Assembly (NCBI RefSeq): GCF_000420165.1
Contig: NZ_ATUK01000003.1
Coordinates: forward strand, 1 to 64,000
Direction of reading: 5' to 3'
From: Thioalkalivibrio sp. AKL19
GTDB taxonomy: Bacteria > Pseudomonadota > Gammaproteobacteria > Ectothiorhodospirales > Ectothiorhodospiraceae
DNA: 64,000 nucleotides
Below the pieces are notes generated by a model, which was given only the letters and a program-made list of their open reading frames with translations, was not told the origin of the DNA and made no database searches. The translations under genes were made by a program, and so were the position numbers. Numbering within the stretch: the stretch's first letter is position 1; each line of letters opens with the position of its first letter. Shown one piece after another: positions 1-64,000 of the stretch.

Positions 1-1
1 C

Positions 2-100
2 GACTACAACTGGCACCGCCCACACGGTAGCCTGAACAAGCAGCCACCCATCAGCGTCCTCGGTCTACCTGAGGACAACCTTGTGAGACTCCACACCTAG
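2..100 (+). pseudogene. 3' end of an IS481-type transposase (partial at window edge)
   Basis: Frame 2 from the window edge reads 32 residues, DYNWHRPHGSLNKQPP and onward, ending in RLHT and a TAG stop. The YNxxRPHxSL block followed by a short proline-rich tail is the C-terminus of the integrase (rve) core in IS481/IS3-like transposases. The rest of the gene lies outside the window, so whether it is intact cannot be judged. Its stop codon is only 5 bases from the stop of the convergent argB, leaving no room for a normal IS end with a terminal inverted repeat. This suggests either a decayed copy or an IS end lying inside the argB 3' region. Confidence 0.75.
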
Positions 101-105
101 CCGCG

Positions 106-1020
<915 letters not shown>

Positions 1021-1057
1021 TTAGCACCCCGCCCGGTGGGCGCGACCGCCCGGATTT

Positions 1058-1080
1058 AAGGTGCAATATGAATGCATCGT
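1058..1080 (+). promoter_or_regulatory. NsrR-like operator upstream of hmp
   Basis: An imperfect 23-bp palindrome: left half AAGGTGCAATA (1058-1068), one central base, right half GAATGCATCGT (1070-1080). It matches the known NsrR consensus half-sites (AAGATGCATTT and its complement) at 8 of 11 and 9 of 11 positions. It lies directly upstream of the hmp -35 hexamer. NsrR is the nitric-oxide-sensing Fe-S repressor that controls hmp in many proteobacteria. The assignment rests on sequence resemblance and gene context; an nsrR gene is not in the window. Confidence 0.55.
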
Positions 1081-1110
1081 TTGACTTGTCTCCTCTCGGG
1101 CCTTTATAAA
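1081..1110 (+). promoter_or_regulatory. sigma-70-type promoter of hmp
   Basis: TTGACT at 1081-1086 and TATAAA at 1105-1110 are separated by 18 bp, a strong match to the housekeeping promoter consensus in an otherwise GC-rich setting. It lies 35 bp upstream of the chosen hmp start, with the NsrR-like palindrome adjoining the -35 element. Confidence 0.6.
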
Positions 1111-1144
1111 GCTGCATCCTTAATCAATGAATAAGGGGAGCAAG

Positions 1145-2326
1145 ATGCTTTCAGCCGAACAAAAAGCCGTCATCCAGCAAACCGTTCCGCTGCTGGAATC
1201 CGGCGGCGAAGCCCTCACCCGTCACTTCTACGAGATCATGCTGCGCGACTACCCGGAGGTGCAGCCGCTGTTCAATCAGGCGCATCAGGCCAGTGGCGAA
1301 CAGGCACGGGCACTTGCGAATGCGGTCCTGAATTACGCACGGCACATCGACCAACTGGAGGCCCTGGGCCCGCTGGTGGGCCAGATCGTCAACAAGCACG
1401 TGTCGTTGCAGGTGCAGCCCGAGCATTACCCGATTGTCGGCACCTGCTTGTTGCAGGCCATGCGCGAGGTGCTGGGCGAGGAGGTCGCGACCGCTGCGGT
1501 GCTGGAGGCCTGGGGCGCGGCCTACCAGCAGCTGGCGGACATCCTGATCGAGGCGGAAGAGGGCGTGTATGCGGCGCACGAACAGCAGCCCGGTGGCTGG
1601 CGGGGCGCGCGTCAGTTCCGCGTCCAGGGCAAGGTTCCGGAGAGCGAGGAGATCACCTCGTTCTACCTGCAGCCGGTGGACGGGCAGCCCGTCCCGCCGC
1701 ACCAGCCGGGGCAGTATCTCGGCCTGCGCCTGATCATCGATGGCGAGGAGGTGCGGCGGAACTATTCGCTGTCCGCTGCCGCGAACGGCGAGACCCTGCG
1801 CATCAGCGTCAAGCGCGAGCCGGGCGGTGTCGCCTCGACGTTCCTGCATGGCCGAGTGGATGAGGGCGACACCCTTGATGTGTTCCCGCCCGCCGGAGAT
1901 TTCGTGCTGCGGCCCGCCGATCGGCCGGTGGCCTTTGTGACCGCGGGCGTGGGTATTACCCCGGCGGTCGCGATGACCGAGGCGGCGCTGGCGGACGGTC
2001 GCGAGGTGCACTTCCTGCACTGTGCGCGACACGGTGGCGTTCACGCGTTTCACGACTGGGTGGAGGGGCAGGCGGAGCGCTCGCCGAGCCTGACCCGGCG
2101 CTATTGCTATAGCGAGCCGCGTGCCGGCGACCAGCCGCATGCCGAAGGCTTCCTGACCCGCGAACAGCTTGCCGAATGGTTGCCCGACAGCCGCGAGGTG
2201 GACGTCTATTTTCTCGGGCCGAAGCCCTTCATGCAGCAGGTGCGCGCCCACCTGCGCGGGTTGGGCATCCCGGACGACCGGGTGAACTACGAGTTCTTCG
2301 GGCCCGCCTCCGCGCTGGAAACCTGA
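1145..2326 (+). CDS. hmp: flavohemoprotein, nitric oxide dioxygenase
   Basis: Converts nitric oxide plus oxygen to nitrate using NAD(P)H, protecting the cell from nitrosative stress. The 393-residue product has an N-terminal globin domain (about 1-140) with the proximal histidine near residue 85 in NKHVSLQ, an FAD-binding barrel containing RRNYSLS, and an NAD-binding domain with TAGVGITPA. The ATG at 1145 is preferred over an in-frame ATG at 1127, because the AAGGGGAG Shine-Dalgarno sits about 6 bases before it and the protein then starts MLSAEQK as in the family. It is convergent with dut and preceded by a sigma-70 promoter and an NsrR-like site. The length is normal for Hmp. Confidence 0.95.
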   Translation: MLSAEQKAVIQQTVPLLESGGEALTRHFYEIMLRDYPEVQPLFNQAHQASGEQARALANAVLNYARHIDQLEALGPLVGQIVNKHVSLQVQPEHYPIVGTCLLQAMREVLGEEVATAAVLEAWGAAYQQLADILIEAEEGVYAAHEQQPGGWRGARQFRVQGKVPESEEITSFYLQPVDGQPVPPHQPGQYLGLRLIIDGEEVRRNYSLSAAANGETLRISVKREPGGVASTFLHGRVDEGDTLDVFPPAGDFVLRPADRPVAFVTAGVGITPAVAMTEAALADGREVHFLHCARHGGVHAFHDWVEGQAERSPSLTRRYCYSEPRAGDQPHAEGFLTREQLAEWLPDSREVDVYFLGPKPFMQQVRAHLRGLGIPDDRVNYEFFGPASALET

Positions 2327-2350
2327 CGCGGTGCGGGCGCCGGGCCGGAG

Positions 2351-2812
2351 TCAGCCTCGGCCCGAGGAGCCGAAGCCGCCCGCGCCGCGGGTGGTCTCTG
2401 CGAAGTCCTCGACCACGCGGAACTTCGGCTGGACGACCGGGACGATGACCAGCTGCGCCAGGCGTTCACCGACCTCGAGCGTGTAGGCGCTCGCGCCCCG
2501 GTTCCAGCAGGAGACCATCAACGGGCCCTGGTAGTCGGCGTCGATCAGGCCCACGAGATTCCCCAGCACCAGGCCGTGCTTGTGCCCGAGCCCGGAGCGC
2601 GGAAGGATCATCCCGGCATAGCCCGGGTCCTCGATATGGATCGACAGCCCGGTGGGGATCAACTCGGCCGTGCCCGGCTCCAGCGTCAGCGGGGACTCGA
2701 TCATGGCGCGGAGGTCCACACCGGCCGAGCCATCGGTGGCCGGGGCGGGCAGCGGGAAGTCCGTGCCCATGCGCGGGTCGAGGATCTTCAGGTCAATCTC
2801 GGGGACGGGCAT
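2351..2812 (-). CDS. dut: deoxyuridine 5'-triphosphate nucleotidohydrolase (dUTPase)
   Basis: Hydrolyses dUTP to dUMP and pyrophosphate, keeping uracil out of DNA and supplying the dTMP precursor. The 153-residue trimeric-type dUTPase shows the five conserved motifs: AGVDLRA (about 30-36), the PRSGL segment, [11 protein letters not shown], the ERLAQLV segment and the glycine-rich C-terminal [12 protein letters not shown] that closes over the active site. The ATG at 2812 has an AGGAAG Shine-Dalgarno 6 bases upstream, whereas the longer frame would need a TTG. It lies 30 bp downstream of coaBC on the same strand, the conserved coaBC-dut order. Confidence 0.97.
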
Positions 2813-2842
2813 TTGGACTTCCTTGGTCAAAGATGGGCCGTA

Positions 2843-4060
2843 TCAATGCGTTTCACGTTCGGCCAGGCGCTCGATAACCAGGTCGATCAGTGCGCGCGCC
2901 AGTTGGGCCTTGGGCTGGTTTGGCAGCGTGCGCTCGCCGCCCTCCCACAGGCACAGCAGCTCGTTGTCGGGGGTGCCGAAGGCGAGGCCCTCGCCGACGC
3001 GATTGGCCGCGATCAGGTCGAGTCCCTTGTTTCGGCGCTTGGCCTCGGCGTGCTCGCGGAGGTCCTCGGTCTCGGCCGCGAAGCCGATCAGAAACGGGCG
3101 CCGGGGGAGATGGGCCGCTTGGCGCACGGCGTCCGCGAGGATGTCCTCGGTGCGTTCCAGGGTCAGGTTCATCGTGGGGTCGGCCTTCTTGATCTTCTGG
3201 GCCTGTGGTTTGGCCGGGCGGTAGTCGGCCACGGCCGCCGCTGCAATCAGGATGTCGGTCGTGGACAGGCGTTCCATCACTGCGGCGTGCATGGCGGCGG
3301 CGGTTTCGGTGGCAACGCCCTCGACGCCAGCGGGCATGGCTTCCGCGGTCGGGCCATGCACCAGGGTCACGCGCGCGCCGGCATCACGCGCGGCCGCGGC
3401 CAGGGCGAAGCCCATGCGCCCGGAGCTGCGGTTGCCGATGAAGCGCACGGGGTCGATGGGTTCGAAGGTGGGGCCGGCGGTGATCAGCACCTGGCGGCCG
3501 GCCAGCGGGGCGTCGGCCGGCTGCAGCAGTTCGCGTGCGATCGCGGCCGGCTCGCGCAGGCGGCCTTCGCCCTGCTCGCCGCAGGCCTGGTCGCCGTTGT
3601 CCGGCCCGATCAGGGTCACACCACGTTCGACCAGGGTCGCGATGTTCGCCTGCGTAGCCGGGTGCGCCCACATGCGGTGGTTCATCGCCGGTGCCAGGGT
3701 GACCGGCGCGGTGGTGGCCAGCAGCAGGGTACTCAGCAGGTCGTCCGCCAGGCCTTGGGCGTAGCGGGCGATCAGGTTGGCACTCGCGGGGGCAACTACG
3801 ATGCGATCGGCCCAGCGCGCCAGGGCGATATGGTCCATGCCCGATTCGGCCTCGGCATCCAGCAGTTCGGTGCGCACCGGCGCGCCGGACAGGGCCTGGA
3901 AGGTCAGCGGGGTGACGAAGGAACGGGCGCCCGCCGTCATCACCACGCGCACCGCGCAGCCGGCGCGCTTCAATTCGCGCACCAGCTCGCAGGCCTTGTA
4001 AGCGGCGATGCCGCCGCTGACGCCGACCAGAATCCGGGGCTGGGTGTCGTGTTCCGTCAT
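2843..4060 (-). CDS. coaBC: bifunctional phosphopantothenoylcysteine decarboxylase / phosphopantothenate-cysteine ligase
   Basis: Catalyses two consecutive steps of coenzyme A synthesis: ligation of cysteine to 4'-phosphopantothenate, then FMN-dependent decarboxylation. The 405-residue protein has the N-terminal CoaC flavoprotein half, with GVSGGIAAYKA and the PAMNHRMW substrate-clamp motif near residue 125. The C-terminal CoaB half has GNRSSGRMG and the lysine-rich KIKKADP stretch before the nucleotide-binding end. Length is normal. It is probably co-transcribed with dut. Only about 20 bp separate its start from the intergenic element at 4079-4377, so its promoter must lie in or beyond that element. 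Confidence 0.97.
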   Translation of the reverse strand: MTEHDTQPRILVGVSGGIAAYKACELVRELKRAGCAVRVVMTAGARSFVTPLTFQALSGAPVRTELLDAEAESGMDHIALARWADRIVVAPASANLIARYAQGLADDLLSTLLLATTAPVTLAPAMNHRMWAHPATQANIATLVERGVTLIGPDNGDQACGEQGEGRLREPAAIARELLQPADAPLAGRQVLITAGPTFEPIDPVRFIGNRSSGRMGFALAAAARDAGARVTLVHGPTAEAMPAGVEGVATETAAAMHAAVMERLSTTDILIAAAAVADYRPAKPQAQKIKKADPTMNLTLERTEDILADAVRQAAHLPRRPFLIGFAAETEDLREHAEAKRRNKGLDLIAANRVGEGLAFGTPDNELLCLWEGGERTLPNQPKAQLARALIDLVIERLAERETH

Positions 4061-4078
4061 GCGCCGGATTCTACCCCT

Positions 4079-4377
4079 TAAGGAGACGCTGATTAATTCG
4101 CACGTTCGCGCTCGAGTCGATTTTGCTCGATGACAAGGCGCGGCGAGCGAAGTGTAGCCGAGCTACATAAGCGAGCCGCAACGCCGTCAGCAGGCCCGAA
4201 TCCAGAAGGCAGGGCGGCCGAGCCCTCAAGGGGTTGGCTCCCCATTTTTCCCGATCCTGCGTTGCGCCCCGATGATCGACACGGGACCGTAGAGTGACTA
4301 CGGCACTGCCCACCGCGCCTTGTCACGGAAAAAATGGGGCACCAACGCGGACGTGCGAATCGATCAGCGTCTCCTTA
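4079..4377 (+). repeat. Dispersed intergenic palindromic element, copy A
   Basis: About 297-299 bp filling the gap between the DUF502 gene and coaBC. The ends are inverted repeats beginning TAAGGAGACGCTGAT, matching at 29 of 32 positions. It shares the architecture of copies B (17116), C (33201) and D (41309, inverted). Conserved parts are ACAAGGCGCG pairing with CGCGCCTTGT, CGCAACGC pairing with GCGTTGCG, and small hairpins. In this copy the hairpins are GTAGC-CGA-GCTAC and CCGTAG-AGTGA-CTACGG, different in sequence from the other copies but at the same places. The end at 4375-4377 forms the TAA stop of the DUF502 gene. No coding capacity or tRNA was seen. Confidence 0.85.
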
Positions 4378-4971
4378 GCCCTTGTCCTGGCGCGCGGAGA
4401 CGCCGGCGGTCAGGGCGTAGCGCATCGCGTCCTCTAGTGGCAGGTCCAGCGGCTCGACCCGCTCGCGCGGCAGCATCAGGGTGTAGCCGCCAATCTGGTA
4501 GCTCATCGGCATGTAGACCGCGAGCGTCTCCGGCCCGCCCAGGTTGTCCGGCAGGCCCTCGAAATCCTCGCGGGTGACAAAGCCGACCAGTTTGAAGTCG
4601 GTGCCGGGGAACGTGACGAGCACGGCCTTCCCGAAGCGCTGATGGATGTCGCCGGAGAGCAGGCGGGTGACGTCGCGCACGGTGCCGTGGATCGTCTTGA
4701 CCACCGGGATGCGCTGCATCAGGCCCTCCATCCAGTCGAACAGCCAGCGCACGACATAGGCCTGCAGCAATACCCCGAGGCCGAAGATCAGGCCGATACC
4801 GGCCAGGATTCCCATTCCCGGGAAGTACAGGAGATCCGGCAGGATGGCCTGCAACAGCCCCCCGAGGACCTCTTCGGCGGTGCTGCCCAGCCACCACAGC
4901 AGGGCCAGCGTGATCGCGACCGGCAGGATCGCGGCCAGGCCGGTCAGGAAGGTGCGGGAGATGCGGCGCAC
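4375..4971 (-). CDS. DUF502 family membrane protein
   Basis: A 198-residue inner-membrane protein with two N-terminal hydrophobic helices (about 10-30 and 50-75, the second containing FGMGILAGIG-like glycine-rich sequence). It continues with the DUF502 hallmarks IPVVKTIHGTVRDV (about 88-101) and the soluble segment VLVTFPGTDFKLVGFVTRE. Function is unknown; plant homologues (COV/LCV) are linked to vascular patterning, which says little here. The TAA stop is formed by the outermost bases of repeat copy A, so the element or its insertion defines the exact C-terminus. It is transcribed towards coaBC. Confidence 0.85.
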   Translation of the reverse strand: MRRISRTFLTGLAAILPVAITLALLWWLGSTAEEVLGGLLQAILPDLLYFPGMGILAGIGLIFGLGVLLQAYVVRWLFDWMEGLMQRIPVVKTIHGTVRDVTRLLSGDIHQRFGKAVLVTFPGTDFKLVGFVTREDFEGLPDNLGGPETLAVYMPMSYQIGGYTLMLPRERVEPLDLPLEDAMRYALTAGVSARQDKG

Positions 4972-5130
4972 AGCAGGCTCCGTGCAGGGGGTATGCTCCG
5001 GATGCTAACGCATTCGGGCCGTCCGTACGGCGCGTCGGTGCAAGGATTGGAGCTGGGCTGGCACTTCGGTGAACCCGGGCAGTCTATGGATCGAGACTGG
5101 TGGCGATACGGCTGGCCAAGGGAGTACGTG

Positions 5131-6105
5131 ATGAAGAGATTGACGGGAGCGGGCCTGTGGGCCCTGGTGTTCGCCATGATCGTGGTGCCACAGACGGCTC
5201 CCGCGGAGCCATCCGGTGCCGCCGCGCCCGCGGACTACACGATGACGCCGGAGGAAGTCGCGCCGGGCGTCTATGCGGTAATGACGCCGGCACGGGACTT
5301 TCCCAGCCGCGAAAACCTCGGCTGGAACGCCAATATGGCGTTCGTGGTGACCGACGACGGGGTGCTGGTGTTCGACACGGGTTCCTCCGAGACCATGGGT
5401 GTGGCGCTGCGCGAGGCGATTGCCGAGGTCACCGAACAGCCGGTTCGCTTGATCGTCAACAGCCACAGCCATGGGGACCACTGGCTGGGCAACCGCGCCT
5501 TCGCGGACTCCGACCCGGAGATCATGGCCGGTTCCGACGCGCTAGCCCGCATGGAGGCGGAGGGTGACGGCTGGGTCCAGAATTTCCGCGAGATGACCGA
5601 GGGCGCGACCGGTGACACCACGCCGCTGTTGCCGAATGTTGCAGTGGACGAGCGCATCACCCGTGATCTCGGCGGCACCGAGGTCGTGATCCTTCCCTCC
5701 GGGGGTGCCCATTCGCCGGGAGACCTCAGCGTCTGGCTGCCACAGAAGCGGGTTCTGCTGGCCGGGGACGTGGTCTACAGCGATCGTGCGCCGTCGGTCT
5801 GGGATGGCGATGTCGCGCAATGGATCGATCTGCTCGACGAGTTGATCGCGCTGGAGCCGGCGGTGGTCGTACCCGGCCACGGTCGGCTGGAGGATGCTCA
5901 GACGCTGGATCGGCTGCAGCGTTATCTGGTCACGCTTTGGGAGGGGGTCGAGGAAGGTGTGGAACAGGGGCTGGCCGACTTCGAGACCGTGCCGCTGGTG
6001 CGCGAGCGCATGGGTGACCTGATCGAGGATTATCCGGGCTTCGAGGACAAGATTGACCGCTCGGTGGCCACCACCTACCCGGATGTCGAGGCCGCGGTGT
6101 TCTGA
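5131..6105 (+). CDS. exported metallo-beta-lactamase-fold hydrolase
   Basis: A 324-residue protein with a cleavable signal peptide (MKRLTGAGLW to about residue 25, ending APA). The zinc-binding motif HSHGDH is at 112-117, with further likely metal ligands in SGGAHSPGDL, LAGDVVYSD and PGHGRLED. It therefore acts in the periplasm as a binuclear-zinc hydrolase. It resembles the MBL-fold proteins found with quinoprotein or sulfur-oxidation systems, but the substrate cannot be read from sequence. The ATG at 5131 is chosen for its AAGGGA Shine-Dalgarno and the signal peptide; the frame stays open upstream for 489 bases without other support. It is convergent with the LpxR-like gene. Confidence 0.85.
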   Translation: MKRLTGAGLWALVFAMIVVPQTAPAEPSGAAAPADYTMTPEEVAPGVYAVMTPARDFPSRENLGWNANMAFVVTDDGVLVFDTGSSETMGVALREAIAEVTEQPVRLIVNSHSHGDHWLGNRAFADSDPEIMAGSDALARMEAEGDGWVQNFREMTEGATGDTTPLLPNVAVDERITRDLGGTEVVILPSGGAHSPGDLSVWLPQKRVLLAGDVVYSDRAPSVWDGDVAQWIDLLDELIALEPAVVVPGHGRLEDAQTLDRLQRYLVTLWEGVEEGVEQGLADFETVPLVRERMGDLIEDYPGFEDKIDRSVATTYPDVEAAVF

Positions 6106-6115
6106 ACCCGCGCGT

Positions 6116-7108
6116 TCAGAACTGCCAGGTGGCGTGCAGCGAGCCGAACTCGGCCGCGCCCTTGGCCTGACCGCTGAACTCGCGTGAGCGCCAGACGTGG
6201 GTGTAGCCGAGGCGTACCCCGCCGATGTGGAACACGAAGCCGGCGGTCAGCTCGCCCACCGCGGGGTGCTTGTCCACCGAAGGCCCGTCACGAAAGACCG
6301 GGCCGTCCAGGAACAGGTCGTAAAGCATCAGCCGCGTGTCGACACCGGCGAAGGCATAGCCGCCGACGCGCGCGGTGGTCTCGAAGGTGTGGGAACCGGA
6401 CAGTGCGGGCCGGATCCGGGGCGGGCCATAATCGCCGGGCAGGTGGCGACCCGCCCGCAGGATTGCCCCGGCGTTGGCGAAGGTGAAGGGCGTCCCGGCC
6501 GCCGCGCCCCAGTGCGGGGTCAGATCCCAGCCCCAGCCGTCTGTGGCGCGTTGCGTAAGACCGCGTAGTTGACGCTCGTACGCCACCATGAGCGTGGGTT
6601 CATTGCCGACCTGGTGGTCCCATCCCTGCGGCTGTGGCGCGCTGGACCAGCTGTGAACCTCCCGCTGGGTACGGTCCGCGAGGGAGGCCGGCCCGACCGT
6701 TCCGAGGGTGACCTGCAGTCGGTCCAGGCGGTCGTCGTGTTCCTCGGCCATGCTGAAATTCAGGTACAGCCAGCCGGCGTAGGGGCGATCGTCCGGATCC
6801 GGCGTCGTTCGCTCGATGTCCTCCGGGGTGTACATGTTCTGCCCGAGGTGGACCGCGGCCTTCAGGCGCCCGGGCTCTTCCCGTTCCACAAAAAAGGGCA
6901 GGAAATCCGCCACGCTTCGCAGCCAGGGCGGGACTCGCTCTTCGCTGCGGGTCCAGCCGATGCGGAATCCATTGGTGTAGTAGCGGTCCTCGCCTGCGAA
7001 CAGGTCGTTCTCGAACTCGAAGTGCAGGGCATCGACACCGGTTTCGGCTGCAGCGGTCGGGCTTGCGGCTGCCATGCAGAGGGCTGCCGCGGCCAGCAAC
7101 GCCCGCAT
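6116..7108 (-). CDS. LpxR-like outer-membrane lipid A deacylase (DUF2219 family)
   Basis: A 330-residue product with a signal peptide (MRALLAAAALCMAAASPTAAA). The mature start contains FEFENDLFAG, the N-D active-site motif of LpxR, followed by YYTNGFRIGWT. Further on are the GTVGPASLA and REVH segments, which carry the family serine and histidine. It ends LHATWQF with a terminal aromatic residue, as outer-membrane barrels do. LpxR removes the 3'-acyloxyacyl group of lipid A in a Ca2+-dependent way. The start at 7108 is chosen for the signal peptide; an ATG at 7165 would overlap the divergent gene. No convincing ribosome site is visible, so the start is uncertain. Confidence 0.8.
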   Translation of the reverse strand: MRALLAAAALCMAAASPTAAAETGVDALHFEFENDLFAGEDRYYTNGFRIGWTRSEERVPPWLRSVADFLPFFVEREEPGRLKAAVHLGQNMYTPEDIERTTPDPDDRPYAGWLYLNFSMAEEHDDRLDRLQVTLGTVGPASLADRTQREVHSWSSAPQPQGWDHQVGNEPTLMVAYERQLRGLTQRATDGWGWDLTPHWGAAAGTPFTFANAGAILRAGRHLPGDYGPPRIRPALSGSHTFETTARVGGYAFAGVDTRLMLYDLFLDGPVFRDGPSVDKHPAVGELTAGFVFHIGGVRLGYTHVWRSREFSGQAKGAAEFGSLHATWQF

Positions 7109-7163
7109 TGCGCGGCGGGGCGACCGTCCTCGGGGGGCGGGGGCGTTCCGGTATGATTGGCGC

Positions 7164-8897
7164 ATGGACCTCTCCAACCAGATCATCTTCCTGGCCGCGA
7201 TCGTGCTGCTGGGGAGCATCCTTTCGAGCGTGATCACCTCGCGACTGGGTGTGCCCCTGTTGCTGGTGTTCCTGGTCATCGGGATGCTGCTGGGCCCGGA
7301 AGGCCCGGGCGGTCTGGTGTTCGAGAATATCACCGTTGCCTATCTGATCGGCTCGGCGGCGCTGGCGATCATCCTGTTCGACGGCGGGATGCGCACACCG
7401 GCGCGCAATTTCCGCATCGGGCTGAAACCGGCGCTGGGGCTGGCCACACTCGGGGTCATCGTCACCTCGGGGCTGACCGGGGCGTTTGCCGTGTGGTGGC
7501 TGGGACTGTCCTGGCTGGAGGGGCTGCTGCTCGGGGCGATTGTCGGGTCCACCGATGCTGCGGCGGTGTTCTCCCTGCTGCGCTCGCGCGGGCTGGAGCT
7601 GAAGAGCCGTGTCGGCGCCACGCTCGAGATCGAGTCCGGCTCCAACGACCCGATGGCGATCTTCCTGACCATCGTGCTGATCGAACTGCTGCTGCTGCCG
7701 GAACAGCAGTTCGGCCTGGTGGTGCTGGTCGAGTTCGTCCAGCAGATGGGCCTGGGCGCGTTGCTCGGGGTGGGCGGCGGCTTTGCCCTGCTCGCGCTGA
7801 TCAACCGGGTGCCGATGGCGGCCGGGCTTTATCCGCTGTTTGCCATGGCCGGGGCACTGGCCATCTTCGGGCTCACCGGCCTGGTCGGCGGTTCCGGGTT
7901 CCTCGCCGTGTACCTGGCGGGGCTGCTGCTCGGCAACCGACCGCTGGAGGCCTCGCAGAACATCAAGCGCTTCCACGACGGCATCGCCTCGCTGGCGCAG
8001 ATCGGCATGTTCCTGATGCTGGGCATGATCGTCGCCCCGTCCGAGCTCCCGCCGGTGGCGCTGGACGCCGGCCTGGTCGCCGCCGTGCTGATCCTGATCG
8101 CGCGGCCGCTGGCGGTGTGGATTTGCCTCTATCCGTTCCGCTTTCCCTGGCGCGAGCAGGTGTTCATCTCCTGGGTCGGTCTGCGCGGGGCGGTGCCGAT
8201 TATCCTCGCACTGTTCCCCTTGCTGGCCGGGCTGGAACTGGCTGGCTACTTCTTCCACGTGGTGTTCTTCGTCGTGCTGATCTCGCTGCTCGTGCAGGGC
8301 TGGACCGTCGCGACCTCGGCACGCTGGCTGGGGCTGGAACTGCCCCCCACCACCGCGCGGGTGCAGCGCACCGAGCTGGACATCCCCGGCCAGCAGGAGA
8401 TGGAGCTGGTCGGCTACCGCCTGGCGGAGACCACCCCGGTGGTGCGCGAGGCCTGGTCGAATTTCCGCTTGCCGGGCAGCGCGCGAGTGGTGGCCCACCT
8501 GCGCGGCGGCAAGCTGCTGGAGACCCTGGAGTTACTGGACCTGCACGCCGGCGATCACCTTTACATCATGGTCACGCCGGCGGATCTGCATGACCTCGAC
8601 CGCCTGTTCGTGCCCAAGGACGAGGTACCGGAACGCCTCACCGAGCGCAGCGTGTTCGGCGAATTTGCCCTCAATGGCGATGCCCAGCTGGGCGCGGTTG
8701 GCATGGCCTACGGCGCCCCGGTCCCGCCCGAGCGCCAGGGCGACACTCTCGAGGCCTATCTGCGGCGCGAACTGCAGGCCGAACCGGTCGTCGGTGACGC
8801 CGTCGATCTCGGCCCGATGCGCCTGGTCATCCGCGAGATGGACGGCGCCCGCATCACCCGCGTTGGCCTGAAGCTGCTGAAGCCTTCCCGAGGATAA
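7164..8897 (+). CDS. nhaP2: K+/H+ antiporter with RCK_C domain (NhaP2/CvrA type)
   Basis: A 577-residue CPA1 cation/proton antiporter. About 12-13 transmembrane segments fill residues 1-395, including the ion-site segments GSTDAAAVFSLL and LEIESGSNDPMAIF. They are followed by a TrkA-C (RCK_C) domain (about 410-490) and a C-terminal CorC/HlyC-like domain. This three-part layout is that of CvrA/NhaP2, which expels K+ in exchange for protons and helps with osmotic and pH adjustment. The ATG at 7164 begins directly with the first membrane helix. It is divergent from the LpxR-like gene, with about 55 bp between starts, and convergent with rep. Confidence 0.92.
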   Translation: MDLSNQIIFLAAIVLLGSILSSVITSRLGVPLLLVFLVIGMLLGPEGPGGLVFENITVAYLIGSAALAIILFDGGMRTPARNFRIGLKPALGLATLGVIVTSGLTGAFAVWWLGLSWLEGLLLGAIVGSTDAAAVFSLLRSRGLELKSRVGATLEIESGSNDPMAIFLTIVLIELLLLPEQQFGLVVLVEFVQQMGLGALLGVGGGFALLALINRVPMAAGLYPLFAMAGALAIFGLTGLVGGSGFLAVYLAGLLLGNRPLEASQNIKRFHDGIASLAQIGMFLMLGMIVAPSELPPVALDAGLVAAVLILIARPLAVWICLYPFRFPWREQVFISWVGLRGAVPIILALFPLLAGLELAGYFFHVVFFVVLISLLVQGWTVATSARWLGLELPPTTARVQRTELDIPGQQEMELVGYRLAETTPVVREAWSNFRLPGSARVVAHLRGGKLLETLELLDLHAGDHLYIMVTPADLHDLDRLFVPKDEVPERLTERSVFGEFALNGDAQLGAVGMAYGAPVPPERQGDTLEAYLRRELQAEPVVGDAVDLGPMRLVIREMDGARITRVGLKLLKPSRG

Positions 8898-8932
8898 GAC
8901 CGGCGGTGCGAGGCCTGGATCCCCGGGAGGCC

Positions 8933-10984
8933 CTACTTTTCGAGCATGGCCTTCAGGCCGGCGAGGTGGGCGCGGGCGGTGAGCTGCTGGGTCTCGGGGT
9001 CTGGCGGCTTGGCGTCCGGCCAGTCGAGGTGCTCCTCGGGGAGTTCGTCGAGGAAGCGCGAGGGTTCGCAGTCGATGGTCTCGCCGTAGCGGGTTCGGTT
9101 CTGGGCGTAGGTGATGAGCAGGGTCTGCTGGGCGCGGGTCAGGCCGACATAGGCCAGGCGGCGCTCCTCCTCGATGGAGTCGTCCTCGACGCTGACCCGG
9201 TGCGGCAGCAACTCCTCCTCGAAGCCGACCAGGCAGACATGCGGGAACTCCAGGCCCTTGGCCGTGTGCAGGGTGAGGAGCTGCACGGCCTCCTCGCCTG
9301 CCTGGGATTCGCGGTTGCGGTCGAGGATGTCCATCAGGCTGATGCGGTTGACGATGTCGGCGAGATCCATGCCCCGGTCATCCTCGGCCTCCTCGTCGCC
9401 GTATTCGGCGGTGGTGTTGCCGCCGCCCATGCGGCCGACCCAGTCGATGAACTCGCGCACGTTGTCCATGCGCCGGGTGGCGGCGCGTGGGTTGGGGCTG
9501 TTCTCGAGCAGCCAGGATTCGTAGTCGATGTCGTCGACCAGGGCGCGCAACAGGGCGTCGGGGGCCTCCTCCGCGCCGCGGCGCTGGAAGCCGTCGACCC
9601 AGTCGGTAAAGCGTTCCAGCCGCGCCTGGGCGCGGGCATCCATGTATTCGGACAGGCCGGCGCCGCGCGCGGCCTGCAGCAGCGAGGCCCCGCGCTGGTT
9701 GGCGTAGTGGCCGAGCTTTTCCAGGGTTGCCGGTCCGATCTCGCGGCGTGGCACGTTGACCACCCGCAGGAACGCGGTGTTGTCGTCCGGGTTGGCGAGC
9801 AGGCGCAGGTAGGCGACCAGGTCCTTGATCTCGGCCTTCTCGAAGAACGACTGCCCGCCGCTCAGGCGATAGGGGATGCCCTGCTCGCGCAGCAGCTTCT
9901 CGAACAGCCGCGACTGGTGGTTGCTACGGTAGAGGATCGCGAAGTCGCCCCAGCCGGCGTTCAGGCGGAAGCGCCGGCGCATCAGCTCGGAGACCACGCG
10001 AGCGGCCTCGGTGTCGGCGTCGGAGCAGCCAATCACCTCGATCTTCTCGCCTTCACCGAGCGCACTCCACAGACGCTTCTCGAACACGTGGGGGTTGTTG
10101 CCGATCAGGGCGTTCGCGGTGTGCAGGATGCGGTTGGTGGAGCGGTAATTCTGCTCCAGCTTGATGACCTCCAGGCGCGGGAAATCCTGCTGCAGGCGGG
10201 CGAGGTTCTCCGGGCGCGCGCCGCGCCAGGCGTAGATCGACTGGTCGTCGTCCCCGACCACGGTGAGCCCGTCACTGACGCCGATCAGCAGGCGCACCAG
10301 CTGGTACTGCGCGGAGTTGGTGTCCTGGTATTCGTCCACCAGCAGGTGGCGGATACGGTCCTGCCAGCGGTTGCGCAGCTCGGGGTCGTCGCGCAGGCAG
10401 TCCACCGGGCGCTTGATCAGGTCGTCGAAGTCCACCGCGTTGTAGGCGCGCAGGGCGTCCTGGTAGCGCGGGTACAGGTTGGCCGCGGCGATCGCCTCCG
10501 GGGCATCGCTCATCTGGCTCGCCTCGTGCAGCGCCTCCTCCGGCGTCATCAGGTCGTTCTTCCAGCGACTGATATGGCCGATCAGGGCGTCCACCTCGGA
10601 GCCAGTGTCGTCGCGGTAGGTGATTTCGCGCAGCAGCTGCCGGCAGTCGCCGGGGTCGAGGATGGAGAAGCCGGGGCGCAGCCCGGCCGCCTGCAGCTCG
10701 CGACGCAGGAAATTGAGCCCGAAGGTGTGGAACGTGGACACGTTCAGCCCGCGCGCCTGTTCGCGTGACAGGCGACCCTGGACACGCTCGCGCATCTCGC
10801 GCGCGGCCTTGTTGGTGAAGGTGATCGCGACGATCTGGCGCGCGGCCAGGCCACGCTGCTCGATCAGGTGCGCGATCTTCTCGGTGATCACCCGCGTCTT
10901 GCCCGAACCGGCTCCGGCCAGGACCAGCAGGGGGCGGTCCGTGGTGATCACGGCCGCCTGTTGTTGGGGGTTGAGTTCGGACAC
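8933..10984 (-). CDS. rep: ATP-dependent DNA helicase Rep
   Basis: A 683-residue superfamily 1A 3'-5' helicase that clears protein roadblocks at the replication fork. Visible motifs in order: Walker A GAGSGKTR (about 24-31), AITFTNKAAREM (Ia), VDEYQDTN (II), VGDDDQSIYAWRGA (III), LEQNYRSTNRIL (IV), LTLHTAKGLEF (V) and YVGLTRAQ (VI). Length and N-terminus (MSELNPQQQAAV) match Rep rather than UvrD, which is about 720 residues and has a longer tail. It is convergent with nhaP2. Upstream, a thioredoxin-like operon starts divergently 86 bp away, so the two transcripts probably share the AT-richer 10985-11070 gap as promoter region. Confidence 0.95.
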   Translation of the reverse strand: MSELNPQQQAAVITTDRPLLVLAGAGSGKTRVITEKIAHLIEQRGLAARQIVAITFTNKAAREMRERVQGRLSREQARGLNVSTFHTFGLNFLRRELQAAGLRPGFSILDPGDCRQLLREITYRDDTGSEVDALIGHISRWKNDLMTPEEALHEASQMSDAPEAIAAANLYPRYQDALRAYNAVDFDDLIKRPVDCLRDDPELRNRWQDRIRHLLVDEYQDTNSAQYQLVRLLIGVSDGLTVVGDDDQSIYAWRGARPENLARLQQDFPRLEVIKLEQNYRSTNRILHTANALIGNNPHVFEKRLWSALGEGEKIEVIGCSDADTEAARVVSELMRRRFRLNAGWGDFAILYRSNHQSRLFEKLLREQGIPYRLSGGQSFFEKAEIKDLVAYLRLLANPDDNTAFLRVVNVPRREIGPATLEKLGHYANQRGASLLQAARGAGLSEYMDARAQARLERFTDWVDGFQRRGAEEAPDALLRALVDDIDYESWLLENSPNPRAATRRMDNVREFIDWVGRMGGGNTTAEYGDEEAEDDRGMDLADIVNRISLMDILDRNRESQAGEEAVQLLTLHTAKGLEFPHVCLVGFEEELLPHRVSVEDDSIEEERRLAYVGLTRAQQTLLITYAQNRTRYGETIDCEPSRFLDELPEEHLDWPDAKPPDPETQQLTARAHLAGLKAMLEK

Positions 10985-11070
10985 CGGGGCGGTCGATTCC
11001 TTCGCAGCGGGGCGCGTAAACTAACCCACGATCCCAGATTCATAAAGACAACAGCGGTGAGGATAAGCCA

Positions 11071-11454
11071 TTGACCCAGGCCCCGGGTGCCCCCACGTCG
11101 GCCGCGGCGGATGTGCCGCTCGCGCGTCTGACCCAGTTCGATTTCCACCAGCGCCTGATGGATGTGCCGGGGACAGCGGTGATCCTGTTCACGCGCCGGG
11201 GCTGCGGGGCCTGCAAGGTGATGGCACGCGTGCTGGCGGACTGGCAGGCGGAACCGGGGGCGCCCGCGCTGTTCGTGGTGGATGCGGAGACGGATACCGC
11301 CCTGGTGCGGGAGTTCGAGGTGTTCCATCTCCCGGCGTTGTTCGTGTTCCAGTCGGGCAGCTACCACGGGCGACTGGAGGCCCCGCCCCGCCTGCCCCTG
11401 CTGCGCGAGGCACTCGCGGCCTGCCTGGCGCGCCCACCCGAGGAGGCTCCATGA
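11071..11454 (+). CDS. thioredoxin-fold protein with CGAC motif
   Basis: A 127-residue cytoplasmic protein of thioredoxin fold. The redox motif is C45-G-A-C48 within RRGCGACK, instead of the classic WCGPC, and the cis-proline segment is FHLPALFVF. It probably acts as a thiol oxidoreductase, but the substrate is unknown. The start is a TTG at 11071 preceded by AGGA about 8 bases upstream; no suitable ATG exists before the fold begins. Its stop overlaps the ampD start by four bases (ATGA), so it is the first gene of a tightly coupled three-gene operon with ampD and a histidine phosphatase. Confidence 0.8.
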   Translation: MTQAPGAPTSAAADVPLARLTQFDFHQRLMDVPGTAVILFTRRGCGACKVMARVLADWQAEPGAPALFVVDAETDTALVREFEVFHLPALFVFQSGSYHGRLEAPPRLPLLREALAACLARPPEEAP

Positions 11455-12014
11455 CCGCGCGTGACAACGACCGCGACTGGTGGCCGCCGGCGCGGGTGGT
11501 GGAGAGTCCGAACCAGGATGACCGCCCGCCAGGCCAGGCCCCGGAACTGCTTGTGGTGCATGCCATCAGCCTGCCCCCGGGAGAGTTCGGTGGCGGGCAT
11601 GTGGCCGAACTCTTCCAGAACCGACTGGACCCGGAGGGACACCCCTATTTCGCCGGGATCGCGGACTTGCGCGTCTCGGCCCATGTGCTGATCGACCGCG
11701 AGGGCCATGCCACTCAGTTCGTTCCGTTCTCCCGGCGTGCCTGGCATGCCGGGCCATCCCGGTGGCAGGGACGCGAGCGCTGCAACGACTTCTCCATCGG
11801 GATCGAGCTGGAGGGAACCGACGAGGACCCCTTCACCCCGGTGCAGTACGCCGCGCTGGCCCGGTTGATCGGCTGGCTCCGGCCACGCTGGCCGGGTATC
11901 GCGCCGGATGCGCTCGCCGGCCACAGCGATATCGCCCCCGGCCGCAAGACGGACCCTGGCCCCTGTTTTGACTGGGCGCGCCTGCAGCGGGAATTGCAGG
12001 AGGCCATGGCATGA
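11451..12014 (+). CDS. ampD: 1,6-anhydro-N-acetylmuramyl-L-alanine amidase
   Basis: Cytosolic zinc amidase of peptidoglycan recycling that releases the peptide from anhydro-muropeptides; it lowers AmpR-dependent beta-lactamase induction where that circuit exists. The 187-residue length is typical. Motifs include the first zinc histidine in LLVVHAISLPPG, the HVLIDREGHATQFVPF segment, IGIELEG and the C-terminal AGHSDIAPGRKTDPGPCFDW block carrying the second histidine, catalytic lysine and zinc aspartate. It overlaps both neighbours by four bases, which indicates translational coupling. No ampE lies beside it. Confidence 0.95.
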   Translation: MTARDNDRDWWPPARVVESPNQDDRPPGQAPELLVVHAISLPPGEFGGGHVAELFQNRLDPEGHPYFAGIADLRVSAHVLIDREGHATQFVPFSRRAWHAGPSRWQGRERCNDFSIGIELEGTDEDPFTPVQYAALARLIGWLRPRWPGIAPDALAGHSDIAPGRKTDPGPCFDWARLQRELQEAMA

Positions 12015-12595
12015 TCGTGGACCTGCTGCGTCATGGCGAGCCGGAAGGTGGCCAGCGTTATCGCGGCCACGGCTGCGACGACCCGCTGAGCGCACGGGGC
12101 TGGGCCCAGATGGAGCGGGCGGTGACGGGAGAGGACGGCTGGCAGTACGTGGTCAGCTCGCCGATGGAGCGCTGCCGTGCCTTCGCCGAGCGTTTCGGGT
12201 CCGAGCGGGGGCTTCCGGTGACGCTGGCGCCGGACCTGCGCGAGGTCGGTTTCGGTGACTGGGAGGGGCGTACCCGGGTCGAGCTGCAGCGCGACCGGCC
12301 GGAGGAATACCGCGCCTTCTATGCCGACCCGGTGCATGCACGGCCGGCCGGCGCCGAGCCGCTGGCGGCCTTTCGGCGCCGGGTCGAGGCGGCCTTCGAT
12401 GCGGCGTTGCAGCCGCTGGAGGCGGAGCGGGTGTTGATGGTGGTGCACGCCGGTGTCATCCGGGCCCTGGTGGGCTGGGTGATGGGCGCGCCGGACGAGC
12501 GGCTGTTCCGCTTCGAATGCGAGTATGCCAGTCGCACGCGCCTGCACCGGCATCCGACCCGTGGCTGGCGGCTGATCCACGCCAACCGGGTCTGA
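12011..12595 (+). CDS. histidine phosphatase family protein (phosphoglycerate-mutase-like)
   Basis: A 194-residue member of the RHG phosphatase superfamily: VDLLRHGEPEGG with catalytic His8, the second arginine in VVSSPMERCRAFAE, the acid EVGFGDWEGR and the second histidine in LMVVHAGVIRAL. The DxWEG block and length fit the CobC (alpha-ribazole phosphatase)/GpmB-like branch. No cobalamin gene is nearby, so the substrate is not assigned. It starts inside the ampD stop (ATGA overlap at 12011-12014). It ends 7 bp before the convergent stop of the next gene. Confidence 0.85.
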   Translation: MIVDLLRHGEPEGGQRYRGHGCDDPLSARGWAQMERAVTGEDGWQYVVSSPMERCRAFAERFGSERGLPVTLAPDLREVGFGDWEGRTRVELQRDRPEEYRAFYADPVHARPAGAEPLAAFRRRVEAAFDAALQPLEAERVLMVVHAGVIRALVGWVMGAPDERLFRFECEYASRTRLHRHPTRGWRLIHANRV

Positions 12596-12602
12596 GCCGG
12601 GG

Positions 12603-12920
12603 TCAGCCGGCCTTGCTGCCGCGCTTCGGGACGGCCTTGACCGACAGGTAGTAGTCGTTGTTCAGCACGTCGATCAGCCGGTCGATGTTCGGGTGCTTGC
12701 CCGGGTTGGCGCGGGCATCATCGGCGTGGCTGCCGTACAGCAGCAGCCCCGAATTGGCTGCCTTGGGGCCGATGCCGCCGTAATCCAGCGCCAGCTGGTA
12801 GTAGATCTGCAGCGACAGGTTCTGGCCGTCCACGTTTTCGATGGTGGCGGTGGGGTTGTAGTCCTCGCCAAACAACTCCAGGCGTTCGATATTGCTGACG
12901 TCGGGCAGCTTCTTGGACAT
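12603..12920 (-). CDS. small conserved protein, possibly DUF2322
   Basis: A 105-residue soluble protein without signal peptide or membrane segment. It begins MSKKLPDVSNIERLELF, has an IYYQLALDYGGIGPKAANSGL core and a NIDRLIDVLNNDYYLSVK C-terminal half. An AGGAG-type ribosome site precedes the ATG (GAGCCCGACATG context), and codon use matches its neighbours. I recognise no catalytic motif. The sequence style recalls the DUF2322 family of short proteobacterial proteins, but this is a weak recollection rather than a demonstrated match. It stands alone, convergent with the histidine phosphatase and divergent from the next gene. Confidence 0.65.
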   Translation of the reverse strand: MSKKLPDVSNIERLELFGEDYNPTATIENVDGQNLSLQIYYQLALDYGGIGPKAANSGLLLYGSHADDARANPGKHPNIDRLIDVLNNDYYLSVKAVPKRGSKAG

Positions 12921-13062
12921 GTCGGGCTCCTCGAAATATTGCCGGCATTATCGGGGCATGACCCGATGGCGACAACCAACCCGCGAAGGCCGCAGGGTCG
13001 AGCCGGGACGGCGGCCGGGGCCTTGCATGCTAAGATAGCGGCTTTTGCCGAAGGGAGAGAGC

Positions 13063-13842
13063 ATGTCGCGAAGCGCGTTCATGGAGGCCGCCCAGGCCGC
13101 TGCCGATGCCGCCGAGAAGGTGATCCGCCATTACTACGAGGCGGGCGTCGATGTCGAAACCAAACCCGACGATACCCCGGTCACCCGGGCCGACGTGGAG
13201 AGCGAGCAGGCGATCCGCCAGGTGATCCGCGAGCACTTCCCGGATCACGGCTTCTACGGCGAGGAGACCGGGCAGTCGGACATGGATTCCGACTACGTCT
13301 GGCTGATCGATCCGATCGACGGCACCAAGAGCTTCGTGCGTCGCTACCCGTTCTTCTCCACCCAGATTGCGCTGATGTACAAGGGCGAGCTGATCCTGGG
13401 CCTGTCCAACGGGATCCAGTTCGGCGAGCGGGCCTGGGCCGAGAAGGGGCAGGGTGCCTTCCTGAACGGCGACCCGATCGCGGTCGAGAAGACCACCGAT
13501 CTGGGCCGGGCCTCCCTGTCCACCGGTAACCTCAAGTCCCTGGCACAGAACCCCGAGGGCTGGACGGCGCTGGGCGGCATCATGGCCGAGGTGAACCGCA
13601 CCCGCGGCTACGGCGACTTCTACCACTACCACCTGCTGGCACGCGGCAGCATCGACCTGATCGTCGAGTCCGACGTGAATATCCTGGATATCGCGGCACT
13701 GGCGGTGATCGTGCGCGAGGCGGGGGGCGTGTTCACCAACCTCTCCGGTGGCGAGCTGGACCTGCAGACCGCGAACGTCCTGGCCGCGGCCACCCCGGAA
13801 CTGCACCGGACGGCCCTGAACCGGCTCGGCTGGAAGGACTAG
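13063..13842 (+). CDS. inositol monophosphatase family phosphatase
   Basis: A 259-residue Mg2+-dependent phosphatase. It shows the family metal motifs: E in YGEETG (about 67-72), WLIDPIDGTKSF (about 85-96) and the late D in VNILDIAALAVIVREAGG. The WLIDPIDGTKSFVRRYPFFSTQIAL version resembles bacterial histidinol-phosphate phosphatases (HisN type) and inositol-1-phosphatases, so the substrate may be histidinol phosphate, inositol phosphate or a related sugar phosphate. The ATG at 13063 is preferred, with GGGAGAG 5-8 bases upstream; a TTG at 13045 is the only longer option. No histidine or inositol gene is adjacent to decide. Confidence 0.85.
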   Translation: MSRSAFMEAAQAAADAAEKVIRHYYEAGVDVETKPDDTPVTRADVESEQAIRQVIREHFPDHGFYGEETGQSDMDSDYVWLIDPIDGTKSFVRRYPFFSTQIALMYKGELILGLSNGIQFGERAWAEKGQGAFLNGDPIAVEKTTDLGRASLSTGNLKSLAQNPEGWTALGGIMAEVNRTRGYGDFYHYHLLARGSIDLIVESDVNILDIAALAVIVREAGGVFTNLSGGELDLQTANVLAAATPELHRTALNRLGWKD

Positions 13843-14008
13843 CTGCGGGCTGATTGAACCACGCAGGCCACAGGGGGCACGGAGAAGGCTGGTCTACAGG
13901 AAGACGGGAAGATTGGAAGGGAGATGCAGTGGGCCGCTCCAGGTTGGCGAGTGATGCCGTGCATTTCGGAGCGGTCATCGGCCAGGCCCTGCACCAAGAA
14001 CCTATTTG

Positions 14009-14341
14009 TCAGGTCGCGGCGCCGTTGCCGTTCCCGTTGGTCTCCACCAGCCCGTGGGTGCGCAGCTTCTTGCGCAGGGTGGCGCGATTGAGCCCGAGCA
14101 GGGCGGCCGCGCGGCTCTGGTTGCCGCCGCAGCGCTCCAGCACGCTGGCCAGGAGGGGGCGTTCCACCTCGTTCATCACCAGCGCGTAGAGGTCGTGGCT
14201 GCTCTGTCCGTCGAGGGTCTCGAAGTACTGGTCCAGCGCCCGCCGGACGGAGTCCGCCAGCACGCAGTCGGAGGGAAGCGTGCCCGCAACCGGGACTTCG
14301 TGGACGTCCGGGTCCTGTTCGAGTGGCATGTTCGTGCTCAT
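14009..14341 (-). CDS. fis: DNA-binding protein Fis
   Basis: Nucleoid protein and global regulator that bends DNA and activates stable-RNA promoters. The 110-residue product ends in the Fis helix-turn-helix (GGNQSRAAALLGLNRATLRKKL, about 72-93), preceded by the dimerisation helices. The first 25 residues and a short NGNGNG tail are lineage-specific. Its ATG overlaps the stop of dusB by four bases; the dusB-fis operon is a hallmark of gammaproteobacteria and makes the call secure. The next gene usually found downstream, purH, is not here; downstream are about 165 bp without recognised features and a convergent gene. Confidence 0.96.
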   Translation of the reverse strand: MSTNMPLEQDPDVHEVPVAGTLPSDCVLADSVRRALDQYFETLDGQSSHDLYALVMNEVERPLLASVLERCGGNQSRAAALLGLNRATLRKKLRTHGLVETNGNGNGAAT

Positions 14342-15330
14342 GCAGCCTCGCTTGCGATTCCCGTCAGGTGGGCGCGCAGGCGCCGCAGTTGTTCGCTGGC
14401 CGTGGGGGCGGCGAGAAGGTCAGCCCGGGCCGCCCGGGTGCGGGCCTCGTCGAGACCCAGGCCCTGAAGATACCAGCCCAGGTGCTTGCGCGCGATACGC
14501 ACGCCCTGTGGCTCGCCGTACTGGGCATGCAAACCGGTAATGTGTTCCTCGATCAGCGCGAGACGCGTGACCGCGTCGGGTGGCGGCGGGACCGCTTCGC
14601 CGGCCAGTGCGGCCCGGATCTGCCCCGGAAGCCAGGGCTGCCCCTGGGCCGCGCGTCCGATCATCACGCCCGCCGCGCCGGTGGTCTCGAGTACCTGCAG
14701 GGCCTTGTCGGGCCCGGTGATGTCGCCATTGGCGAGCACCGGAATGGAAACGCACCGCACGATCCGCGCGATGGCGGCGTGGTCCGCCTGCCCGCGGTAG
14801 GCCTCGGCCCGCGTACGGCCGTGCACGGTCAGCATCGCGATGCCGCAGTCCTCGGCGATGGCCGCGATGGTCTCGCCGTTCATCCGCTCGCGGTCCAGTC
14901 CCAGGCGCATCTTCAGCGTGACCGGGACGGTGACCGCCCCGGTGAGTGCCTGAAGCAGTTCGCGCACCCGCTCCGGTTCGCCCAGCAGGGCCGATCCTGC
15001 GGCCTTGCTGCAGACCTTCTTGGCCGGGCAGCCCAGGTTCAGGTCGATCACGTCGGCGCCCCGGCGCACGTTCTCGCGCGCCGCCTCGGCCAGCGGGCCG
15101 GGTTCGTTGCCCAGCAACTGGACGATGCGCGGGCGCGGCTCCTGGCGGTGGTCCAGCCGGTGGCGGCTCTTGTCGCTGGCCCACAGCCGGGTATCCGAGG
15201 TCACCATCTCGGATACGGCGGCGCTGGCGCCCAGACGCCGGGCCAGCAACCGGAACGGACGGTCGCTCACCCCGGCCATGGGGGCCAGGAACACGGCGGG
15301 GTCCGGGAAATGGTGGCTTCCGAGTTGCAT
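14338..15330 (-). CDS. dusB: tRNA-dihydrouridine synthase B
   Basis: FMN enzyme that reduces specific uridines in the tRNA D-loop. The 330-residue protein contains the Dus motifs APMAGVSDRPFR at the N-terminus, QLLGNEPGPLAEAAR, DLNLGCPAKKVCSKAAGSAL with the catalytic cysteine, and VHGRTRAEAYRGQADH. The later IPVLANGDI and GVMIGRAAQGQPW segments bind the phosphate of FMN. It is co-transcribed with fis through a four-base overlap and lies downstream of the DUF3426 gene, the normal order for the lineage. Confidence 0.97.
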   Translation of the reverse strand: MQLGSHHFPDPAVFLAPMAGVSDRPFRLLARRLGASAAVSEMVTSDTRLWASDKSRHRLDHRQEPRPRIVQLLGNEPGPLAEAARENVRRGADVIDLNLGCPAKKVCSKAAGSALLGEPERVRELLQALTGAVTVPVTLKMRLGLDRERMNGETIAAIAEDCGIAMLTVHGRTRAEAYRGQADHAAIARIVRCVSIPVLANGDITGPDKALQVLETTGAAGVMIGRAAQGQPWLPGQIRAALAGEAVPPPPDAVTRLALIEEHITGLHAQYGEPQGVRIARKHLGWYLQGLGLDEARTRAARADLLAAPTASEQLRRLRAHLTGIASEAA

Positions 15331-15418
15331 CCGGGGCTGGCTAACGAGCGGCGAAAGGGCCTGCGAGTCTAGCAGTTAAGCCGGGCACCTGCCGGCGGCG
15401 TACCCGGAGGGTGACGAA

Positions 15419-16138
15419 TCAGCGGGGATGGATCTGGACGCCGGTGATATGAACGTGGGGGCTGGCGAGGGACAGGCGCACGGTCGCGGGTTCGTGGGGG
15501 GGCATCGGGGTGTTCGCGTCGGCGTAGTCGTTCGGTGTCAGGCGCAGTGTGCCATGGTGTGTGTCCAGCTGGTCGCTCAGGTGGATGTCGAGGACCGGCC
15601 AGGCTTGCCGGATCGGACTTTCCAGCCGGAACTGGAGGTGCAGCGTGCCATCGGCGCCAGTGAAGAAGTCGGGTGTCGACACCCGGATGCGTTCGGTCGC
15701 GCGCGGCGGGTTCCAGGCCGGGCAGGGGATGGCCGCGCACAGCTGGGCGCGCGCCTGATCCAGGTGGCTGCTCTGGCCCGGCGCCACGGGCGGGAACGCC
15801 AGCGCCTGCGCACTCAGCAGGATCACCAGGGCGGCGGCCAGGGTGATCCCCCGCCAGGTGCGCCGGCGGGTGGGACCTGCCAGACCCCGGGGAGGCGGGT
15901 GATGCTCGATGTCGACGGCGATCGCGATGATCGGCGCGCTCTCGATGGCGGGAGTGTGTACGGGCTGCGCGGGGAGGAGGCCCTCGCCGAGTACCCGTTC
16001 GCCGGCGCCGCCGATCTCGAGGGACGGAAACAAGTCGAATTCGGCATCGCAATTGCTGCAGTGGACCCGCCGCTGGCGTAGCTTGTCGCCGCGGGCGAGG
16101 GCGTGGGTAACGCCGCATTGGGGGCAGCGGGCCAGCAT
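15419..16138 (-). CDS. zinc-ribbon and DUF3426 domain membrane protein
   Basis: A 239-residue protein with an N-terminal MJ0042-type zinc ribbon (CPQCGVTH then CSNCDAEF, residues 5-32). A single transmembrane helix follows around residues 92-112 (WRGITLAAALVILLSAQALAF), and then a DUF3426 domain on the far side of the membrane. Its role is unknown. It is widely conserved between prmA and dusB in gammaproteobacteria, exactly its place here. Spacing is 84 bp to prmA and 88 bp to dusB. Confidence 0.85.
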   Translation of the reverse strand: MLARCPQCGVTHALARGDKLRQRRVHCSNCDAEFDLFPSLEIGGAGERVLGEGLLPAQPVHTPAIESAPIIAIAVDIEHHPPPRGLAGPTRRRTWRGITLAAALVILLSAQALAFPPVAPGQSSHLDQARAQLCAAIPCPAWNPPRATERIRVSTPDFFTGADGTLHLQFRLESPIRQAWPVLDIHLSDQLDTHHGTLRLTPNDYADANTPMPPHEPATVRLSLASPHVHITGVQIHPR

Positions 16139-16222
16139 GTCAGCGTCCGGACGGCAGCGGTCGCGCCCGGTTGCGGCAGGGAGGCGGAGCCGGCGCGAAC
16201 CTGCCCATGGGTCCGGGTTCCC

Positions 16223-17104
16223 TTACCGCCGACGCCCGCCGAGCAGGGCCCAGCCTTCGCGGCAGTCCTCGACCCCGATCTCGAAGGCGTCGGAATAGGC
16301 GGCGATGACCTCGTCCGCCTGGCGCTCCAGCAGGCCGGCCAGCAGGATGCGGGCGCCGGGTTTTGCGGCCCGCGCGAGCTCCGGCGCCAGATCGATCAAC
16401 GGCTTGGCGAGGATGTTCGCCAGCACCAGGTCGTACCCGGCCGTCGGCACGGGGTGGTCGGTCAGGCCGGTTTCCAGGTGCGCGGGCGGGATGGCGTTGG
16501 CGTCGGCATTACTGCGTGTGGCCTGCACGGCCTGCTCGTCGATGTCTATACCCAGCGCATGGCGGGCCCCGAGCTTCAGGGCGGCGATGGCGAGGATGCC
16601 GGAGCCACAGCCGTAGTCGAGCACCTCCTGGTCACGCGGTGGCTGCTGGGCCAGTGCGGCCAGGCACATCGCGGTGGTCGGGTGGTTGCCGGTGCCGAAG
16701 GCCAGGCCGGGGTCCAGGCGCACGAAGGTGCCTTCCTCGATGGCGGGTTCGTCCTCCCAGGAGGGTACGATCCACAACGAGCCGCCGCAGTGGATGGCGC
16801 CGAGGCCATCGAGGCCGGCGCGCACCCAGTCCTGGTCCTCGATGGGCTGGACCTGGATCGCCTCCGGCGCCTGCGCCTGGCGTTCCAGCGCGGCGGCGGC
16901 GAGGTCCGCCTGGGTGGTATCCGGAAACACCGCCTTCAGGCGCACGGTGGACCACAGCGGATGGGTGCCGAGAGGGGGCTCGAACAGCGGCTCGTCGGCG
17001 GCATCGAACAACTCGACGCTGACTGCGCCCAGTTCAAAAAGCGTGTCTTCCAGCGGCTCGGCCTGTTCCGGGCTGATCTGGCATTCGAGTTCGGCAAGGC
17101 TCAT
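16223..17104 (-). CDS. prmA: ribosomal protein L11 methyltransferase
   Basis: SAM-dependent enzyme that trimethylates lysines and the N-terminus of ribosomal protein L11. The 293-residue length is standard. Motifs include LDPGLAFGTGNHPTTAMCL, the SAM site VLDYGCGSGILAIAALKLGA and the LANILAKPL catalytic segment. The start at 17104 gives MSLAELECQ with GGAG 9-10 bases upstream; the open frame runs further up only through repeat copy B, which is not genuine protein. accC lies upstream beyond that repeat, in the usual accC-prmA order. Confidence 0.96.
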   Translation of the reverse strand: MSLAELECQISPEQAEPLEDTLFELGAVSVELFDAADEPLFEPPLGTHPLWSTVRLKAVFPDTTQADLAAAALERQAQAPEAIQVQPIEDQDWVRAGLDGLGAIHCGGSLWIVPSWEDEPAIEEGTFVRLDPGLAFGTGNHPTTAMCLAALAQQPPRDQEVLDYGCGSGILAIAALKLGARHALGIDIDEQAVQATRSNADANAIPPAHLETGLTDHPVPTAGYDLVLANILAKPLIDLAPELARAAKPGARILLAGLLERQADEVIAAYSDAFEIGVEDCREGWALLGGRRR

Positions 17105-17115
17105 GGCGTCAGGCT

Positions 17116-17418
17116 CCAGGGAAACGCTGATTAATGTGCACGTTCGCGCTCGAGTCGCTTTTGCGGGCGAACAAGGCGCGGCGACCGCCGTGCAGTCATT
17201 CTGCACACGGGAGCCGCAACGCTGTTCCCGCGCCCGTTGTTATCAAAAACGGGCGGCCGAGCCCCGGCATTGAATGGCTTGTGGGGTTGGTACCCCAGGT
17301 TCCCCGATCCTGCGTTGCGCCGCTTGCGGGTAGAACCACTACCCGCTGCACGACGCGCCTTGTTTCGTAAAACCTGCGGTACCAACGCGAACGTGCACAT
17401 TGATCAGTGTTTCCCTGG
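17116..17418 (+). repeat. Dispersed intergenic palindromic element, copy B
   Basis: A 299-bp core (17118-17416, AGGGAAAC to GTTTCCCT) with the inverted repeat extending two more bases on each side. The first 33 bases match the complement of the last 33 with only two differences. The interior contains ACAAGGCGCG pairing with CGCGCCTTGT, hairpin TGCAG-TCATT-CTGCA, CGCAACGC pairing with GCGTTGCG, hairpin CGCCCGTT to AACGGGCG, a GTTGGTACC strand pairing with GGTACCAAC, and hairpin GCGGGTAG-AACCA-CTACCCGC. It separates accC from prmA and begins 19 bp after the accC stop. It reads antisense to the genes. No protein is evident. Confidence 0.88.
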
Positions 17419-17434
17419 TGGTTACGGAAAGGGC

Positions 17435-18781
<1,347 letters not shown>

Positions 18782-18811
18782 GCTCGGACCTGTTGGCAGG
18801 GGATCGAGGGA

Positions 18812-19273
18812 TCAGCCGATGATGAACAAGGGCTGGCCGTATTCCACCGGATTGCCGTTCTCGACCAGGATGTCGCGGATGGTCCCCGCCTGGTCGGCCT
18901 CGATCGGGTTGAGCATCTTCATCGCCTCGATGATGCACAGGGTCTCGCCGACCTCCACCGTCTGGCCAACCTCGACGAACGGCTTCGAGCCCGGGCTGGG
19001 TGCGCGGTAGAACGTGCCGACCATCGGCGCGGTGACGCGGTGGCCGTCCATCTCCGGCGCCGCCTCGACCTCGCCGGCCGGGGCGGCGGCTGGCGGTGCG
19101 CCGGCCGGCGCGGGCGCCGCGGCGGGCAGGGGTGCCGGTGCCGGAGCGGCAACGGCGGTCCCGCCGGCCGAGCGGGTGATGCGGACCGACTCCTCGCCTT
19201 CGTGGATCTCGATCTCGTGGATGCCGCTCTCGTCGAGCAGGTCGATCAGTTTCTTGACCTTGCGAATGTCCAT
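18812..19273 (-). CDS. accB: acetyl-CoA carboxylase, biotin carboxyl carrier protein
   Basis: Carries the biotin that shuttles CO2 between AccC and the carboxyltransferase. The 153-residue protein has a short N-terminal domain ([13 protein letters not shown]), an alanine/proline-rich flexible linker (about 40-75) and the biotinyl domain (about 78-153) with the modified lysine in [13 protein letters not shown]. It is flanked by aroQ upstream (9 bp) and accC downstream, the common aroQ-accB-accC arrangement. Confidence 0.98.
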
Positions 19274-19282
19274 GGAAGCCTC

Positions 19283-19723
19283 TTATTCCTTGATAGCTGC
19301 AAGCGCCGCATCCAGCGCCAGCCGATAGCCAATGACCCCGAAGCCACTGACCAGGCCGGCGGCGACATCGCTCAGACGCGAGGTCTGGCGGAAGGGCTCG
19401 CGGGCGTGGATATTGCTGATATGGATCTCGTAGAACGGGATGGCGACGCCCAGCAGGGCATCGCGCAGGCTGACGCTGGTGTGGGTCAGGCCGCCCGGGT
19501 TGATCAGGATGCGCCGCACGCCCTCGCCGGGCGCGGCATGGATCCGGTCGATCAGATCGCCTTCGTGGTTGCTCTGGAAGCTGTCGAAGGAGGCATCGGC
19601 CTGTTCCGCCCGGGCCCTCAGGTCGGTCTCGATATCCGCCAGGGTCTGCGCGCCGTAGCGCTCCGGCTCCCGCTGTCCCAGCAGGTTCAGGTTGGGGCCG
19701 TTGAGCAGCAGTATGGATGCCAT
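19283..19723 (-). CDS. aroQ: 3-dehydroquinate dehydratase, type II
   Basis: Dehydrates 3-dehydroquinate in the shikimate pathway. The 146-residue length and motifs are typical of the dodecameric type II enzyme: [20 protein letters not shown] with the catalytic tyrosine, [31 protein letters not shown] and [15 protein letters not shown]. The start is the only ATG before the first motif, although no purine-rich ribosome site is visible before it. It is the first gene of the aroQ-accB-accC-prmA-DUF3426-dusB-fis run. The 190 bp upstream, to the lipoprotein stop, should hold the operon promoter, but no clear hexamers stand out. Confidence 0.96.
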
Positions 19724-19913
19724 GGCAGGGGGAATCGGTAGCGATCCTGTCGTGAATGGACGCGATTGCACCGAAAAATGATGGTGCGGCGAATGATCGG
19801 GATTCTGCCGCAGGAAGGGTGGGGGTGTCCAGCGCGAGACGCTGGAGTCGTCGCCAGAATGGGGTCGGCCCGGCACCCCGACGCTCGCCGGGTAGCGGGT
19901 CGTAACGTGCGGG

Positions 19914-20576
19914 TTACTCGGCGGTGAGCGGGAACAGGGTGAGCTCGACGCGGCGGTTCTGTTCGCGGCCGGCATCGGTGTCGTTGGACGCGACCGGCTG
20001 GTGCGGCCCGAGGCCGATGGTGTGCACCCGCACCGGCTGCACGCCACGGCGGATCAGGGCCTGACCCACGCTCTCGGCGCGGCGCTCCGAGAGGTCCATG
20101 TTGTATTCCACCCGGCCGGTGGAGTCGGTGTGCCCGGCGACCTCGACCCCGCTCTGGTCGAACTCCTCCAGCACCAGTGCGACCGAGTCGAGGACGTCAT
20201 GGAATTGCGGCTTGATCTCGCTGCGATCGAAATCGAAGGTGATATTGCTTGGCATGTTGAGGATGATGTTGTCGCCGTCGCGGGTCACGCTGACGCCCGT
20301 TCCGCGCAGCTGTTCGCGCAGGGCATCCTCCTGGCGGTCCATGTAGTTGCCGATGGCGCCGCCGGCCAGGGCCCCGATGCCGGCGCCAATCATGGCGCGC
20401 TGGGTGCGGTTGCGACTGCTGGTGACGCTGCCGAGCACCGCGCCGGTGGCAGCCCCGATGCCGGCCCCGATGGTGGCTCGGGAGACGCGTTCTTCCCCGG
20501 TGTACGGGTCGGTGGTGGTGCAGCCCATCACCAGTACCAGGGCGCTGGTGGCGGCCAGGGCGAGAATGCGTTGCAT
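19914..20576 (-). CDS. OmpA-family lipoprotein with glycine-zipper region
   Basis: A 220-residue outer-membrane lipoprotein. The signal peptide has a lipobox LVMGC with the lipidated cysteine at about residue 19. A glycine-rich segment follows (about 36-80, [14 protein letters not shown] and [15 protein letters not shown]), as in Rickettsia 17-kDa/YMGG glycine-zipper proteins. The C-terminal OmpA peptidoglycan-binding domain (about 105-220) has [33 protein letters not shown] and NRRVELTL. It resembles YiaD. It probably tethers the outer membrane to the cell wall. The gene is monocistronic by spacing, 104 bp downstream of aroE. Confidence 0.9.
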
Positions 20577-20680
20577 GATGAATCTCCCGGTGTTCGCTGG
20601 CCCCGTGTGGATGTCGGGAACCTTGTACCCAGCTTGCGCCGTGGCGCGTGAACCGTCCATGAACCCGGGCGACGGGTGGG

Positions 20681-24103
<3,423 letters not shown>

Positions 24104-24117
<14 letters not shown>

Positions 24118-26683
24118 GGTCGCCGGAGGGCTGGGCGCTCAGGCGGCTGTCGCCGGTATTGTCACTGTCGCCGGACTTCGCGCCCCCCGATTTCTTCGCC
24201 GGCGAGGTCTTCGCGGCGGTCTTCTTCGTGCCCGTCTTGCTGGCGGCCTTCTTGCTCGTGGCCGCCTTCTTCGTGGGCGTCTTCTTCGTGCCGGACGACT
24301 TCGTGGTCGACTTGGCCGTGGTCTTGCCAGTGGCCTTGGTGGCGGTTTTCCCGGAGGTCTTTGCGGTCGACTTGGTCGCGCCCTTGCGGCCGCGGCCCTT
24401 GCGTTCCGGGGCGGCCGCGATCAGTTCCTGGCATTGCTCCAGCGTGAGGGACTTGGGGTCGGTCTCCTTCGGGATCTTGGCGTTCTTGTTGCCGTCCGTC
24501 ACATACGGGCCGTAGCGCCCGTTCAGGACCTGGATGCCCTCGTCATCGAAGCTCTTGATGAAACGCTCGGCGTCCTTTTTCTTCTTCTCGGCGACGATCT
24601 CCAGCGCGCGCGGCAGCTCGATGGTCCAGACATCGTCGTCCGGGCCCAGGGAGGCGTACTTGGAGCCGTACTTCACGTAGGGCCCGAAGCGGCCGATGTT
24701 CACCATCACCGGCTCGCCCTCGGGCGTCTCGCCGAGATCGCGCGGCAGCTTGAACAGCTCCAGCGCCTCGTCGAGGGTGATCTTGTCCATCTTCTGCCCG
24801 GGCAGCAGCCCGGCGAAGCGCGGCTTCTCCTCGTCGTCCTTGGTGCCGATCTGCACGATCGGCCCGAAGCGGCCGAGGCGCACGGAGACGGGGCGCCCGC
24901 TCTTGGGGTCCGGGCCCAGTTCGCGCGACTGCACGGCCTCGGCGCGGGTGACGTTCTCTTCCTTTTCCTTCACCCGGTCGCGGAAATCGCCCCAGAATTC
25001 CTCCAGCACCGGGACCCAGTCCTTTTCCCCGCGCGAGATGGCGTCCAGCTCGTCTTCCAGCTTCGCGGTGAAGTCGTAGTCGACGTAGCGGTCGAAGTGC
25101 TGGGTCAGGAAGCTGTTCACGATCCGGCCGGTATCAGTCGGGATGAAGCGCTTGCCGTCCATCTCCACGTACTCGCGCGACTGCAGGGTGGAGATGATGC
25201 TGGCGTAGGTCGACGGGCGGCCGATGCCGTATTCCTCCAGCGTCTTCACCAGGCTGGCCTCGGTGTAGCGCGGGGGCGGCTCGGTGAAGTGCTGGTCGGC
25301 GGTGACCTCGTTCAGCTTCACCGTGTCGCCCTCGGCCATCTCCGGCAGGCGCTTGTCCTCGTCGTCGTCCTGCGCGTCGTCGCGGCCCTCCTGGTAGACG
25401 GCGATGAAGCCGGGGTCGACCAGGGTGGAGCCGGTGGCGCGGAAGCGGTGTTCGGTGTCGCCGGGGACCAGGTCGGCGGCGACGGTGTCGAAGGTCGCGT
25501 GGATCATCTGGCAGGCGACGGTGCGCTTCCAGATCAGGTCGTACAGGCGCGCCTGATCGCTGCTGAGGCGCTCGCGTACTTCGTTCGGCAGACGGCGCAC
25601 GGAGGTCGGGCGGATGGCCTCGTGGGCCTCCTGGGCGTTCTTCGACTTGGTCTTGTACTGGCGCGGGCTGTCCGGGACGTTGTTGGCGCCGTAGCGTTCC
25701 TCGATCAGACCACGCATCTCGGCGATCGCCTCGCCGGCCAGGGCCACCGAGTCGGTACGCATGTAGGTGATCAGGCCGATCGCGCCGGAGCCCAGATCGA
25801 TCCCCTCGTAGAGCTGCTGCGCGGTGCGCATGGTGCGGCTGGCGGTGAAGCCCAGCTTGCGCGAGGCCTCCTGCTGCAGGGTCGAGGTGGTGAACGGCGC
25901 GGCCGGATTGCGGCGGCGCTGCTTCTTCTCGACCTTCGCGACTTTGAGTTCGCCACCGGCGGCGTCGGTCAGCCGCTTCTGCGCATCATGCGCGAGATCG
26001 GCACTGTTGAGGTCGAACTGGTCCAGCTTGTTGCCATCGAGGTGGGTCAGGCGCGCGGTGAAGGCCTGGCCCTGGCGTTCGCTCAGGGCATCCAGGGTCC
26101 AGTATTCGCGCGCGACGAAGGCCTCGATCTCGTCCTCGCGCTCGCAGATCATGCGCAGCGCGGGGCTCTGTACGCGCCCGGCGGACAGGCCGCGCTTGAT
26201 CTTGCGCCACAGCAGTGGCGAGAGGTTGAAGCCGACCAGGTAGTCCAGCGCGCGCCGCGCTTGCTGGGCGTCGATCAGTGGCTGGGCCAGGTCGCGCGGT
26301 TCCTCGATCGCCTGCTGGATCGCCTTCTTGGTGATCTCGTGGAACACCACGCGGTGCACGCCGCGATTCTCCAGCAGCCCGCGTTCGCGCAGGACCTCGT
26401 AGAGATGCCAGGAGATCGCCTCGCCTTCACGGTCGGGGTCAGTCGCGAGGATCAGGTCGTCGGCCTTCTTCAGCGCCTTGGCGATCGCCTCGATCTGCTT
26501 CTCGCTGCGCTCGATGATGTCGTACTTCATCCGGAAGCCGTCTTCCGGATCCACCGCGCCCTCCTTGGGGACCAGGTCGCGCACATGGCCGTACGAGGCG
26601 AGGACCTGGTAGTCGGGGCCCAGGTACTTCTCGATGGTCTTGCCCTTGGCGGGGGACTCTACAATGACGAGGTGCTTGCTCAT
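24104..26683 (-). CDS. topA: DNA topoisomerase I
   Basis: Type IA topoisomerase that relaxes negative supercoils. The 859-residue protein starts MSKHLVIVESPAKGKTIEKYL (Toprim domain). It has the DPDREGEAISWH metal motif near residue 85 and the active-site tyrosine in LITYMRTDS near residue 306. In place of the tetracysteine zinc ribbons of E. coli TopA it carries three CRPT-type repeats (RLGRFGPIVQIG, NIGRFGPYVKYG, NGRYGPYVTDG). A Lys/Ala/Thr-rich tail of about 100 residues follows, probably a DNA-binding extension. The start at 26683 is chosen over 26749 for homology. Confidence 0.97.
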
Positions 26684-26823
26684 GTCGCTCGGGACCGTCT
26701 CCGTGGCAGCGGGTTCCGTGTCGGGGCGGTGGCGGCTGCAGGTGTGCAACCGGCTTCACGGGCGCTAAAGACTAGATGAGGAAAACGCCCGTGGCTACCG
26801 CATGACCTCGAAAGACGGGGAAG

Positions 26824-27309
26824 TCAGTGCAGATAATCCACGGCCGACGGCCCCGAATCGTCGCGCATGACCTCTTCCAGGCGGGAGTAGGCGATCGCGT
26901 CGTCCGGCTGGTTGAACAGCACCATCAGGACCACCCAGCGCAGCTGGTCGAGATCGATTTCCTCGGCATCCAGCTCCATCACGCGGTCCAGTACCAGTTC
27001 CCGGGTGCCGGCGGTCAGCAACCCATTCTGTTCCAGGTGCAGCAGGAAGCCGTGGGCCTCGGTGTCCAGGCGCTTGCGCTCTTCGGGGGCGTAGATCCGA
27101 TGGGCCGCGCCATCCCCGCCGCGGCCGGCCAGCGGGGCCTCGCTCATCAGGCGGTCCAGCCAGCCGAGGGCGCGATCGATCTCGCGCCGGGCGAAACCGG
27201 CCTCCACCAGGTGGCGTTCCAGTTCCGAGCGGTCCGGATCCTCGTCGGATTCCTCGTCGATGGTGTGCTCGAAGAGATACATGAGCACATCCAGCACGTT
27301 CTCGTTCAT
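26824..27309 (-). CDS. smg: Smg/DUF494 family protein
   Basis: A 161-residue acidic soluble protein starting MNENVLDVLMYLFEHTI, with the two-part helical composition of the DUF494 (Smg) family. It ends with LDQLRWVVLMVLFNQPDDAIAYSRLEEVMRD. No biochemical activity is established. It is conserved between dprA and topA in many gammaproteobacteria, as here. The start overlaps the dprA stop by four bases, so the two are coupled; topA follows 140 bp downstream. Confidence 0.93.
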   Translation of the reverse strand: MNENVLDVLMYLFEHTIDEESDEDPDRSELERHLVEAGFARREIDRALGWLDRLMSEAPLAGRGGDGAAHRIYAPEERKRLDTEAHGFLLHLEQNGLLTAGTRELVLDRVMELDAEEIDLDQLRWVVLMVLFNQPDDAIAYSRLEEVMRDDSGPSAVDYLH

Positions 27310-28445
27310 GATTCGGGGGATCCTGCGTCGAGGCGCTGGTAGCGCCCGTGGTCGAGGGCGGCCACGCGGCCATGGAGTTCAAGCAAAACCAGCATGGATG
27401 AAAGCTGTTCGATGGTCAATTTGGTGCGTTCACGCAGGGTCTCCAGCGGGACCGGGTCGAAACCCATCGCGTTCAGGACGCGTTCCTGCTCCGGGTCCAG
27501 TGGTTCGCGGGCGGGCTCGGTCCGGGTGACAGGCGCATTGGGTGCCACCCCCAGCCAGTCCGCGAGATCGTCCAGGATCTCCTCGGCCGACTCCACCAGC
27601 TGGGCCCCGTCCCGGATCAGCCGGTGGCAGCCACGGCTGGCGGGGCTGAACACCGAGCCGGGGACCGCATAGACCTGTCGGCCCTGCTCGGCCGCCAGGC
27701 GTGCCGTGATCAGCGACCCGCTCTTCAGGGCCGCCTCGACGACCAGGGTGGCCAGCGACAGGCCGCTGATCACCCGGTTGCGCTGGGGGAAATTCCGCGC
27801 CAGCGGCCGGGTATCGGTGGGCCACAGCGAGACCACCAGGCCATGGTCCGCGATGCGGTGGGCGAGGCGTCGATGCTGGGCAGGGTAGATGCGGTCGGGC
27901 CCGGTGGCGACCACCGCGATGGTGCGTCCGCCGGGCGCGGCCAGGGCGCCTTCGTGGGCCGCGCCGTCGATGCCGCGCGCCAGGCCACTGGTAATCGTGA
28001 GCCCGGCCGCGGCCAGTTCGCGCGCGAATTCGCTGGCCAGCCGCTCGCCCTGCGGGGTGGCGTCGCGACTGCCGACGATCCCTACCTGCGGGGCGCGCAG
28101 CAGGTCCGGGTTGCCGTTGAGGTACAGCACCGGTGGCGGGTCGGGGAGTTCGGCCAGCAGGGGCGGATAGGCCGGGTCGTCCAGGCACAGCAGGGAATGC
28201 CGGGGGTCGGCATCCAGCCAGGCCCGGTCGGCCGCGGCACCGGTTTCGCGGGCCTGGCGTGCGGCGTCGTCCAGCTTGAGGTCGATGCCCGCGCGCTGCC
28301 ATTCGGCAGCGGGGGCGGCGAGGGCGTGGCCCGGGGTACCGAAGGCCTCGACCAGTTGCAGCAGGCGCCGCGGACCGAGACCGGGGGTGTTGATCAGGCG
28401 CAGCCAGTCCTCGTGCGGGGCGGCCGCCCCGCTGGCATCATCCAT
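27306..28445 (-). CDS. dprA: DNA processing protein DprA
   Basis: Loads RecA onto incoming single-stranded DNA during natural transformation. The 379-residue protein has an N-terminal SAM-like segment (LRLINTPGLGPRRLLQLVEAFG) and a Rossmann-like core with VGSRDATPQGERLA, ITSGLARGIDGAAHEGAL, VVATGPDRIYP and AVPGSVFSPASRGCHRLIRDGA. It ends in a C-terminal winged-helix region. The start is uncertain: the ATG at 28445 has GGAGG only one base away, and the alternative is a TTG at 28460. It overlaps smg by four bases and lies 21 bp downstream of the LysM gene. Confidence 0.93.
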   Translation of the reverse strand: MDDASGAAAPHEDWLRLINTPGLGPRRLLQLVEAFGTPGHALAAPAAEWQRAGIDLKLDDAARQARETGAAADRAWLDADPRHSLLCLDDPAYPPLLAELPDPPPVLYLNGNPDLLRAPQVGIVGSRDATPQGERLASEFARELAAAGLTITSGLARGIDGAAHEGALAAPGGRTIAVVATGPDRIYPAQHRRLAHRIADHGLVVSLWPTDTRPLARNFPQRNRVISGLSLATLVVEAALKSGSLITARLAAEQGRQVYAVPGSVFSPASRGCHRLIRDGAQLVESAEEILDDLADWLGVAPNAPVTRTEPAREPLDPEQERVLNAMGFDPVPLETLRERTKLTIEQLSSMLVLLELHGRVAALDHGRYQRLDAGSPES

Positions 28446-28466
28446 GCCTCCGGATCGCAAGCCCGA

Positions 28467-29627
28467 TCAGGGAGTGCGAACCTTGTCGCCCTCGCGGAGG
28501 GTGCGTTCGGCGTCGGTCACCAGCACGTAGGAGACCTTCTCGAAGGTCTGGAAGACCATCACGGTGCCGACTTCCTCTTCCGGCAGGGTGACCACGTCGT
28601 TGGCGCGATCGCTGATCGGGTCGCGCACCTCGCGTCCGGCGGTGAAGGCGGCAAAGACCTGGCCGTTCTCGATGCCGTCGCGTTCGCCGCGATTGATGAT
28701 GGCGGCCTGGAGCTGGCCGATCTGGCTGATCGCGTCGAACAGCGAGATGATCGTGCCCTCGGTGCCGGCCGGTGCGCGGCCAATGTCGAACAGCATGTCC
28801 TGCTCTTCGGCATAGGGCACCAGGCGGTCGCCGCGGATGGCCTCGCGCTCGCCCTTGCGGATGTCCGCCCGGGCGACGTTGCCCGGTTCGATGATCTCGG
28901 CCTCGCCTACTGGCAGGGTGGCGACGCCCAGCTCCTCCCCGGTGTCCGGGTCGGTCAGCATGCCGTCGTGGCGCACGATGTGGTAGAGCTCGTACTGCTC
29001 GGTGTCCTCGGCGTTGCGCACGTAGACCCGGTCACCCGGGCCGAAGATCACGCGCTCGTCCTGCGAGGCGAGGATGTACGGGGCATTCTCGAGGGTCTCC
29101 TCGTCCAGCACCTGCGGGCGGAACATGAACGACTGCAGGGTGGAGATGGGGGAGACGTCCTCGTCGCGTTCCACCACCCGGGCCTCGGGCGAGAGGCGAT
29201 GGGTGGGGCGCACGCGCGGGCCGCCGTCGACCATGATGCGTGGCTGACCATCCACGTAATGGATGCTCAGCACGTCGCCCGGATAGATCAGGTGGGGGTT
29301 CTCGATCTCGGGATTGACCAGCCAGATCTCCGGCCAGTACCAGGGATCCTGCAGGAACATCGCGGAGATATCCCAGAGGGTGTCGCCCTTCTTCACCACG
29401 TAGCGTTCCGGCGCGGATTCGCGGATCTCCGGCTCGCGCTCGGCGGTGGCGCGTTCTTCCTGTGCGTCGCGTGCCGGGCGGGCTTCGGCCTGGGTGTCGC
29501 CGGAATCGGACGCGCCCGTTTCGCCGCCGCCGTTCTCCGGTGTGGCCGCGCAGGCGCCCAGCAACAGCGTTACACTGAACAGAACGCCCGGCAGAACGAA
29601 GGTCGTGGTGGCCCTGGTCTTGTACAT
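28467..29627 (-). CDS. LysM-domain lipoprotein
   Basis: A 386-residue envelope protein with a lipoprotein signal (lipobox LLLGAC, cysteine about residue 26) and an acidic low-complexity linker. A LysM peptidoglycan-binding domain lies at about residues 76-125 (YVVKKGDTLWDISAMFLQDPWYWPEIW). A long conserved C-terminal region of about 250 residues is found with LysM at the head of dprA operons across proteobacteria. It probably helps cell-wall maintenance or division; no catalytic motif is visible. A GGGGAC ribosome site precedes the ATG. It is divergent from def with 142 bp between. Confidence 0.88.
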   Translation of the reverse strand: MYKTRATTTFVLPGVLFSVTLLLGACAATPENGGGETGASDSGDTQAEARPARDAQEERATAEREPEIRESAPERYVVKKGDTLWDISAMFLQDPWYWPEIWLVNPEIENPHLIYPGDVLSIHYVDGQPRIMVDGGPRVRPTHRLSPEARVVERDEDVSPISTLQSFMFRPQVLDEETLENAPYILASQDERVIFGPGDRVYVRNAEDTEQYELYHIVRHDGMLTDPDTGEELGVATLPVGEAEIIEPGNVARADIRKGEREAIRGDRLVPYAEEQDMLFDIGRAPAGTEGTIISLFDAISQIGQLQAAIINRGERDGIENGQVFAAFTAGREVRDPISDRANDVVTLPEEEVGTVMVFQTFEKVSYVLVTDAERTLREGDKVRTP

Positions 29628-29769
29628 TTTGGTGTCCCCTGTCAGGTCCGCGCGCTCCCCGAGCCTTCCTGTGGCCCGGCCCCAATCGGATGACGCAATT
29701 CCGCGGATATTGCGGTCCAACGTTAGCAGAATTGCGACGTCTGTACAGTACAAAGTTTGAGGTTTTTTC

Positions 29770-30303
29770 ATGGCCAAACGTGAAATCCTGCACTTCCCCG
29801 ATCCCCGGTTGCGGCTCAAGGCCGAGCCGGTGGCCGAGGTGGACGACGAGATCCGTACCCTGGTCGACGACATGCTCGAGACCATGTACGCCGCGCCCGG
29901 CATTGGTCTGGCAGCCACGCAGATCAACGTGCAAAAGCGCGTGCTGGTGGCGGATGTCTCCGAGGATCAGAGCGAGCCGCATGCCCTGATCAACCCCGAG
30001 ATCCTGGAGACCTCGGGCGAGGAGGAGATGGACGAGGGCTGCCTGTCCGTACCCGGGTTCTACGAAAAGGTGCAGCGCGCCGACCGCATCCGCGTGCGCG
30101 CCCTGGGGCGGGATGGCCAGCCCTTCGAGCTGGATATCGACGGCCTGCTCGCGGTGTGCATCCAGCACGAGATCGACCACCTCGACGGCAAGCTGTTCGT
30201 CGATTACCTGTCCAGTCTCAAGCGCAGCCGCATCCGCAAGAAGCTGGAGAAGCAGGGCGCCCGGGCGGGGGCAGGTGACAAGGCCGCGGTCCCCGCGGTC
30301 TGA
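29770..30303 (+). CDS. def: peptide deformylase
   Basis: Metalloenzyme that removes the formyl group from nascent proteins. The 177-residue product carries all three signatures: GIGLAATQ (about 45-52), EGCLSVPG with the metal cysteine, and [12 protein letters not shown] with the HExxH metal site. It heads the plus-strand operon def-fmt-rsmB-DUF4390, with one-base overlaps (TGATG) at each junction, and is divergent from the LysM gene as in most gammaproteobacteria. It ends with a Lys/Arg-rich stretch ([14 protein letters not shown]) and a short alanine-rich tail. Confidence 0.98.
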
Positions 30304-31268
30304 TGGGGGTGGCGGACACGGACGTCGAGTCCCTGCGCATCGTCTATGCCGGGACGCCCGAATTCGCGGTCCCGGCGCTGGAGGCCCTGATCGAGAACGG
30401 GCATGCGCCGGTCGCGGTCTACACCCAGCCGGATCGCCCGTCCGGGCGCGGGCGCAAGTTGCGCCCGGGTCCGGTGAAGCAGGTTGCCGAGGGCGCGGGC
30501 CTGCCGGTGGTGCAGCCCGAGAGTCTCAAGGGTGCCGAGGCGCAGGCGGAGCTCGCGGCCTGGCGCCCGGACATCCTGATCGTGGCGGCCTACGGGCTCA
30601 TCCTGCCGCGCGCCGTTCTCGCGATCCCGCCGCTCGGCGGCCTCAATATCCATGCCTCGCTGCTACCGCGCTGGCGCGGCGCGGCGCCGATCCATCGCGC
30701 CATCCTCGCGGGGGATTCCGAGACCGGGGTCTGCCTGATGCAGATGGCCCCGGGGCTGGATACCGGCCCGGTGCATGCCTGTCGGCGCACCCCGATTACG
30801 CCGGAGACCACCACCGGAAGCCTGCACGACACCCTCGCCCGCGAGGGCGCGGAGTTGCTGGTGGAGCAGCTGCCGGCGATTGCCGCGGGCGAGTCGGCCC
30901 CCTGGCCACAGGACGACGCGCAGGCCACCTATGCCCGCAAGCTGGAGAAACAGGAGGCCTGGATGGACTGGACGCAACCGGCCGTCGCCCTGGGTCGTCA
31001 GGTGCGCGCGTTCAACCCCTGGCCGGTCGCCCAGACCGGCTGGCAGGGGCAGGCCGTGCGGGTGCACGCCGCGCGCCCCATTGCCAGTGCCACTGATGCG
31101 GCGCCGGGCACCATTCTGGAGGCCGGGGCGGAAGGCGTGGACGTGGCCACCGGGGATGGCATCCTGCGGCTGCAAACGGTGCAACTGCCCGGGCGGCGCG
31201 CGGTCGCGGCGTCCGACTGGGCCCGCAACGCGGACCTGGCGGGCCAGACCCTGACGGGGGCGGTCTGA
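30303..31268 (+). CDS. fmt: methionyl-tRNA formyltransferase
   Basis: Formylates initiator Met-tRNA with 10-formyl-tetrahydrofolate. The 321-residue protein shows [66 protein letters not shown] with catalytic Asn and His, and LDTGPV. The N-terminus has about nine extra residues (MGVADTDVE) compared with E. coli. Its ATG overlaps the def stop by one base, and its stop overlaps the rsmB start by one base, so translation is coupled along the operon. Confidence 0.97.
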
Positions 31269-32626
31269 TGGCAGGCAAGCAAAAGCGTGTGGTGCCCTCG
31301 CGGGTGGATTCGCGTTCGCCGCGCCAGCGGGCGCTGGAGGCGGTCGAGCGCGTGGTACTGCAGGGGCAGTCGCTGACCCGGGCGGTGGACCTGGTGACCG
31401 AGGGGCTCGCGCCGCGCGATGCCGCCTGGGTGCAGGCGCTCGCCTACACCACCCTGCGCTGGTATCCGCAGCTGGAGGGGCTGGTCGGCGGGTTTCTCGA
31501 CCGACCGCTGCGCAAAAAGGATGCCGTGATCGGCGTGCTGTTGGCGCAGGGCCTGGCCGAGGTCCTGCACTTTGGCACGCGTGATCACGCCGCGGTGCGC
31601 GAGACCGCCGAGCTGGCGCGCGAGATCCATCGCCCCGGCGCGGTGGGGCTGATCAACGCGGTGCTGCGCCGTGCCCTGCGCGAGCAGGATGCGCTGGCCG
31701 CCCGGATCGAGGCCGAGCCGGGCCTGCGCTATGCGGTCCCGGACTGGTTGCTGGAGGCGATTCGCGACGCCTGGCCCGAGGACTGGGAGACGCTGCTCGA
31801 GGCCTCGACGCTGCCGGCGCCGATGACCCTGCGGGTGAACCTCCAGCGCGGCAGCCGCGAGGCGGCGCTGGAGGCGCTGGCCGCTGCGGGGACGCCGGCC
31901 TGGCCGCACCCGGTACTCGCCAGCGCGCTGACCCTGGAGAATCCGGTCGACGTCGGGGCGCTGCCGGGGTTTGCCGACGGGGCGCTGTCCGTCCAGGACG
32001 CCTCGGCGCAATGGGCCGGGCACCTGCTGGACCCACGGCCGGGCGAGCGCGTGCTGGACGCCTGCGCGGCGCCGGGCGGCAAGACCGGGCACCTGCTGGA
32101 GCGCGCCGGCGGGAAACTGGACCTGACCGCGCTGGACAACGATCCCGAGCGCCTGGAGCAGGTGCGCGAGAACCTCGACCGGCTGGGCTTTGAGGCGCAC
32201 CGGGTCGCGGCCGACCTGGAGGCCACAGACGACTGGTGGGACGGCGAGGCCTTCGACGCGATCCTGCTCGACGTGCCCTGTTCCGCCACCGGCGTGATCC
32301 GGCGTCACCCGGATATCAAGACCCTGCGCCGAGCCGAGGACATCCCGCGCCTGGCCGCGGAGCAGGCTCGCCTGCTGGCCGGTGCCTGGCGCCTGCTGCG
32401 TCCCGGCGGGCGGCTGTTGTATGCGACCTGCTCGTTGCTGTCGCCGGAAAACGAGGCCGTTGTGGCCCCGTTCGTGGCCGCGACCGCGGATGCGCGGGTG
32501 CTGCCCGTGAACGGCGATGCGGGGATCCCCGGAGGCCGGCCGCGCGAGGTCGGCGTGTCGCTGCCGCTGGGGCTCGAGGGCGGTGATGGCTTTTACTATG
32601 CGCTACTGGAGAAGCAGGTCCCCTGA
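31268..32626 (+). CDS. rsmB: 16S rRNA (cytosine-967-C5) methyltransferase
   Basis: Methylates C967 of 16S rRNA. The 452-residue protein has an N-terminal NusB-like RNA-binding domain (about 15-150). The SAM-dependent m5C methyltransferase domain has DACAAPGGKTGHLLE, LDNDPERLEQV, LLDVPCSATGVIRRHPDIK with the conserved Pro-Cys, and YATCSLLSPENE with the second catalytic cysteine. It follows the standard def-fmt-rsmB order with one-base overlaps on both sides. Confidence 0.97.
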   Translation: MAGKQKRVVPSRVDSRSPRQRALEAVERVVLQGQSLTRAVDLVTEGLAPRDAAWVQALAYTTLRWYPQLEGLVGGFLDRPLRKKDAVIGVLLAQGLAEVLHFGTRDHAAVRETAELAREIHRPGAVGLINAVLRRALREQDALAARIEAEPGLRYAVPDWLLEAIRDAWPEDWETLLEASTLPAPMTLRVNLQRGSREAALEALAAAGTPAWPHPVLASALTLENPVDVGALPGFADGALSVQDASAQWAGHLLDPRPGERVLDACAAPGGKTGHLLERAGGKLDLTALDNDPERLEQVRENLDRLGFEAHRVAADLEATDDWWDGEAFDAILLDVPCSATGVIRRHPDIKTLRRAEDIPRLAAEQARLLAGAWRLLRPGGRLLYATCSLLSPENEAVVAPFVAATADARVLPVNGDAGIPGGRPREVGVSLPLGLEGGDGFYYALLEKQVP

Positions 32627-33204
32627 TGCCGAGCGGCGCCTCCCCGTGGCGCGGGCCCATCGTGGCGCTGTGCGGCCTGTTTGCTCTGCTGGCGTTGCCT
32701 GCGCCGGCCGCGGCGGTGGAGATCCGTGGCGCGAACCATATGTGGCTGGACGACACCACCGTGCTGGTGCGTCTCGATATCGATATGCGTCTGCCCGCCG
32801 TGCTGGAAGATGCCCTGGCCAACGGCGTGACCCTGGAATTCGAGGCGGAGACCCGTCTGGAACGTGGTCGCCGGGTGGGGCGCGATACCCTGGCGAGCGA
32901 GACACGGCGGGTCCAGCTGCAATACTTTGCGCTGAACCGGCATTACCTGGTAACCGCGGTGACCGACGAACGCATGGACCTGAAACCAACCCTGGGGGAT
33001 GCCCTGGACCAGGTCGCCCGGCGGCTGGGGCGGCTGCGTCTGGACGAGGTTCCGGATGCGGTCCGCGCAAACCCCGGCGAGTTCGATCTGGCGGCGCGGC
33101 TGATGCTGGTGTATTCGGCCCTGCCGCTGCCCCTGCAGCTGGATGCCGGTTTGCGCGGTGACCTGACGACGCGACAGGAGTGGCGGCGATGGTCGCTGGA
33201 TTAG
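32626..33204 (+). CDS. DUF4390 exported protein
   Basis: A 192-residue protein with a signal peptide (about residues 1-30, ending APAAA). The body matches the DUF4390 family style: VEIRGANHMWLDDTTVLVRLDIDMRLP at the start, QYFALNRHYLVT in the middle and a terminal region ending QEWRRWSLD. Function is unknown; it is typically encoded between rsmB and ntrY. The TAG stop at 33202-33204 is built from the first bases of repeat copy C, so the insertion marks the exact end of the gene. Native C-terminal residues may have been replaced. Confidence 0.85.
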   Translation: MPSGASPWRGPIVALCGLFALLALPAPAAAVEIRGANHMWLDDTTVLVRLDIDMRLPAVLEDALANGVTLEFEAETRLERGRRVGRDTLASETRRVQLQYFALNRHYLVTAVTDERMDLKPTLGDALDQVARRLGRLRLDEVPDAVRANPGEFDLAARLMLVYSALPLPLQLDAGLRGDLTTRQEWRRWSLD

Positions 33205-33503
33205 GGAAACGCTGGTCAACGTACATGCTCGCTGCTTCGTCGCTTTTGCGTGCGAACAAGGCGCGGCGATGGCCGTGCAGTCATTCTGCAAAAGGGAGCC
33301 GCAACGCCGTGCGCAGGCCCGTTTTTGATCACAACGGGCGGCCGAGCCCCTGCTTTCAATGGTTCGTGGGGTTGATTACCCAGGTTCCCCGGTCCGGCGT
33401 TGCGGCCCTTGCCGGTAGAATGGCGACCGGCTGCGGACCGCGCCTTGTTTCGGAAAACCTGGGTTGCCAACGCGAGGGTGTACGTTGATCAGCGTTTCCC
33501 TAA
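33201..33503 (+). repeat. Dispersed intergenic palindromic element, copy C
   Basis: A 299-bp core (33203-33501) with inverted ends extended by two bases (TTAGGG to CCCTAA). The first 32 bases match the complement of the last 32 at 29 positions. It shows the same internal order as copies A and B: ACAAGGCGCG, hairpin TGCAG-TCATT-CTGCA, CGCAACGC, hairpin CCCGTT to AACGGG, ACCCAGGTT pairing with AACCTGGGT, GCGTTGCG, hairpin CCGGT to ACCGG, CGCGCCTTGT. It separates DUF4390 from ntrY inside a normally contiguous operon, in sense orientation. It overlaps the DUF4390 stop and the likely ntrY start. Confidence 0.88.
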
Positions 33504-35689
33504 GGGGCTTCCCGTGGGGCCTGCTCGGCATCGGGCTCCTGTTCGCGCTGCTACTGACCTCGCTGGTGGTGATGGGCGATGCCGCCCAGAATCAGGCTCG
33601 CTTCGAGCAGCTGTTCCTGTGGCTGCTCGTGTTCCATGTCGCCGTGCTGGTGGCTTTGGGTGGCTTGATTATCTATCAGCTGGTGCGCATGGCGATCCAG
33701 TATCGCCGTGGGGTGCCCGGGAGCCGGCTGACCCTGCGCCTGGTCGCGGTGTTCATGCTGGTGGCGGTGCTGCCGGTGTCGGTCGTCTATTACTTCTCCT
33801 TCAAGTTCCTGAACGAGGGCGTGGACGCCTGGTTCGACGTGCGCGTGGAATCAGCGCTGGAGGACGCGCTGGAGCTGTCGCGCTCGTCGCTGGACCTGCG
33901 GGTGCGCCAGCTGGCGACCGAGACGCAGGAGCTGATGAGCGATCTCGAGGGGGTCTCGGAGGGCCTGGTGCCGCTGGCCCTCAACGACTATCGCCGTCAG
34001 GTCGGGGCACAGGAGTTGACCCTGGTCGGATCCAACAACCGCATCATCGCCTCCAGCACCGACAGCCCGATCCGCCGCCTCCCGACCCCGCCGGGTTCCG
34101 ACATCCTGATGCGGGTGCGCCCGGAGCAGCCGTATTCGCGCCTGGAGCCGCAGTCCGACGGCTCGCTGATCATCCGCGTGGTGGCCACTACCAGCAGCCG
34201 CCGCCCGGGCTCGGAGAATCGCATCCTGCAGGGCATCTACCCCGTGGACCCGCGCATGAGCGCGTTGTCGCTACGGGTGCAGGACGCCTTCGCCGACTAT
34301 CGCGAATTCGCCTACCTGCGCGGGCCGATGATCCAGGGCTTCGTGTTCACCCTGTCGCTGGCGCTGGCGATCTCGCTGATGGCCGCGCTGTGGGCCGGGC
34401 TGCTGGTGGCGCGGCGCATGGTGCGCCCGATCTCCGACCTGGTGCAGGGCACGCGCATGGTCGCCCAGGGTGACTACAGCACCCGCCTGGCGGTGCAGCG
34501 CGCCGACGAGCTGGGTTTCCTGGTGCAGTCGTTCAACACCATGACCCGCACCCTGAACGAGGCGCGCGACGAGGCCGAGCGCAACCGCCGCCTGCTGGAT
34601 GCCGAACGCGCCTATCTGGAGAGCGTGCTGCAGCATCTGCGCTCCGGCGTGCTGGCGCTGGATGGCAGCCTGCGCCTGCGTACCGCGAACGCCGCGGCCA
34701 GCGAGATCCTGGAATGCGACCTGCAGGGGGCGCGGACCCGGGTGATGTCGGAGGTGGGCGACGAGTGCCCGCTGGTGGCCCAGTTCTTCGAGGCGATCAG
34801 CGATGCCCTGGTGCGCCAGGAGACGGAATGGTCGCGCCAGGTGGTGGTGTTCACCCGCAGCGGGCGCAAGGTGCTGATGACCCGCGCGGTGTGGCTGCCG
34901 ACCTCCGGCTCCAGCCGGGGGCTGCACGCGATCGTGTTCGACGACATGACCGAGTTCCTCAAGGCCCAGCGCGATGCGGCCTGGGGCGAGGTCGCCCGGC
35001 GCCTCGCGCACGAGATCAAGAACCCGCTGACGCCGATCCAGCTGTCCGCCGAGCGCCTGTCCAGGCGCCTCGGCAAGGTCCTGGAGGGGGCGGATCGCGA
35101 GGTGCTGGATCGCGCCACCGGAACCATCGTGCAGCAGGTGGAGGCGATGAAGACCCTGGTCAACGCCTTCCGTGACTACGCTCAGGCCCCACAGCTGGAA
35201 CGCGCATCGGTGGACCTGAACCAGCTGATCCGGGACGTCGGCGAGTTGTACCTGGACCAGGACGGGCGCTCGCGCGTCGATGTCACGCTGGATGCGTCCC
35301 TTCCACGGATCCATGGCGATGCCGGGCGTCTGCGCCAGTTGCTGCACAACCTGATCAAGAACGCCCTGGAAGCGGGCGAGGGCCACGAGGACATGGAGGT
35401 GCATGTCGCCACCGCGTACCTCGACGACCCCGCCGGGCCGCACATCGAGCTGCGGGTGACCGACACCGGTCCCGGCATCAAGCCGGAGTTCCTCGAGCGG
35501 ATCTTCGAGCCCTACACCACCGACAAGCCGCGTGGAACCGGTCTCGGGCTGGCGGTCGCGCAGAAGATCGTGGAGGAGCATGGCGGCATGATTGAGTGCC
35601 ATAATGCGGAGTCCGGGCAGGGAGGCGCGGTCTTCCGCATCCGCATCCCGGTGGAGCATGGTCCGGTGGTTCACGAGGAGCCCGAATGA
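33485..35689 (+). CDS. ntrY: NtrY-type membrane sensor histidine kinase
   Basis: A 734-residue sensor kinase with two N-terminal membrane helices, an extracytoplasmic segment of about 200 residues and another helix (about 275-300). HAMP follows (RRMVRPISDLVQGTR), then a PAS domain, the phospho-acceptor histidine near residue 509 in RRLAHEIKNPLTP, and an ATPase domain with HNLIKNALEA, DTGPGI and GTGLGLAV. It is the partner of NtrX. The first helix begins about nine codons into the frame. The best start is therefore TTG 33485, inside repeat copy C, with AGGG about 7 bases upstream, also in the repeat; an upstream TTG at 33464 is the alternative. Confidence 0.9.
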   Translation: MISVSLRGFPWGLLGIGLLFALLLTSLVVMGDAAQNQARFEQLFLWLLVFHVAVLVALGGLIIYQLVRMAIQYRRGVPGSRLTLRLVAVFMLVAVLPVSVVYYFSFKFLNEGVDAWFDVRVESALEDALELSRSSLDLRVRQLATETQELMSDLEGVSEGLVPLALNDYRRQVGAQELTLVGSNNRIIASSTDSPIRRLPTPPGSDILMRVRPEQPYSRLEPQSDGSLIIRVVATTSSRRPGSENRILQGIYPVDPRMSALSLRVQDAFADYREFAYLRGPMIQGFVFTLSLALAISLMAALWAGLLVARRMVRPISDLVQGTRMVAQGDYSTRLAVQRADELGFLVQSFNTMTRTLNEARDEAERNRRLLDAERAYLESVLQHLRSGVLALDGSLRLRTANAAASEILECDLQGARTRVMSEVGDECPLVAQFFEAISDALVRQETEWSRQVVVFTRSGRKVLMTRAVWLPTSGSSRGLHAIVFDDMTEFLKAQRDAAWGEVARRLAHEIKNPLTPIQLSAERLSRRLGKVLEGADREVLDRATGTIVQQVEAMKTLVNAFRDYAQAPQLERASVDLNQLIRDVGELYLDQDGRSRVDVTLDASLPRIHGDAGRLRQLLHNLIKNALEAGEGHEDMEVHVATAYLDDPAGPHIELRVTDTGPGIKPEFLERIFEPYTTDKPRGTGLGLAVAQKIVEEHGGMIECHNAESGQGGAVFRIRIPVEHGPVVHEEPE

Positions 35690-37065
35690 GCGCAGCCTAC
35701 ATACTCGTGGTCGACGACGAGCCGGACATCCGCATGCTGCTGCAGGATGTGCTGGAGGACGAGGGCTACCAGGTGGCGCTCGCCGGCTCCGTGGCCGAGG
35801 CCAAGGCGCAGCGCCGGAGCCGCCGCCCCGACCTGATCCTGCTGGATGTCTGGATGCCGGACGGCGACGGCATCTCGCTGCTGAAGGAATGGAGCGACGA
35901 CGAGGGCCTGCCGTGCCCGGTGGTGATGATCTCCGGGCACGGCAATGTCGAGACCGCCGTCGATGCCACGCGGCTCGGGGCCTACGACTTCATCGAGAAG
36001 CCGTTGTCCATCGACAAGCTGCTGATAACCCTGAACAATGCCCTGGAGTCCGCACGCCTGCAGCGCGAGAACGTGGGCCTGAAGCGCCACGCCGGAACGG
36101 TCCAGGATCCGGTAGGCGACAGCGCCACCATGGTGAACCTGCGTGACCAGGTGCAGCGCATGGCGCAGCACGATACCTGGGTGCTGATCACCGGCGAGCC
36201 GGGGGTCGGCAAGCAGACTTTCGCGCGGCTGCTGCATGCGCGCAGCGCGCGCCGCGAGAGCCCGTTCATCGTGGTCTCGGTGGGGTCGCTCTCGGGCGAG
36301 GAGGCGATCGCCGAACTGTTCGGCAGCGAGCAGGGCGAGCACGTGCGCTACGGCCTGCTGGAGCAGGCGGCGGGTGGCGTGCTGTTCCTGGACGAGGTCG
36401 CGGAGATGGACCTGCAGACCCAGGGGCGTCTGTTGCATGCCCTGGACACCCAGCGCATCACGCGGATTGGCGGCAACCAGCCGATCAGCGTGAACGTGCG
36501 CGTGATCGCGGCCAGCCAGTATGACCTGGCCGAGGCGGTGGAGCAGGGCCACTTCCGCGAGGACCTGTACTACCGGCTGAATGTCCTGCCGCTGGCGATC
36601 CCGCCGCTGCGCGAGCATCCGGAGGACATCCCCGAACTGCTGGAGTGCCACATGCGTCACCTGCACCAGCAGGAAGGACTGCCGGTGCGGGCCTTCCAGC
36701 GCCCGGCGCTGGAGCGGTTGCAGCAGTACCATTGGCCAGGCAACGTGCGCGAGCTGCGCAATCTGGTGCAGCGTCTGATGATCCTGGGCTCCGGCGACGA
36801 GATCACCCGTGACGAGGTGGAACGCACCCTCAGTGGGCAGCCGCAGCGCGCCGAGGAGGCCGCTGAGGGAGCTGTCGCCATCCCCGATCTGCCGCTGCGC
36901 GAGGCGCGCGAACAGTTCGAACGCGAATACCTGCAGCAGCAGCTGGAGCGCTCGGAGGGCAACATGACGCGCCTGGCCGAGCGGGTGGGGCTGGAGCGCA
37001 CGCACCTGTACCGCAAGTTCAAGGCGCTGGGGATCGACCCCAAGCGCGTGAAATCCGATAGCTGA
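35686..37065 (+). CDS. ntrX: NtrX-type response regulator (AAA+ domain without GAFTGA)
   Basis: A 459-residue regulator with a receiver domain (phospho-acceptor Asp54 in LILLDVWMPDGDG), an AAA+ domain with Walker A GEPGVGKQTF and Walker B GGVLFLDEVAEM, and a Fis-type helix-turn-helix at the C-terminus (GNMTRLAERVGLERTHLYRKF). Where sigma-54 activators have GAFTGA it reads ELFGSEQGEHVRYGLLE, so contact with sigma-54 is unlikely; loss of this motif is known for NtrX. It is coupled to ntrY by a four-base overlap. NtrYX pairs respond to nitrogen, redox or envelope cues in other proteobacteria. Confidence 0.93.
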   Translation: MSAAYILVVDDEPDIRMLLQDVLEDEGYQVALAGSVAEAKAQRRSRRPDLILLDVWMPDGDGISLLKEWSDDEGLPCPVVMISGHGNVETAVDATRLGAYDFIEKPLSIDKLLITLNNALESARLQRENVGLKRHAGTVQDPVGDSATMVNLRDQVQRMAQHDTWVLITGEPGVGKQTFARLLHARSARRESPFIVVSVGSLSGEEAIAELFGSEQGEHVRYGLLEQAAGGVLFLDEVAEMDLQTQGRLLHALDTQRITRIGGNQPISVNVRVIAASQYDLAEAVEQGHFREDLYYRLNVLPLAIPPLREHPEDIPELLECHMRHLHQQEGLPVRAFQRPALERLQQYHWPGNVRELRNLVQRLMILGSGDEITRDEVERTLSGQPQRAEEAAEGAVAIPDLPLREAREQFEREYLQQQLERSEGNMTRLAERVGLERTHLYRKFKALGIDPKRVKSDS

Positions 37066-37088
37066 ATCCGCTCCGGGACGGGAGGCGC

Positions 37089-38468
37089 ATGAAGCACATC
37101 ATCATCCTCGGGGCCGGTCAGGTCGGCCAGTCACTGGCCGAGGCGCTGAGCGCCGACGGGATCGACATTACGGTGGTCGACTACCGCGCCGAGATGCTGG
37201 CGGAGCTGGAGGATCGCTTCGACATCAAGACCGTGCACGGCTTTGCCGCGCACCCCTCGGTGCTGGAGGCAGCCGGTGCGCAGGACGCGTCCATGCTGAT
37301 CGCGGTCACCAACTCGGACGAGACCAACATGGTCGCCTGCCAGGTGGCCTCCACGCTGTTCAACATCGAGACCAAGATCGCCCGGGTACGGGCCCGCGAC
37401 TACCACGACACGCCGGCGTTGTTCGCCCAGGACGCGATGCCGGTGGACATGCTGATCTCGCCCGAGGCGATCGTGACCAGCCACATCCAGCGACTGATCG
37501 AGCACCCCGGTTCGCTGCAGGTGCTGGAGTTCGCCGAGGGCCGGGTATCACTGGTGGGCGTGCGGGCCTACTACGGCGGTCCGCTGGTCGGGCACGAGCT
37601 GAAGAACCTGCAAAGCGACATGCCCGGCATCCATACCCGGGTCGCCGCGATCTTCCGCAAGGACCGGCCGATCCAGCCGGACGGCTCGACGGTGATCGAG
37701 GCGGACGACGAGGTGTTCTTCGTCGCGGCGAAGAAGAACATCCGCGCGGTCACCTCGGAGCTGCGCAAGCTGGAAAAGCCCTACAAGCGCATCCTGATCG
37801 CGGGCGGCGGCAACATCGGCGAGCGCCTGGCCGAGACCCTCAGCAAGCGCTACCGGGTCAAGGTGATCGAGCGCGACTCGGATCGCGCGGACCACCTGGC
37901 GCGCACCCTGCCCAGCAATGTGCTGGTGCTGCACGGGGACAGCTCGGATGACCGCTTCCTCGAATCCATCAACGTCGAGCACAGCGACGTCTTCTGCGCG
38001 GTCACCAACGACGACCAGGCCAACATCTTCGCCGGCATGCTGGCCAAGCGCTGGGGTGTACGCAAGGTGATGTCGCTGATCAATCGCCCGAGCTACGTGG
38101 ATCTGCTGCAAAGCGGGACCATCGACGTCGCGATCTCGCCGCAGCAGGCCACCATCGGGGCGTTGCTGGCCCGGGTGCGCGAGGGCGGCACCGCCACCGT
38201 GCATACCCTGCGGCGCGGCGCGGCCGAGGCCATCGAGACGGTGGTCAATGGCGACGCCCGGACCTCGCAGGTGGTCAGTCGCCGGATCGACGAGATCGAC
38301 TTCCCCGAGGGCACCAGCGTGGGTGCCGTGGTGCGCGAAGAGGAGGTCATCATCCCGCACCGGGATACCGTCATCGAGGCCGGCGACCACGTGATCCTGT
38401 TCGTGACCGACCGGCGCAAGGTGAAGCAGGTACAGCGCCTGTTCCAGCCCACGGCGCTGTTCTTCTAG
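37089..38468 (+). CDS. trkA: Trk potassium uptake NAD-binding regulatory subunit TrkA
   Basis: A 459-residue peripheral membrane protein with two tandem RCK units, each an NAD-binding RCK_N fold (IIILGAGQVGQSLAEAL at residue 4; RILIAGGGNIGERLAETL at about 236) followed by an RCK_C domain. It gates the TrkH channel. It lies 23 bp downstream of ntrX and 13 bp upstream of trkH; ntrYX-trkA-trkH is a conserved order. Good codon match and a GGGAGGCGC ribosome site support the ATG at 37089. Confidence 0.97.
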   Translation: MKHIIILGAGQVGQSLAEALSADGIDITVVDYRAEMLAELEDRFDIKTVHGFAAHPSVLEAAGAQDASMLIAVTNSDETNMVACQVASTLFNIETKIARVRARDYHDTPALFAQDAMPVDMLISPEAIVTSHIQRLIEHPGSLQVLEFAEGRVSLVGVRAYYGGPLVGHELKNLQSDMPGIHTRVAAIFRKDRPIQPDGSTVIEADDEVFFVAAKKNIRAVTSELRKLEKPYKRILIAGGGNIGERLAETLSKRYRVKVIERDSDRADHLARTLPSNVLVLHGDSSDDRFLESINVEHSDVFCAVTNDDQANIFAGMLAKRWGVRKVMSLINRPSYVDLLQSGTIDVAISPQQATIGALLARVREGGTATVHTLRRGAAEAIETVVNGDARTSQVVSRRIDEIDFPEGTSVGAVVREEEVIIPHRDTVIEAGDHVILFVTDRRKVKQVQRLFQPTALFF

Positions 38469-38481
38469 GCGGAGCGCGCGG

Positions 38482-39936
38482 ATGCTCCATCTCGCCTCCA
38501 CGGCCCGGCTGCTGGGTGTCCTGCTGACGCTGTTCAGTCTGGCGATGCTGCCGCCGGCGGCCATTGGCTTTCTCTACGGGGAGTCCACCGCGTACGTGTT
38601 CCTGCAGGCCTTTGCCCTGCTGTTGCTGATGGGCGGTCTGCTGTGGGCGCCGTTGTACCGCATGCGCCAGGAGCTGCAGGCGCGCGACGGCTTCATCCTG
38701 GTGGTGCTGTTCTGGCTGGGGCTGGGGATCGCCGGGGCGACCCCCCTGTTCCTGGATCCGAGCCTGCAGGTGTCGTTCACCGACGCGGCGTTCGAGTCGA
38801 TGTCCGGCCTGACCACGACCGGGGCCACCGTGCTGACCGGGCTGGACGACCTGCCGCGGGCGCTGCTGTGGTATCGCCAGCAGCTGCAGTGGATGGGCGG
38901 CATGGGGATCATCGTGCTGGCGGTGGCCATCCTGCCGCTGCTGGGCGTGGGCGGCATGCAGCTGTTCAAGGCGGAGACCCCGGGCCCGATCCGCGACAAC
39001 AAGCTGACGCCGCGCATCGCCGAAACCGCGCGCAATCTCTGGTACATCTACCTGGGCCTGACCGTGGCCTGCGCGCTGGCCTACTGGGTCGCCGGCATGG
39101 ATGCCTTCGATGCCGTCGCGCACTCCTTCACCACGGTGGCGATTGGTGGCTTCTCGACCTATGACGCCAGCATCGGCCACTTCGACTCCGTGGCGATCGA
39201 GATGGTTGCCATCGCGTTCATGGTCCTGGGCGGGATGAACTTCGCGCTCCACTTTCTGGTGCTGCACCGCGCGACCTGGAAGCCTTACCAGCGGGACGAG
39301 GAGTTGCGTGCCTACCTGCTGGTGCTCGGCTCGGCAACCGTGCTGGTGGTCGGCTTCATGCTCTGGAGCGGGTTTACCGATCAGTTCGGCGATGCATTGC
39401 GCCGCGGGGTCTTCCATGTCGTGTCCATTGCGACCACTACGGGCTATGCGACGGACGCCTTCTACCTGTGGCCCGGTTTCCTGCCGGTCCTGCTGATCTT
39501 CCTGTCGTTCATCGGTGGCTGTACCGGTTCCACCGGGGGTGGCATGAAGGTGGTCCGCGTGTTGCTGCTGATGAAGCAGGGGCTGCGCGAGATCAAGCGC
39601 CTGATCCACCCGCATGCGCGGATCACCGTGAAGGTGAACGGCAAGGAGGCCCCGGATCGGGTGGTCCAGGCGGTGTGGGGCTTCCTCGCCGCCTACGTGA
39701 TGGTGTTCGTGGTGATGATGCTGGCGTTGATGGCATCCGGTCTGGATCAGGTGACCGCGTTCTCGGCGGTGGCGGCCACGCTGAACAACCTCGGCCCCGG
39801 ACTGGGCGAGGTCGGGCCCAACTTCCAGTCGATCAACGACTTCAGCAAGTGGGTCCTGGTGCTCGCCATGCTGATGGGTCGCCTGGAAATCTTTACCGTG
39901 CTGGTGCTTCTGTCGCCCGCCTTCTGGCGGCGTTAG
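38482..39936 (+). CDS. trkH: Trk potassium uptake channel TrkH
   Basis: A 484-residue inner-membrane K+ translocating subunit. Four pore loops with the selectivity-filter glycine regions are visible: LTTTGATVL, TVAIGGFSTYD, TTTGYATDAF and NNLGPGLGE, set among about ten membrane helices. It works with TrkA in low-affinity K+ uptake, the main osmotic response in salt-adapted gammaproteobacteria. It is the last of the ntrYX-trkAH set; the next gene begins 40 bp on. Confidence 0.97.
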   Translation: MLHLASTARLLGVLLTLFSLAMLPPAAIGFLYGESTAYVFLQAFALLLLMGGLLWAPLYRMRQELQARDGFILVVLFWLGLGIAGATPLFLDPSLQVSFTDAAFESMSGLTTTGATVLTGLDDLPRALLWYRQQLQWMGGMGIIVLAVAILPLLGVGGMQLFKAETPGPIRDNKLTPRIAETARNLWYIYLGLTVACALAYWVAGMDAFDAVAHSFTTVAIGGFSTYDASIGHFDSVAIEMVAIAFMVLGGMNFALHFLVLHRATWKPYQRDEELRAYLLVLGSATVLVVGFMLWSGFTDQFGDALRRGVFHVVSIATTTGYATDAFYLWPGFLPVLLIFLSFIGGCTGSTGGGMKVVRVLLLMKQGLREIKRLIHPHARITVKVNGKEAPDRVVQAVWGFLAAYVMVFVVMMLALMASGLDQVTAFSAVAATLNNLGPGLGEVGPNFQSINDFSKWVLVLAMLMGRLEIFTVLVLLSPAFWRR

Positions 39937-39976
39937 CCTGAACGGGTAGTTTGGCCGGCGGCGCGGGAGGTGCCCC

Positions 39977-40336
39977 ATGAGCGACATGATCGAACGTTTC
40001 CAGAACATGCTCGACGGCGGACAGGACTCCGCCATGCTGCGCTTCTCGCTGGGCAATGCCCTGGCGACCGATGGCCAGCTCGAGGCCGCGGTCCCGCACC
40101 TGGAGCGGGCGCTGGAACTGGACGGCGGCTACTCGGCCGCCTGGAAGCTGCTGGCGAAGACGCTGGTGCAGCTGGAGCGTCCCGAGGCGGCGCTGTCCAC
40201 CTGCGAGCGGGGCATCCGCGTGGCCACCGAGAAGGGCGACCTGCAGGCCGCGAAGGAAATGGAGGTCTTCGCCAAGCGCGCCCGCAAGCAGCAGGCCGCC
40301 ACGGATGGGCCTGGCGACGGCTCCGGGGGCGCATGA
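39977..40336 (+). CDS. TPR-repeat protein
   Basis: A 119-residue soluble helical protein with two tetratricopeptide repeats. The first is about residues 18-51 (ALAT DGQLEAAVPHLERALELDGG style) and the second about 52-85 (AWKLLAKTLVQLERPEAALSTCERGI). A charged C-terminal helix and a glycine-rich end follow. It is presumably a scaffold for protein contacts; the partner is unknown. A GGGAGGTG ribosome site precedes the ATG. Its stop overlaps the start of the acyltransferase gene by four bases, suggesting the two products act together. Confidence 0.8.
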   Translation: MSDMIERFQNMLDGGQDSAMLRFSLGNALATDGQLEAAVPHLERALELDGGYSAAWKLLAKTLVQLERPEAALSTCERGIRVATEKGDLQAAKEMEVFAKRARKQQAATDGPGDGSGGA

Positions 40337-41325
40337 GCGCAGCAGACGACGACCGAAGCCGGAACCACGACGCCGGTGCCTACAAGGCCCCGCTGACCGC
40401 CGCGCACTTCGCCCCGCGTTACTGGGGCAGCTGGCTGTTGCTGGGTCTGGCCTGGGTCCTGCAGGAGCTTCCGCGTCCGGCCGTACGCGGTCTGGCGCGC
40501 GGCCTGGGCCCGCTGATCCGTCGCTTCGCCGGGCGCAGCCGGTCGGTGGCCGAACGCAACCTGGAGCTGTGCTTTCCGCACCTGAGCGCCGCCGAGCGCG
40601 CGCAGCGTCTGGAGGCCTATTACCGCTACCAGGCCCAGACGGTGCTGGATTACGGCCTGCTGTGGTTCGGCAAGCCGGGGCAGCATGCCACCCGGATCCG
40701 CATCGAGGGTGTGGAGCACTACGAGCGCCTGCGCTCCGCCGGCACGCCGGTGATCATCCTCGCCCCGCACTCCCTGGCGCTGGATTATGGCGGCGTGCGC
40801 ATGAGCCAGATGTTCGACGGCGTATCCTTCGCCAAGCCGATGAAGAACCCGGTGCTCGAGTGGATCAACCATCGCAGCCGCACGCGCTACTCCGGCGACA
40901 TCTTTGCCCGCGACCAGGGCCTGCGCCCGGCGATCCGCCAGCTCAAGCGCGGGCGCTTCTTCTACTACCTTCCGGACGAAGACCTGGGCGCCGAGGGCGC
41001 GGTGTTCGTGGATTTCTTCGGCGTGCAGAAGGCCACGCTGACCGCGCTGGCGCGCCTGGCGCGCATGTCGAAGGCCGCGGTACTCCCCAGCTTCGCCTGG
41101 TACGACACGGCGGCCGACCAGTACGTGATGCGCCTGTGGCCCCCCATGGACGGGTATCCCACCGGCGATGACGAGGCCGACGCCCGGCAGATGAACGCGG
41201 CCGTGGAGCGCGGCATCGAACAGGCTCCGCCGCAGTACCTGTGGTCCATGCGCCTGTTCCGCACCCGCCCCGAAGGCGAGCCGCGCCTGTACCCCGACCG
41301 CAAGCGCAAGGGAAACACTGATTAA
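40333..41325 (+). CDS. LpxL/HtrB-family lysophospholipid acyltransferase
   Basis: A 330-residue inner-membrane acyltransferase. An N-terminal hydrophobic helix (about 33-50, YWGSWLLLGLAWVLQEL) anchors it. The catalytic HX4D motif is in APHSLALDYGG (about residue 142), followed by the conserved NRxxR-like NHRSRTRYSG and the YLPDEDLGAEGAVFVDFFG segment. It probably adds a secondary acyl chain to lipid A (LpxL/LpxM role). The last codons (K-G-N-T-D-stop) run into repeat copy D, which begins at the second base of the AAG codon at 41308, so the native C-terminus has been replaced by element sequence. Confidence 0.88.
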   Translation: MSAADDDRSRNHDAGAYKAPLTAAHFAPRYWGSWLLLGLAWVLQELPRPAVRGLARGLGPLIRRFAGRSRSVAERNLELCFPHLSAAERAQRLEAYYRYQAQTVLDYGLLWFGKPGQHATRIRIEGVEHYERLRSAGTPVIILAPHSLALDYGGVRMSQMFDGVSFAKPMKNPVLEWINHRSRTRYSGDIFARDQGLRPAIRQLKRGRFFYYLPDEDLGAEGAVFVDFFGVQKATLTALARLARMSKAAVLPSFAWYDTAADQYVMRLWPPMDGYPTGDDEADARQMNAAVERGIEQAPPQYLWSMRLFRTRPEGEPRLYPDRKRKGNTD

Positions 41326-41622
41326 TGCACACACTCGCGTTGGCACCCCAGGTTTTCCGAGACAAGGCGCGCCGTGCTGCGGGTCGCGGTTCTACCCGCC
41401 CGTTTTTGATGGATTCGGGGCGCAACGCAGGATCGGGGAACCTGGGGTGCCAACCCCACAAACGATTGAAGGCAGGGGCTCGGCCGCCCGTTGTTGACGA
41501 AAACGGGCGCGCGCACGGCGTTGCGGCTCCCTTGTGCAGAATGACTGCACGGCGGTCACCGCGCCTTGTTCGCACCCAAAAGCGACTCGAGCGCGAGCGT
41601 GTGCATTATTCAGTGTTTCCCT
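41309..41622 (-). repeat. Dispersed intergenic palindromic element, copy D (inverted)
   Basis: A 314-bp member of the same family, in the opposite orientation to copies A-C. The inverted ends (AGGGAAACACTGA start) match at 29 of 31 positions. Read on the minus strand it has CTCGAGTCGC, ACAAGGCGCG, hairpin TGCAG-TCATT-CTGCA, CGCAACGC, hairpin CGCCCGTT to AACGGGCG, GCACCCCAGGTT pairing perfectly with AACCTGGGGTGC, GCGTTGCG, hairpin GCGGGT to ACCCGC and CGCGCCTTGT. About 15 extra bases near the third hairpin explain the greater length. It carries the stop of the acyltransferase gene and ends 13 bp before the glycosylase start. Confidence 0.88.
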
Positions 41623-41635
41623 AACCCCGTCGGCC

Positions 41636-42457
41636 ATGCCCGAGGGCGATACGATCCACAAGCTGGCGGCAGCGCTGCGGCCGCTGCTGGAGGGGGCGGT
41701 ATTGAGCCGGGTGGCCACCCGTGGGCGCCGGGGCGACGCGTTGCGCGAACATGGGGCGATGACCGCCGCAGCCGTGCAGGCCCGGGGCAAGCACCTGCTG
41801 CTGGACCTGGAGGCGGCGGATGGTCGCACCTGGCAGCTGCGCACCCATCTCGGCATGTACGGTACCTGGCACCAATACGCGCCCGATGCCGCCTGGCACA
41901 AGCCGCCCTCCGGTGCGTGGGCGGTACTGACGCTGCCGGATCGCGTCCTGGTCTGCTTTCATCCACGCGAACTGCAGTGGCGCCCGCGCACGGCCGGGGC
42001 TCACGACATACCCCGGCTGGATGCCCGCGTCGGCCCCGACCTCCTGGACCCGGCCATCGATCTGGACGCGGTGGTTGCCCGGGTGCGGGCCGGTGCCGAT
42101 CCGGGGCGACCGATCCTGGATGTGCTGCTGGACCAGTCGCTGGCGGCGGGCATCGGCAACATCTACAAGTCCGAGGTGCTGTTCCTGCAGGGATGCCACC
42201 CGCTGCGGCCCGTCGGAGAGGTGTCGGAGGCCATGCTGGCGGGGCTGTATTGTGACGCGGTACGTCTGCTGCGGCGCAATCTGAAGCCGGGGCCGCGCAT
42301 CACCCGCGAGCGCGCGGAGGAGGGGGCATTCCTGCACGTCTACGGCCGCCGGGGCGAGCCCTGCCACCAGTGTGGTACGCCGATCGAATATGCCCTGTTG
42401 GGCGAGCACCTTCGTGCGACCTACTGGTGCCCGGTCTGCCAGGCCGGGAACCCGTAG
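41636..42457 (+). CDS. Fpg/Nei-family DNA glycosylase
   Basis: A 273-residue base-excision repair enzyme. The N-terminus MPEGDTIHKL supplies the catalytic proline 2 and glutamate 3; a lysine in ARGKHLLLDLE is the beta-hairpin DNA contact. The helix-two-turn-helix segment is LLDQSLAAGIGNIYKSEVLF, and a C-terminal zinc finger reads CHQCG then CPVC. MPEGDT and overall style favour the Nei (endonuclease VIII) branch over MutM. The start is fixed by the required proline. No good ribosome site precedes it: repeat copy D ends 13 bp upstream, which may have removed the native leader. Confidence 0.9.
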   Translation: MPEGDTIHKLAAALRPLLEGAVLSRVATRGRRGDALREHGAMTAAAVQARGKHLLLDLEAADGRTWQLRTHLGMYGTWHQYAPDAAWHKPPSGAWAVLTLPDRVLVCFHPRELQWRPRTAGAHDIPRLDARVGPDLLDPAIDLDAVVARVRAGADPGRPILDVLLDQSLAAGIGNIYKSEVLFLQGCHPLRPVGEVSEAMLAGLYCDAVRLLRRNLKPGPRITRERAEEGAFLHVYGRRGEPCHQCGTPIEYALLGEHLRATYWCPVCQAGNP

Positions 42458-42568
42458 CCCGGTTGGGTGTACCAACAGGATATGACTCGCTCAAGGCTCC
42501 GTGCCGCTTCACCCGGCTCCCAGGCCGGGACGTCAGGCACGTGGGCGGATTTTCCAAGGAGGCGAACC

Positions 42569-43729
42569 ATGCACACGCGCACCATAAAGACGGGCCGCAT
42601 TACCCTGGTACCCGTGCTGGCGGGGTTGGTGATGGCCTGTACCGGGTCCTCCGGCGTCTCGGCCGAGGGCCTGGAGGCCGGTCAGCAGGATCTGCAAGCG
42701 AGCGTGCTGCACGAGGACTTGAACCACCCCTGGGCCATTGCCTTTCTCCCGGACGGCGGGGCGCTCATCAGCGAGCGCCCGGGCACCCTGCGCTGGTTCG
42801 AGAACGCCGAGTCCTTCGACGGCCGGGGTGAACTCGTCCCCGGGGTGCCGGACGACCTGCAGGCGCGCAATCAGGGCGGGCTGCTGGATCTCGCGCTGCA
42901 CCCGGATTTCGCCGACAACCGCTGGCTGTACTTCACCTATTCCGCCAGCGTGGACGGCGGGCTGACCACGCGCCTGGCGCGCGGGCGCTTCCAGGATGGC
43001 GAGCTGCGGGACGTGGAGACCCTGTTCACCGCCGAGCCGGGTGTACGTGGGGGGCGCCATTTCGGCAGCCGGATCGTATTCGACGATGCCGGTTACGTGT
43101 ACATCAGCGTGGGGGACCGCGGCAATCGCGATCACGCCCAGGATACCGCCACGCATATCGGCACCATCATCCGGCTGCACGACGACGGGACCGTGCCGGA
43201 CGACAACCCGCTGGTGGGCGACGCCGATGCCCGTCCCGAGATCTGGGCCTGGGGCGTGCGCAACCCGCAGGGCATGGTGATCGATCCGGAAACCGGGACC
43301 TTCTGGCAGAACGAGCACGGCCCCCGCGGTGGCGACGAGGTGAACATCATCGAACCCGGGCTGAACTACGGCTGGCCGGTGATCACCCACGGGCGCGAGT
43401 ATGCGGGCGGCCAGGTCGGCGAGGGGATCACCGAGAAGGAGGGCATGGAGTCACCCCTGCATCACTGGACGCCATCCATCGCCCCGTCGGGCATGGCGAT
43501 CCTGCGCGATCCTGCCTTTGCCGACTGGGACGGCGACCTGCTGGTCGGCGGGCTGGCCCACCAGACCCTGCGTCGGCTGACCTTCGACGGGCGCGAACTG
43601 GTCAACGAGAGCGAGGTGCTGCCGGACCTGGATCGCCGCGTGCGTGACGTGCGCGTCCATGACGGGGCGATCTACGTCCTCACCGACCACAATCCGGGCG
43701 AGCTGATCCGGCTCGCCCCCGCCGACTGA
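42569..43729 (+). CDS. PQQ-dependent sugar dehydrogenase-like (Asd/GDH-B type) lipoprotein
   Basis: A 386-residue exported beta-propeller. The lipoprotein-type signal has LVMAC with cysteine at about residue 24. Propeller signatures follow: [68 protein letters not shown] and [17 protein letters not shown], then [24 protein letters not shown]. These are the soluble-glucose-dehydrogenase/sorbosone dehydrogenase family, which uses PQQ and oxidises aldose sugars, although many members have no proven substrate. A strong AAGGAGGCG ribosome site supports the ATG. No PQQ synthesis gene is in the window. Confidence 0.88.
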
Positions 43730-43740
43730 CGGAGTCGCCA

Positions 43741-44388
43741 ATGTTTGCATTTTCCGAGCCGCGCATGCCGGCCCCCGAACAGGCCCTGCCGGGGCGCGAC
43801 GAACCCGTGCCGGTACCCGAGCGCCACAGGGTCCTGGGGACGCCGCTGGCGCCGCCGTACCCCGAGGGCATGCAGGTGATCCACTTTGGCATGGGCTGTT
43901 TCTGGGGCGCCGAGCGCCTGTTCTGGCAGCAGGATGGCGTGTACTCCACCAGCGTGGGCTACGGTGGCGGGTATACCCCGAACCCGACCTACCAGGAGGT
44001 CTGCAGCGGCCAGACCGGGCACACGGAGCTGGTGCGAGTGGTGTTCGATCCCGAGCGGGTCTCCCTGGACGCCCTGCTGCGTATCTTCTGGGAAGGGCAC
44101 GACCCGACCCAGGGCATGCGCCAGGGCAACGACGTCGGCACCCAGTACCGCTCGGCAATCTACACGGCCGATCCCTCGCAACAGGAGGTGGTCGAGGCCA
44201 GCCGCGCGTGTTTCCAGACAGCACTGGACGCGGCGGGCCTGGGGAGGATCACCACCGAGATCCGGCCGCTGGATCACTGGTATTTCGCCGAGGACTACCA
44301 TCAGCAGTACCTGGACCGGGTCCCGCACGGTTACTGCGGCCTGGGTGGGCTGGGAGTGGCCTGCCCGGTACCTTCTGCGTGCCAGTAG
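43741..44388 (+). CDS. msrA: peptide methionine-(S)-S-oxide reductase
   Basis: Reduces methionine-S-sulfoxide in proteins. The 215-residue product has the catalytic [13 protein letters not shown] segment near residue 55, [47 protein letters not shown] and C-terminal cysteines in [13 protein letters not shown] that can act as resolving thiols. The roughly 40-residue N-terminal extension is like that of E. coli MsrA. It lies 11 bp after the sugar dehydrogenase-like gene, so the two are probably co-transcribed. It is convergent with the CheB/CheR hybrid (6 bp). Confidence 0.96.
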
Positions 44389-44394
44389 GCGCTG

Positions 44395-47300
44395 TTACTG
44401 CAGCACCGAGGGTTCGTCGAGGGTGCGCAGTACAACGCGTGCGCCCGATACCGCGTCGCCCAGCATCTCGGGGACACCATGGACCTCGGCGGGCACGGGC
44501 GAGCCGGATTTGTCCTCCAGAACCCATCGAACGGAGTTGACCGGCTGGCCCGACAGCAGTCTGGCAAACATGTCCTGGCTGTCCTGGCGGTGGTCGGGGT
44601 GGATCAGTTCCCGGATATCCAGGGCCGCCAGTTCCTCCTGGGTATAGCCGAGCCGTTCCCGCATGGTCAGGTTGCCCTCGCGGATTTTCCCTTCCGAGTC
44701 CAGGAGCAGGATGATGTGGGGGGCCTCGTCGAACAGGCGGCGGAAATGGAGCTGGGTCGCCTCCAGTGCCATCTGTGCCGTCCGGCGTTCGTGGATATCG
44801 CGCATGATGCCGGTGAGGCCGACGGGCTGATCGTCGGCGTCTCGCTGGACCTTGCCGTGCCCCGACAGCCATCGCACCGAACCATCGGCGCGCACGATCC
44901 GGTATTCGATGTCGTATTGCCTCCCTTCGTCCCGGCAGCCCCGGATGGTGCGCTCCACCATGGGCCGGTCCTCGGGATGGATGCGTTCCAGGAAGCTTTC
45001 CAGCGTCCCGCCGAACTGGCCCGGTTCAAGTCCGAACAGGGACTCGAGGGGCTGCGACCACTCCATGTGGCCGGACAGCAGGTCCCATTCGAAGACCCCG
45101 AAATGGGCGATCTGCTGGGCCAGCACATTGCGTTCCTGGATCCGTGCCAGGGCCGACTGGGCCGCCTTGAGCGAGGTCACGTCGACCAGGCTCATGACCA
45201 CCGACGAGGTGAATTCGGTCCCGACCTGGTAGGGATGCATGGTCAGCAGGAACCAGCGCTCATCCGGCAGCCGGAGCTCGCGCTCCAGGGGCTCCCGATG
45301 CTCCTGTACCTGTTGGGCGAGAGCGGGTATGTCCAGGTCCCCCAGGACGCGGCAAACCTTTGCCAGATGGCGTCCGAGATCGGCGTCGGTAATACGGCAC
45401 ACCTGGGTCAAGGCCGGGGTGTAGCGCCGGACGCGCAGATTGTGGTCCAGGAACAGCGACGCGACCCCGTTGGCCGAGAGCAGGTTGTCCAGGTCGTTGT
45501 TGAGTTCGTGGAGCTGCAGATTCTTGCTCTGGTATTCGGCGTTGACCGTATGCAGCTCCTCGTTGACCGACTGCAACTCCTGGTTGGTGCTCTGGAGCTC
45601 TTCATTGGAGGCCTGCAGCTCCTCGTTCGAGGCCTGCAATTCCTCGTTCGAGGTCTCCAGTTCCTCCACGGTTGCCTGCAGGTTCTCGCGGGTGAACTGG
45701 AGTTCGGATTCGAGGTTGTTGATGCGCTGCCGAGTCTCGTGGTCAAGGTCGTAGACGACGGCGTCGCGGGCGATTCCGGGCTGCGTTTCGAGGGGGCGGA
45801 TCAGGATCGCGGCCAGGGCACGCTGGCCCTGGCGTCCCGGTAGCGGGAGAATGCGCAGTTCGATCGTGCGTGCTTCCTGTCGGGTCTGGAGGTGCACGTT
45901 GGTATAGCTGACTTCCTCCCCCGTCTTGAAGACCTGTTGCAGGCCGGTGGCCAGTGGGGTGGCCAGGTCACGCACGGCGAGGTGGGTGATGTCGTTCTGG
46001 ACCCTGCCCGAAGGCATGCCCAGGTAGCCCTCGGTGTCGCCGATCACGTGCTGCAGTTCGAGGTTCTCGTTGACGATCAGGGTCAGCGGCAGCACGTCGT
46101 CCCCTAGGGCATCCATCAGACGCCCGAGCAGGCGCTCCTCCTCGCTGGTACGCAGTCCGCCCGGCGCGGACCGCAGGGGCGTGGTCATGCGGGCCTGAAG
46201 GTTCTGTTGGGGGTCGCGCCGATCCGTCAGCGGCCGCTTGCCCCGGGTGCGGAACAGGCGCAGGCGCGACTCCACCGGTTCGTAGCCATCGGTGGCATCC
46301 CCGACCGACTCGCTGTTGCCCAGCACCAGGACGCCTTCGGAGCTCAATGCGAAATTGAACAGGTCCAGAACCTTCTTCTGCAGCACCGGCTGCAGGTAGA
46401 TCAGCAGGTTGCGGCAGGACACCAGGTTGATGTTGGTGAACGGCGGGTCCTTGAGCAGATCATGCGGCGCGAATACCACCATCTCGCGGATCCGCCGGGC
46501 AATCTGGAAGTGCTCTTCCTGGCGCTGAAAGTACTTGGCCAGCAGGTCGGGCGGAAGGTCCGCAACGATGCTTTCCGGGTAGATGCCGTTGCCCGCGTTC
46601 TGGACCGCAGTTCGATCCACGTCGGTGGCGAAGATCTTGACGTCTACCGTGATCCCCAGGCGATCCATGACCTCACGGGTGATGATGGCCAGGCTGTACG
46701 CCTCCTCGCCAGTGGAGCAGCCCGCGACCCAGAAACGCAGCCCGTTGTTGCCGGCGGTCTCGACCATGTCCGGGAGCACGGATTCTTCGAGGTAGTCCCA
46801 GGTCTCGCGGTCGCGGAAAAAGCTGGTCACGCCGATCAGCAGCTCGCGGTACAAGGTATTGACTTCGCCGGGATGGCGTTCCAGGTAACGGGCGTAGTCG
46901 CGCAGTTCGTGGATTTCGTTGACGGTCATCCGGCGTTCGATCCGGCGTACCACCGTGCTGGATTTGTAAAAGGTGAAGTCGACCTTGGACTCGTCGCGCA
47001 GCAGGGCGAAGATCCGCGTCAGCGCGTCTTCGTCGGTCACGATGACCCCGGGCCCGTCCGTCTTTGCCGTGTGCGGATGCTGTACGAACGATTGCAGCAG
47101 CCGCGGCATTTCCTCCGGGGGAAGGACGAAGTCGGGCAGTCCGGTATGGCTGGCACTGCGCGGCATTCCGTCGAACTTCGCGGTGTCGGCCGACTGCACC
47201 ATGATCATGCCGCCCTGTTCCTTGATGGCGCGGATGCCCCGGGTACCGTCGGAACCGGTTCCGGAAAGAATGATGGCAATCGCCCGGTCGCACTGGTCTT

Positions 47301-47643
47301 CCGCGAGCGAGCGCAGGAACACGTCAATGGGAAGGTTGACCCCGCGATTGGCATCCTGATCGTTGAGCAGGAGCTTGCCGTGGAACAGGGTCAGGTTCTT
47401 CTTGGGCGGGATCAGGTACACATGATCCGCCTCGACCTGCTGACCATCCTCGGCCCGCTGGACCGGCATGCGGGTCTGCTTGGACAGCAGTTCTGCCATC
47501 AGGCTCTTGTAGTCCGGCGAGAGGTGCTGGATCACTACGAAGGCCAGTCCGCTTGCGGGTGGCATGTGCCGGAAAAAGGTATCCAGTGCCTCGAGCCCGC
47601 CGGCGGAGGCGCCGATCCCGACGATGTAACTGGGCGTGGTCAA
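44395..47643 (-). CDS. CheB-CheR-PAS hybrid signalling protein
   Basis: A 1082-residue multidomain protein. A CheB methylesterase domain lies at about residues 1-185 ([34 protein letters not shown]) and a CheR methyltransferase domain at about 205-480 ([46 protein letters not shown]). A long coiled coil follows at about 641-714, made of near-identical EELQASN repeats, then several PAS domains to the end. No histidine kinase domain is present. The TTG start at 47643 overlaps the stop of the upstream GGDEF-EAL gene (TTGA), indicating coupling. Known relatives act as chemoreceptor-independent regulators; no other chemotaxis gene is in the window. Confidence 0.9.
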
Positions 47644-49922
47644 TTGGGTTCCCCGTGCGTGGTGGAGTGGGGGCTCGGGGCTGGCGCCCAGGGCTGCTCC
47701 CGAAAGCCGGCACACCAGGCGGCACAATCGTCGCCCGACCGGGGGCGCGTGTAGACAAATCCCTGAACCAGTTCGCAGCCATGGCTGCGCAGCATGCCGA
47801 GCTGGGCATGGCTCTCGACGCCTTCCGCCAGGAAACGCAAATCCAGTTGCCGGGCCATGGTGATGACGGTGTTCACGATCGCCAGGTCACGGGATTCGTC
47901 CGGAAGGCCCAGGACGAAGCTGCGGTCCAGCTTGATGATGTCGATGGGCAGGTGGCGCAGGCGCCCAAGGGACGAGTGTCCGGACCCGAAGTCGTCCAGC
48001 GCGACCTTGGCGCCCAGTTCGCGAACGGCATGCAGGGTGTTGATGATGTGTTCGGCATGGCTATGGAAGTGTTCCTCCGTCGCCTCGAGTACCAGGCGCG
48101 ATGCGTCCAGGCCGGTTCGTTTCAGGGTTTCCTGGACCTCCCGGGAGGTCAGCCCTTGCAGTTGCCGGGGCGAGAAATTGACGGCGACCCACAGGTCTTC
48201 CGCACCGGGGAATGACCACTCGGAAAGGGTTTCGCAGGCGCGTTCCAGCACCCACTGGGCAAGCTTGTGCCCAAGCCCCAGATTCTCCATGACCGGGATG
48301 AACTCCTTTGGCGAAATGGGGCCGTCCGAGGCATCATCCCAGCGCAGCAGGGCCTCCACCCCGACTACGCATTGCCGATGAACGTCCACCACCGGCTGGA
48401 ATACCAGGCTCAGTTCGTCGCGCTGCAGCGCATGTCGCAGGCGCTCCTCGAGGCGCACCCGGCGTTCCAGTTCGCGGTTCATCTCGGGGGCAAAAAAGGT
48501 ATAGCTGTGGCCACCCTTGTGCTTGGCCTGGTACATGGCAATGTCGGCGTGCTTCGCGATCTCGCTGCAGGTGGAACCGTCGCGAGGGAACATGGCGATG
48601 CCGATGCTGCAGCCGCTGACGACCTCGTTGTCGTGGAGCTGGAATGGGCGCTCCAGTGCCTGGAGGATGGTGTTGGCGACCCGGCTGGCGGTCGCGGTGG
48701 CCGTCGCTTCGTCGGCCAGATCGGAAAGGAGCACGGTGAATTCGTCGCCCCCCAGACGTGCAACCGTATCCGACGGCCGTACGACCTGCTGCAGGCGCGC
48801 GGCGGCCTCCTGCAGCAACAGGTCACCGGCCTGGTGGCCCATGGTGTCGTTGATGGTCTTGAAGTTGTCCAGGTCCATGTACAGCAGGGCCAGCACCCGC
48901 CCATCGCGTTTCGAACGCATCAGACCGTGCTTGAGCCGTTCCTGTAGCAGGGTTCGGTTGGGGAGGTCGGTCAGGGCGTCATAGAAGGCAAAGCGCTCTA
49001 CGTCCTGGCCAGTCTGCCGGTGGTCGCCGATGTCGGAGAAGATTCCGACGTAGTGCTGGACGACATCTTCGCTGTCGGTGACCGCGTTGATCTTCAGCCA
49101 TTCCGGGTAGATCTCGCCGTTCTTGCGCCGATTCCAGATTTCCCCCATCCAGTGGCCTTTCTGCTGCAGTCGGTCCCACATGGCTTCGTAGAAGGCGGCG
49201 TCATGGCGGCCCGAGGAAAGCATGCCGGGGGAGTTTCCCAGGGCTTCGCTTTCCTGATAGCCGGTCACCACGGTGAAGGCACGGTTGACTCGCTGGATGC
49301 GCACCTTGGCGTCCGTGATCATGATGCCTTCGTTGCTTTCCTCGAATACGGTAGCCGCCAGCCGGCGGTGTTCCTCGGCCTGGTGTCGGCCCGTAAGGTC
49401 CAGCATCGCGAGTCGGAAGCAGACTTCCCGCTTGCGGCGATCCAGCGTCAGACTGGCCTGGACGTGCAGATCGGGGTCATTCGGGGTATTAAGAGTCAGT
49501 TCGACATCGGTTTGGACTGTCTGCTGGCGGGCGACTGCCAGCAGGCGGTCGAAGGTTTCCCGGCTGACCGTGGCCAAGTGGCGGCGCAGCGGCTGGCGCA
49601 GCAATCCGGAACGGGGGATCCCCAGCATATCGGTCGCGGTCCGGTTGACTTCGATGATGCTGCCCTGGTGGTCCAGAACGAAAAAGGCCACCGGTGCAAA
49701 GTCGAATAGATCCTGGTAGCGCTGGCTGGCTTCGCGCAGCGCTTCCTGCGCCGCGCGTAATTCCTCGTTCTGGGTGCGCAACTCCTCGTGATGCAGGTGG
49801 AGTTCTTCGAGAATCTGGGAAGAGGCTTCCTGCGAGGCTTCCAGGTCACGGATACGGTCGCGGGCGGCGTCCAGTTCGTGTTGTGCAGGGTGGTGGTTGT
49901 CTCGAGGGGGAGATTTCGGCAT
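47640..49922 (-). CDS. PAS-GGDEF-EAL cyclic-di-GMP protein
   Basis: A 760-residue soluble protein. An N-terminal coiled coil (about 15-70, HHEELRTQNEELRAAQEAL) is followed by two PAS domains (about 75-185 and 200-310). The GGDEF domain has an intact RLGGDEF near residue 391, and the EAL domain has VEALLRW near 524, the DDFGSGHSSL loop and AEGVES. Both catalytic signatures look intact, so it could make or degrade c-di-GMP, with PAS sensing setting the balance. It is cytoplasmic, as no membrane helix is seen. It is translated ahead of the CheB-CheR-PAS gene with a four-base TTGA overlap. Confidence 0.92.
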   Translation of the reverse strand: MPKSPPRDNHHPAQHELDAARDRIRDLEASQEASSQILEELHLHHEELRTQNEELRAAQEALREASQRYQDLFDFAPVAFFVLDHQGSIIEVNRTATDMLGIPRSGLLRQPLRRHLATVSRETFDRLLAVARQQTVQTDVELTLNTPNDPDLHVQASLTLDRRKREVCFRLAMLDLTGRHQAEEHRRLAATVFEESNEGIMITDAKVRIQRVNRAFTVVTGYQESEALGNSPGMLSSGRHDAAFYEAMWDRLQQKGHWMGEIWNRRKNGEIYPEWLKINAVTDSEDVVQHYVGIFSDIGDHRQTGQDVERFAFYDALTDLPNRTLLQERLKHGLMRSKRDGRVLALLYMDLDNFKTINDTMGHQAGDLLLQEAAARLQQVVRPSDTVARLGGDEFTVLLSDLADEATATATASRVANTILQALERPFQLHDNEVVSGCSIGIAMFPRDGSTCSEIAKHADIAMYQAKHKGGHSYTFFAPEMNRELERRVRLEERLRHALQRDELSLVFQPVVDVHRQCVVGVEALLRWDDASDGPISPKEFIPVMENLGLGHKLAQWVLERACETLSEWSFPGAEDLWVAVNFSPRQLQGLTSREVQETLKRTGLDASRLVLEATEEHFHSHAEHIINTLHAVRELGAKVALDDFGSGHSSLGRLRHLPIDIIKLDRSFVLGLPDESRDLAIVNTVITMARQLDLRFLAEGVESHAQLGMLRSHGCELVQGFVYTRPRSGDDCAAWCAGFREQPWAPAPSPHSTTHGEPN

Positions 49923-50165
49923 CAGTGTGCGCTCGCATTGGTAGCCGGCCCTCCATGTCATCAAGCGCCGGTGCGCTCGCTGGGAGATCCTGTTCAGGTT
50001 GGTTGAATTCACAGCGCTTCGTTGTGGCGGGGTAATCGAAGTCCCTACGAAGGCTGTGCCTACGCTAGAGGTTTTCCATATTACGCGCAAGGAATACGCT
50101 TTGGCCGGCTCGCGGCGACTACAGGCTCAGGGTCGTGGGGGCGCCAGCGCGCCCCATGACTCACA

Positions 50166-51002
50166 CTACCCCCAGGCCGTCCTGGTTGCTGCCTTTACCA
50201 GGCCGTGGAACAGGCACTGGTGGCGTGTTTTCTGGGGCAGGTATTCCGGGTGCCATTGCACCCCGATGCACCAGATGCGTTCGGACTCGATGGCTTGGAC
50301 GATGCCGTTGGCTTCCCGGCCAACCGCCATGAGTTGGTTCCCAACTTGATCCACCGCTTGATTGTGCAGGGCATTGACATGGATCGGGGTGTCCCCGAGC
50401 AGGCGCGCCAGGCGGCTGCGCGGGTCCAGTGTCACTGCCTTGACCGGCAGCACGCTGCGGGCCTTCGGGGTTTCCACGTAGAACGCTGCAAGATCGCGCT
50501 GCAGAGTGCCACCCAGTACGACGTTGATCAGCTGCATGCCGCGACAGATGCCCAGTACCGGAAGATGGTCGTCCAGGGCGCGCCGGATCAGCGCCTTTTC
50601 CAGGCGGTCGCGCTCGCTGTCCAGCGTGCCCCCGTGCGACTGGAACAGGCGGCGCAACAGCCACAGGCCGGGGTAGAACAGATAGCCGATCAGGCGCTGG
50701 GACAACCGGCGTTCGGCATTGCGGATCGCAGCGGCATCCGGCCCCTCCGGCAGTGTCTCACCGTAGAGTTCGGGGTCCACGTCCGCCCCGCCGCCGACGA
50801 TCAGGCCATCGAAACGCCGGTGACTGCGCGGCTTGCCCGGGCGCAGCCGCAGGGGGCGGCCCCCCGCGCGCCACACGGCCAGCGCGGTGAACAGCCAGGC
50901 GGGGCCGCCGCCCTGGTCGGGGCCGGTGATGGCGATCACCGGCCGGCGTGGGCGCGGTGCCGGGGTGCCGGCGATGGCCGGGCCGGACTCAGAACCAGTC
51001 AC
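50166..51002 (-). CDS. class I glutamine amidotransferase-like gamma-glutamyl hydrolase (PuuD-like)
   Basis: A 278-residue protein of the peptidase C26 type. The fold begins RRPVIAITGPDQGGG, then DGLIVGGGADVDPELYGE, the nucleophile cysteine in PVLGICRGMQLINVVLGGTL, HNQAVDQVG, and the catalytic His-Glu in IGVQWHPEYLP. A central insertion with a hydrophobic YLFYPGLWLLRRLF stretch is unusual. It probably hydrolyses a gamma-glutamyl amide or peptide. Its start overlaps the end of the amidoligase gene by 14 bases. Such hydrolase-amidoligase pairs are a recognised association and suggest a tag that is attached and removed. Confidence 0.85.
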   Translation of the reverse strand: MTGSESGPAIAGTPAPRPRRPVIAITGPDQGGGPAWLFTALAVWRAGGRPLRLRPGKPRSHRRFDGLIVGGGADVDPELYGETLPEGPDAAAIRNAERRLSQRLIGYLFYPGLWLLRRLFQSHGGTLDSERDRLEKALIRRALDDHLPVLGICRGMQLINVVLGGTLQRDLAAFYVETPKARSVLPVKAVTLDPRSRLARLLGDTPIHVNALHNQAVDQVGNQLMAVGREANGIVQAIESERIWCIGVQWHPEYLPQKTRHQCLFHGLVKAATRTAWG

Positions 51003-51981
51003 GGAGGCGCTGGCTCCAGTCGTCCGCCCAGCGCCCGAGGGCCTGCCCGGGGCGTTCCAGGTATTCCCGTGACAGACGCTCCAGGCGTTCCGGATCCGCC
51101 GCCAGGCGTTCCACTTCGACCCAGCCGTTGAACGGCCGCGCCAGGCTCCAGTCCGGGTCGTCGATCTCGCAGTTCGGCAGCCGGTAATGGAAGGCCGGGC
51201 GTGGCTTGATCAGTTCGTGCTCCACCGGCGCGGCGTCGACGCGCGCCGGGTCCAGGTGGGCGAACAGCGGCAGCAGGTCCAGTGGTCGGTTGCGGGTCGG
51301 GTTGTGCGCCAGGTAGGCGTCGATCAGCCCGGCCTGATCGGGCTTGAAGTCCGGGTCCAGTACGTAGCGCACGAAGGCACCGGGAAAGGCGCGGATGTAG
51401 GGCGACAGCCGCCGTGCGAGGTCGATTGCGCCGGCCGTGGTCAGGACCTCGACCATCAGCAGGAAGCTGCGCAGGATCGCCAGCAGCCACTCGGCATCGG
51501 TGCGGTGGACCTCGATATTGATCTGCAGCCCGAAGGCGTACAGCACCGAGCCTTCCGTGCCCAGCGCGCCGGCCTGCTGCAGGTTGGCCCGCACCCGATC
51601 CAGGCGGGGCAGCGTGGCAACCGCGATCGGGGGCGCCACGATCTCGTGCGGCACCAGCCGTCCCGCCGCGTCGGCCAGCCAGCGATCCAGCGCCGCCTCG
51701 TCCGAATCGTCTAGCGCGATGCCCAGGCGAGTGAGGTGCTCGCGATAGGCGCGGTCCTTCAGTACCCGCGCGTCCAGCTCCAGCTGGAAGTCGCCGACGT
51801 CCGTATCACGGACATGGAAGACGAAGGCGCTGTCCGACTCGATGTGGCCGCCGAACTCGGCCTGCACCGCTTCGGCCAACTTCTCGAGCGATACCCCGGC
51901 CATCTCGATCTCGACCCCGATGCGCCGGGGCTCGCCCTCCGGATTGGCAGGCCAGGGGAGTTCGTGAAAGGGCTCGCTCAT
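50989..51981 (-). CDS. putative amidoligase (Amidoligase_2-like)
   Basis: A 330-residue protein with the RRIGVEIEM N-terminal signature of glutamate-cysteine-ligase-like (COOH-NH2) ligases, then VGDFQLELDARVL, PHEIVAPPIAV and the GLQINIEVH block. These fit the GS/GCS2-like amidoligase family described with gamma-glutamyl peptidases. It likely forms an amide bond between a carboxylate and an amine using ATP; substrates are unknown. The ATG at 51981 precedes MSEPFHELPWP. It is transcribed with the amidotransferase-like gene (14-base overlap) and is divergent from folB, 105 bp away. Confidence 0.8.
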   Translation of the reverse strand: MSEPFHELPWPANPEGEPRRIGVEIEMAGVSLEKLAEAVQAEFGGHIESDSAFVFHVRDTDVGDFQLELDARVLKDRAYREHLTRLGIALDDSDEAALDRWLADAAGRLVPHEIVAPPIAVATLPRLDRVRANLQQAGALGTEGSVLYAFGLQINIEVHRTDAEWLLAILRSFLLMVEVLTTAGAIDLARRLSPYIRAFPGAFVRYVLDPDFKPDQAGLIDAYLAHNPTRNRPLDLLPLFAHLDPARVDAAPVEHELIKPRPAFHYRLPNCEIDDPDWSLARPFNGWVEVERLAADPERLERLSREYLERPGQALGRWADDWSQRLRDWF

Positions 51982-52086
51982 GCGTCTCTCGAAGCCGCTG
52001 AAGGGCTCTCCATGATAGCGGCTCGGTGTACGTCGTGCGGCCCGGGCAGTAGGATAGGCGACGACCGACAGGAGCCCGCCGACCCC

Positions 52087-52446
52087 ATGGATCGAATCTA
52101 TCTGCGCGACCTCGAGATTGACGCCGTCGTGGGTGTCTACGACTGGGAACAGCGGATCCAGCGCCGGCTGCGATTCGATATCGAACTGACGGCGGATACC
52201 CGTATCGCCGCTTATTCCGGCGAGATCGGCGACACGGTCGATTACGAGGCGGTGGCTAACGCGGTGCGCGCCATCGTGACGCGCGAGCCGCACGCCCTGC
52301 TCGAATCCCTGGCCGAGGAGATCGCCGAGGCCCTGATGGCCCAGTTCGGCACCCCCTGGGTGCGCATCACGCTGGGCAAGCCCGGGGCCGTTCCCGGTGT
52401 GCGCGAGGTCGGCATCGAGATCGAGCGCGGGAGCCGCTCCTCGTAG
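52087..52446 (+). CDS. folB: dihydroneopterin aldolase
   Basis: Folate biosynthesis enzyme converting 7,8-dihydroneopterin to 6-hydroxymethyl-dihydropterin and glycolaldehyde. The 119-residue product shows MDRIYLRDLEIDAVVGVYDWEQ, with the conserved GVYDWE glutamate and the TVDYEAVANAV segment. ALLESLAEEIAEAL and the late ITLGKPGAVPGVREVGIEIER (lysine contact) complete the family. Length is normal. It appears to be a single-gene unit; no folK is adjacent. Confidence 0.96.
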   Translation: MDRIYLRDLEIDAVVGVYDWEQRIQRRLRFDIELTADTRIAAYSGEIGDTVDYEAVANAVRAIVTREPHALLESLAEEIAEALMAQFGTPWVRITLGKPGAVPGVREVGIEIERGSRSS

Positions 52447-52665
52447 ACTGTTCCTCGCACGGGCACCCTGCCTGGCGGCCCCGCGGATCGCGCATGTCTG
52501 CGCGCCGCGTCCCTACGACCAGATGAACCGAGGCACACCGATGTCCGGCGTACGACGCGGATTGCCGCGCGTGCCCGCGTGCTGCCCCTCCTGCCTCTCC
52601 CGTCCCCTTGCCGAGCGTTCAGAACCGCCTGGCAAAGCGGACCTGTTTCACACTCCGCATCCTGC
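52447..52665. other. Intergenic stretch without recognised feature
   Basis: Following folB, about 220 bp of GC-rich sequence with short open frames on the plus strand but no ribosome site, family-like sequence or codon bias. No clear terminator, tRNA or repeat was found. It leads into the regulatory region of the porin-glnK-amtB operon. Confidence 0.5.
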
Positions 52666-52704
52666 GCACGCTTTTGGTGCGTGTGCACTTTTAGTGCGCA
52701 CCAA
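52666..52704 (+). promoter_or_regulatory. NtrC-type enhancer site(s) upstream of the porin-glnK-amtB operon
   Basis: GCAC-N7-GTGC at 52666-52680 (GCACGCTTTTGGTGC) has the half-sites and spacing of known NtrC (NRI) binding sites. A second palindromic cluster follows at once: GCAC-TTTTA-GTGC (52685-52697) running into GCACCAA (52698-52704), with a spacing two bases shorter than the consensus. The sites lie about 95-110 bp upstream of the sigma-54 promoter, the usual enhancer distance, in front of nitrogen-control genes. Confidence 0.6.
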
Positions 52705-52774
52705 TTAAAGGCAAAAGCCCGTGGTCGGGCCGCAACACCTGTTGTGAAAAGCCGATTTTGCTCCCTTTTGGTAC

Positions 52775-52790
52775 TTGGCACAGCCCGTGC
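52775..52790 (+). promoter_or_regulatory. sigma-54 (RpoN) promoter of porin-glnK-amtB
   Basis: TGGCAC (52775-52780) and the downstream GTGCA, with GG and GC separated by exactly 10 bases, match the -24/-12 consensus. Transcription would start near 52801, about 45 bases before the porin ATG at 52847. The upstream NtrC-like sites and the downstream glnK-amtB genes agree with nitrogen-limitation control. Confidence 0.7.
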
Positions 52791-52846
52791 AAGGACCGGG
52801 TGTCGACTACGCGACACTCGATTGACCAATCTGGGAGATGACCAAT

Positions 52847-53578
52847 ATGAAGAAGTTCACCCGTTCCGCGCTGGCCGCTGCTGTCCTCACCGTAGGCTCC
52901 ACCGGTGGCGTCGCGTTTACCTCCACCGCCGCCGCGGAGCTGTCCGTGAACATCGGCGCGGTGTCCAATTACTACTTCCGTGGCTTTTCCGAAAGTAATG
53001 ACGGCGCAGCCATTCAGGGCGGCATTGATTACGAGCACGCCTCCGGTTTCTACGCTGGAACCTGGGTCTCGAATGTTGACTTTGGCGTCGACGAGGGGAA
53101 TGAAGATCAAACAAGCTACGAAATGGATCTTTATCTCGGGTTTGCCGATGCGTTCGAGAATGGTTTTGGTTACGACGTGGGTTATATCTATTACGCCTAT
53201 CCGGATGCCCGGGACGATACCGGTTCCCTGAGTGCCGACTTTGGCGAAGTCTACGGTGAAGTCAGCTTCGATACGGGGCCGGTCGGTCTCTATGGCGGCA
53301 TGGCCTATGTTGTTCACGACAGTGATGACTCGGCCTTGCAGGATGACGACATGTACTTCTACGCCGGTCTGGATATCCCGTTCATGGATGTTTACAGCGC
53401 CGGGTTCCTCGTGGGTCGTACCAGCTTCGACGATTCCGATGCCGAAAACTACACCCACTACACCGCCAGCCTGGCGCGCGACGCCGGGGACTGGGGCGAA
53501 TTCAGCCTTAACCTCGAGTATGTCGACGAGTCCGACGAGGACCTCGGCGCCTGGGTGGGCTGGTCCAAGACGTTCTGA
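52847..53578 (+). CDS. TorF-family putative porin
   Basis: A 243-residue outer-membrane protein. The signal peptide (MKKFTRSALAAAVLTVGS to about residue 31, ending TAAA) leads into ELSVNIGAVSNYYFRGFSES, the N-terminal signature of TorF/Gcw-type putative porins. Alternating aromatic beta-strands follow, with a terminal phenylalanine (WVGWSKTF). The mature protein is strongly acidic, as in salt-adapted bacteria. The ATG at 52847 is chosen because GGGAGA directly adjoins the alternative ATG at 52838. It lies behind a sigma-54 promoter and ahead of glnK-amtB, so it may pass ammonium or organic nitrogen compounds. Base composition is lower in GC than its neighbours. Confidence 0.82.
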   Translation: MKKFTRSALAAAVLTVGSTGGVAFTSTAAAELSVNIGAVSNYYFRGFSESNDGAAIQGGIDYEHASGFYAGTWVSNVDFGVDEGNEDQTSYEMDLYLGFADAFENGFGYDVGYIYYAYPDARDDTGSLSADFGEVYGEVSFDTGPVGLYGGMAYVVHDSDDSALQDDDMYFYAGLDIPFMDVYSAGFLVGRTSFDDSDAENYTHYTASLARDAGDWGEFSLNLEYVDESDEDLGAWVGWSKTF

Positions 53579-53598
53579 AGCCGGCTATTACCTCTTAA

Positions 53599-53985
<387 letters not shown>

Positions 53986-54019
53986 TCCTTTGCCTTCCAT
54001 CGAATGAGGAATTTCAATC

Positions 54020-55273
54020 ATGGAAATTGAACAGCAAGTAGTCGAACTCGCCTACGCCATGGACACCTTTTATTTTCTGGTGGCCGGTGCGCTGGTGATG
54101 TGGATGGCCGCGGGCTTTACCATGCTCGAGGCCGGTATGGTGCGCACCAAGAGTGTCGCCGAAATCGCAACCAAGAACATTGCCCTGTACTCGATCGCCA
54201 GCATCATGTACATGCTGATCGGCTACAACATCATGTACAGCGATGGCCTTAGCTCCATTATCCCGGGCCTGGGCTTCCTGATCAGTGGCGACAATGCGGT
54301 CGCGGACGTGCTGGGTAGCGGTGGCGACATCTACTACTCGGATCGTGCCGACTTTTTCTTCCAGGTCGTGTTCGTGGCCACCGCGATGTCGATCGTCTCG
54401 GGCGCCGTGGCCGAGCGCATGAAGCTGTGGGCCTTCCTGGCCTTCGCGGTTGTCCTGACCGGCTTCATCTACCCGATCCAGGGCTTCTGGAGCTGGGGTG
54501 GCGGGATCCTCGACCAGATCGGCTACCTGGACTACGCCGGTTCCGGCATCGTCCACTTCACGGGTGCCGCTGCGGCGCTGGCCGGTGTGCTCCTCCTCGG
54601 AGCGCGCAAGGGCAAGTACGGCAAGGATGGCAAGATCAACGCCATCCCGGGCTCGAACATGCCGCTGGCCACCCTGGGTGTGCTGATCCTGTGGCTGGGG
54701 TGGTTCGGTTTTAACGGCGGCTCCGAGCTGAAGGTATCGGATATCGACTCCGCCAATGCCGTGGCCGCCGTGTTTGCCAACACCAACCTCGCCGCGGCCG
54801 GTGGTGTGGTGGCCGCCCTGATCACGACCCGTCTGGTGTTCGGCAAGGCCGACCTGACGATGGCCCTGAACGGTGCGGTTGCGGGCCTGGTGTCCATCAC
54901 GGCCGAACCGCTGATGCCCAGCCCGTTCCTGGCGATGATCATCGGTGCTGTCGGTGGCGTGATCGTGGTGTTCTCGATCGTGGCGCTGGACAAGCTGAAG
55001 ATCGACGACCCGGTTGGTGCCATCTCCGCGCACGGTACGGCCGGTATCTGGGGCGTGATGGCGGTGCTGCTGTCCAATCCGGATGCGACCTTCTTCGGCC
55101 AGATCGTGGGCCTGCTCGCCATCTTCGTGTTCGTCTTCGTGGCCAGCCTGATTGTCTGGGCGATCCTGAAGGCGGTGATGGGCATCCGCCTGAACGAAGA
55201 GGACGAGGAAATGGGCGCCGACATCGCCGAGTGCGGTCTCGAGGCCTACCCGGAATTCACCGGGAAGCAATAA
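54020..55273 (+). CDS. amtB: ammonium transporter
   Basis: A 417-residue inner-membrane ammonium channel with 11 predicted helices. Typical motifs are DTFYFLVAGALVMWMAAGFTMLEAG near the N-terminus, GFWSWGGGILDQIGYLDYAGSGIVHFTGAAAAL with the first pore histidine region, GWFGFNGGSELK, and DDPVGAISAHGTAGIWG with the second pore histidine. There is no extended periplasmic signal. It lies 34 bp after glnK and ends an operon closed by the terminator at 55383-55412. Confidence 0.97.
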   Translation: MEIEQQVVELAYAMDTFYFLVAGALVMWMAAGFTMLEAGMVRTKSVAEIATKNIALYSIASIMYMLIGYNIMYSDGLSSIIPGLGFLISGDNAVADVLGSGGDIYYSDRADFFFQVVFVATAMSIVSGAVAERMKLWAFLAFAVVLTGFIYPIQGFWSWGGGILDQIGYLDYAGSGIVHFTGAAAALAGVLLLGARKGKYGKDGKINAIPGSNMPLATLGVLILWLGWFGFNGGSELKVSDIDSANAVAAVFANTNLAAAGGVVAALITTRLVFGKADLTMALNGAVAGLVSITAEPLMPSPFLAMIIGAVGGVIVVFSIVALDKLKIDDPVGAISAHGTAGIWGVMAVLLSNPDATFFGQIVGLLAIFVFVFVASLIVWAILKAVMGIRLNEEDEEMGADIAECGLEAYPEFTGKQ

Positions 55274-55382
55274 TGCTTCGTTAACCTGAAACCGGGGTCG
55301 GGCCGTAACCCGGCTCGATCCCGATACATCGTCTCCTCCGACGCCGACAAGACAGTCTCCCAGGACTTGGATGTTGGCCTTT

Positions 55383-55412
55383 GGGCGCCCCTTTATCGGG
55401 CGCCCTTTTTTT
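55383..55412 (+). terminator. Rho-independent terminator after amtB
   Basis: Perfect 8-bp stem GGGCGCCC (55383-55390) and GGGCGCCC (55398-55405) around a 7-base loop, followed by seven T residues (55406-55412). It is the clearest intrinsic terminator in the window and closes the porin-glnK-amtB operon about 110 bp after the amtB stop. Confidence 0.9.
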
Positions 55413-55426
55413 GTTCGACACACCCT

Positions 55427-55450
55427 GTGGGAGCGGGCTTGCCCGCGAAG
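55427..55450 (+). repeat. REP-like sequence (GTGGGAGCGGGCTTGCCCGC type)
   Basis: Contains the stem GCGGGC-TT-GCCCGC (55433-55446) within the context GTGGGAGCGGGCTTGCCCGC, the form of repetitive extragenic palindrome common in Pseudomonas chromosomes. It lies just after the amtB terminator. The remaining sequence to 55606 holds only the leader of the next gene. Confidence 0.65.
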
Positions 55451-55606
55451 CCCTCGCCCGCGGCGGTTCTTGCGACTGATGCCCGCGGGCTACTAACACC
55501 CCGGCCGGCTCTCTTCCCAGCAAGCAGCGTCTCCCGGTCCGGCCATTCATCCCCGTACCCCGGCTTCGGTTACGATCCCGCTTTTGCCGCACCGGAAGCC
55601 TGTCGC

Positions 55607-56227
55607 ATGGATCGCCTGCTGGACGTCCGACAACTGAAAACAGCCCAGCTGGGCCCGCTGGACCTGGCGGTTCAGCCGGGCGAACTGGTGCAGGTCACCG
55701 GCGCCTCGGGTGCCGGCAAGTCCCTGCTGTTGCGCGCTCTGGCGGATCTCGACCCCAACACGGGGGAGATAATGCTGAACGGCGAGGCGCGCGACGCCAT
55801 GCTGCCGGTCCAGTGGCGCCGCCGCGTGGCCTACGTGCCGGCCGAGACCGCCTGGTGGGGGGAGCACGTAGACGAGCATCTGCCGGCCGGCTTCTCGCGC
55901 GAGACAGCCCTGCACCTGCTGGAGCAGGTCGCGTTGCCGGAGGGCTCGCTGGGCTGGGAGATCGAGCGCCTCTCCAGCGGCGAGAAACAGCGTCTGGGCC
56001 TGGTGCGCGCGTTGCTGAACAAGCCACGCGTGCTGCTGCTGGACGAGCCCACCGCCAACCTGGACCTGGAGAACACCAAACGCATCGAACGCGCGGTGCG
56101 GGCGTATCTCGCCGAGGAGGATGCGGCGGCACTGTGGGTGAGCCACGACACATTGCAGCGTCAACGCCTGGGCGGGCGCATCCTCACCATCCACGAAGGG
56201 CAGCTGGAGAACACGGCATGGAGCTGA
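55607..56227 (+). CDS. fetA: ABC transporter ATP-binding protein, FetA-like
   Basis: A 206-residue ATPase subunit: Walker A GASGAGKS (about 34-41), the Q-loop region VQWRRRVAYVPAETAWWGE, the ABC signature LSSGEKQRLGL and Walker B RVLLLDEPTANLD with the switch histidine in LWVSHDT. Short length and pairing with a UPF0014 permease match FetA/YbbL, part of an iron exporter linked to oxidative-stress resistance in E. coli. The ATG at 55607 begins MDRLLDVRQL; no strong ribosome site is seen. It overlaps fetB by 10 bases. Confidence 0.82.
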   Translation: MDRLLDVRQLKTAQLGPLDLAVQPGELVQVTGASGAGKSLLLRALADLDPNTGEIMLNGEARDAMLPVQWRRRVAYVPAETAWWGEHVDEHLPAGFSRETALHLLEQVALPEGSLGWEIERLSSGEKQRLGLVRALLNKPRVLLLDEPTANLDLENTKRIERAVRAYLAEEDAAALWVSHDTLQRQRLGGRILTIHEGQLENTAWS

Positions 56228-57024
56228 TCTCGCTTTCCGCGCTGGATCTGACGCTGGCGGCGTTGCTGGTCGTGGCCCTGGCGGGGCTCACCGTCTGGGC
56301 GCGCATGGGGCTGGGGCGCAGCCTGTTGATCGCCGGTGCGCGCACGGTGATCCAGTTGCTGCTGATTGGTCTGGTGCTGCAGACGCTGTTTGACCACGCC
56401 CAGCTCGGCTGGGTGGCGCTCATGGCGGTGACCATGCTGGCGGTCGCCGGCTACGAGGTGATGGCGCGCCAGCAACGCCGTTTCGCCGGTCTGTGGGGCT
56501 ACGGGATCGGCGCGGTCACCATGTTCGTCTCCGCGTTTGCCGTCACCGTGCTCGCGCTGACCACGATGGTGGGACCCTCGCCCTGGTGGGAGCCGCAGTA
56601 CGCCATTCCGCTGCTGGGCATGCTGCTCGGCAACACCATGACCGGCATCGCGCTGGGGCTGGACCGCCTGACCCAGACGGTCTGGCGCGAGCGCCGCACC
56701 ATCGAGGCCCGCCTGGCGCTGGGCTCGGGCTGGAGCGAGGCCGTCGCCACCATGCGCCGCGAGGCCGCTCGCTCCGGCCTGATGCCGACCATCAACGCCA
56801 TGGCCGCGGCCGGTATCGTCAGTCTGCCGGGCATGATGACCGGTCAGATCCTCGCCGGCGCCCCGCCGGTGGAGGCGGTCAAGTACCAGATCCTGATCAT
56901 GTTCCTGATCACTGCCGGCACCGGCTTCGGCACCCTGGGCGCGGTCTGGTTCGCCTCCCGCCGCCTGTTCGACACCCGCGAACGCCTGCGCCTCGACCGC
57001 CTCAAGCCGGGCCGCCACACGTAG
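56218..57024 (+). CDS. fetB: ABC transporter permease, FetB-like (UPF0014)
   Basis: A 268-residue inner-membrane protein with seven or so helices. It carries the UPF0014/FetB signatures GARTVIQLLLIGLVL (about 40-54), PLLGMLLGNTMTGIALGL, and the coupling-helix region EAVATMRREAARSGLMPTINAMAAAGIVSLPGMMTGQIL. It forms an exporter with the overlapping ATPase gene; iron is the substrate suggested by the E. coli homologue. It ends with a basic cytoplasmic tail. Confidence 0.85.
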   Translation: MELISLSALDLTLAALLVVALAGLTVWARMGLGRSLLIAGARTVIQLLLIGLVLQTLFDHAQLGWVALMAVTMLAVAGYEVMARQQRRFAGLWGYGIGAVTMFVSAFAVTVLALTTMVGPSPWWEPQYAIPLLGMLLGNTMTGIALGLDRLTQTVWRERRTIEARLALGSGWSEAVATMRREAARSGLMPTINAMAAAGIVSLPGMMTGQILAGAPPVEAVKYQILIMFLITAGTGFGTLGAVWFASRRLFDTRERLRLDRLKPGRHT

Positions 57025-57091
57025 CCATTCCACCACGAACGGTGTATTTCGCATTCGCTCAACGCGCCCTGCGGCGCGCGACGGAGCCCTC

Positions 57092-57123
57092 GTAGGATGC
57101 GCTGAGCGCAGCGAACCGCATCA
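57092..57123 (+). repeat. GTAGGATGCG-type short dispersed repeat, copy 1
   Basis: A 32-bp sequence beginning GTAGGATGCGCTGAGCG and ending AACCGCATCA. It recurs at 60779-60810 with two mismatches. It lies between the fetB and speE 3' ends. Confidence 0.7.
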
Positions 57124-57152
57124 AACGGAGGCTGGTTCGACGCCCCTGCGTT

Positions 57153-57178
57153 GGAGATCGCTCGAGGCGGTGATCTCC
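57153..57178 (-). terminator. Hairpin immediately downstream of speE
   Basis: Stem GGAGATC (57153-57159) and GATCTCC (57172-57178) with a 12-base loop, directly after the speE stop in the minus direction. There is no T-tract, so it is a stabilising hairpin or weak terminator rather than a standard intrinsic terminator. Confidence 0.45.
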
Positions 57179-57179
57179 C

Positions 57180-58031
57180 TCAGGCGAACAGCTTGCGGCG
57201 GAAGAACTCGGGCGTGGCCCCGGCGGCGCGGTGGATGGCGGCGTTGTAGTAGTGGGTGACAAACGTCGCTTCTTCGGCCGCCTCCTCGCGCAGGAAGGAC
57301 ACCGGGGCGTCCTTCGCGGCGATGGTGCAGGTCCACCAGCCGGAGGGGTAGGTGGGCTGCGGGAAGTGCAGCGTCAATGCATCGATGAAGCCGGCCGCGC
57401 GCAGGCTGTCGTGCATCGGGCGGATGATGCTCTCGGTATGCAATAGCGGCGATTCGCTTTGCTGCACCAGCAGGCCATCCGGAGCCAGGGCCTTCACGCA
57501 GTCCTTGTAGAAGGCGGTGGAGAACAGGCCTTCGGCCGGGCCCACCGGATCGGTGGAGTCAACGATGATCACGTCGACGGAGCCGGGCGTGGCGTCCTGC
57601 AGGTACTGCACGCCGTCGTCGAACAGGAGCTCGGCGCGCGGGTCGTCGTTGGCGTCGCACAGCTCCGGGAAGTACTGCTCGGACAGGCGGGTGACGCGTT
57701 CGTCGATATCCACCTGCACGGCCTTTTGCACTTCGTCGTGCTTGAGCACCTCGCGCAGGGTGCCGCAATCGCCCCCGCCAATAATGACCGCGTTCTTCGG
57801 GGCGCTGTGCGAGTAGAGCACCGGGTGCGACATCATCTCGTGGTAGATGAAGTTGTCGCGCCCGGTGAGCATCACGCAGCCGTCGATCACCATCAGGTTG
57901 CCGAAGGCCTCGGTCTCGTAGATTTCGATCTTCTGGTAGGGGGTCTGTTCTTCGTGCAGCTTTCGCTTGATGCGCAGGGACAGCGCCATGTGTTCGTGCG
58001 GTTCGCTGAACCAGTTGTTGTCGAGTGCCAT
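57180..58031 (-). CDS. speE: spermidine synthase (polyamine aminopropyltransferase)
   Basis: Transfers an aminopropyl group from decarboxylated SAM to putrescine. The 283-residue protein has WFSEPHEHMALSLRIK, LMVIDGCVMLTGRDNFIYHEMM, the nucleotide loop IIGGGDCGTLREVLKH, VDIDERVTRLSEQYFPE and the catalytic VIIVDSTDPVGPAEGLF. The start at 58031 gives MALDNNWFSEP. It is divergent from speA, with a palindromic repeat between them; the two genes together cover the arginine-to-spermidine branch. The genes for agmatinase and SAM decarboxylase are not in the window. Confidence 0.96.
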   Translation of the reverse strand: MALDNNWFSEPHEHMALSLRIKRKLHEEQTPYQKIEIYETEAFGNLMVIDGCVMLTGRDNFIYHEMMSHPVLYSHSAPKNAVIIGGGDCGTLREVLKHDEVQKAVQVDIDERVTRLSEQYFPELCDANDDPRAELLFDDGVQYLQDATPGSVDVIIVDSTDPVGPAEGLFSTAFYKDCVKALAPDGLLVQQSESPLLHTESIIRPMHDSLRAAGFIDALTLHFPQPTYPSGWWTCTIAAKDAPVSFLREEAAEEATFVTHYYNAAIHRAAGATPEFFRRKLFA

Positions 58032-58115
58032 TGGGCGGCTCCCCTTGCGGATGCGGTGGACGGTATGATGCGCCGCTATGATAGAGCCCTGTATCCTGCG
58101 GGCAACTCTGAACCT

Positions 58116-58319
58116 CCCCGTCATTGCGAGGAGCCGTAGGCGACGAAGCACAAAAGCAGCTTAGCTGCGTTGAACGGCCGCAGGCCGGCCCGAGAAGGGC
58201 GAGCACAGCGAGTAATCTCCTGAACGAGGGCAGTGCGTTTGGTTGCGCTGCTCGCCCTGGGCGTTCCGGTGGACATGGAACGCGATTGCCGCGTCGCTTC
58301 GCTCCTCGCAATGACGGGG
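58116..58319. repeat. Palindrome-bounded repeat between speE and speA
   Basis: A 204-bp unit bounded by perfect 19-bp inverted repeats: CCCCGTCATTGCGAGGAGC at 58116-58134 and its complement at 58301-58319. The CATTGCGAGGAGC...GCGACGCGGCAATC style is a widespread dispersed palindrome in proteobacteria. Internal GC-rich dyads (for example GGCCGCAGGCCGGCC near 58167) are present. No coding sequence is evident. It occupies most of the divergent speE-speA promoter region. Confidence 0.8.
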
Positions 58320-58348
58320 ATACACCCGCTGTGAAACCCGGAACCGCC

Positions 58349-60253
58349 ATGTCTGTCACGCCCTGGAATCTGGATGAGGCCCGCGCCACCTACGGCATCG
58401 ACCACTGGAATGGTGGCTTTTTCGATCTGAGCGACGCTGGCCATGTGGTGATGCGGCGGCCGGACTGGCCGGATCACCCGGGCGTCGATCTGCATGAGCT
58501 GGCCGGGCGTCTGCGCGAGGAGCATATCGGGCCGCCGGTGCTGGTGCGTTTCCAGGACGTGCTGGACGGGCGTGTGCGCCGCCTGGCGCGGGCCTTCGAT
58601 GCGGCCGCACGCGAGCTGGACTACCAGGGCGCGTTCACGGCGATCTATCCGATCAAGGTGAACCAGCAGCGCAGCGTGGTGGATCAGATCCTGGCGGCGG
58701 GCGACACGCCGGATGCCGATGGCTTTACCCCACGGGTGGGGCTGGAGGCCGGCAGCAAGCCGGAACTGATGGCCGTGCTCGCGCAGTCGCGTCCGGGCGC
58801 CGCGATCATCTGCAACGGCTACAAGGACCGCGAATACGTGCGTCTGGCGCTGATCGGGCGCCAGCTCGGGCATCGCGTGTACATCGTGATCGAGAAGCCC
58901 TCGGAGCTGGAGGAGGTCATCCGCCAGGCCGAGAATATGGATATCGCGCCCCTGCTGGGGCTGCGCGTGCGTCTGGCGTCGATTGGCAAGGGCAAGTGGC
59001 AGAACACCGGTGGCGAGAAGGCCAAGTTCGGACTGTCCGCGGCGGATGTGCTGGGCATCCTCGAGCGCCTGCGCGGCCTCGGCTGGCTGGACCGGCTGCA
59101 GCTGCTGCACTTCCACATGGGCTCGCAGATCGCGAACATCCGCGACATCCAGAACGGCATGGGCGAGGCGGCCAGCTACTTCGCCGCGCTGACCGAAGCG
59201 GGTGCCGCGCTTCAGGTGGTGGATGTCGGCGGCGGCCTGGGTATCGACTACGAGGGATCGCGCTCGCGCAACGAGTGCTCCATCAACTACTCGGTGGAGG
59301 AGTACGCGCTGAACATCCTGCGCCCGCTCAAGCGCACCTGCGAGGCGCATGATCTCGCCATGCCCGAGGTGTTCAGCGAGTCGGGACGGGCGCTGACCGC
59401 GCACCACGCGGTGCTGATCACCAACGTGATCGACTGCGAGCCAGCCCCGGGGGATGGTGCTATACCGCCGGCGCCGGACGACGAGCTGCCCGAGATCGCC
59501 GCGATGCGCGCGTTGCTGGACGAGCGCGGGCGCCCGGCCTCCGAGATCTACCACGATGCGGCCTTCGGCCTGTCCGACCTGCAGGCGCGTTTCGCCCGCG
59601 GGATGCTGTCGCTGGCGGACCGGGCGCGCGCCGAGGCGATCTATTTCGCCCTGTGCCAGCGCCTGCTGGCACAGCCGGATGCGCTGCCGGCCGAGATCCA
59701 TGCCGAGCTGACGGACAAGCTGGCGGACAAGGTTTTCTGCAATTTCTCCGTGTTCCAGTCGATCCCGGACACCTGGGCGATCAACCAGATCTTCCCCATC
59801 ATGCCGCTGCATCGCCTGGGCGAGGCCCCGACCCGCCGCGCCGTTCTGCAGGATCTGACCTGTGACTCCGACGGCCACATCGAGCACTACGTGGAGCGCG
59901 AGGGCACGCACACCACCCTGGCGCTGCACCCGTGGAAAACGGGCGAGGCCTACTATCTCGGCATCTTCCTGGTCGGGGCCTACCAGGAGATCCTCGGCGA
60001 CCTGCACAACCTGTTCGGCGACACCGACACGGTCAACGTGGAGCTGACCGAGCAGGGCGGCTACCGTCTGCTGAACCCCGAGCGCGGCGACACCGTGGAT
60101 GAGTTGCTCTCCTATGTGCACTTTGCCCCGGACGACCTGCGCCGCGCCTTCCGCGCCAAGATCGATGCCATCGGCCTGCGCGGCGAGGCCGCCGGGCGCC
60201 TGCTGGCGGAACTGGAACACGGCCTGACCGGCTACACCTATCTCGAGGACTGA
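58349..60253 (+). CDS. speA: biosynthetic arginine decarboxylase
   Basis: PLP and Mg2+-dependent decarboxylation of arginine to agmatine. The 634-residue length matches SpeA. Recognisable parts are FTAIYPIKVNQQRSVV with the PLP lysine, GLEAGSKPELMAVL, ICNGYKDREYVRLAL, LHFHMGSQIANIRDIQNGM, VVDVGGGLGIDYEGSRS, SESGRALTAHHAVL and DTWAINQIFPIMPLHRLGE. The start at ATG 58349 precedes MSVTPWNLDEARATYG, the family N-terminus. ycgL follows 4 bp downstream. Confidence 0.97.
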   Translation: MSVTPWNLDEARATYGIDHWNGGFFDLSDAGHVVMRRPDWPDHPGVDLHELAGRLREEHIGPPVLVRFQDVLDGRVRRLARAFDAAARELDYQGAFTAIYPIKVNQQRSVVDQILAAGDTPDADGFTPRVGLEAGSKPELMAVLAQSRPGAAIICNGYKDREYVRLALIGRQLGHRVYIVIEKPSELEEVIRQAENMDIAPLLGLRVRLASIGKGKWQNTGGEKAKFGLSAADVLGILERLRGLGWLDRLQLLHFHMGSQIANIRDIQNGMGEAASYFAALTEAGAALQVVDVGGGLGIDYEGSRSRNECSINYSVEEYALNILRPLKRTCEAHDLAMPEVFSESGRALTAHHAVLITNVIDCEPAPGDGAIPPAPDDELPEIAAMRALLDERGRPASEIYHDAAFGLSDLQARFARGMLSLADRARAEAIYFALCQRLLAQPDALPAEIHAELTDKLADKVFCNFSVFQSIPDTWAINQIFPIMPLHRLGEAPTRRAVLQDLTCDSDGHIEHYVEREGTHTTLALHPWKTGEAYYLGIFLVGAYQEILGDLHNLFGDTDTVNVELTEQGGYRLLNPERGDTVDELLSYVHFAPDDLRRAFRAKIDAIGLRGEAAGRLLAELEHGLTGYTYLED

Positions 60254-60257
60254 ACCG

Positions 60258-60500
60258 ATGCAGTGCTACGTTTACCGCGCAACCAAGCGCGCCGACACCT
60301 ATGTGTACCTGCCGGAGAAGGACGATTTCTCCGAACTCCCCGAGGGCGTGGTTCGGGCGCTCGGTCGCCTGGAATTCGCGCTGGAATTCGAGCTGACCCC
60401 GGAACGCACGCTCGCCCAGGAAGACCCGCAGAAGGTCCTCGCCAATCTCGACGAGCAGGGCTTCCACCTCCAGTTCCCGCCCCCGGAAGAAGACCGCTAG
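60258..60500 (+). CDS. ycgL: YcgL family protein
   Basis: An 80-residue soluble protein beginning MQCYVYRATKRADTYVYLPEKDDF, with VVRALGRLEFALEFELTPER and a terminal VLANLDEQGFHLQFPPP. These are the hallmarks of the YcgL (DUF709) family. No function is established. It begins 4 bp after the speA stop and is probably co-transcribed. It is followed by about 390 bp of repeat-rich sequence. Confidence 0.88.
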   Translation: MQCYVYRATKRADTYVYLPEKDDFSELPEGVVRALGRLEFALEFELTPERTLAQEDPQKVLANLDEQGFHLQFPPPEEDR

Positions 60501-60634
60501 CCCTGAGCCCGCCGCTCGGGCCCATTCTGTCGGCTGGCCGCCAGGCCCATTCCGTCACTCCGGAACGCCGCACACCGTCGTCACCCCGCCGCCGGTCTCC
60601 CTCTCCGGCATCCTGGGCGCCGGCCTCCCCCTTC

Positions 60635-60732
60635 GTCATCCCGGCCACCGCGAAGCGGTGATCCGGGATCTCCCCAGCGAGGGGACGGCCGCGCGAGATC
60701 CCGGTTCTGCGCATCGCTTCGGCCGGGATGAC
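60635..60732. repeat. Inverted pair of GTCATCCCGG-type palindromes (BIME-like)
   Basis: Two REP-like units, 60635-60672 (GTCATCCCGG to CCGGGATCTC) and 60695-60732 (GAGATCCCGG to CCGGGATGAC), lie head-to-head with a 22-bp spacer, so the whole can fold into a large cruciform. Related single units occur at 61540-61577 and 62413-62450. The rest of 60501-60891 holds only the short repeat at 60779 and the mazE leader. Confidence 0.75.
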
Positions 60733-60778
60733 AGGATGGATCTCGAGAGTACGGGCACACGCATGCGACTGATCCTGG

Positions 60779-60810
60779 GTAGGATGCGCTGAGCGAAGCG
60801 AACCGCCTCA
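60779..60810 (+). repeat. GTAGGATGCG-type short dispersed repeat, copy 2
   Basis: 32 bp matching the unit at 57092-57123 at 30 positions (GTAGGATGCGCTGAGCG start, AACCGCCTCA end). Confidence 0.7.
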
Positions 60811-60891
60811 GGGTGGTGGAACCCGTGGTGGCCTCCACGGGGGGCGGTGGTGATACATTGTTATAACGTTGATCGGCTTGTGGAGCGGCGC

Positions 60892-61131
60892 ATGAAAACG
60901 ACTTTGCGACAGATCGGAAACTCCCGGGGCGTGCTTCTACCCGCGACGCTGTTGCGTCAATGCGGAATCCGCGACGAGATTGACCTGCGGCTCGAGGGTC
61001 ACCGGATCGTGATCGAGCCGATTACCGAGCCACGATCCGGTTGGTTCGACCACTACGACATCGATCAGGACGATGCGCCCGAATGGCCGGACGAGCCGTG
61101 GGCCGAGGACACCGAGGGGTGGGAGTGGTAG
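60892..61131 (+). CDS. mazE: MazE-like antitoxin (AbrB fold)
   Basis: A 79-residue protein with a SpoVT/AbrB DNA-binding domain at residues 1-45 (LRQIGNSRGVLLPATLLRQCGI, DEIDLRLEGHRIVIEPI). Its acidic C-terminal tail is rich in Asp, Glu and Trp (DIDQDDAPEWPDEPWAED), the part that in MazE wraps and neutralises the toxin. It probably represses its own operon. The ATG at 60892 has GGAG 6 bases upstream. The mazF-like gene overlaps it by 7 bases. Confidence 0.88.
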   Translation: MKTTLRQIGNSRGVLLPATLLRQCGIRDEIDLRLEGHRIVIEPITEPRSGWFDHYDIDQDDAPEWPDEPWAEDTEGWEW

Positions 61132-61451
61132 GGCGTCGTGCGCCGGTTCGCCGCGGTGATGTCTACTGGGTCAACCTGGACCCGACCGTGGGCACGGAGA
61201 TCCGCAAGACCCGCCCCGCGTTGATTGTCTCTCCCGACGACATGAACGATGCCTTGCCCCGGGTCCTGGTAGCGCCGATCACCAGCAAGGGGCAGCCGCT
61301 CGGGTGCCGGCCAGAGGTCGAGCTCGCGGGCCGCCCGGCCCGTATCCTTCTCGACCAGATCGGTAGCGTGGACAAGCGGCGTTTGGGGTCCACCCTCGGC
61401 TCGATCGAACTCGCAAGCTGGCACCCGCAGCTTCTGGAAATGCTCGCCTGA
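61125..61451 (+). CDS. mazF: MazF-like mRNA interferase toxin
   Basis: A 108-residue toxin of the PemK/MazF fold: RRGDVYWVNLDPTVGTEIRKTRPALIVSPDD carries the catalytic arginine and the conserved threonine region. RVLVAPITSKG and the late LLDQIGSVDKRRLGS complete the family motifs. It cleaves mRNA at short specific sequences when MazE is lost. The start is taken as GTG 61125, with GAGGGG (61114-61119) upstream; GTG 61119 in the same frame is possible. It overlaps mazE, as expected for coupled translation. Confidence 0.88.
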   Translation: MVGRRAPVRRGDVYWVNLDPTVGTEIRKTRPALIVSPDDMNDALPRVLVAPITSKGQPLGCRPEVELAGRPARILLDQIGSVDKRRLGSTLGSIELASWHPQLLEMLA

Positions 61452-61539
61452 CCTTTTGCGCGCTGGACGCCCTCCAGTTCCTGCGTCATCGCGCGTCCCG
61501 GTCGCCCCGGTGGAATCGCGGCCACTGCCCTTTCCCTGG

Positions 61540-61577
61540 GTCATCCCGGACACCGCGCAGCGGTTATCCGGGATCTC
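61540..61577. repeat. GTCATCCCGG-type palindromic repeat, single unit
   Basis: GTCATCCCGG to CCGGGATCTC with an internal GCGCAGCGGT loop region, related to the inverted pair at 60635-60732. It lies between mazF and the vapC-like gene. Confidence 0.65.
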
Positions 61578-61682
61578 GGGCACCGTGGTCTGGCCAGGCC
61601 TTGGGGGTGTCCGGCATGGGAGGCTCCGGCCAGGATGATCGGGGCGGATGTTCAGGTGGTAGGCACGCCCGGATCGGGACGC

Positions 61683-62105
61683 TCAATGCAGGAAGGGATT
61701 TTCCACTCGGATGCCTTCGATGACCTGCGAGTGATTGAGGTCTTCCGATAACAGGACCGTCGCACCGCCCTGGCAAGCCGTCGCGATAATCATCGCGTCC
61801 CAGAAGGAGAGTTGGTTTCGCTCCTGGATCTCGGAGGCCCGCAGTACGGCGGCGGTATCCGGGGATTCCACCTGCCAGGCTCGATACGCCTCGATCAGCC
61901 GGCGAGCCTCGGCGGGTGAGAGAGGGCTTGCGATCTTGCGGGTCACGTTGACGTAGAACTCCTGCAGCACCTGAATGCTGATGATGCCGCTGCCGTTCTC
62001 CCAAAGCTGGCGAATGGTCGTAGCGGCTCGATCGTGGCGAGCGCCCGCATCCAGGTCGTGTGCGTACAGCAGGACGTTGGTGTCGACAAAGACCTTATCG
62101 CTCAT
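61683..62105 (-). CDS. vapC: PIN-domain toxin (VapC-like)
   Basis: A 140-residue PIN-domain ribonuclease. The first acidic residue is in KVFVDTNVLLYAHD (Asp at about 7), the conserved glutamate in VLQEFYVNVTRK, and further aspartates in LSFWDAMIIATA and LLSEDLNH. It probably cleaves tRNA or rRNA when its antitoxin is absent. The ATG at 62105 lies 11 bases inside the end of the upstream antitoxin gene, the normal antitoxin-first order on the minus strand. Confidence 0.87.
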   Translation of the reverse strand: MSDKVFVDTNVLLYAHDLDAGARHDRAATTIRQLWENGSGIISIQVLQEFYVNVTRKIASPLSPAEARRLIEAYRAWQVESPDTAAVLRASEIQERNQLSFWDAMIIATACQGGATVLLSEDLNHSQVIEGIRVENPFLH

Positions 62106-62325
62106 GCAGCGCGTCCCGATCCGGCCGTCCCCCGCCGAGATGGTATCCCTGGTCGAGGGCGGCCAGGGCCTCGCGCTTGGAACGTTCATAGCGCTCGGAG
62201 CGTTCCACGATGTGTTCCAGTTCTTCGGTCAGCAGCCGGCTAACGGAAGTCGAGCGACGCGCAGCGATTACCTTGAGCTCCGTGAGCACCTTCTTGTCGA
62301 GGGCGAGGGTGATGTTCTGCTTCAT
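62095..62325 (-). CDS. ribbon-helix-helix antitoxin of the PIN toxin (VapB-like)
   Basis: A 76-residue protein beginning MKQNITLALDKKVLTELKVIAARR, a short strand and helix pattern of ribbon-helix-helix/CopG-type antitoxins. A charged helical tail (RSERYERSKREALAAL) presumably binds the toxin. The start at 62325 leaves a normal length; a frame extending to 62406 lacks support. It overlaps the toxin start by 11 bases. Confidence 0.8.
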   Translation of the reverse strand: MKQNITLALDKKVLTELKVIAARRSTSVSRLLTEELEHIVERSERYERSKREALAALDQGYHLGGGRPDRDALHER

Positions 62326-62412
62326 GGCTGAATCCTCCGTTTCACGTAAAAACGTGTAGCACGCGATATGCGTGATTTCAATCAGGCGTAGCCGGTTGCG
62401 GGGCAACCGCTG

Positions 62413-62450
62413 GAGATCCCGGCTCTTCGCTGCGTCGCGGCCGGGATGAC
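62413..62450. repeat. GTCATCCCGG-type palindromic repeat, single inverted unit
   Basis: GAGATCCCGG to CCGGGATGAC, in the opposite orientation to the unit at 61540-61577, so that the two bracket the vapBC-like genes. A small GGTTGC-GGG-GCAACC dyad adjoins it on the left (near 62392-62408). Confidence 0.65.
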
Positions 62451-62615
62451 GGGGTGGGGCTCTTGCACGATGGCGGCGAGCCGTGGCCGGGATAGCGGGC
62501 GCTTGCGAGTGTGCCTGGGGGTGGAGCCTGCGCTGAAAACGTGGAAGTCTCAGCGCGCCAACGCATAACTCTGTATAGTGTCGGCCCTTTTGCCAGTATC
62601 CAGAGTTCGTATTCC

Positions 62616-64000
62616 ATGACCGAGAAGCTTCGCAATATCGCCATCATCGCCCACGTTGATCATGGCAAGACCACGCTGGTCGACCAGCTCCTGCGCCAGT
62701 CCGGCACCCTCGACAAGCGTGGTGACCACGGCGAGCGGATCATGGACTCCAACGCCATCGAAAAGGAACGCGGGATCACCATCCTGGCCAAGAACACGGC
62801 CATCGAGTGGCAGGACTACCGCATCAACATCGTCGACACTCCCGGACACGCCGACTTCGGTGGCGAGGTCGAGCGCGTGCTGTCGATGGTCGACTCGGTG
62901 CTACTGCTGGTGGACGCGGTCGACGGCCCGATGCCGCAGACCCGGTTCGTCACCCAGAAGGCCTTCGCCATGGGCTTCAAGCCGATCGTGGTGGTCAACA
63001 AGGTGGATCGCCCCGGCGCGCGCCCCGACTGGGCGGTGGATCAGGTCTTCGATCTGTTCGACCGCCTCGGTGCGACCGACGAGCAGCTGGACTTCCCCAT
63101 CGTGTTCGCCTCCGCCCTGAACGGCTTTGCCGGCATGGATTCCAGCGTCACCGAGGGCGACATGACCTGCCTGCTGGAGACCATCGTCAAGCACGTGTCC
63201 CCGCCGAACGTGGATGCGGAAGGCCCGTTCCAGATGCAGGTCTCTTCGCTGGACTACAACAGCTACCAGGGTCTGATCGGCATTGGCCGCGTGAAGCGCG
63301 GGCACATCAAGCCGAATAGCCCGGTGAAAGTGGTCGATCGCGAAGGCGGCGTGCGCAACGGCCGCATGCTGCAGATCATGGGCTTCCACGGCCTGGAGCG
63401 CGTCGAGGTCGAAGAGGCCCGCGCGGGCGACATCATCACCTTCACCGGGATGGACAAGCTGTTCATCTCCGACACCCTGTGCGATCCGAACCACGTCGAG
63501 GCGATGGAACCGCTCACCGTCGACGAGCCGACCGTGAGCATGACCTTCCAGGTCAACACCTCGCCGTTCGCCGGTCGCGAGGGCAAGTACGTCACCTCTC
63601 GTGTGCTGCGCGACCGCCTGCAGGAAGAGCTCAAGCACAACGTGGCCCTGCGCGTGGAAGAGGGCGAGGACCCGGACAAGTTCAAGGTTTCCGGGCGCGG
63701 TGAACTGCACCTGGGCATCCTCATCGAGAACATGCGCCGCGAGGGCTACGAGCTGGCCGTGGCGCGTCCCGAGGTGGTCATCAAGGAGGTCGACGGCGTT
63801 AAGCAGGAGCCGTACGAGGCCGTCACTGTCGACGTCGAAGAGCAGCACCAGGGCACCATCATGGAGAAGCTCGGCGAACGCCGCGGCGACATGACCAACA
63901 TGGTCCCGGATGGCAAGGGCCGCGTACGCCTGGACTTCATCATCCCGTCGCGCGGGCTGATCGGCTTCCAGACCGAGTTCATGACCGCCACCTCCGGTAC
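62616..64000 (+). CDS. typA: ribosome-associated GTPase TypA/BipA (3' end beyond window)
   Basis: Translational GTPase related to EF-G that assists ribosome assembly and stress adaptation. The 461 residues visible of about 605 include the P-loop [10 protein letters not shown] (12-21), [33 protein letters not shown] and the beta-barrel and EF-G-III regions through [20 protein letters not shown] and [15 protein letters not shown]. It starts [13 protein letters not shown] at ATG 62616. A TATAGT hexamer at 62574-62579 could be its -10 element. The gene is open at the window edge without frameshift. Confidence 0.97.

Follow-up and report, generated by a model that had tools for sequence, protein, structure and literature searches.

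MITEs are treated in the accessible text of PMC10969869 as decayed insertion sequences (ISs). The IS5-family MITEs described there are short and non-coding, carry the terminal inverted repeats (TIRs) of a resident IS next to a short target signal, and are found between genes in many copies. REP and BIME sequences, as characterized in the accessible sections of PMC3733652, are strand-specific palindromes of 20-40 bp that occur in inverted pairs between genes, carry a GTAG tag and are tied to tyrosine transposases; the same sections record GTAG-tagged REPs in Thioalkalivibrio K90mix and HL-EbGR7. Enterobacteria possess the YPAL/RU-2 and ERIC/RU-1 repeats, which are mobile, fold and measure 127-168 bp (PMC2759123, accessible portion). 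Correia/NEMIS, Nezha and Chunjie are likewise bacterial MITEs with TIRs that fold, each reported from one or a few groups, and in the accessible portions of PMC3733652, PMC4853749 and PMC10969869 no common core is reported for them.

The element considered here, copy 2 of Table 1, is one of four copies in the window, by which we mean the whole stretch of 64,000 nucleotides from Thioalkalivibrio sp. AKL19 that was analysed. It shares all of the listed features with the IS5-family MITEs but differs from them in that its interior is not derived from the IS and in that a structured core is held in a fixed Y geometry across many genera. Like REPs and BIMEs, the elements are strand-specific palindromes in inverted pairs between genes, but they are made of 97-nt hairpins inside DDE-type TIRs, in elements of 264-276 bp, rather than of the short GTAG-tagged palindromes that go with RAYTs. 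The enterobacterial repeats are close in size to a one-arm form of the element, and the printed RU-2, compared by eye only, lacks the CAAGGCGC...GCAACGC core. From Correia/NEMIS, Nezha and Chunjie the elements are set apart by description only. A search of Rfam 15 at the gathering score gave no match in the window and none in 18 loci; the single sub-threshold match lies outside the element and is irrelevant. No description of the hairpin design was found in the literature covered (full text, searched also by sequence strings, with subscription papers mostly outside the scope). The remark in the original prediction that this is not a nameable class of element is therefore in keeping with the Rfam and literature searches.

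The four copies lie where they had been predicted, and an end-to-end alignment of all four confirms a single family that is dispersed, bounded by TIRs and non-coding. The limits in Table 1 were drawn from GGAAAC or GGAGAC to GTTTCC or GTCTCC. Ends of about 32 bp had been proposed; the inverted ends are real, but the TIR measures 28-32 bp and each of the two hairpins inside has a separate paired stem. When a 16-mer of the TIR was sought with no more than 3 mismatches, 9 occurrences were recovered in the window compared with 0.96 expected from shuffling. Eight of these coincide with the ends of the four copies, two to each, and the ninth, at 31785, is a stray. A covariance model of the 97-nt hairpin detected all eight arms, and nothing else in the window at E values up to 0.1; the four copies are accordingly counted with the Y-fold elements, a group defined by two opposed model hits about 106 nt apart within TIRs. 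The left arm of copy 2 contains an insertion of about 15 bp in its outer stem, and the 97-position model consequently matches only positions 14-84 there.

Table 1. Coordinates of the elements, their parts and the neighbouring genes in the window.
Feature	Position	Strand	Remarks
Copy 1	4082-4374	+	hairpin arms 4112-4204 (+), 4235-4344 (-)
Copy 2 (element of the finding, 295 bp)	17120-17414	+	genome copies 91% identical
Copy 2, left target-site 4-mer CCAG	17116-17119	.	read as decayed YTAR; empty site in sister species (L037/L144)
Copy 2, right target-site 4-mer CTGG	17415-17418	.	
Copy 2, left TIR	17120-17147	+	28 stem columns counted
Copy 2, right TIR	17387-17414	-	
Copy 2, left hairpin arm	17163-17233	+	core 17171-17222
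Copy 2, right hairpin arm	17288-17384	-	full 97-position match, E 3.1e-19; core 17312-17363
Copy 3	33205-33499	+	hairpin arms 33248-33318 (+), 33373-33469 (-)
Copy 4, inverted	41311-41620	-	hairpin arms 41341-41452 (+), 41507-41577 (-)
Neighbours of copy 1		-	DUF502 gene, CoaBC-like gene
Neighbours of copy 2		-	AccC-like, PrmA-like
Neighbours of copy 3		+	DUF4390 gene, NtrY-like kinase
Neighbours of copy 4		+	lipid-A-acyltransferase-like, Fpg/MutM-like
AccC-like gene upstream of copy 2	17435-18781	-	biotin carboxylase domains
PrmA-like gene downstream of copy 2	16223-17206	-	listed ORF extends into element

The expectation that four copies in the window imply many in the genome was borne out, with at least 39 distinct full copies in the stretches of the host genome that were fetched. 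BLAST against this genome returned at least 75 pieces (with 40 of 93 candidates scored), and the TIR pattern was present at 121 places, compared with 1 for a reversed control. Of 40 relatives searched with the Thioalkalivibrio element, 13 contained matches: the host, which is counted here, and 12 of the 24 other genomes of the genus. The matching genomes of the genus have 14-40 listed matches each, pieces included; the same search gave no match in the 15 genomes of other genera. A pattern for the arm was found in named contigs at no fewer than 80 loci, and all of those listed belong to Thioalkalivibrio, a result that is uninformative on other genera. Two collections of phages and plasmids yielded no instance of the Thioalkalivibrio element. 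Altogether 148 distinct copies were collected, and these are multicopy, shorter than 600 bp (266-347 bp) and without coding capacity, as MITEs are; those ORFs overlapping copies that have Pfam domains are neighbouring genes. The family is described here as one of MITEs of 265-315 bp, and the lengths cluster at steps of about 15 bp. The shortest common class in Thioalkalivibrio, about 269 bp, corresponds to the canonical size, and longer copies contain additional pieces of about 15 bp. The site of copy 3 is also occupied in Thioalkalivibrio sp. ALE14 (L105) and ALJ21 (L136), and that of copy 4 is occupied in ALE14 (L143) by a copy of 284 bp. Same-site copies in two species differ by about 15 or 30 bp (L010/L149, window 41309/L143, window 33203/L105, L025/L109), and we read these differences as pieces gained or lost in place. 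Some remnants (G000:C10:456183-456210, G000:C12:110840-110863 and L138 near 6671-6700) approximate two TIRs placed head to head, as if the interior had been deleted.

No direct target duplication had been visible in the four window copies, and the original prediction said so. That claim is not supported by comparison of many copies, in which a 4-bp CTAG/TTAA signal appears. The ends were readable for this count in 146 of the 148 copies, and the flanking 4-mers were CTAG on both sides in 40 of them and TTAA on both sides in 14. Identical 4-mers on the two sides were present in 63 of the 146 copies, compared with 26.7 expected (maximum 38 in 2000 shuffles), and one step further out only 2 were identical. 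Identity is enriched at -4/+1 and -1/+4, as expected of a 4-bp duplication; complementarity at -1/+1 is equally strong, and the inner target bases are better conserved than the outer ones. Since CTAG and TTAA are palindromes, a duplication is indistinguishable from inverted symmetry at most sites. Non-palindromic pairs were inverted in 8 cases (TTAG/CTAA 7, CCAG/CTGG 1) and direct in 8 (TTAG 3, CTAA 2, CTTG 2, CCAG 1). In the window all four pairs are decayed: TTAA/TTAG, CCAG/CTGG, TTAG/CTAA and CAAG/CTAA. The two extra symmetric bases described earlier beyond the common ends are indeed seen, but are most simply regarded as part of the CTAG/TTAA signal. This signal may be read as a decayed form of YTAR, which we take to be the target type of the IS5 kind, a reading that stops short of proof of duplication. 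Sister species were, as had been suggested, a source of empty sites: 24 of the 28 displayed flank comparisons are without the element, and the other four contain remnants (three) or a shorter copy (one). In Thioalkalivibrio sp. ALE31 the site of copy 2 is empty. Empty sites frequently show neither CTAG nor TTAA: beside some with CTAG, others read CTTG, CTGG, CCAG or GTAA, and in several divergence prevents a reading.

An autonomous transposase sharing the ends, which the prediction had proposed looking for, was found. At G000:C11:202924-204113 the host genome contains an IS of 1,190 bp with the same TIR pair, enclosing a 342-aa transposase of the IS5 family (NF033581, E 1.8e-91; domains PF05598 and PF01609). 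Related copies are intact in another genome of the genus, G012; G007 has a fragment and the host itself also a broken copy. The ends of the MITEs are thus shared with an autonomous IS in G000 and in G012. Two types of MITE end can be distinguished, and among the 146 copies 95 are A/A, 38 are B/B, none is A/B and 13 are ambiguous. The ends of the IS are unlike each other in two G012 copies, one being GGAAACRCTGATCAATG (A-like) and the other GGAGACRCTGATTTAAT (B-like). In a comparison over 20 nt, one end of the IS is the nearer for 186 of 188 A-type MITE ends and the other end for 68 of 76 B-type ends; the 14 of 146 copies not starting with GGAAAC or GGAGAC are left out of this comparison. The ends agree at 15-17 of these 20 positions, whereas random interior 20-mers average 6.2. 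By the sequence of its ends, the element belongs with the IS5-family MITEs. Movement of the MITEs in trans by the IS5-family transposase is, on these comparisons, well supported but not proven. Against it, of 8 MITE-bearing genomes of the genus that were searched, a close transposase is intact in G012 alone, with the fragment in G007; in the remaining six a transposase match is absent or weak.

The shared TIRs and similar target sites would also be expected if the copies were ordinary deletion derivatives of an IS5 element with the same ends, an outcome that the original prediction had named as its own refutation. Half of that objection stands, in that the genome does contain an IS5-family element bounded by the same ends. 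However, the MITE interior is not that of this IS: compared with three IS copies it gave no significant similarity (lowest E 0.003 over 2,496 interior pieces), and it belongs to a set common to many genera across the phylum. In addition, no MITE is of type A/B, all those assigned being A/A or B/B, whereas each of the two G012 IS copies combines an A-like with a B-like end. Simple deletion is refuted for the IS copies examined and is, as a general account, scarcely credible. With IS5 ends and an interior that does not come from that IS, the element is a MITE by its ends and not a plain deletion derivative of that IS. No hairpin is present in the IS copies with the same ends, apart from one weak match (E 0.0072) that falls outside the first G012 copy, past its end. 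Another IS5-type end, preceded by TTAA, starts directly behind this copy (L194 1352-2556) and perhaps marks a tandem pair. Inspection by eye of the matches listed for 4, 5 and 3 other genomes gave no clear TIR pair of 1-2 kb that might represent a hairpin-bearing autonomous parent, and in 8 genomes the plus/minus hairpin pairs among the matches listed, also viewed by eye, were all of element size.

The copies had been called more structured than a simple MITE, a description that the covarying paired hairpins support. Aligned without gaps, 29 hairpins of 97 nt show three stems per arm, P1 of 20 bp, P2 of 5 bp and P3 of 6 bp. Change on both sides was seen in all 31 of 31 pairs in these 29 sequences; 85.3% of the paired cells are able to pair, compared with 52.1% after shuffling and at most 44.5% after sliding, and the covariation value is 0.826, compared with 0.227 and at most 0.252 respectively. 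The conserved CAAGGCGC...GCAACGC lies inside stems that vary freely yet remain paired, with near-invariant CAAGGC before P2 and AAC after P2. Integron attC sites similarly hold conserved boxes inside variable stems and fold in a strand-specific manner; the Y-fold elements differ in being bounded by TIRs, and no integrase context was seen. In the canonical layout a TIR of about 32 bp is followed by a 97-nt hairpin, about 9 nt, an inverted 97-nt hairpin and the second TIR, giving a Y-fold of about 268 bp. When whole elements were folded as RNA, copy 2 gave a z of -10.1 and a canonical element one of -17.0.

With a model of the 52-nt core derived from 54 arms of Thioalkalivibrio, matches were obtained in 43 of the 274 class genomes searched, belonging to 36 of 221 genera; at the loci of these matches the core keeps the same distance to TIRs that are themselves quite dissimilar. 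The 97-nt covariance model found matches in 141 of 398 Pseudomonadota genomes, representing 75 of 213 genera; the best E value was 1e-6 or lower in 114 of the 141 (by hand count of the listing) and weaker in 27. Eight genomes that were searched more fully have 8 to 62 matches each among the matches listed. The covariance-model search of the genome and its relatives advocated in the original prediction has led to further hairpins of this kind, spread over the phylum. From 62 loci, which are the best hits of their genomes and of which a few overlap, 113 model hits were obtained (107 distinct sequences), and 98 of the 113 have an inverted partner, usually at a spacing of 106 nt. The TIR was readable in 72 of 83 loci. 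In 50 of these 72 the element spans 264-276 bp, and in 60 the distance from the TIR start to the hairpin is 31-34 bp; nine elements of 161-218 bp mostly have one arm, or a second arm that could not be recognised because of its divergence or short length. At 70% identity the TIRs fall into 25 groups; because some groups are related (AGGGCCTGTT, AGGGTCTGTT) the number of unrelated types is smaller than 25. The layout of the loci inspected is mostly constant behind many different TIR sequences.

Longer or neighbouring elements with more than two arms occur at two loci, L217 1448-1963, with four model hits, and L220 1448-1897, where the TIRs span 450 bp. Unannotated elements of the same design are carried by plasmids of Pseudomonas aeruginosa (NZ_CP017294.1 8550-8816) and Azotobacter chroococcum (NZ_CP010421.1 19134-19400). 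When other element types were used to search plasmids, the first query matched 4 records, the second matched records of the same four organisms, the third matched just 51-bp pieces in records of two of those organisms, and three further queries were without a match. One other-type query had no match in E. coli and one had none in phages. A viral contig of IMG/VR (L295 5287-5337) contains a core of the common GTTTGG hairpin type.

Do these different TIRs reflect an exchange of ends among transposases? There may instead have been one old lineage, with no exchange of ends, whose paired parts, including the TIR, drifted under the pairing rule and followed transposases. All paired parts vary freely and several TIR sets begin alike, the related groups cited above among them, in agreement with this idea. 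Other TIRs have no visible common letters (TATTAACCCGGCAA, TAGTGTAGTGCG, AGAGCTCATTTC) though the core is conserved, and in Thioalkalivibrio two end types are found on one interior type, which descent without exchange does not readily explain. We consider a single drifting lineage nearly as credible as its opposite.

The mismatches in the stems carry information about the strand. On the core strand G-T exceeds A-C by 102:20 in 48 representatives that are less than 70% identical. The model behind this ratio was trained on such pairs, and the cleaner figure is therefore that for the outer stem, 59:24, in loci found by a model without that stem. The counts are 8:2 for P2 and 16:0 for P3. The core strand of the Thioalkalivibrio arms shows a weaker asymmetry of 81:47 in all, made up of 8:4 in the left hairpin, 18:3 in the right hairpin and 55:40 in the right outer stem. 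This excess of G-T suggests that a single-stranded fold is under selection, as it appears to be. A G-T wobble forms in single-stranded DNA too, so both RNA and single-stranded DNA are possible. In several cases stems are linked to each other more than to their neighbours.

It was also considered that the fold is passive, with template switching or hairpin repair copying one arm onto the other in fold-back DNA, so that the fold has no function. Several observations favour copying of this kind. Position 14 is the same in both TIRs of one copy in 130 of 145 cases (54 expected), and a TIR dinucleotide is shared within the copy in 73 of 89 (25.4 expected), while at least 44 changes of the end allele are needed on a tree of the interior; the two ends thus change together. 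G-C to C-G flips are present in the stems. However, arm-to-arm copying predicts neither the strand asymmetry of the mismatches, nor the near-invariance of unpaired core letters across genera, nor the fixed spacing, and we regard it as distinctly improbable.

All four window copies lie between co-directional genes, as had been stated, in agreement with the Pfam-supported neighbours, and three of the four are in the orientation that is common in the genus. A census based on crude GC3 gene calls with a gap limit of 300 classified 87 of the 148 copies and left 61 unclassified: 61 are between co-directional genes, 11 between convergent and 15 between divergent genes. At 50 of the 61 co-directional sites in Thioalkalivibrio the element has one orientation (in the host genome 14 of 18, p 0.031, and among other species 36 of 43, with p given as 0.0), with orthologous sites between species only partly removed. 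In 22 of the 61 the stop codon of the upstream gene is within 6 bp of the element. An element of another type, on the Pseudomonas aeruginosa plasmid, also separates co-directional genes, with a stop codon 6 bp before it. No promoter or intrinsic terminator was found inside copy 2. The real start of the PrmA-like gene is probably nearer 17104, and the junction of copy 2 with its flank (window 17100-17130) immediately precedes the likely start codon of prmA; by eye, GGAG on the minus strand of this junction may serve as the ribosome-binding site of prmA.

These data bear on whether the hairpin works as single-stranded DNA, folding on the lagging strand or in transposition and being recognised by the transposase or a host nuclease, like REP or attC sites. 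The G-T over A-C asymmetry fits such a role equally well, the geometry of TIR and hairpin is fixed, and TIRs are present on both the two-arm versions and the one-arm versions of 161-218 bp. But the partner is a DDE enzyme of IS5 type and the target signal is of the short staggered-cut type, and hairpins are required by neither. The hairpin is missing, bar the one weak match, from the IS copies with the same ends, and an orientation bias relative to transcription is not predicted by a role in DNA. We therefore think a DNA-level function unlikely, though far from negligible.

The explanation that we favour, and hold to be fairly probable as a whole, is that these are IS5-mobilised MITEs whose Y-fold hairpins, found throughout the phylum, act in RNA. 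The elements would be non-autonomous, copying the ends of an IS5-family IS whose DDE transposase mobilises them in trans, and insertion would take place at sites of CTAG/TTAA type, frequently at a stop codon between genes that run in the same direction. With two opposed 97-nt hairpins and TIRs, each strand folds into a Y of fixed size (32 + 97 + 9 + 97 + 32), and the same design recurs, with other TIR and stem sequences, across Pseudomonadota. Since the core-strand fold appears to be maintained by selection, whichever hairpin comes first on a given strand is most likely the functional one. Action in RNA is the likeliest mode: a neighbouring transcript crossing the element in either direction would have its first arm folded in sense. 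The folded arm might make the insertion tolerable or even useful, for example by hiding an untranslated stretch from Rho or ribonucleases, and genes downstream would stay expressed, an anti-polarity role that we infer. Read-through in operons that include housekeeping genes, nearly full pairing and a sense core met first from either side point to a fold that acts in the transcript, and we judge action at the RNA level to be about evenly balanced against its absence. A broader proposal, possible but doubtful, is that of a phylum-wide class of mobile Y-folding RNA devices, in which the sense-folded copy met first from either side suppresses polarity or decay, enabling the element to live inside operons, with ends that adapt to, or are exchanged among, transposases.

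It is a possibility that the hairpin set forms a class of its own. In the usual view a MITE is a decayed insertion sequence; here the inside design is more conserved than the ends across many genera, and the stem mismatches follow a strand rule. If this is confirmed, the origin of a MITE would become a question of the scaffold, beyond that of the parent IS alone, and many bacterial operons would contain an unrecognised structured module whose effect on transcription could be examined directly.
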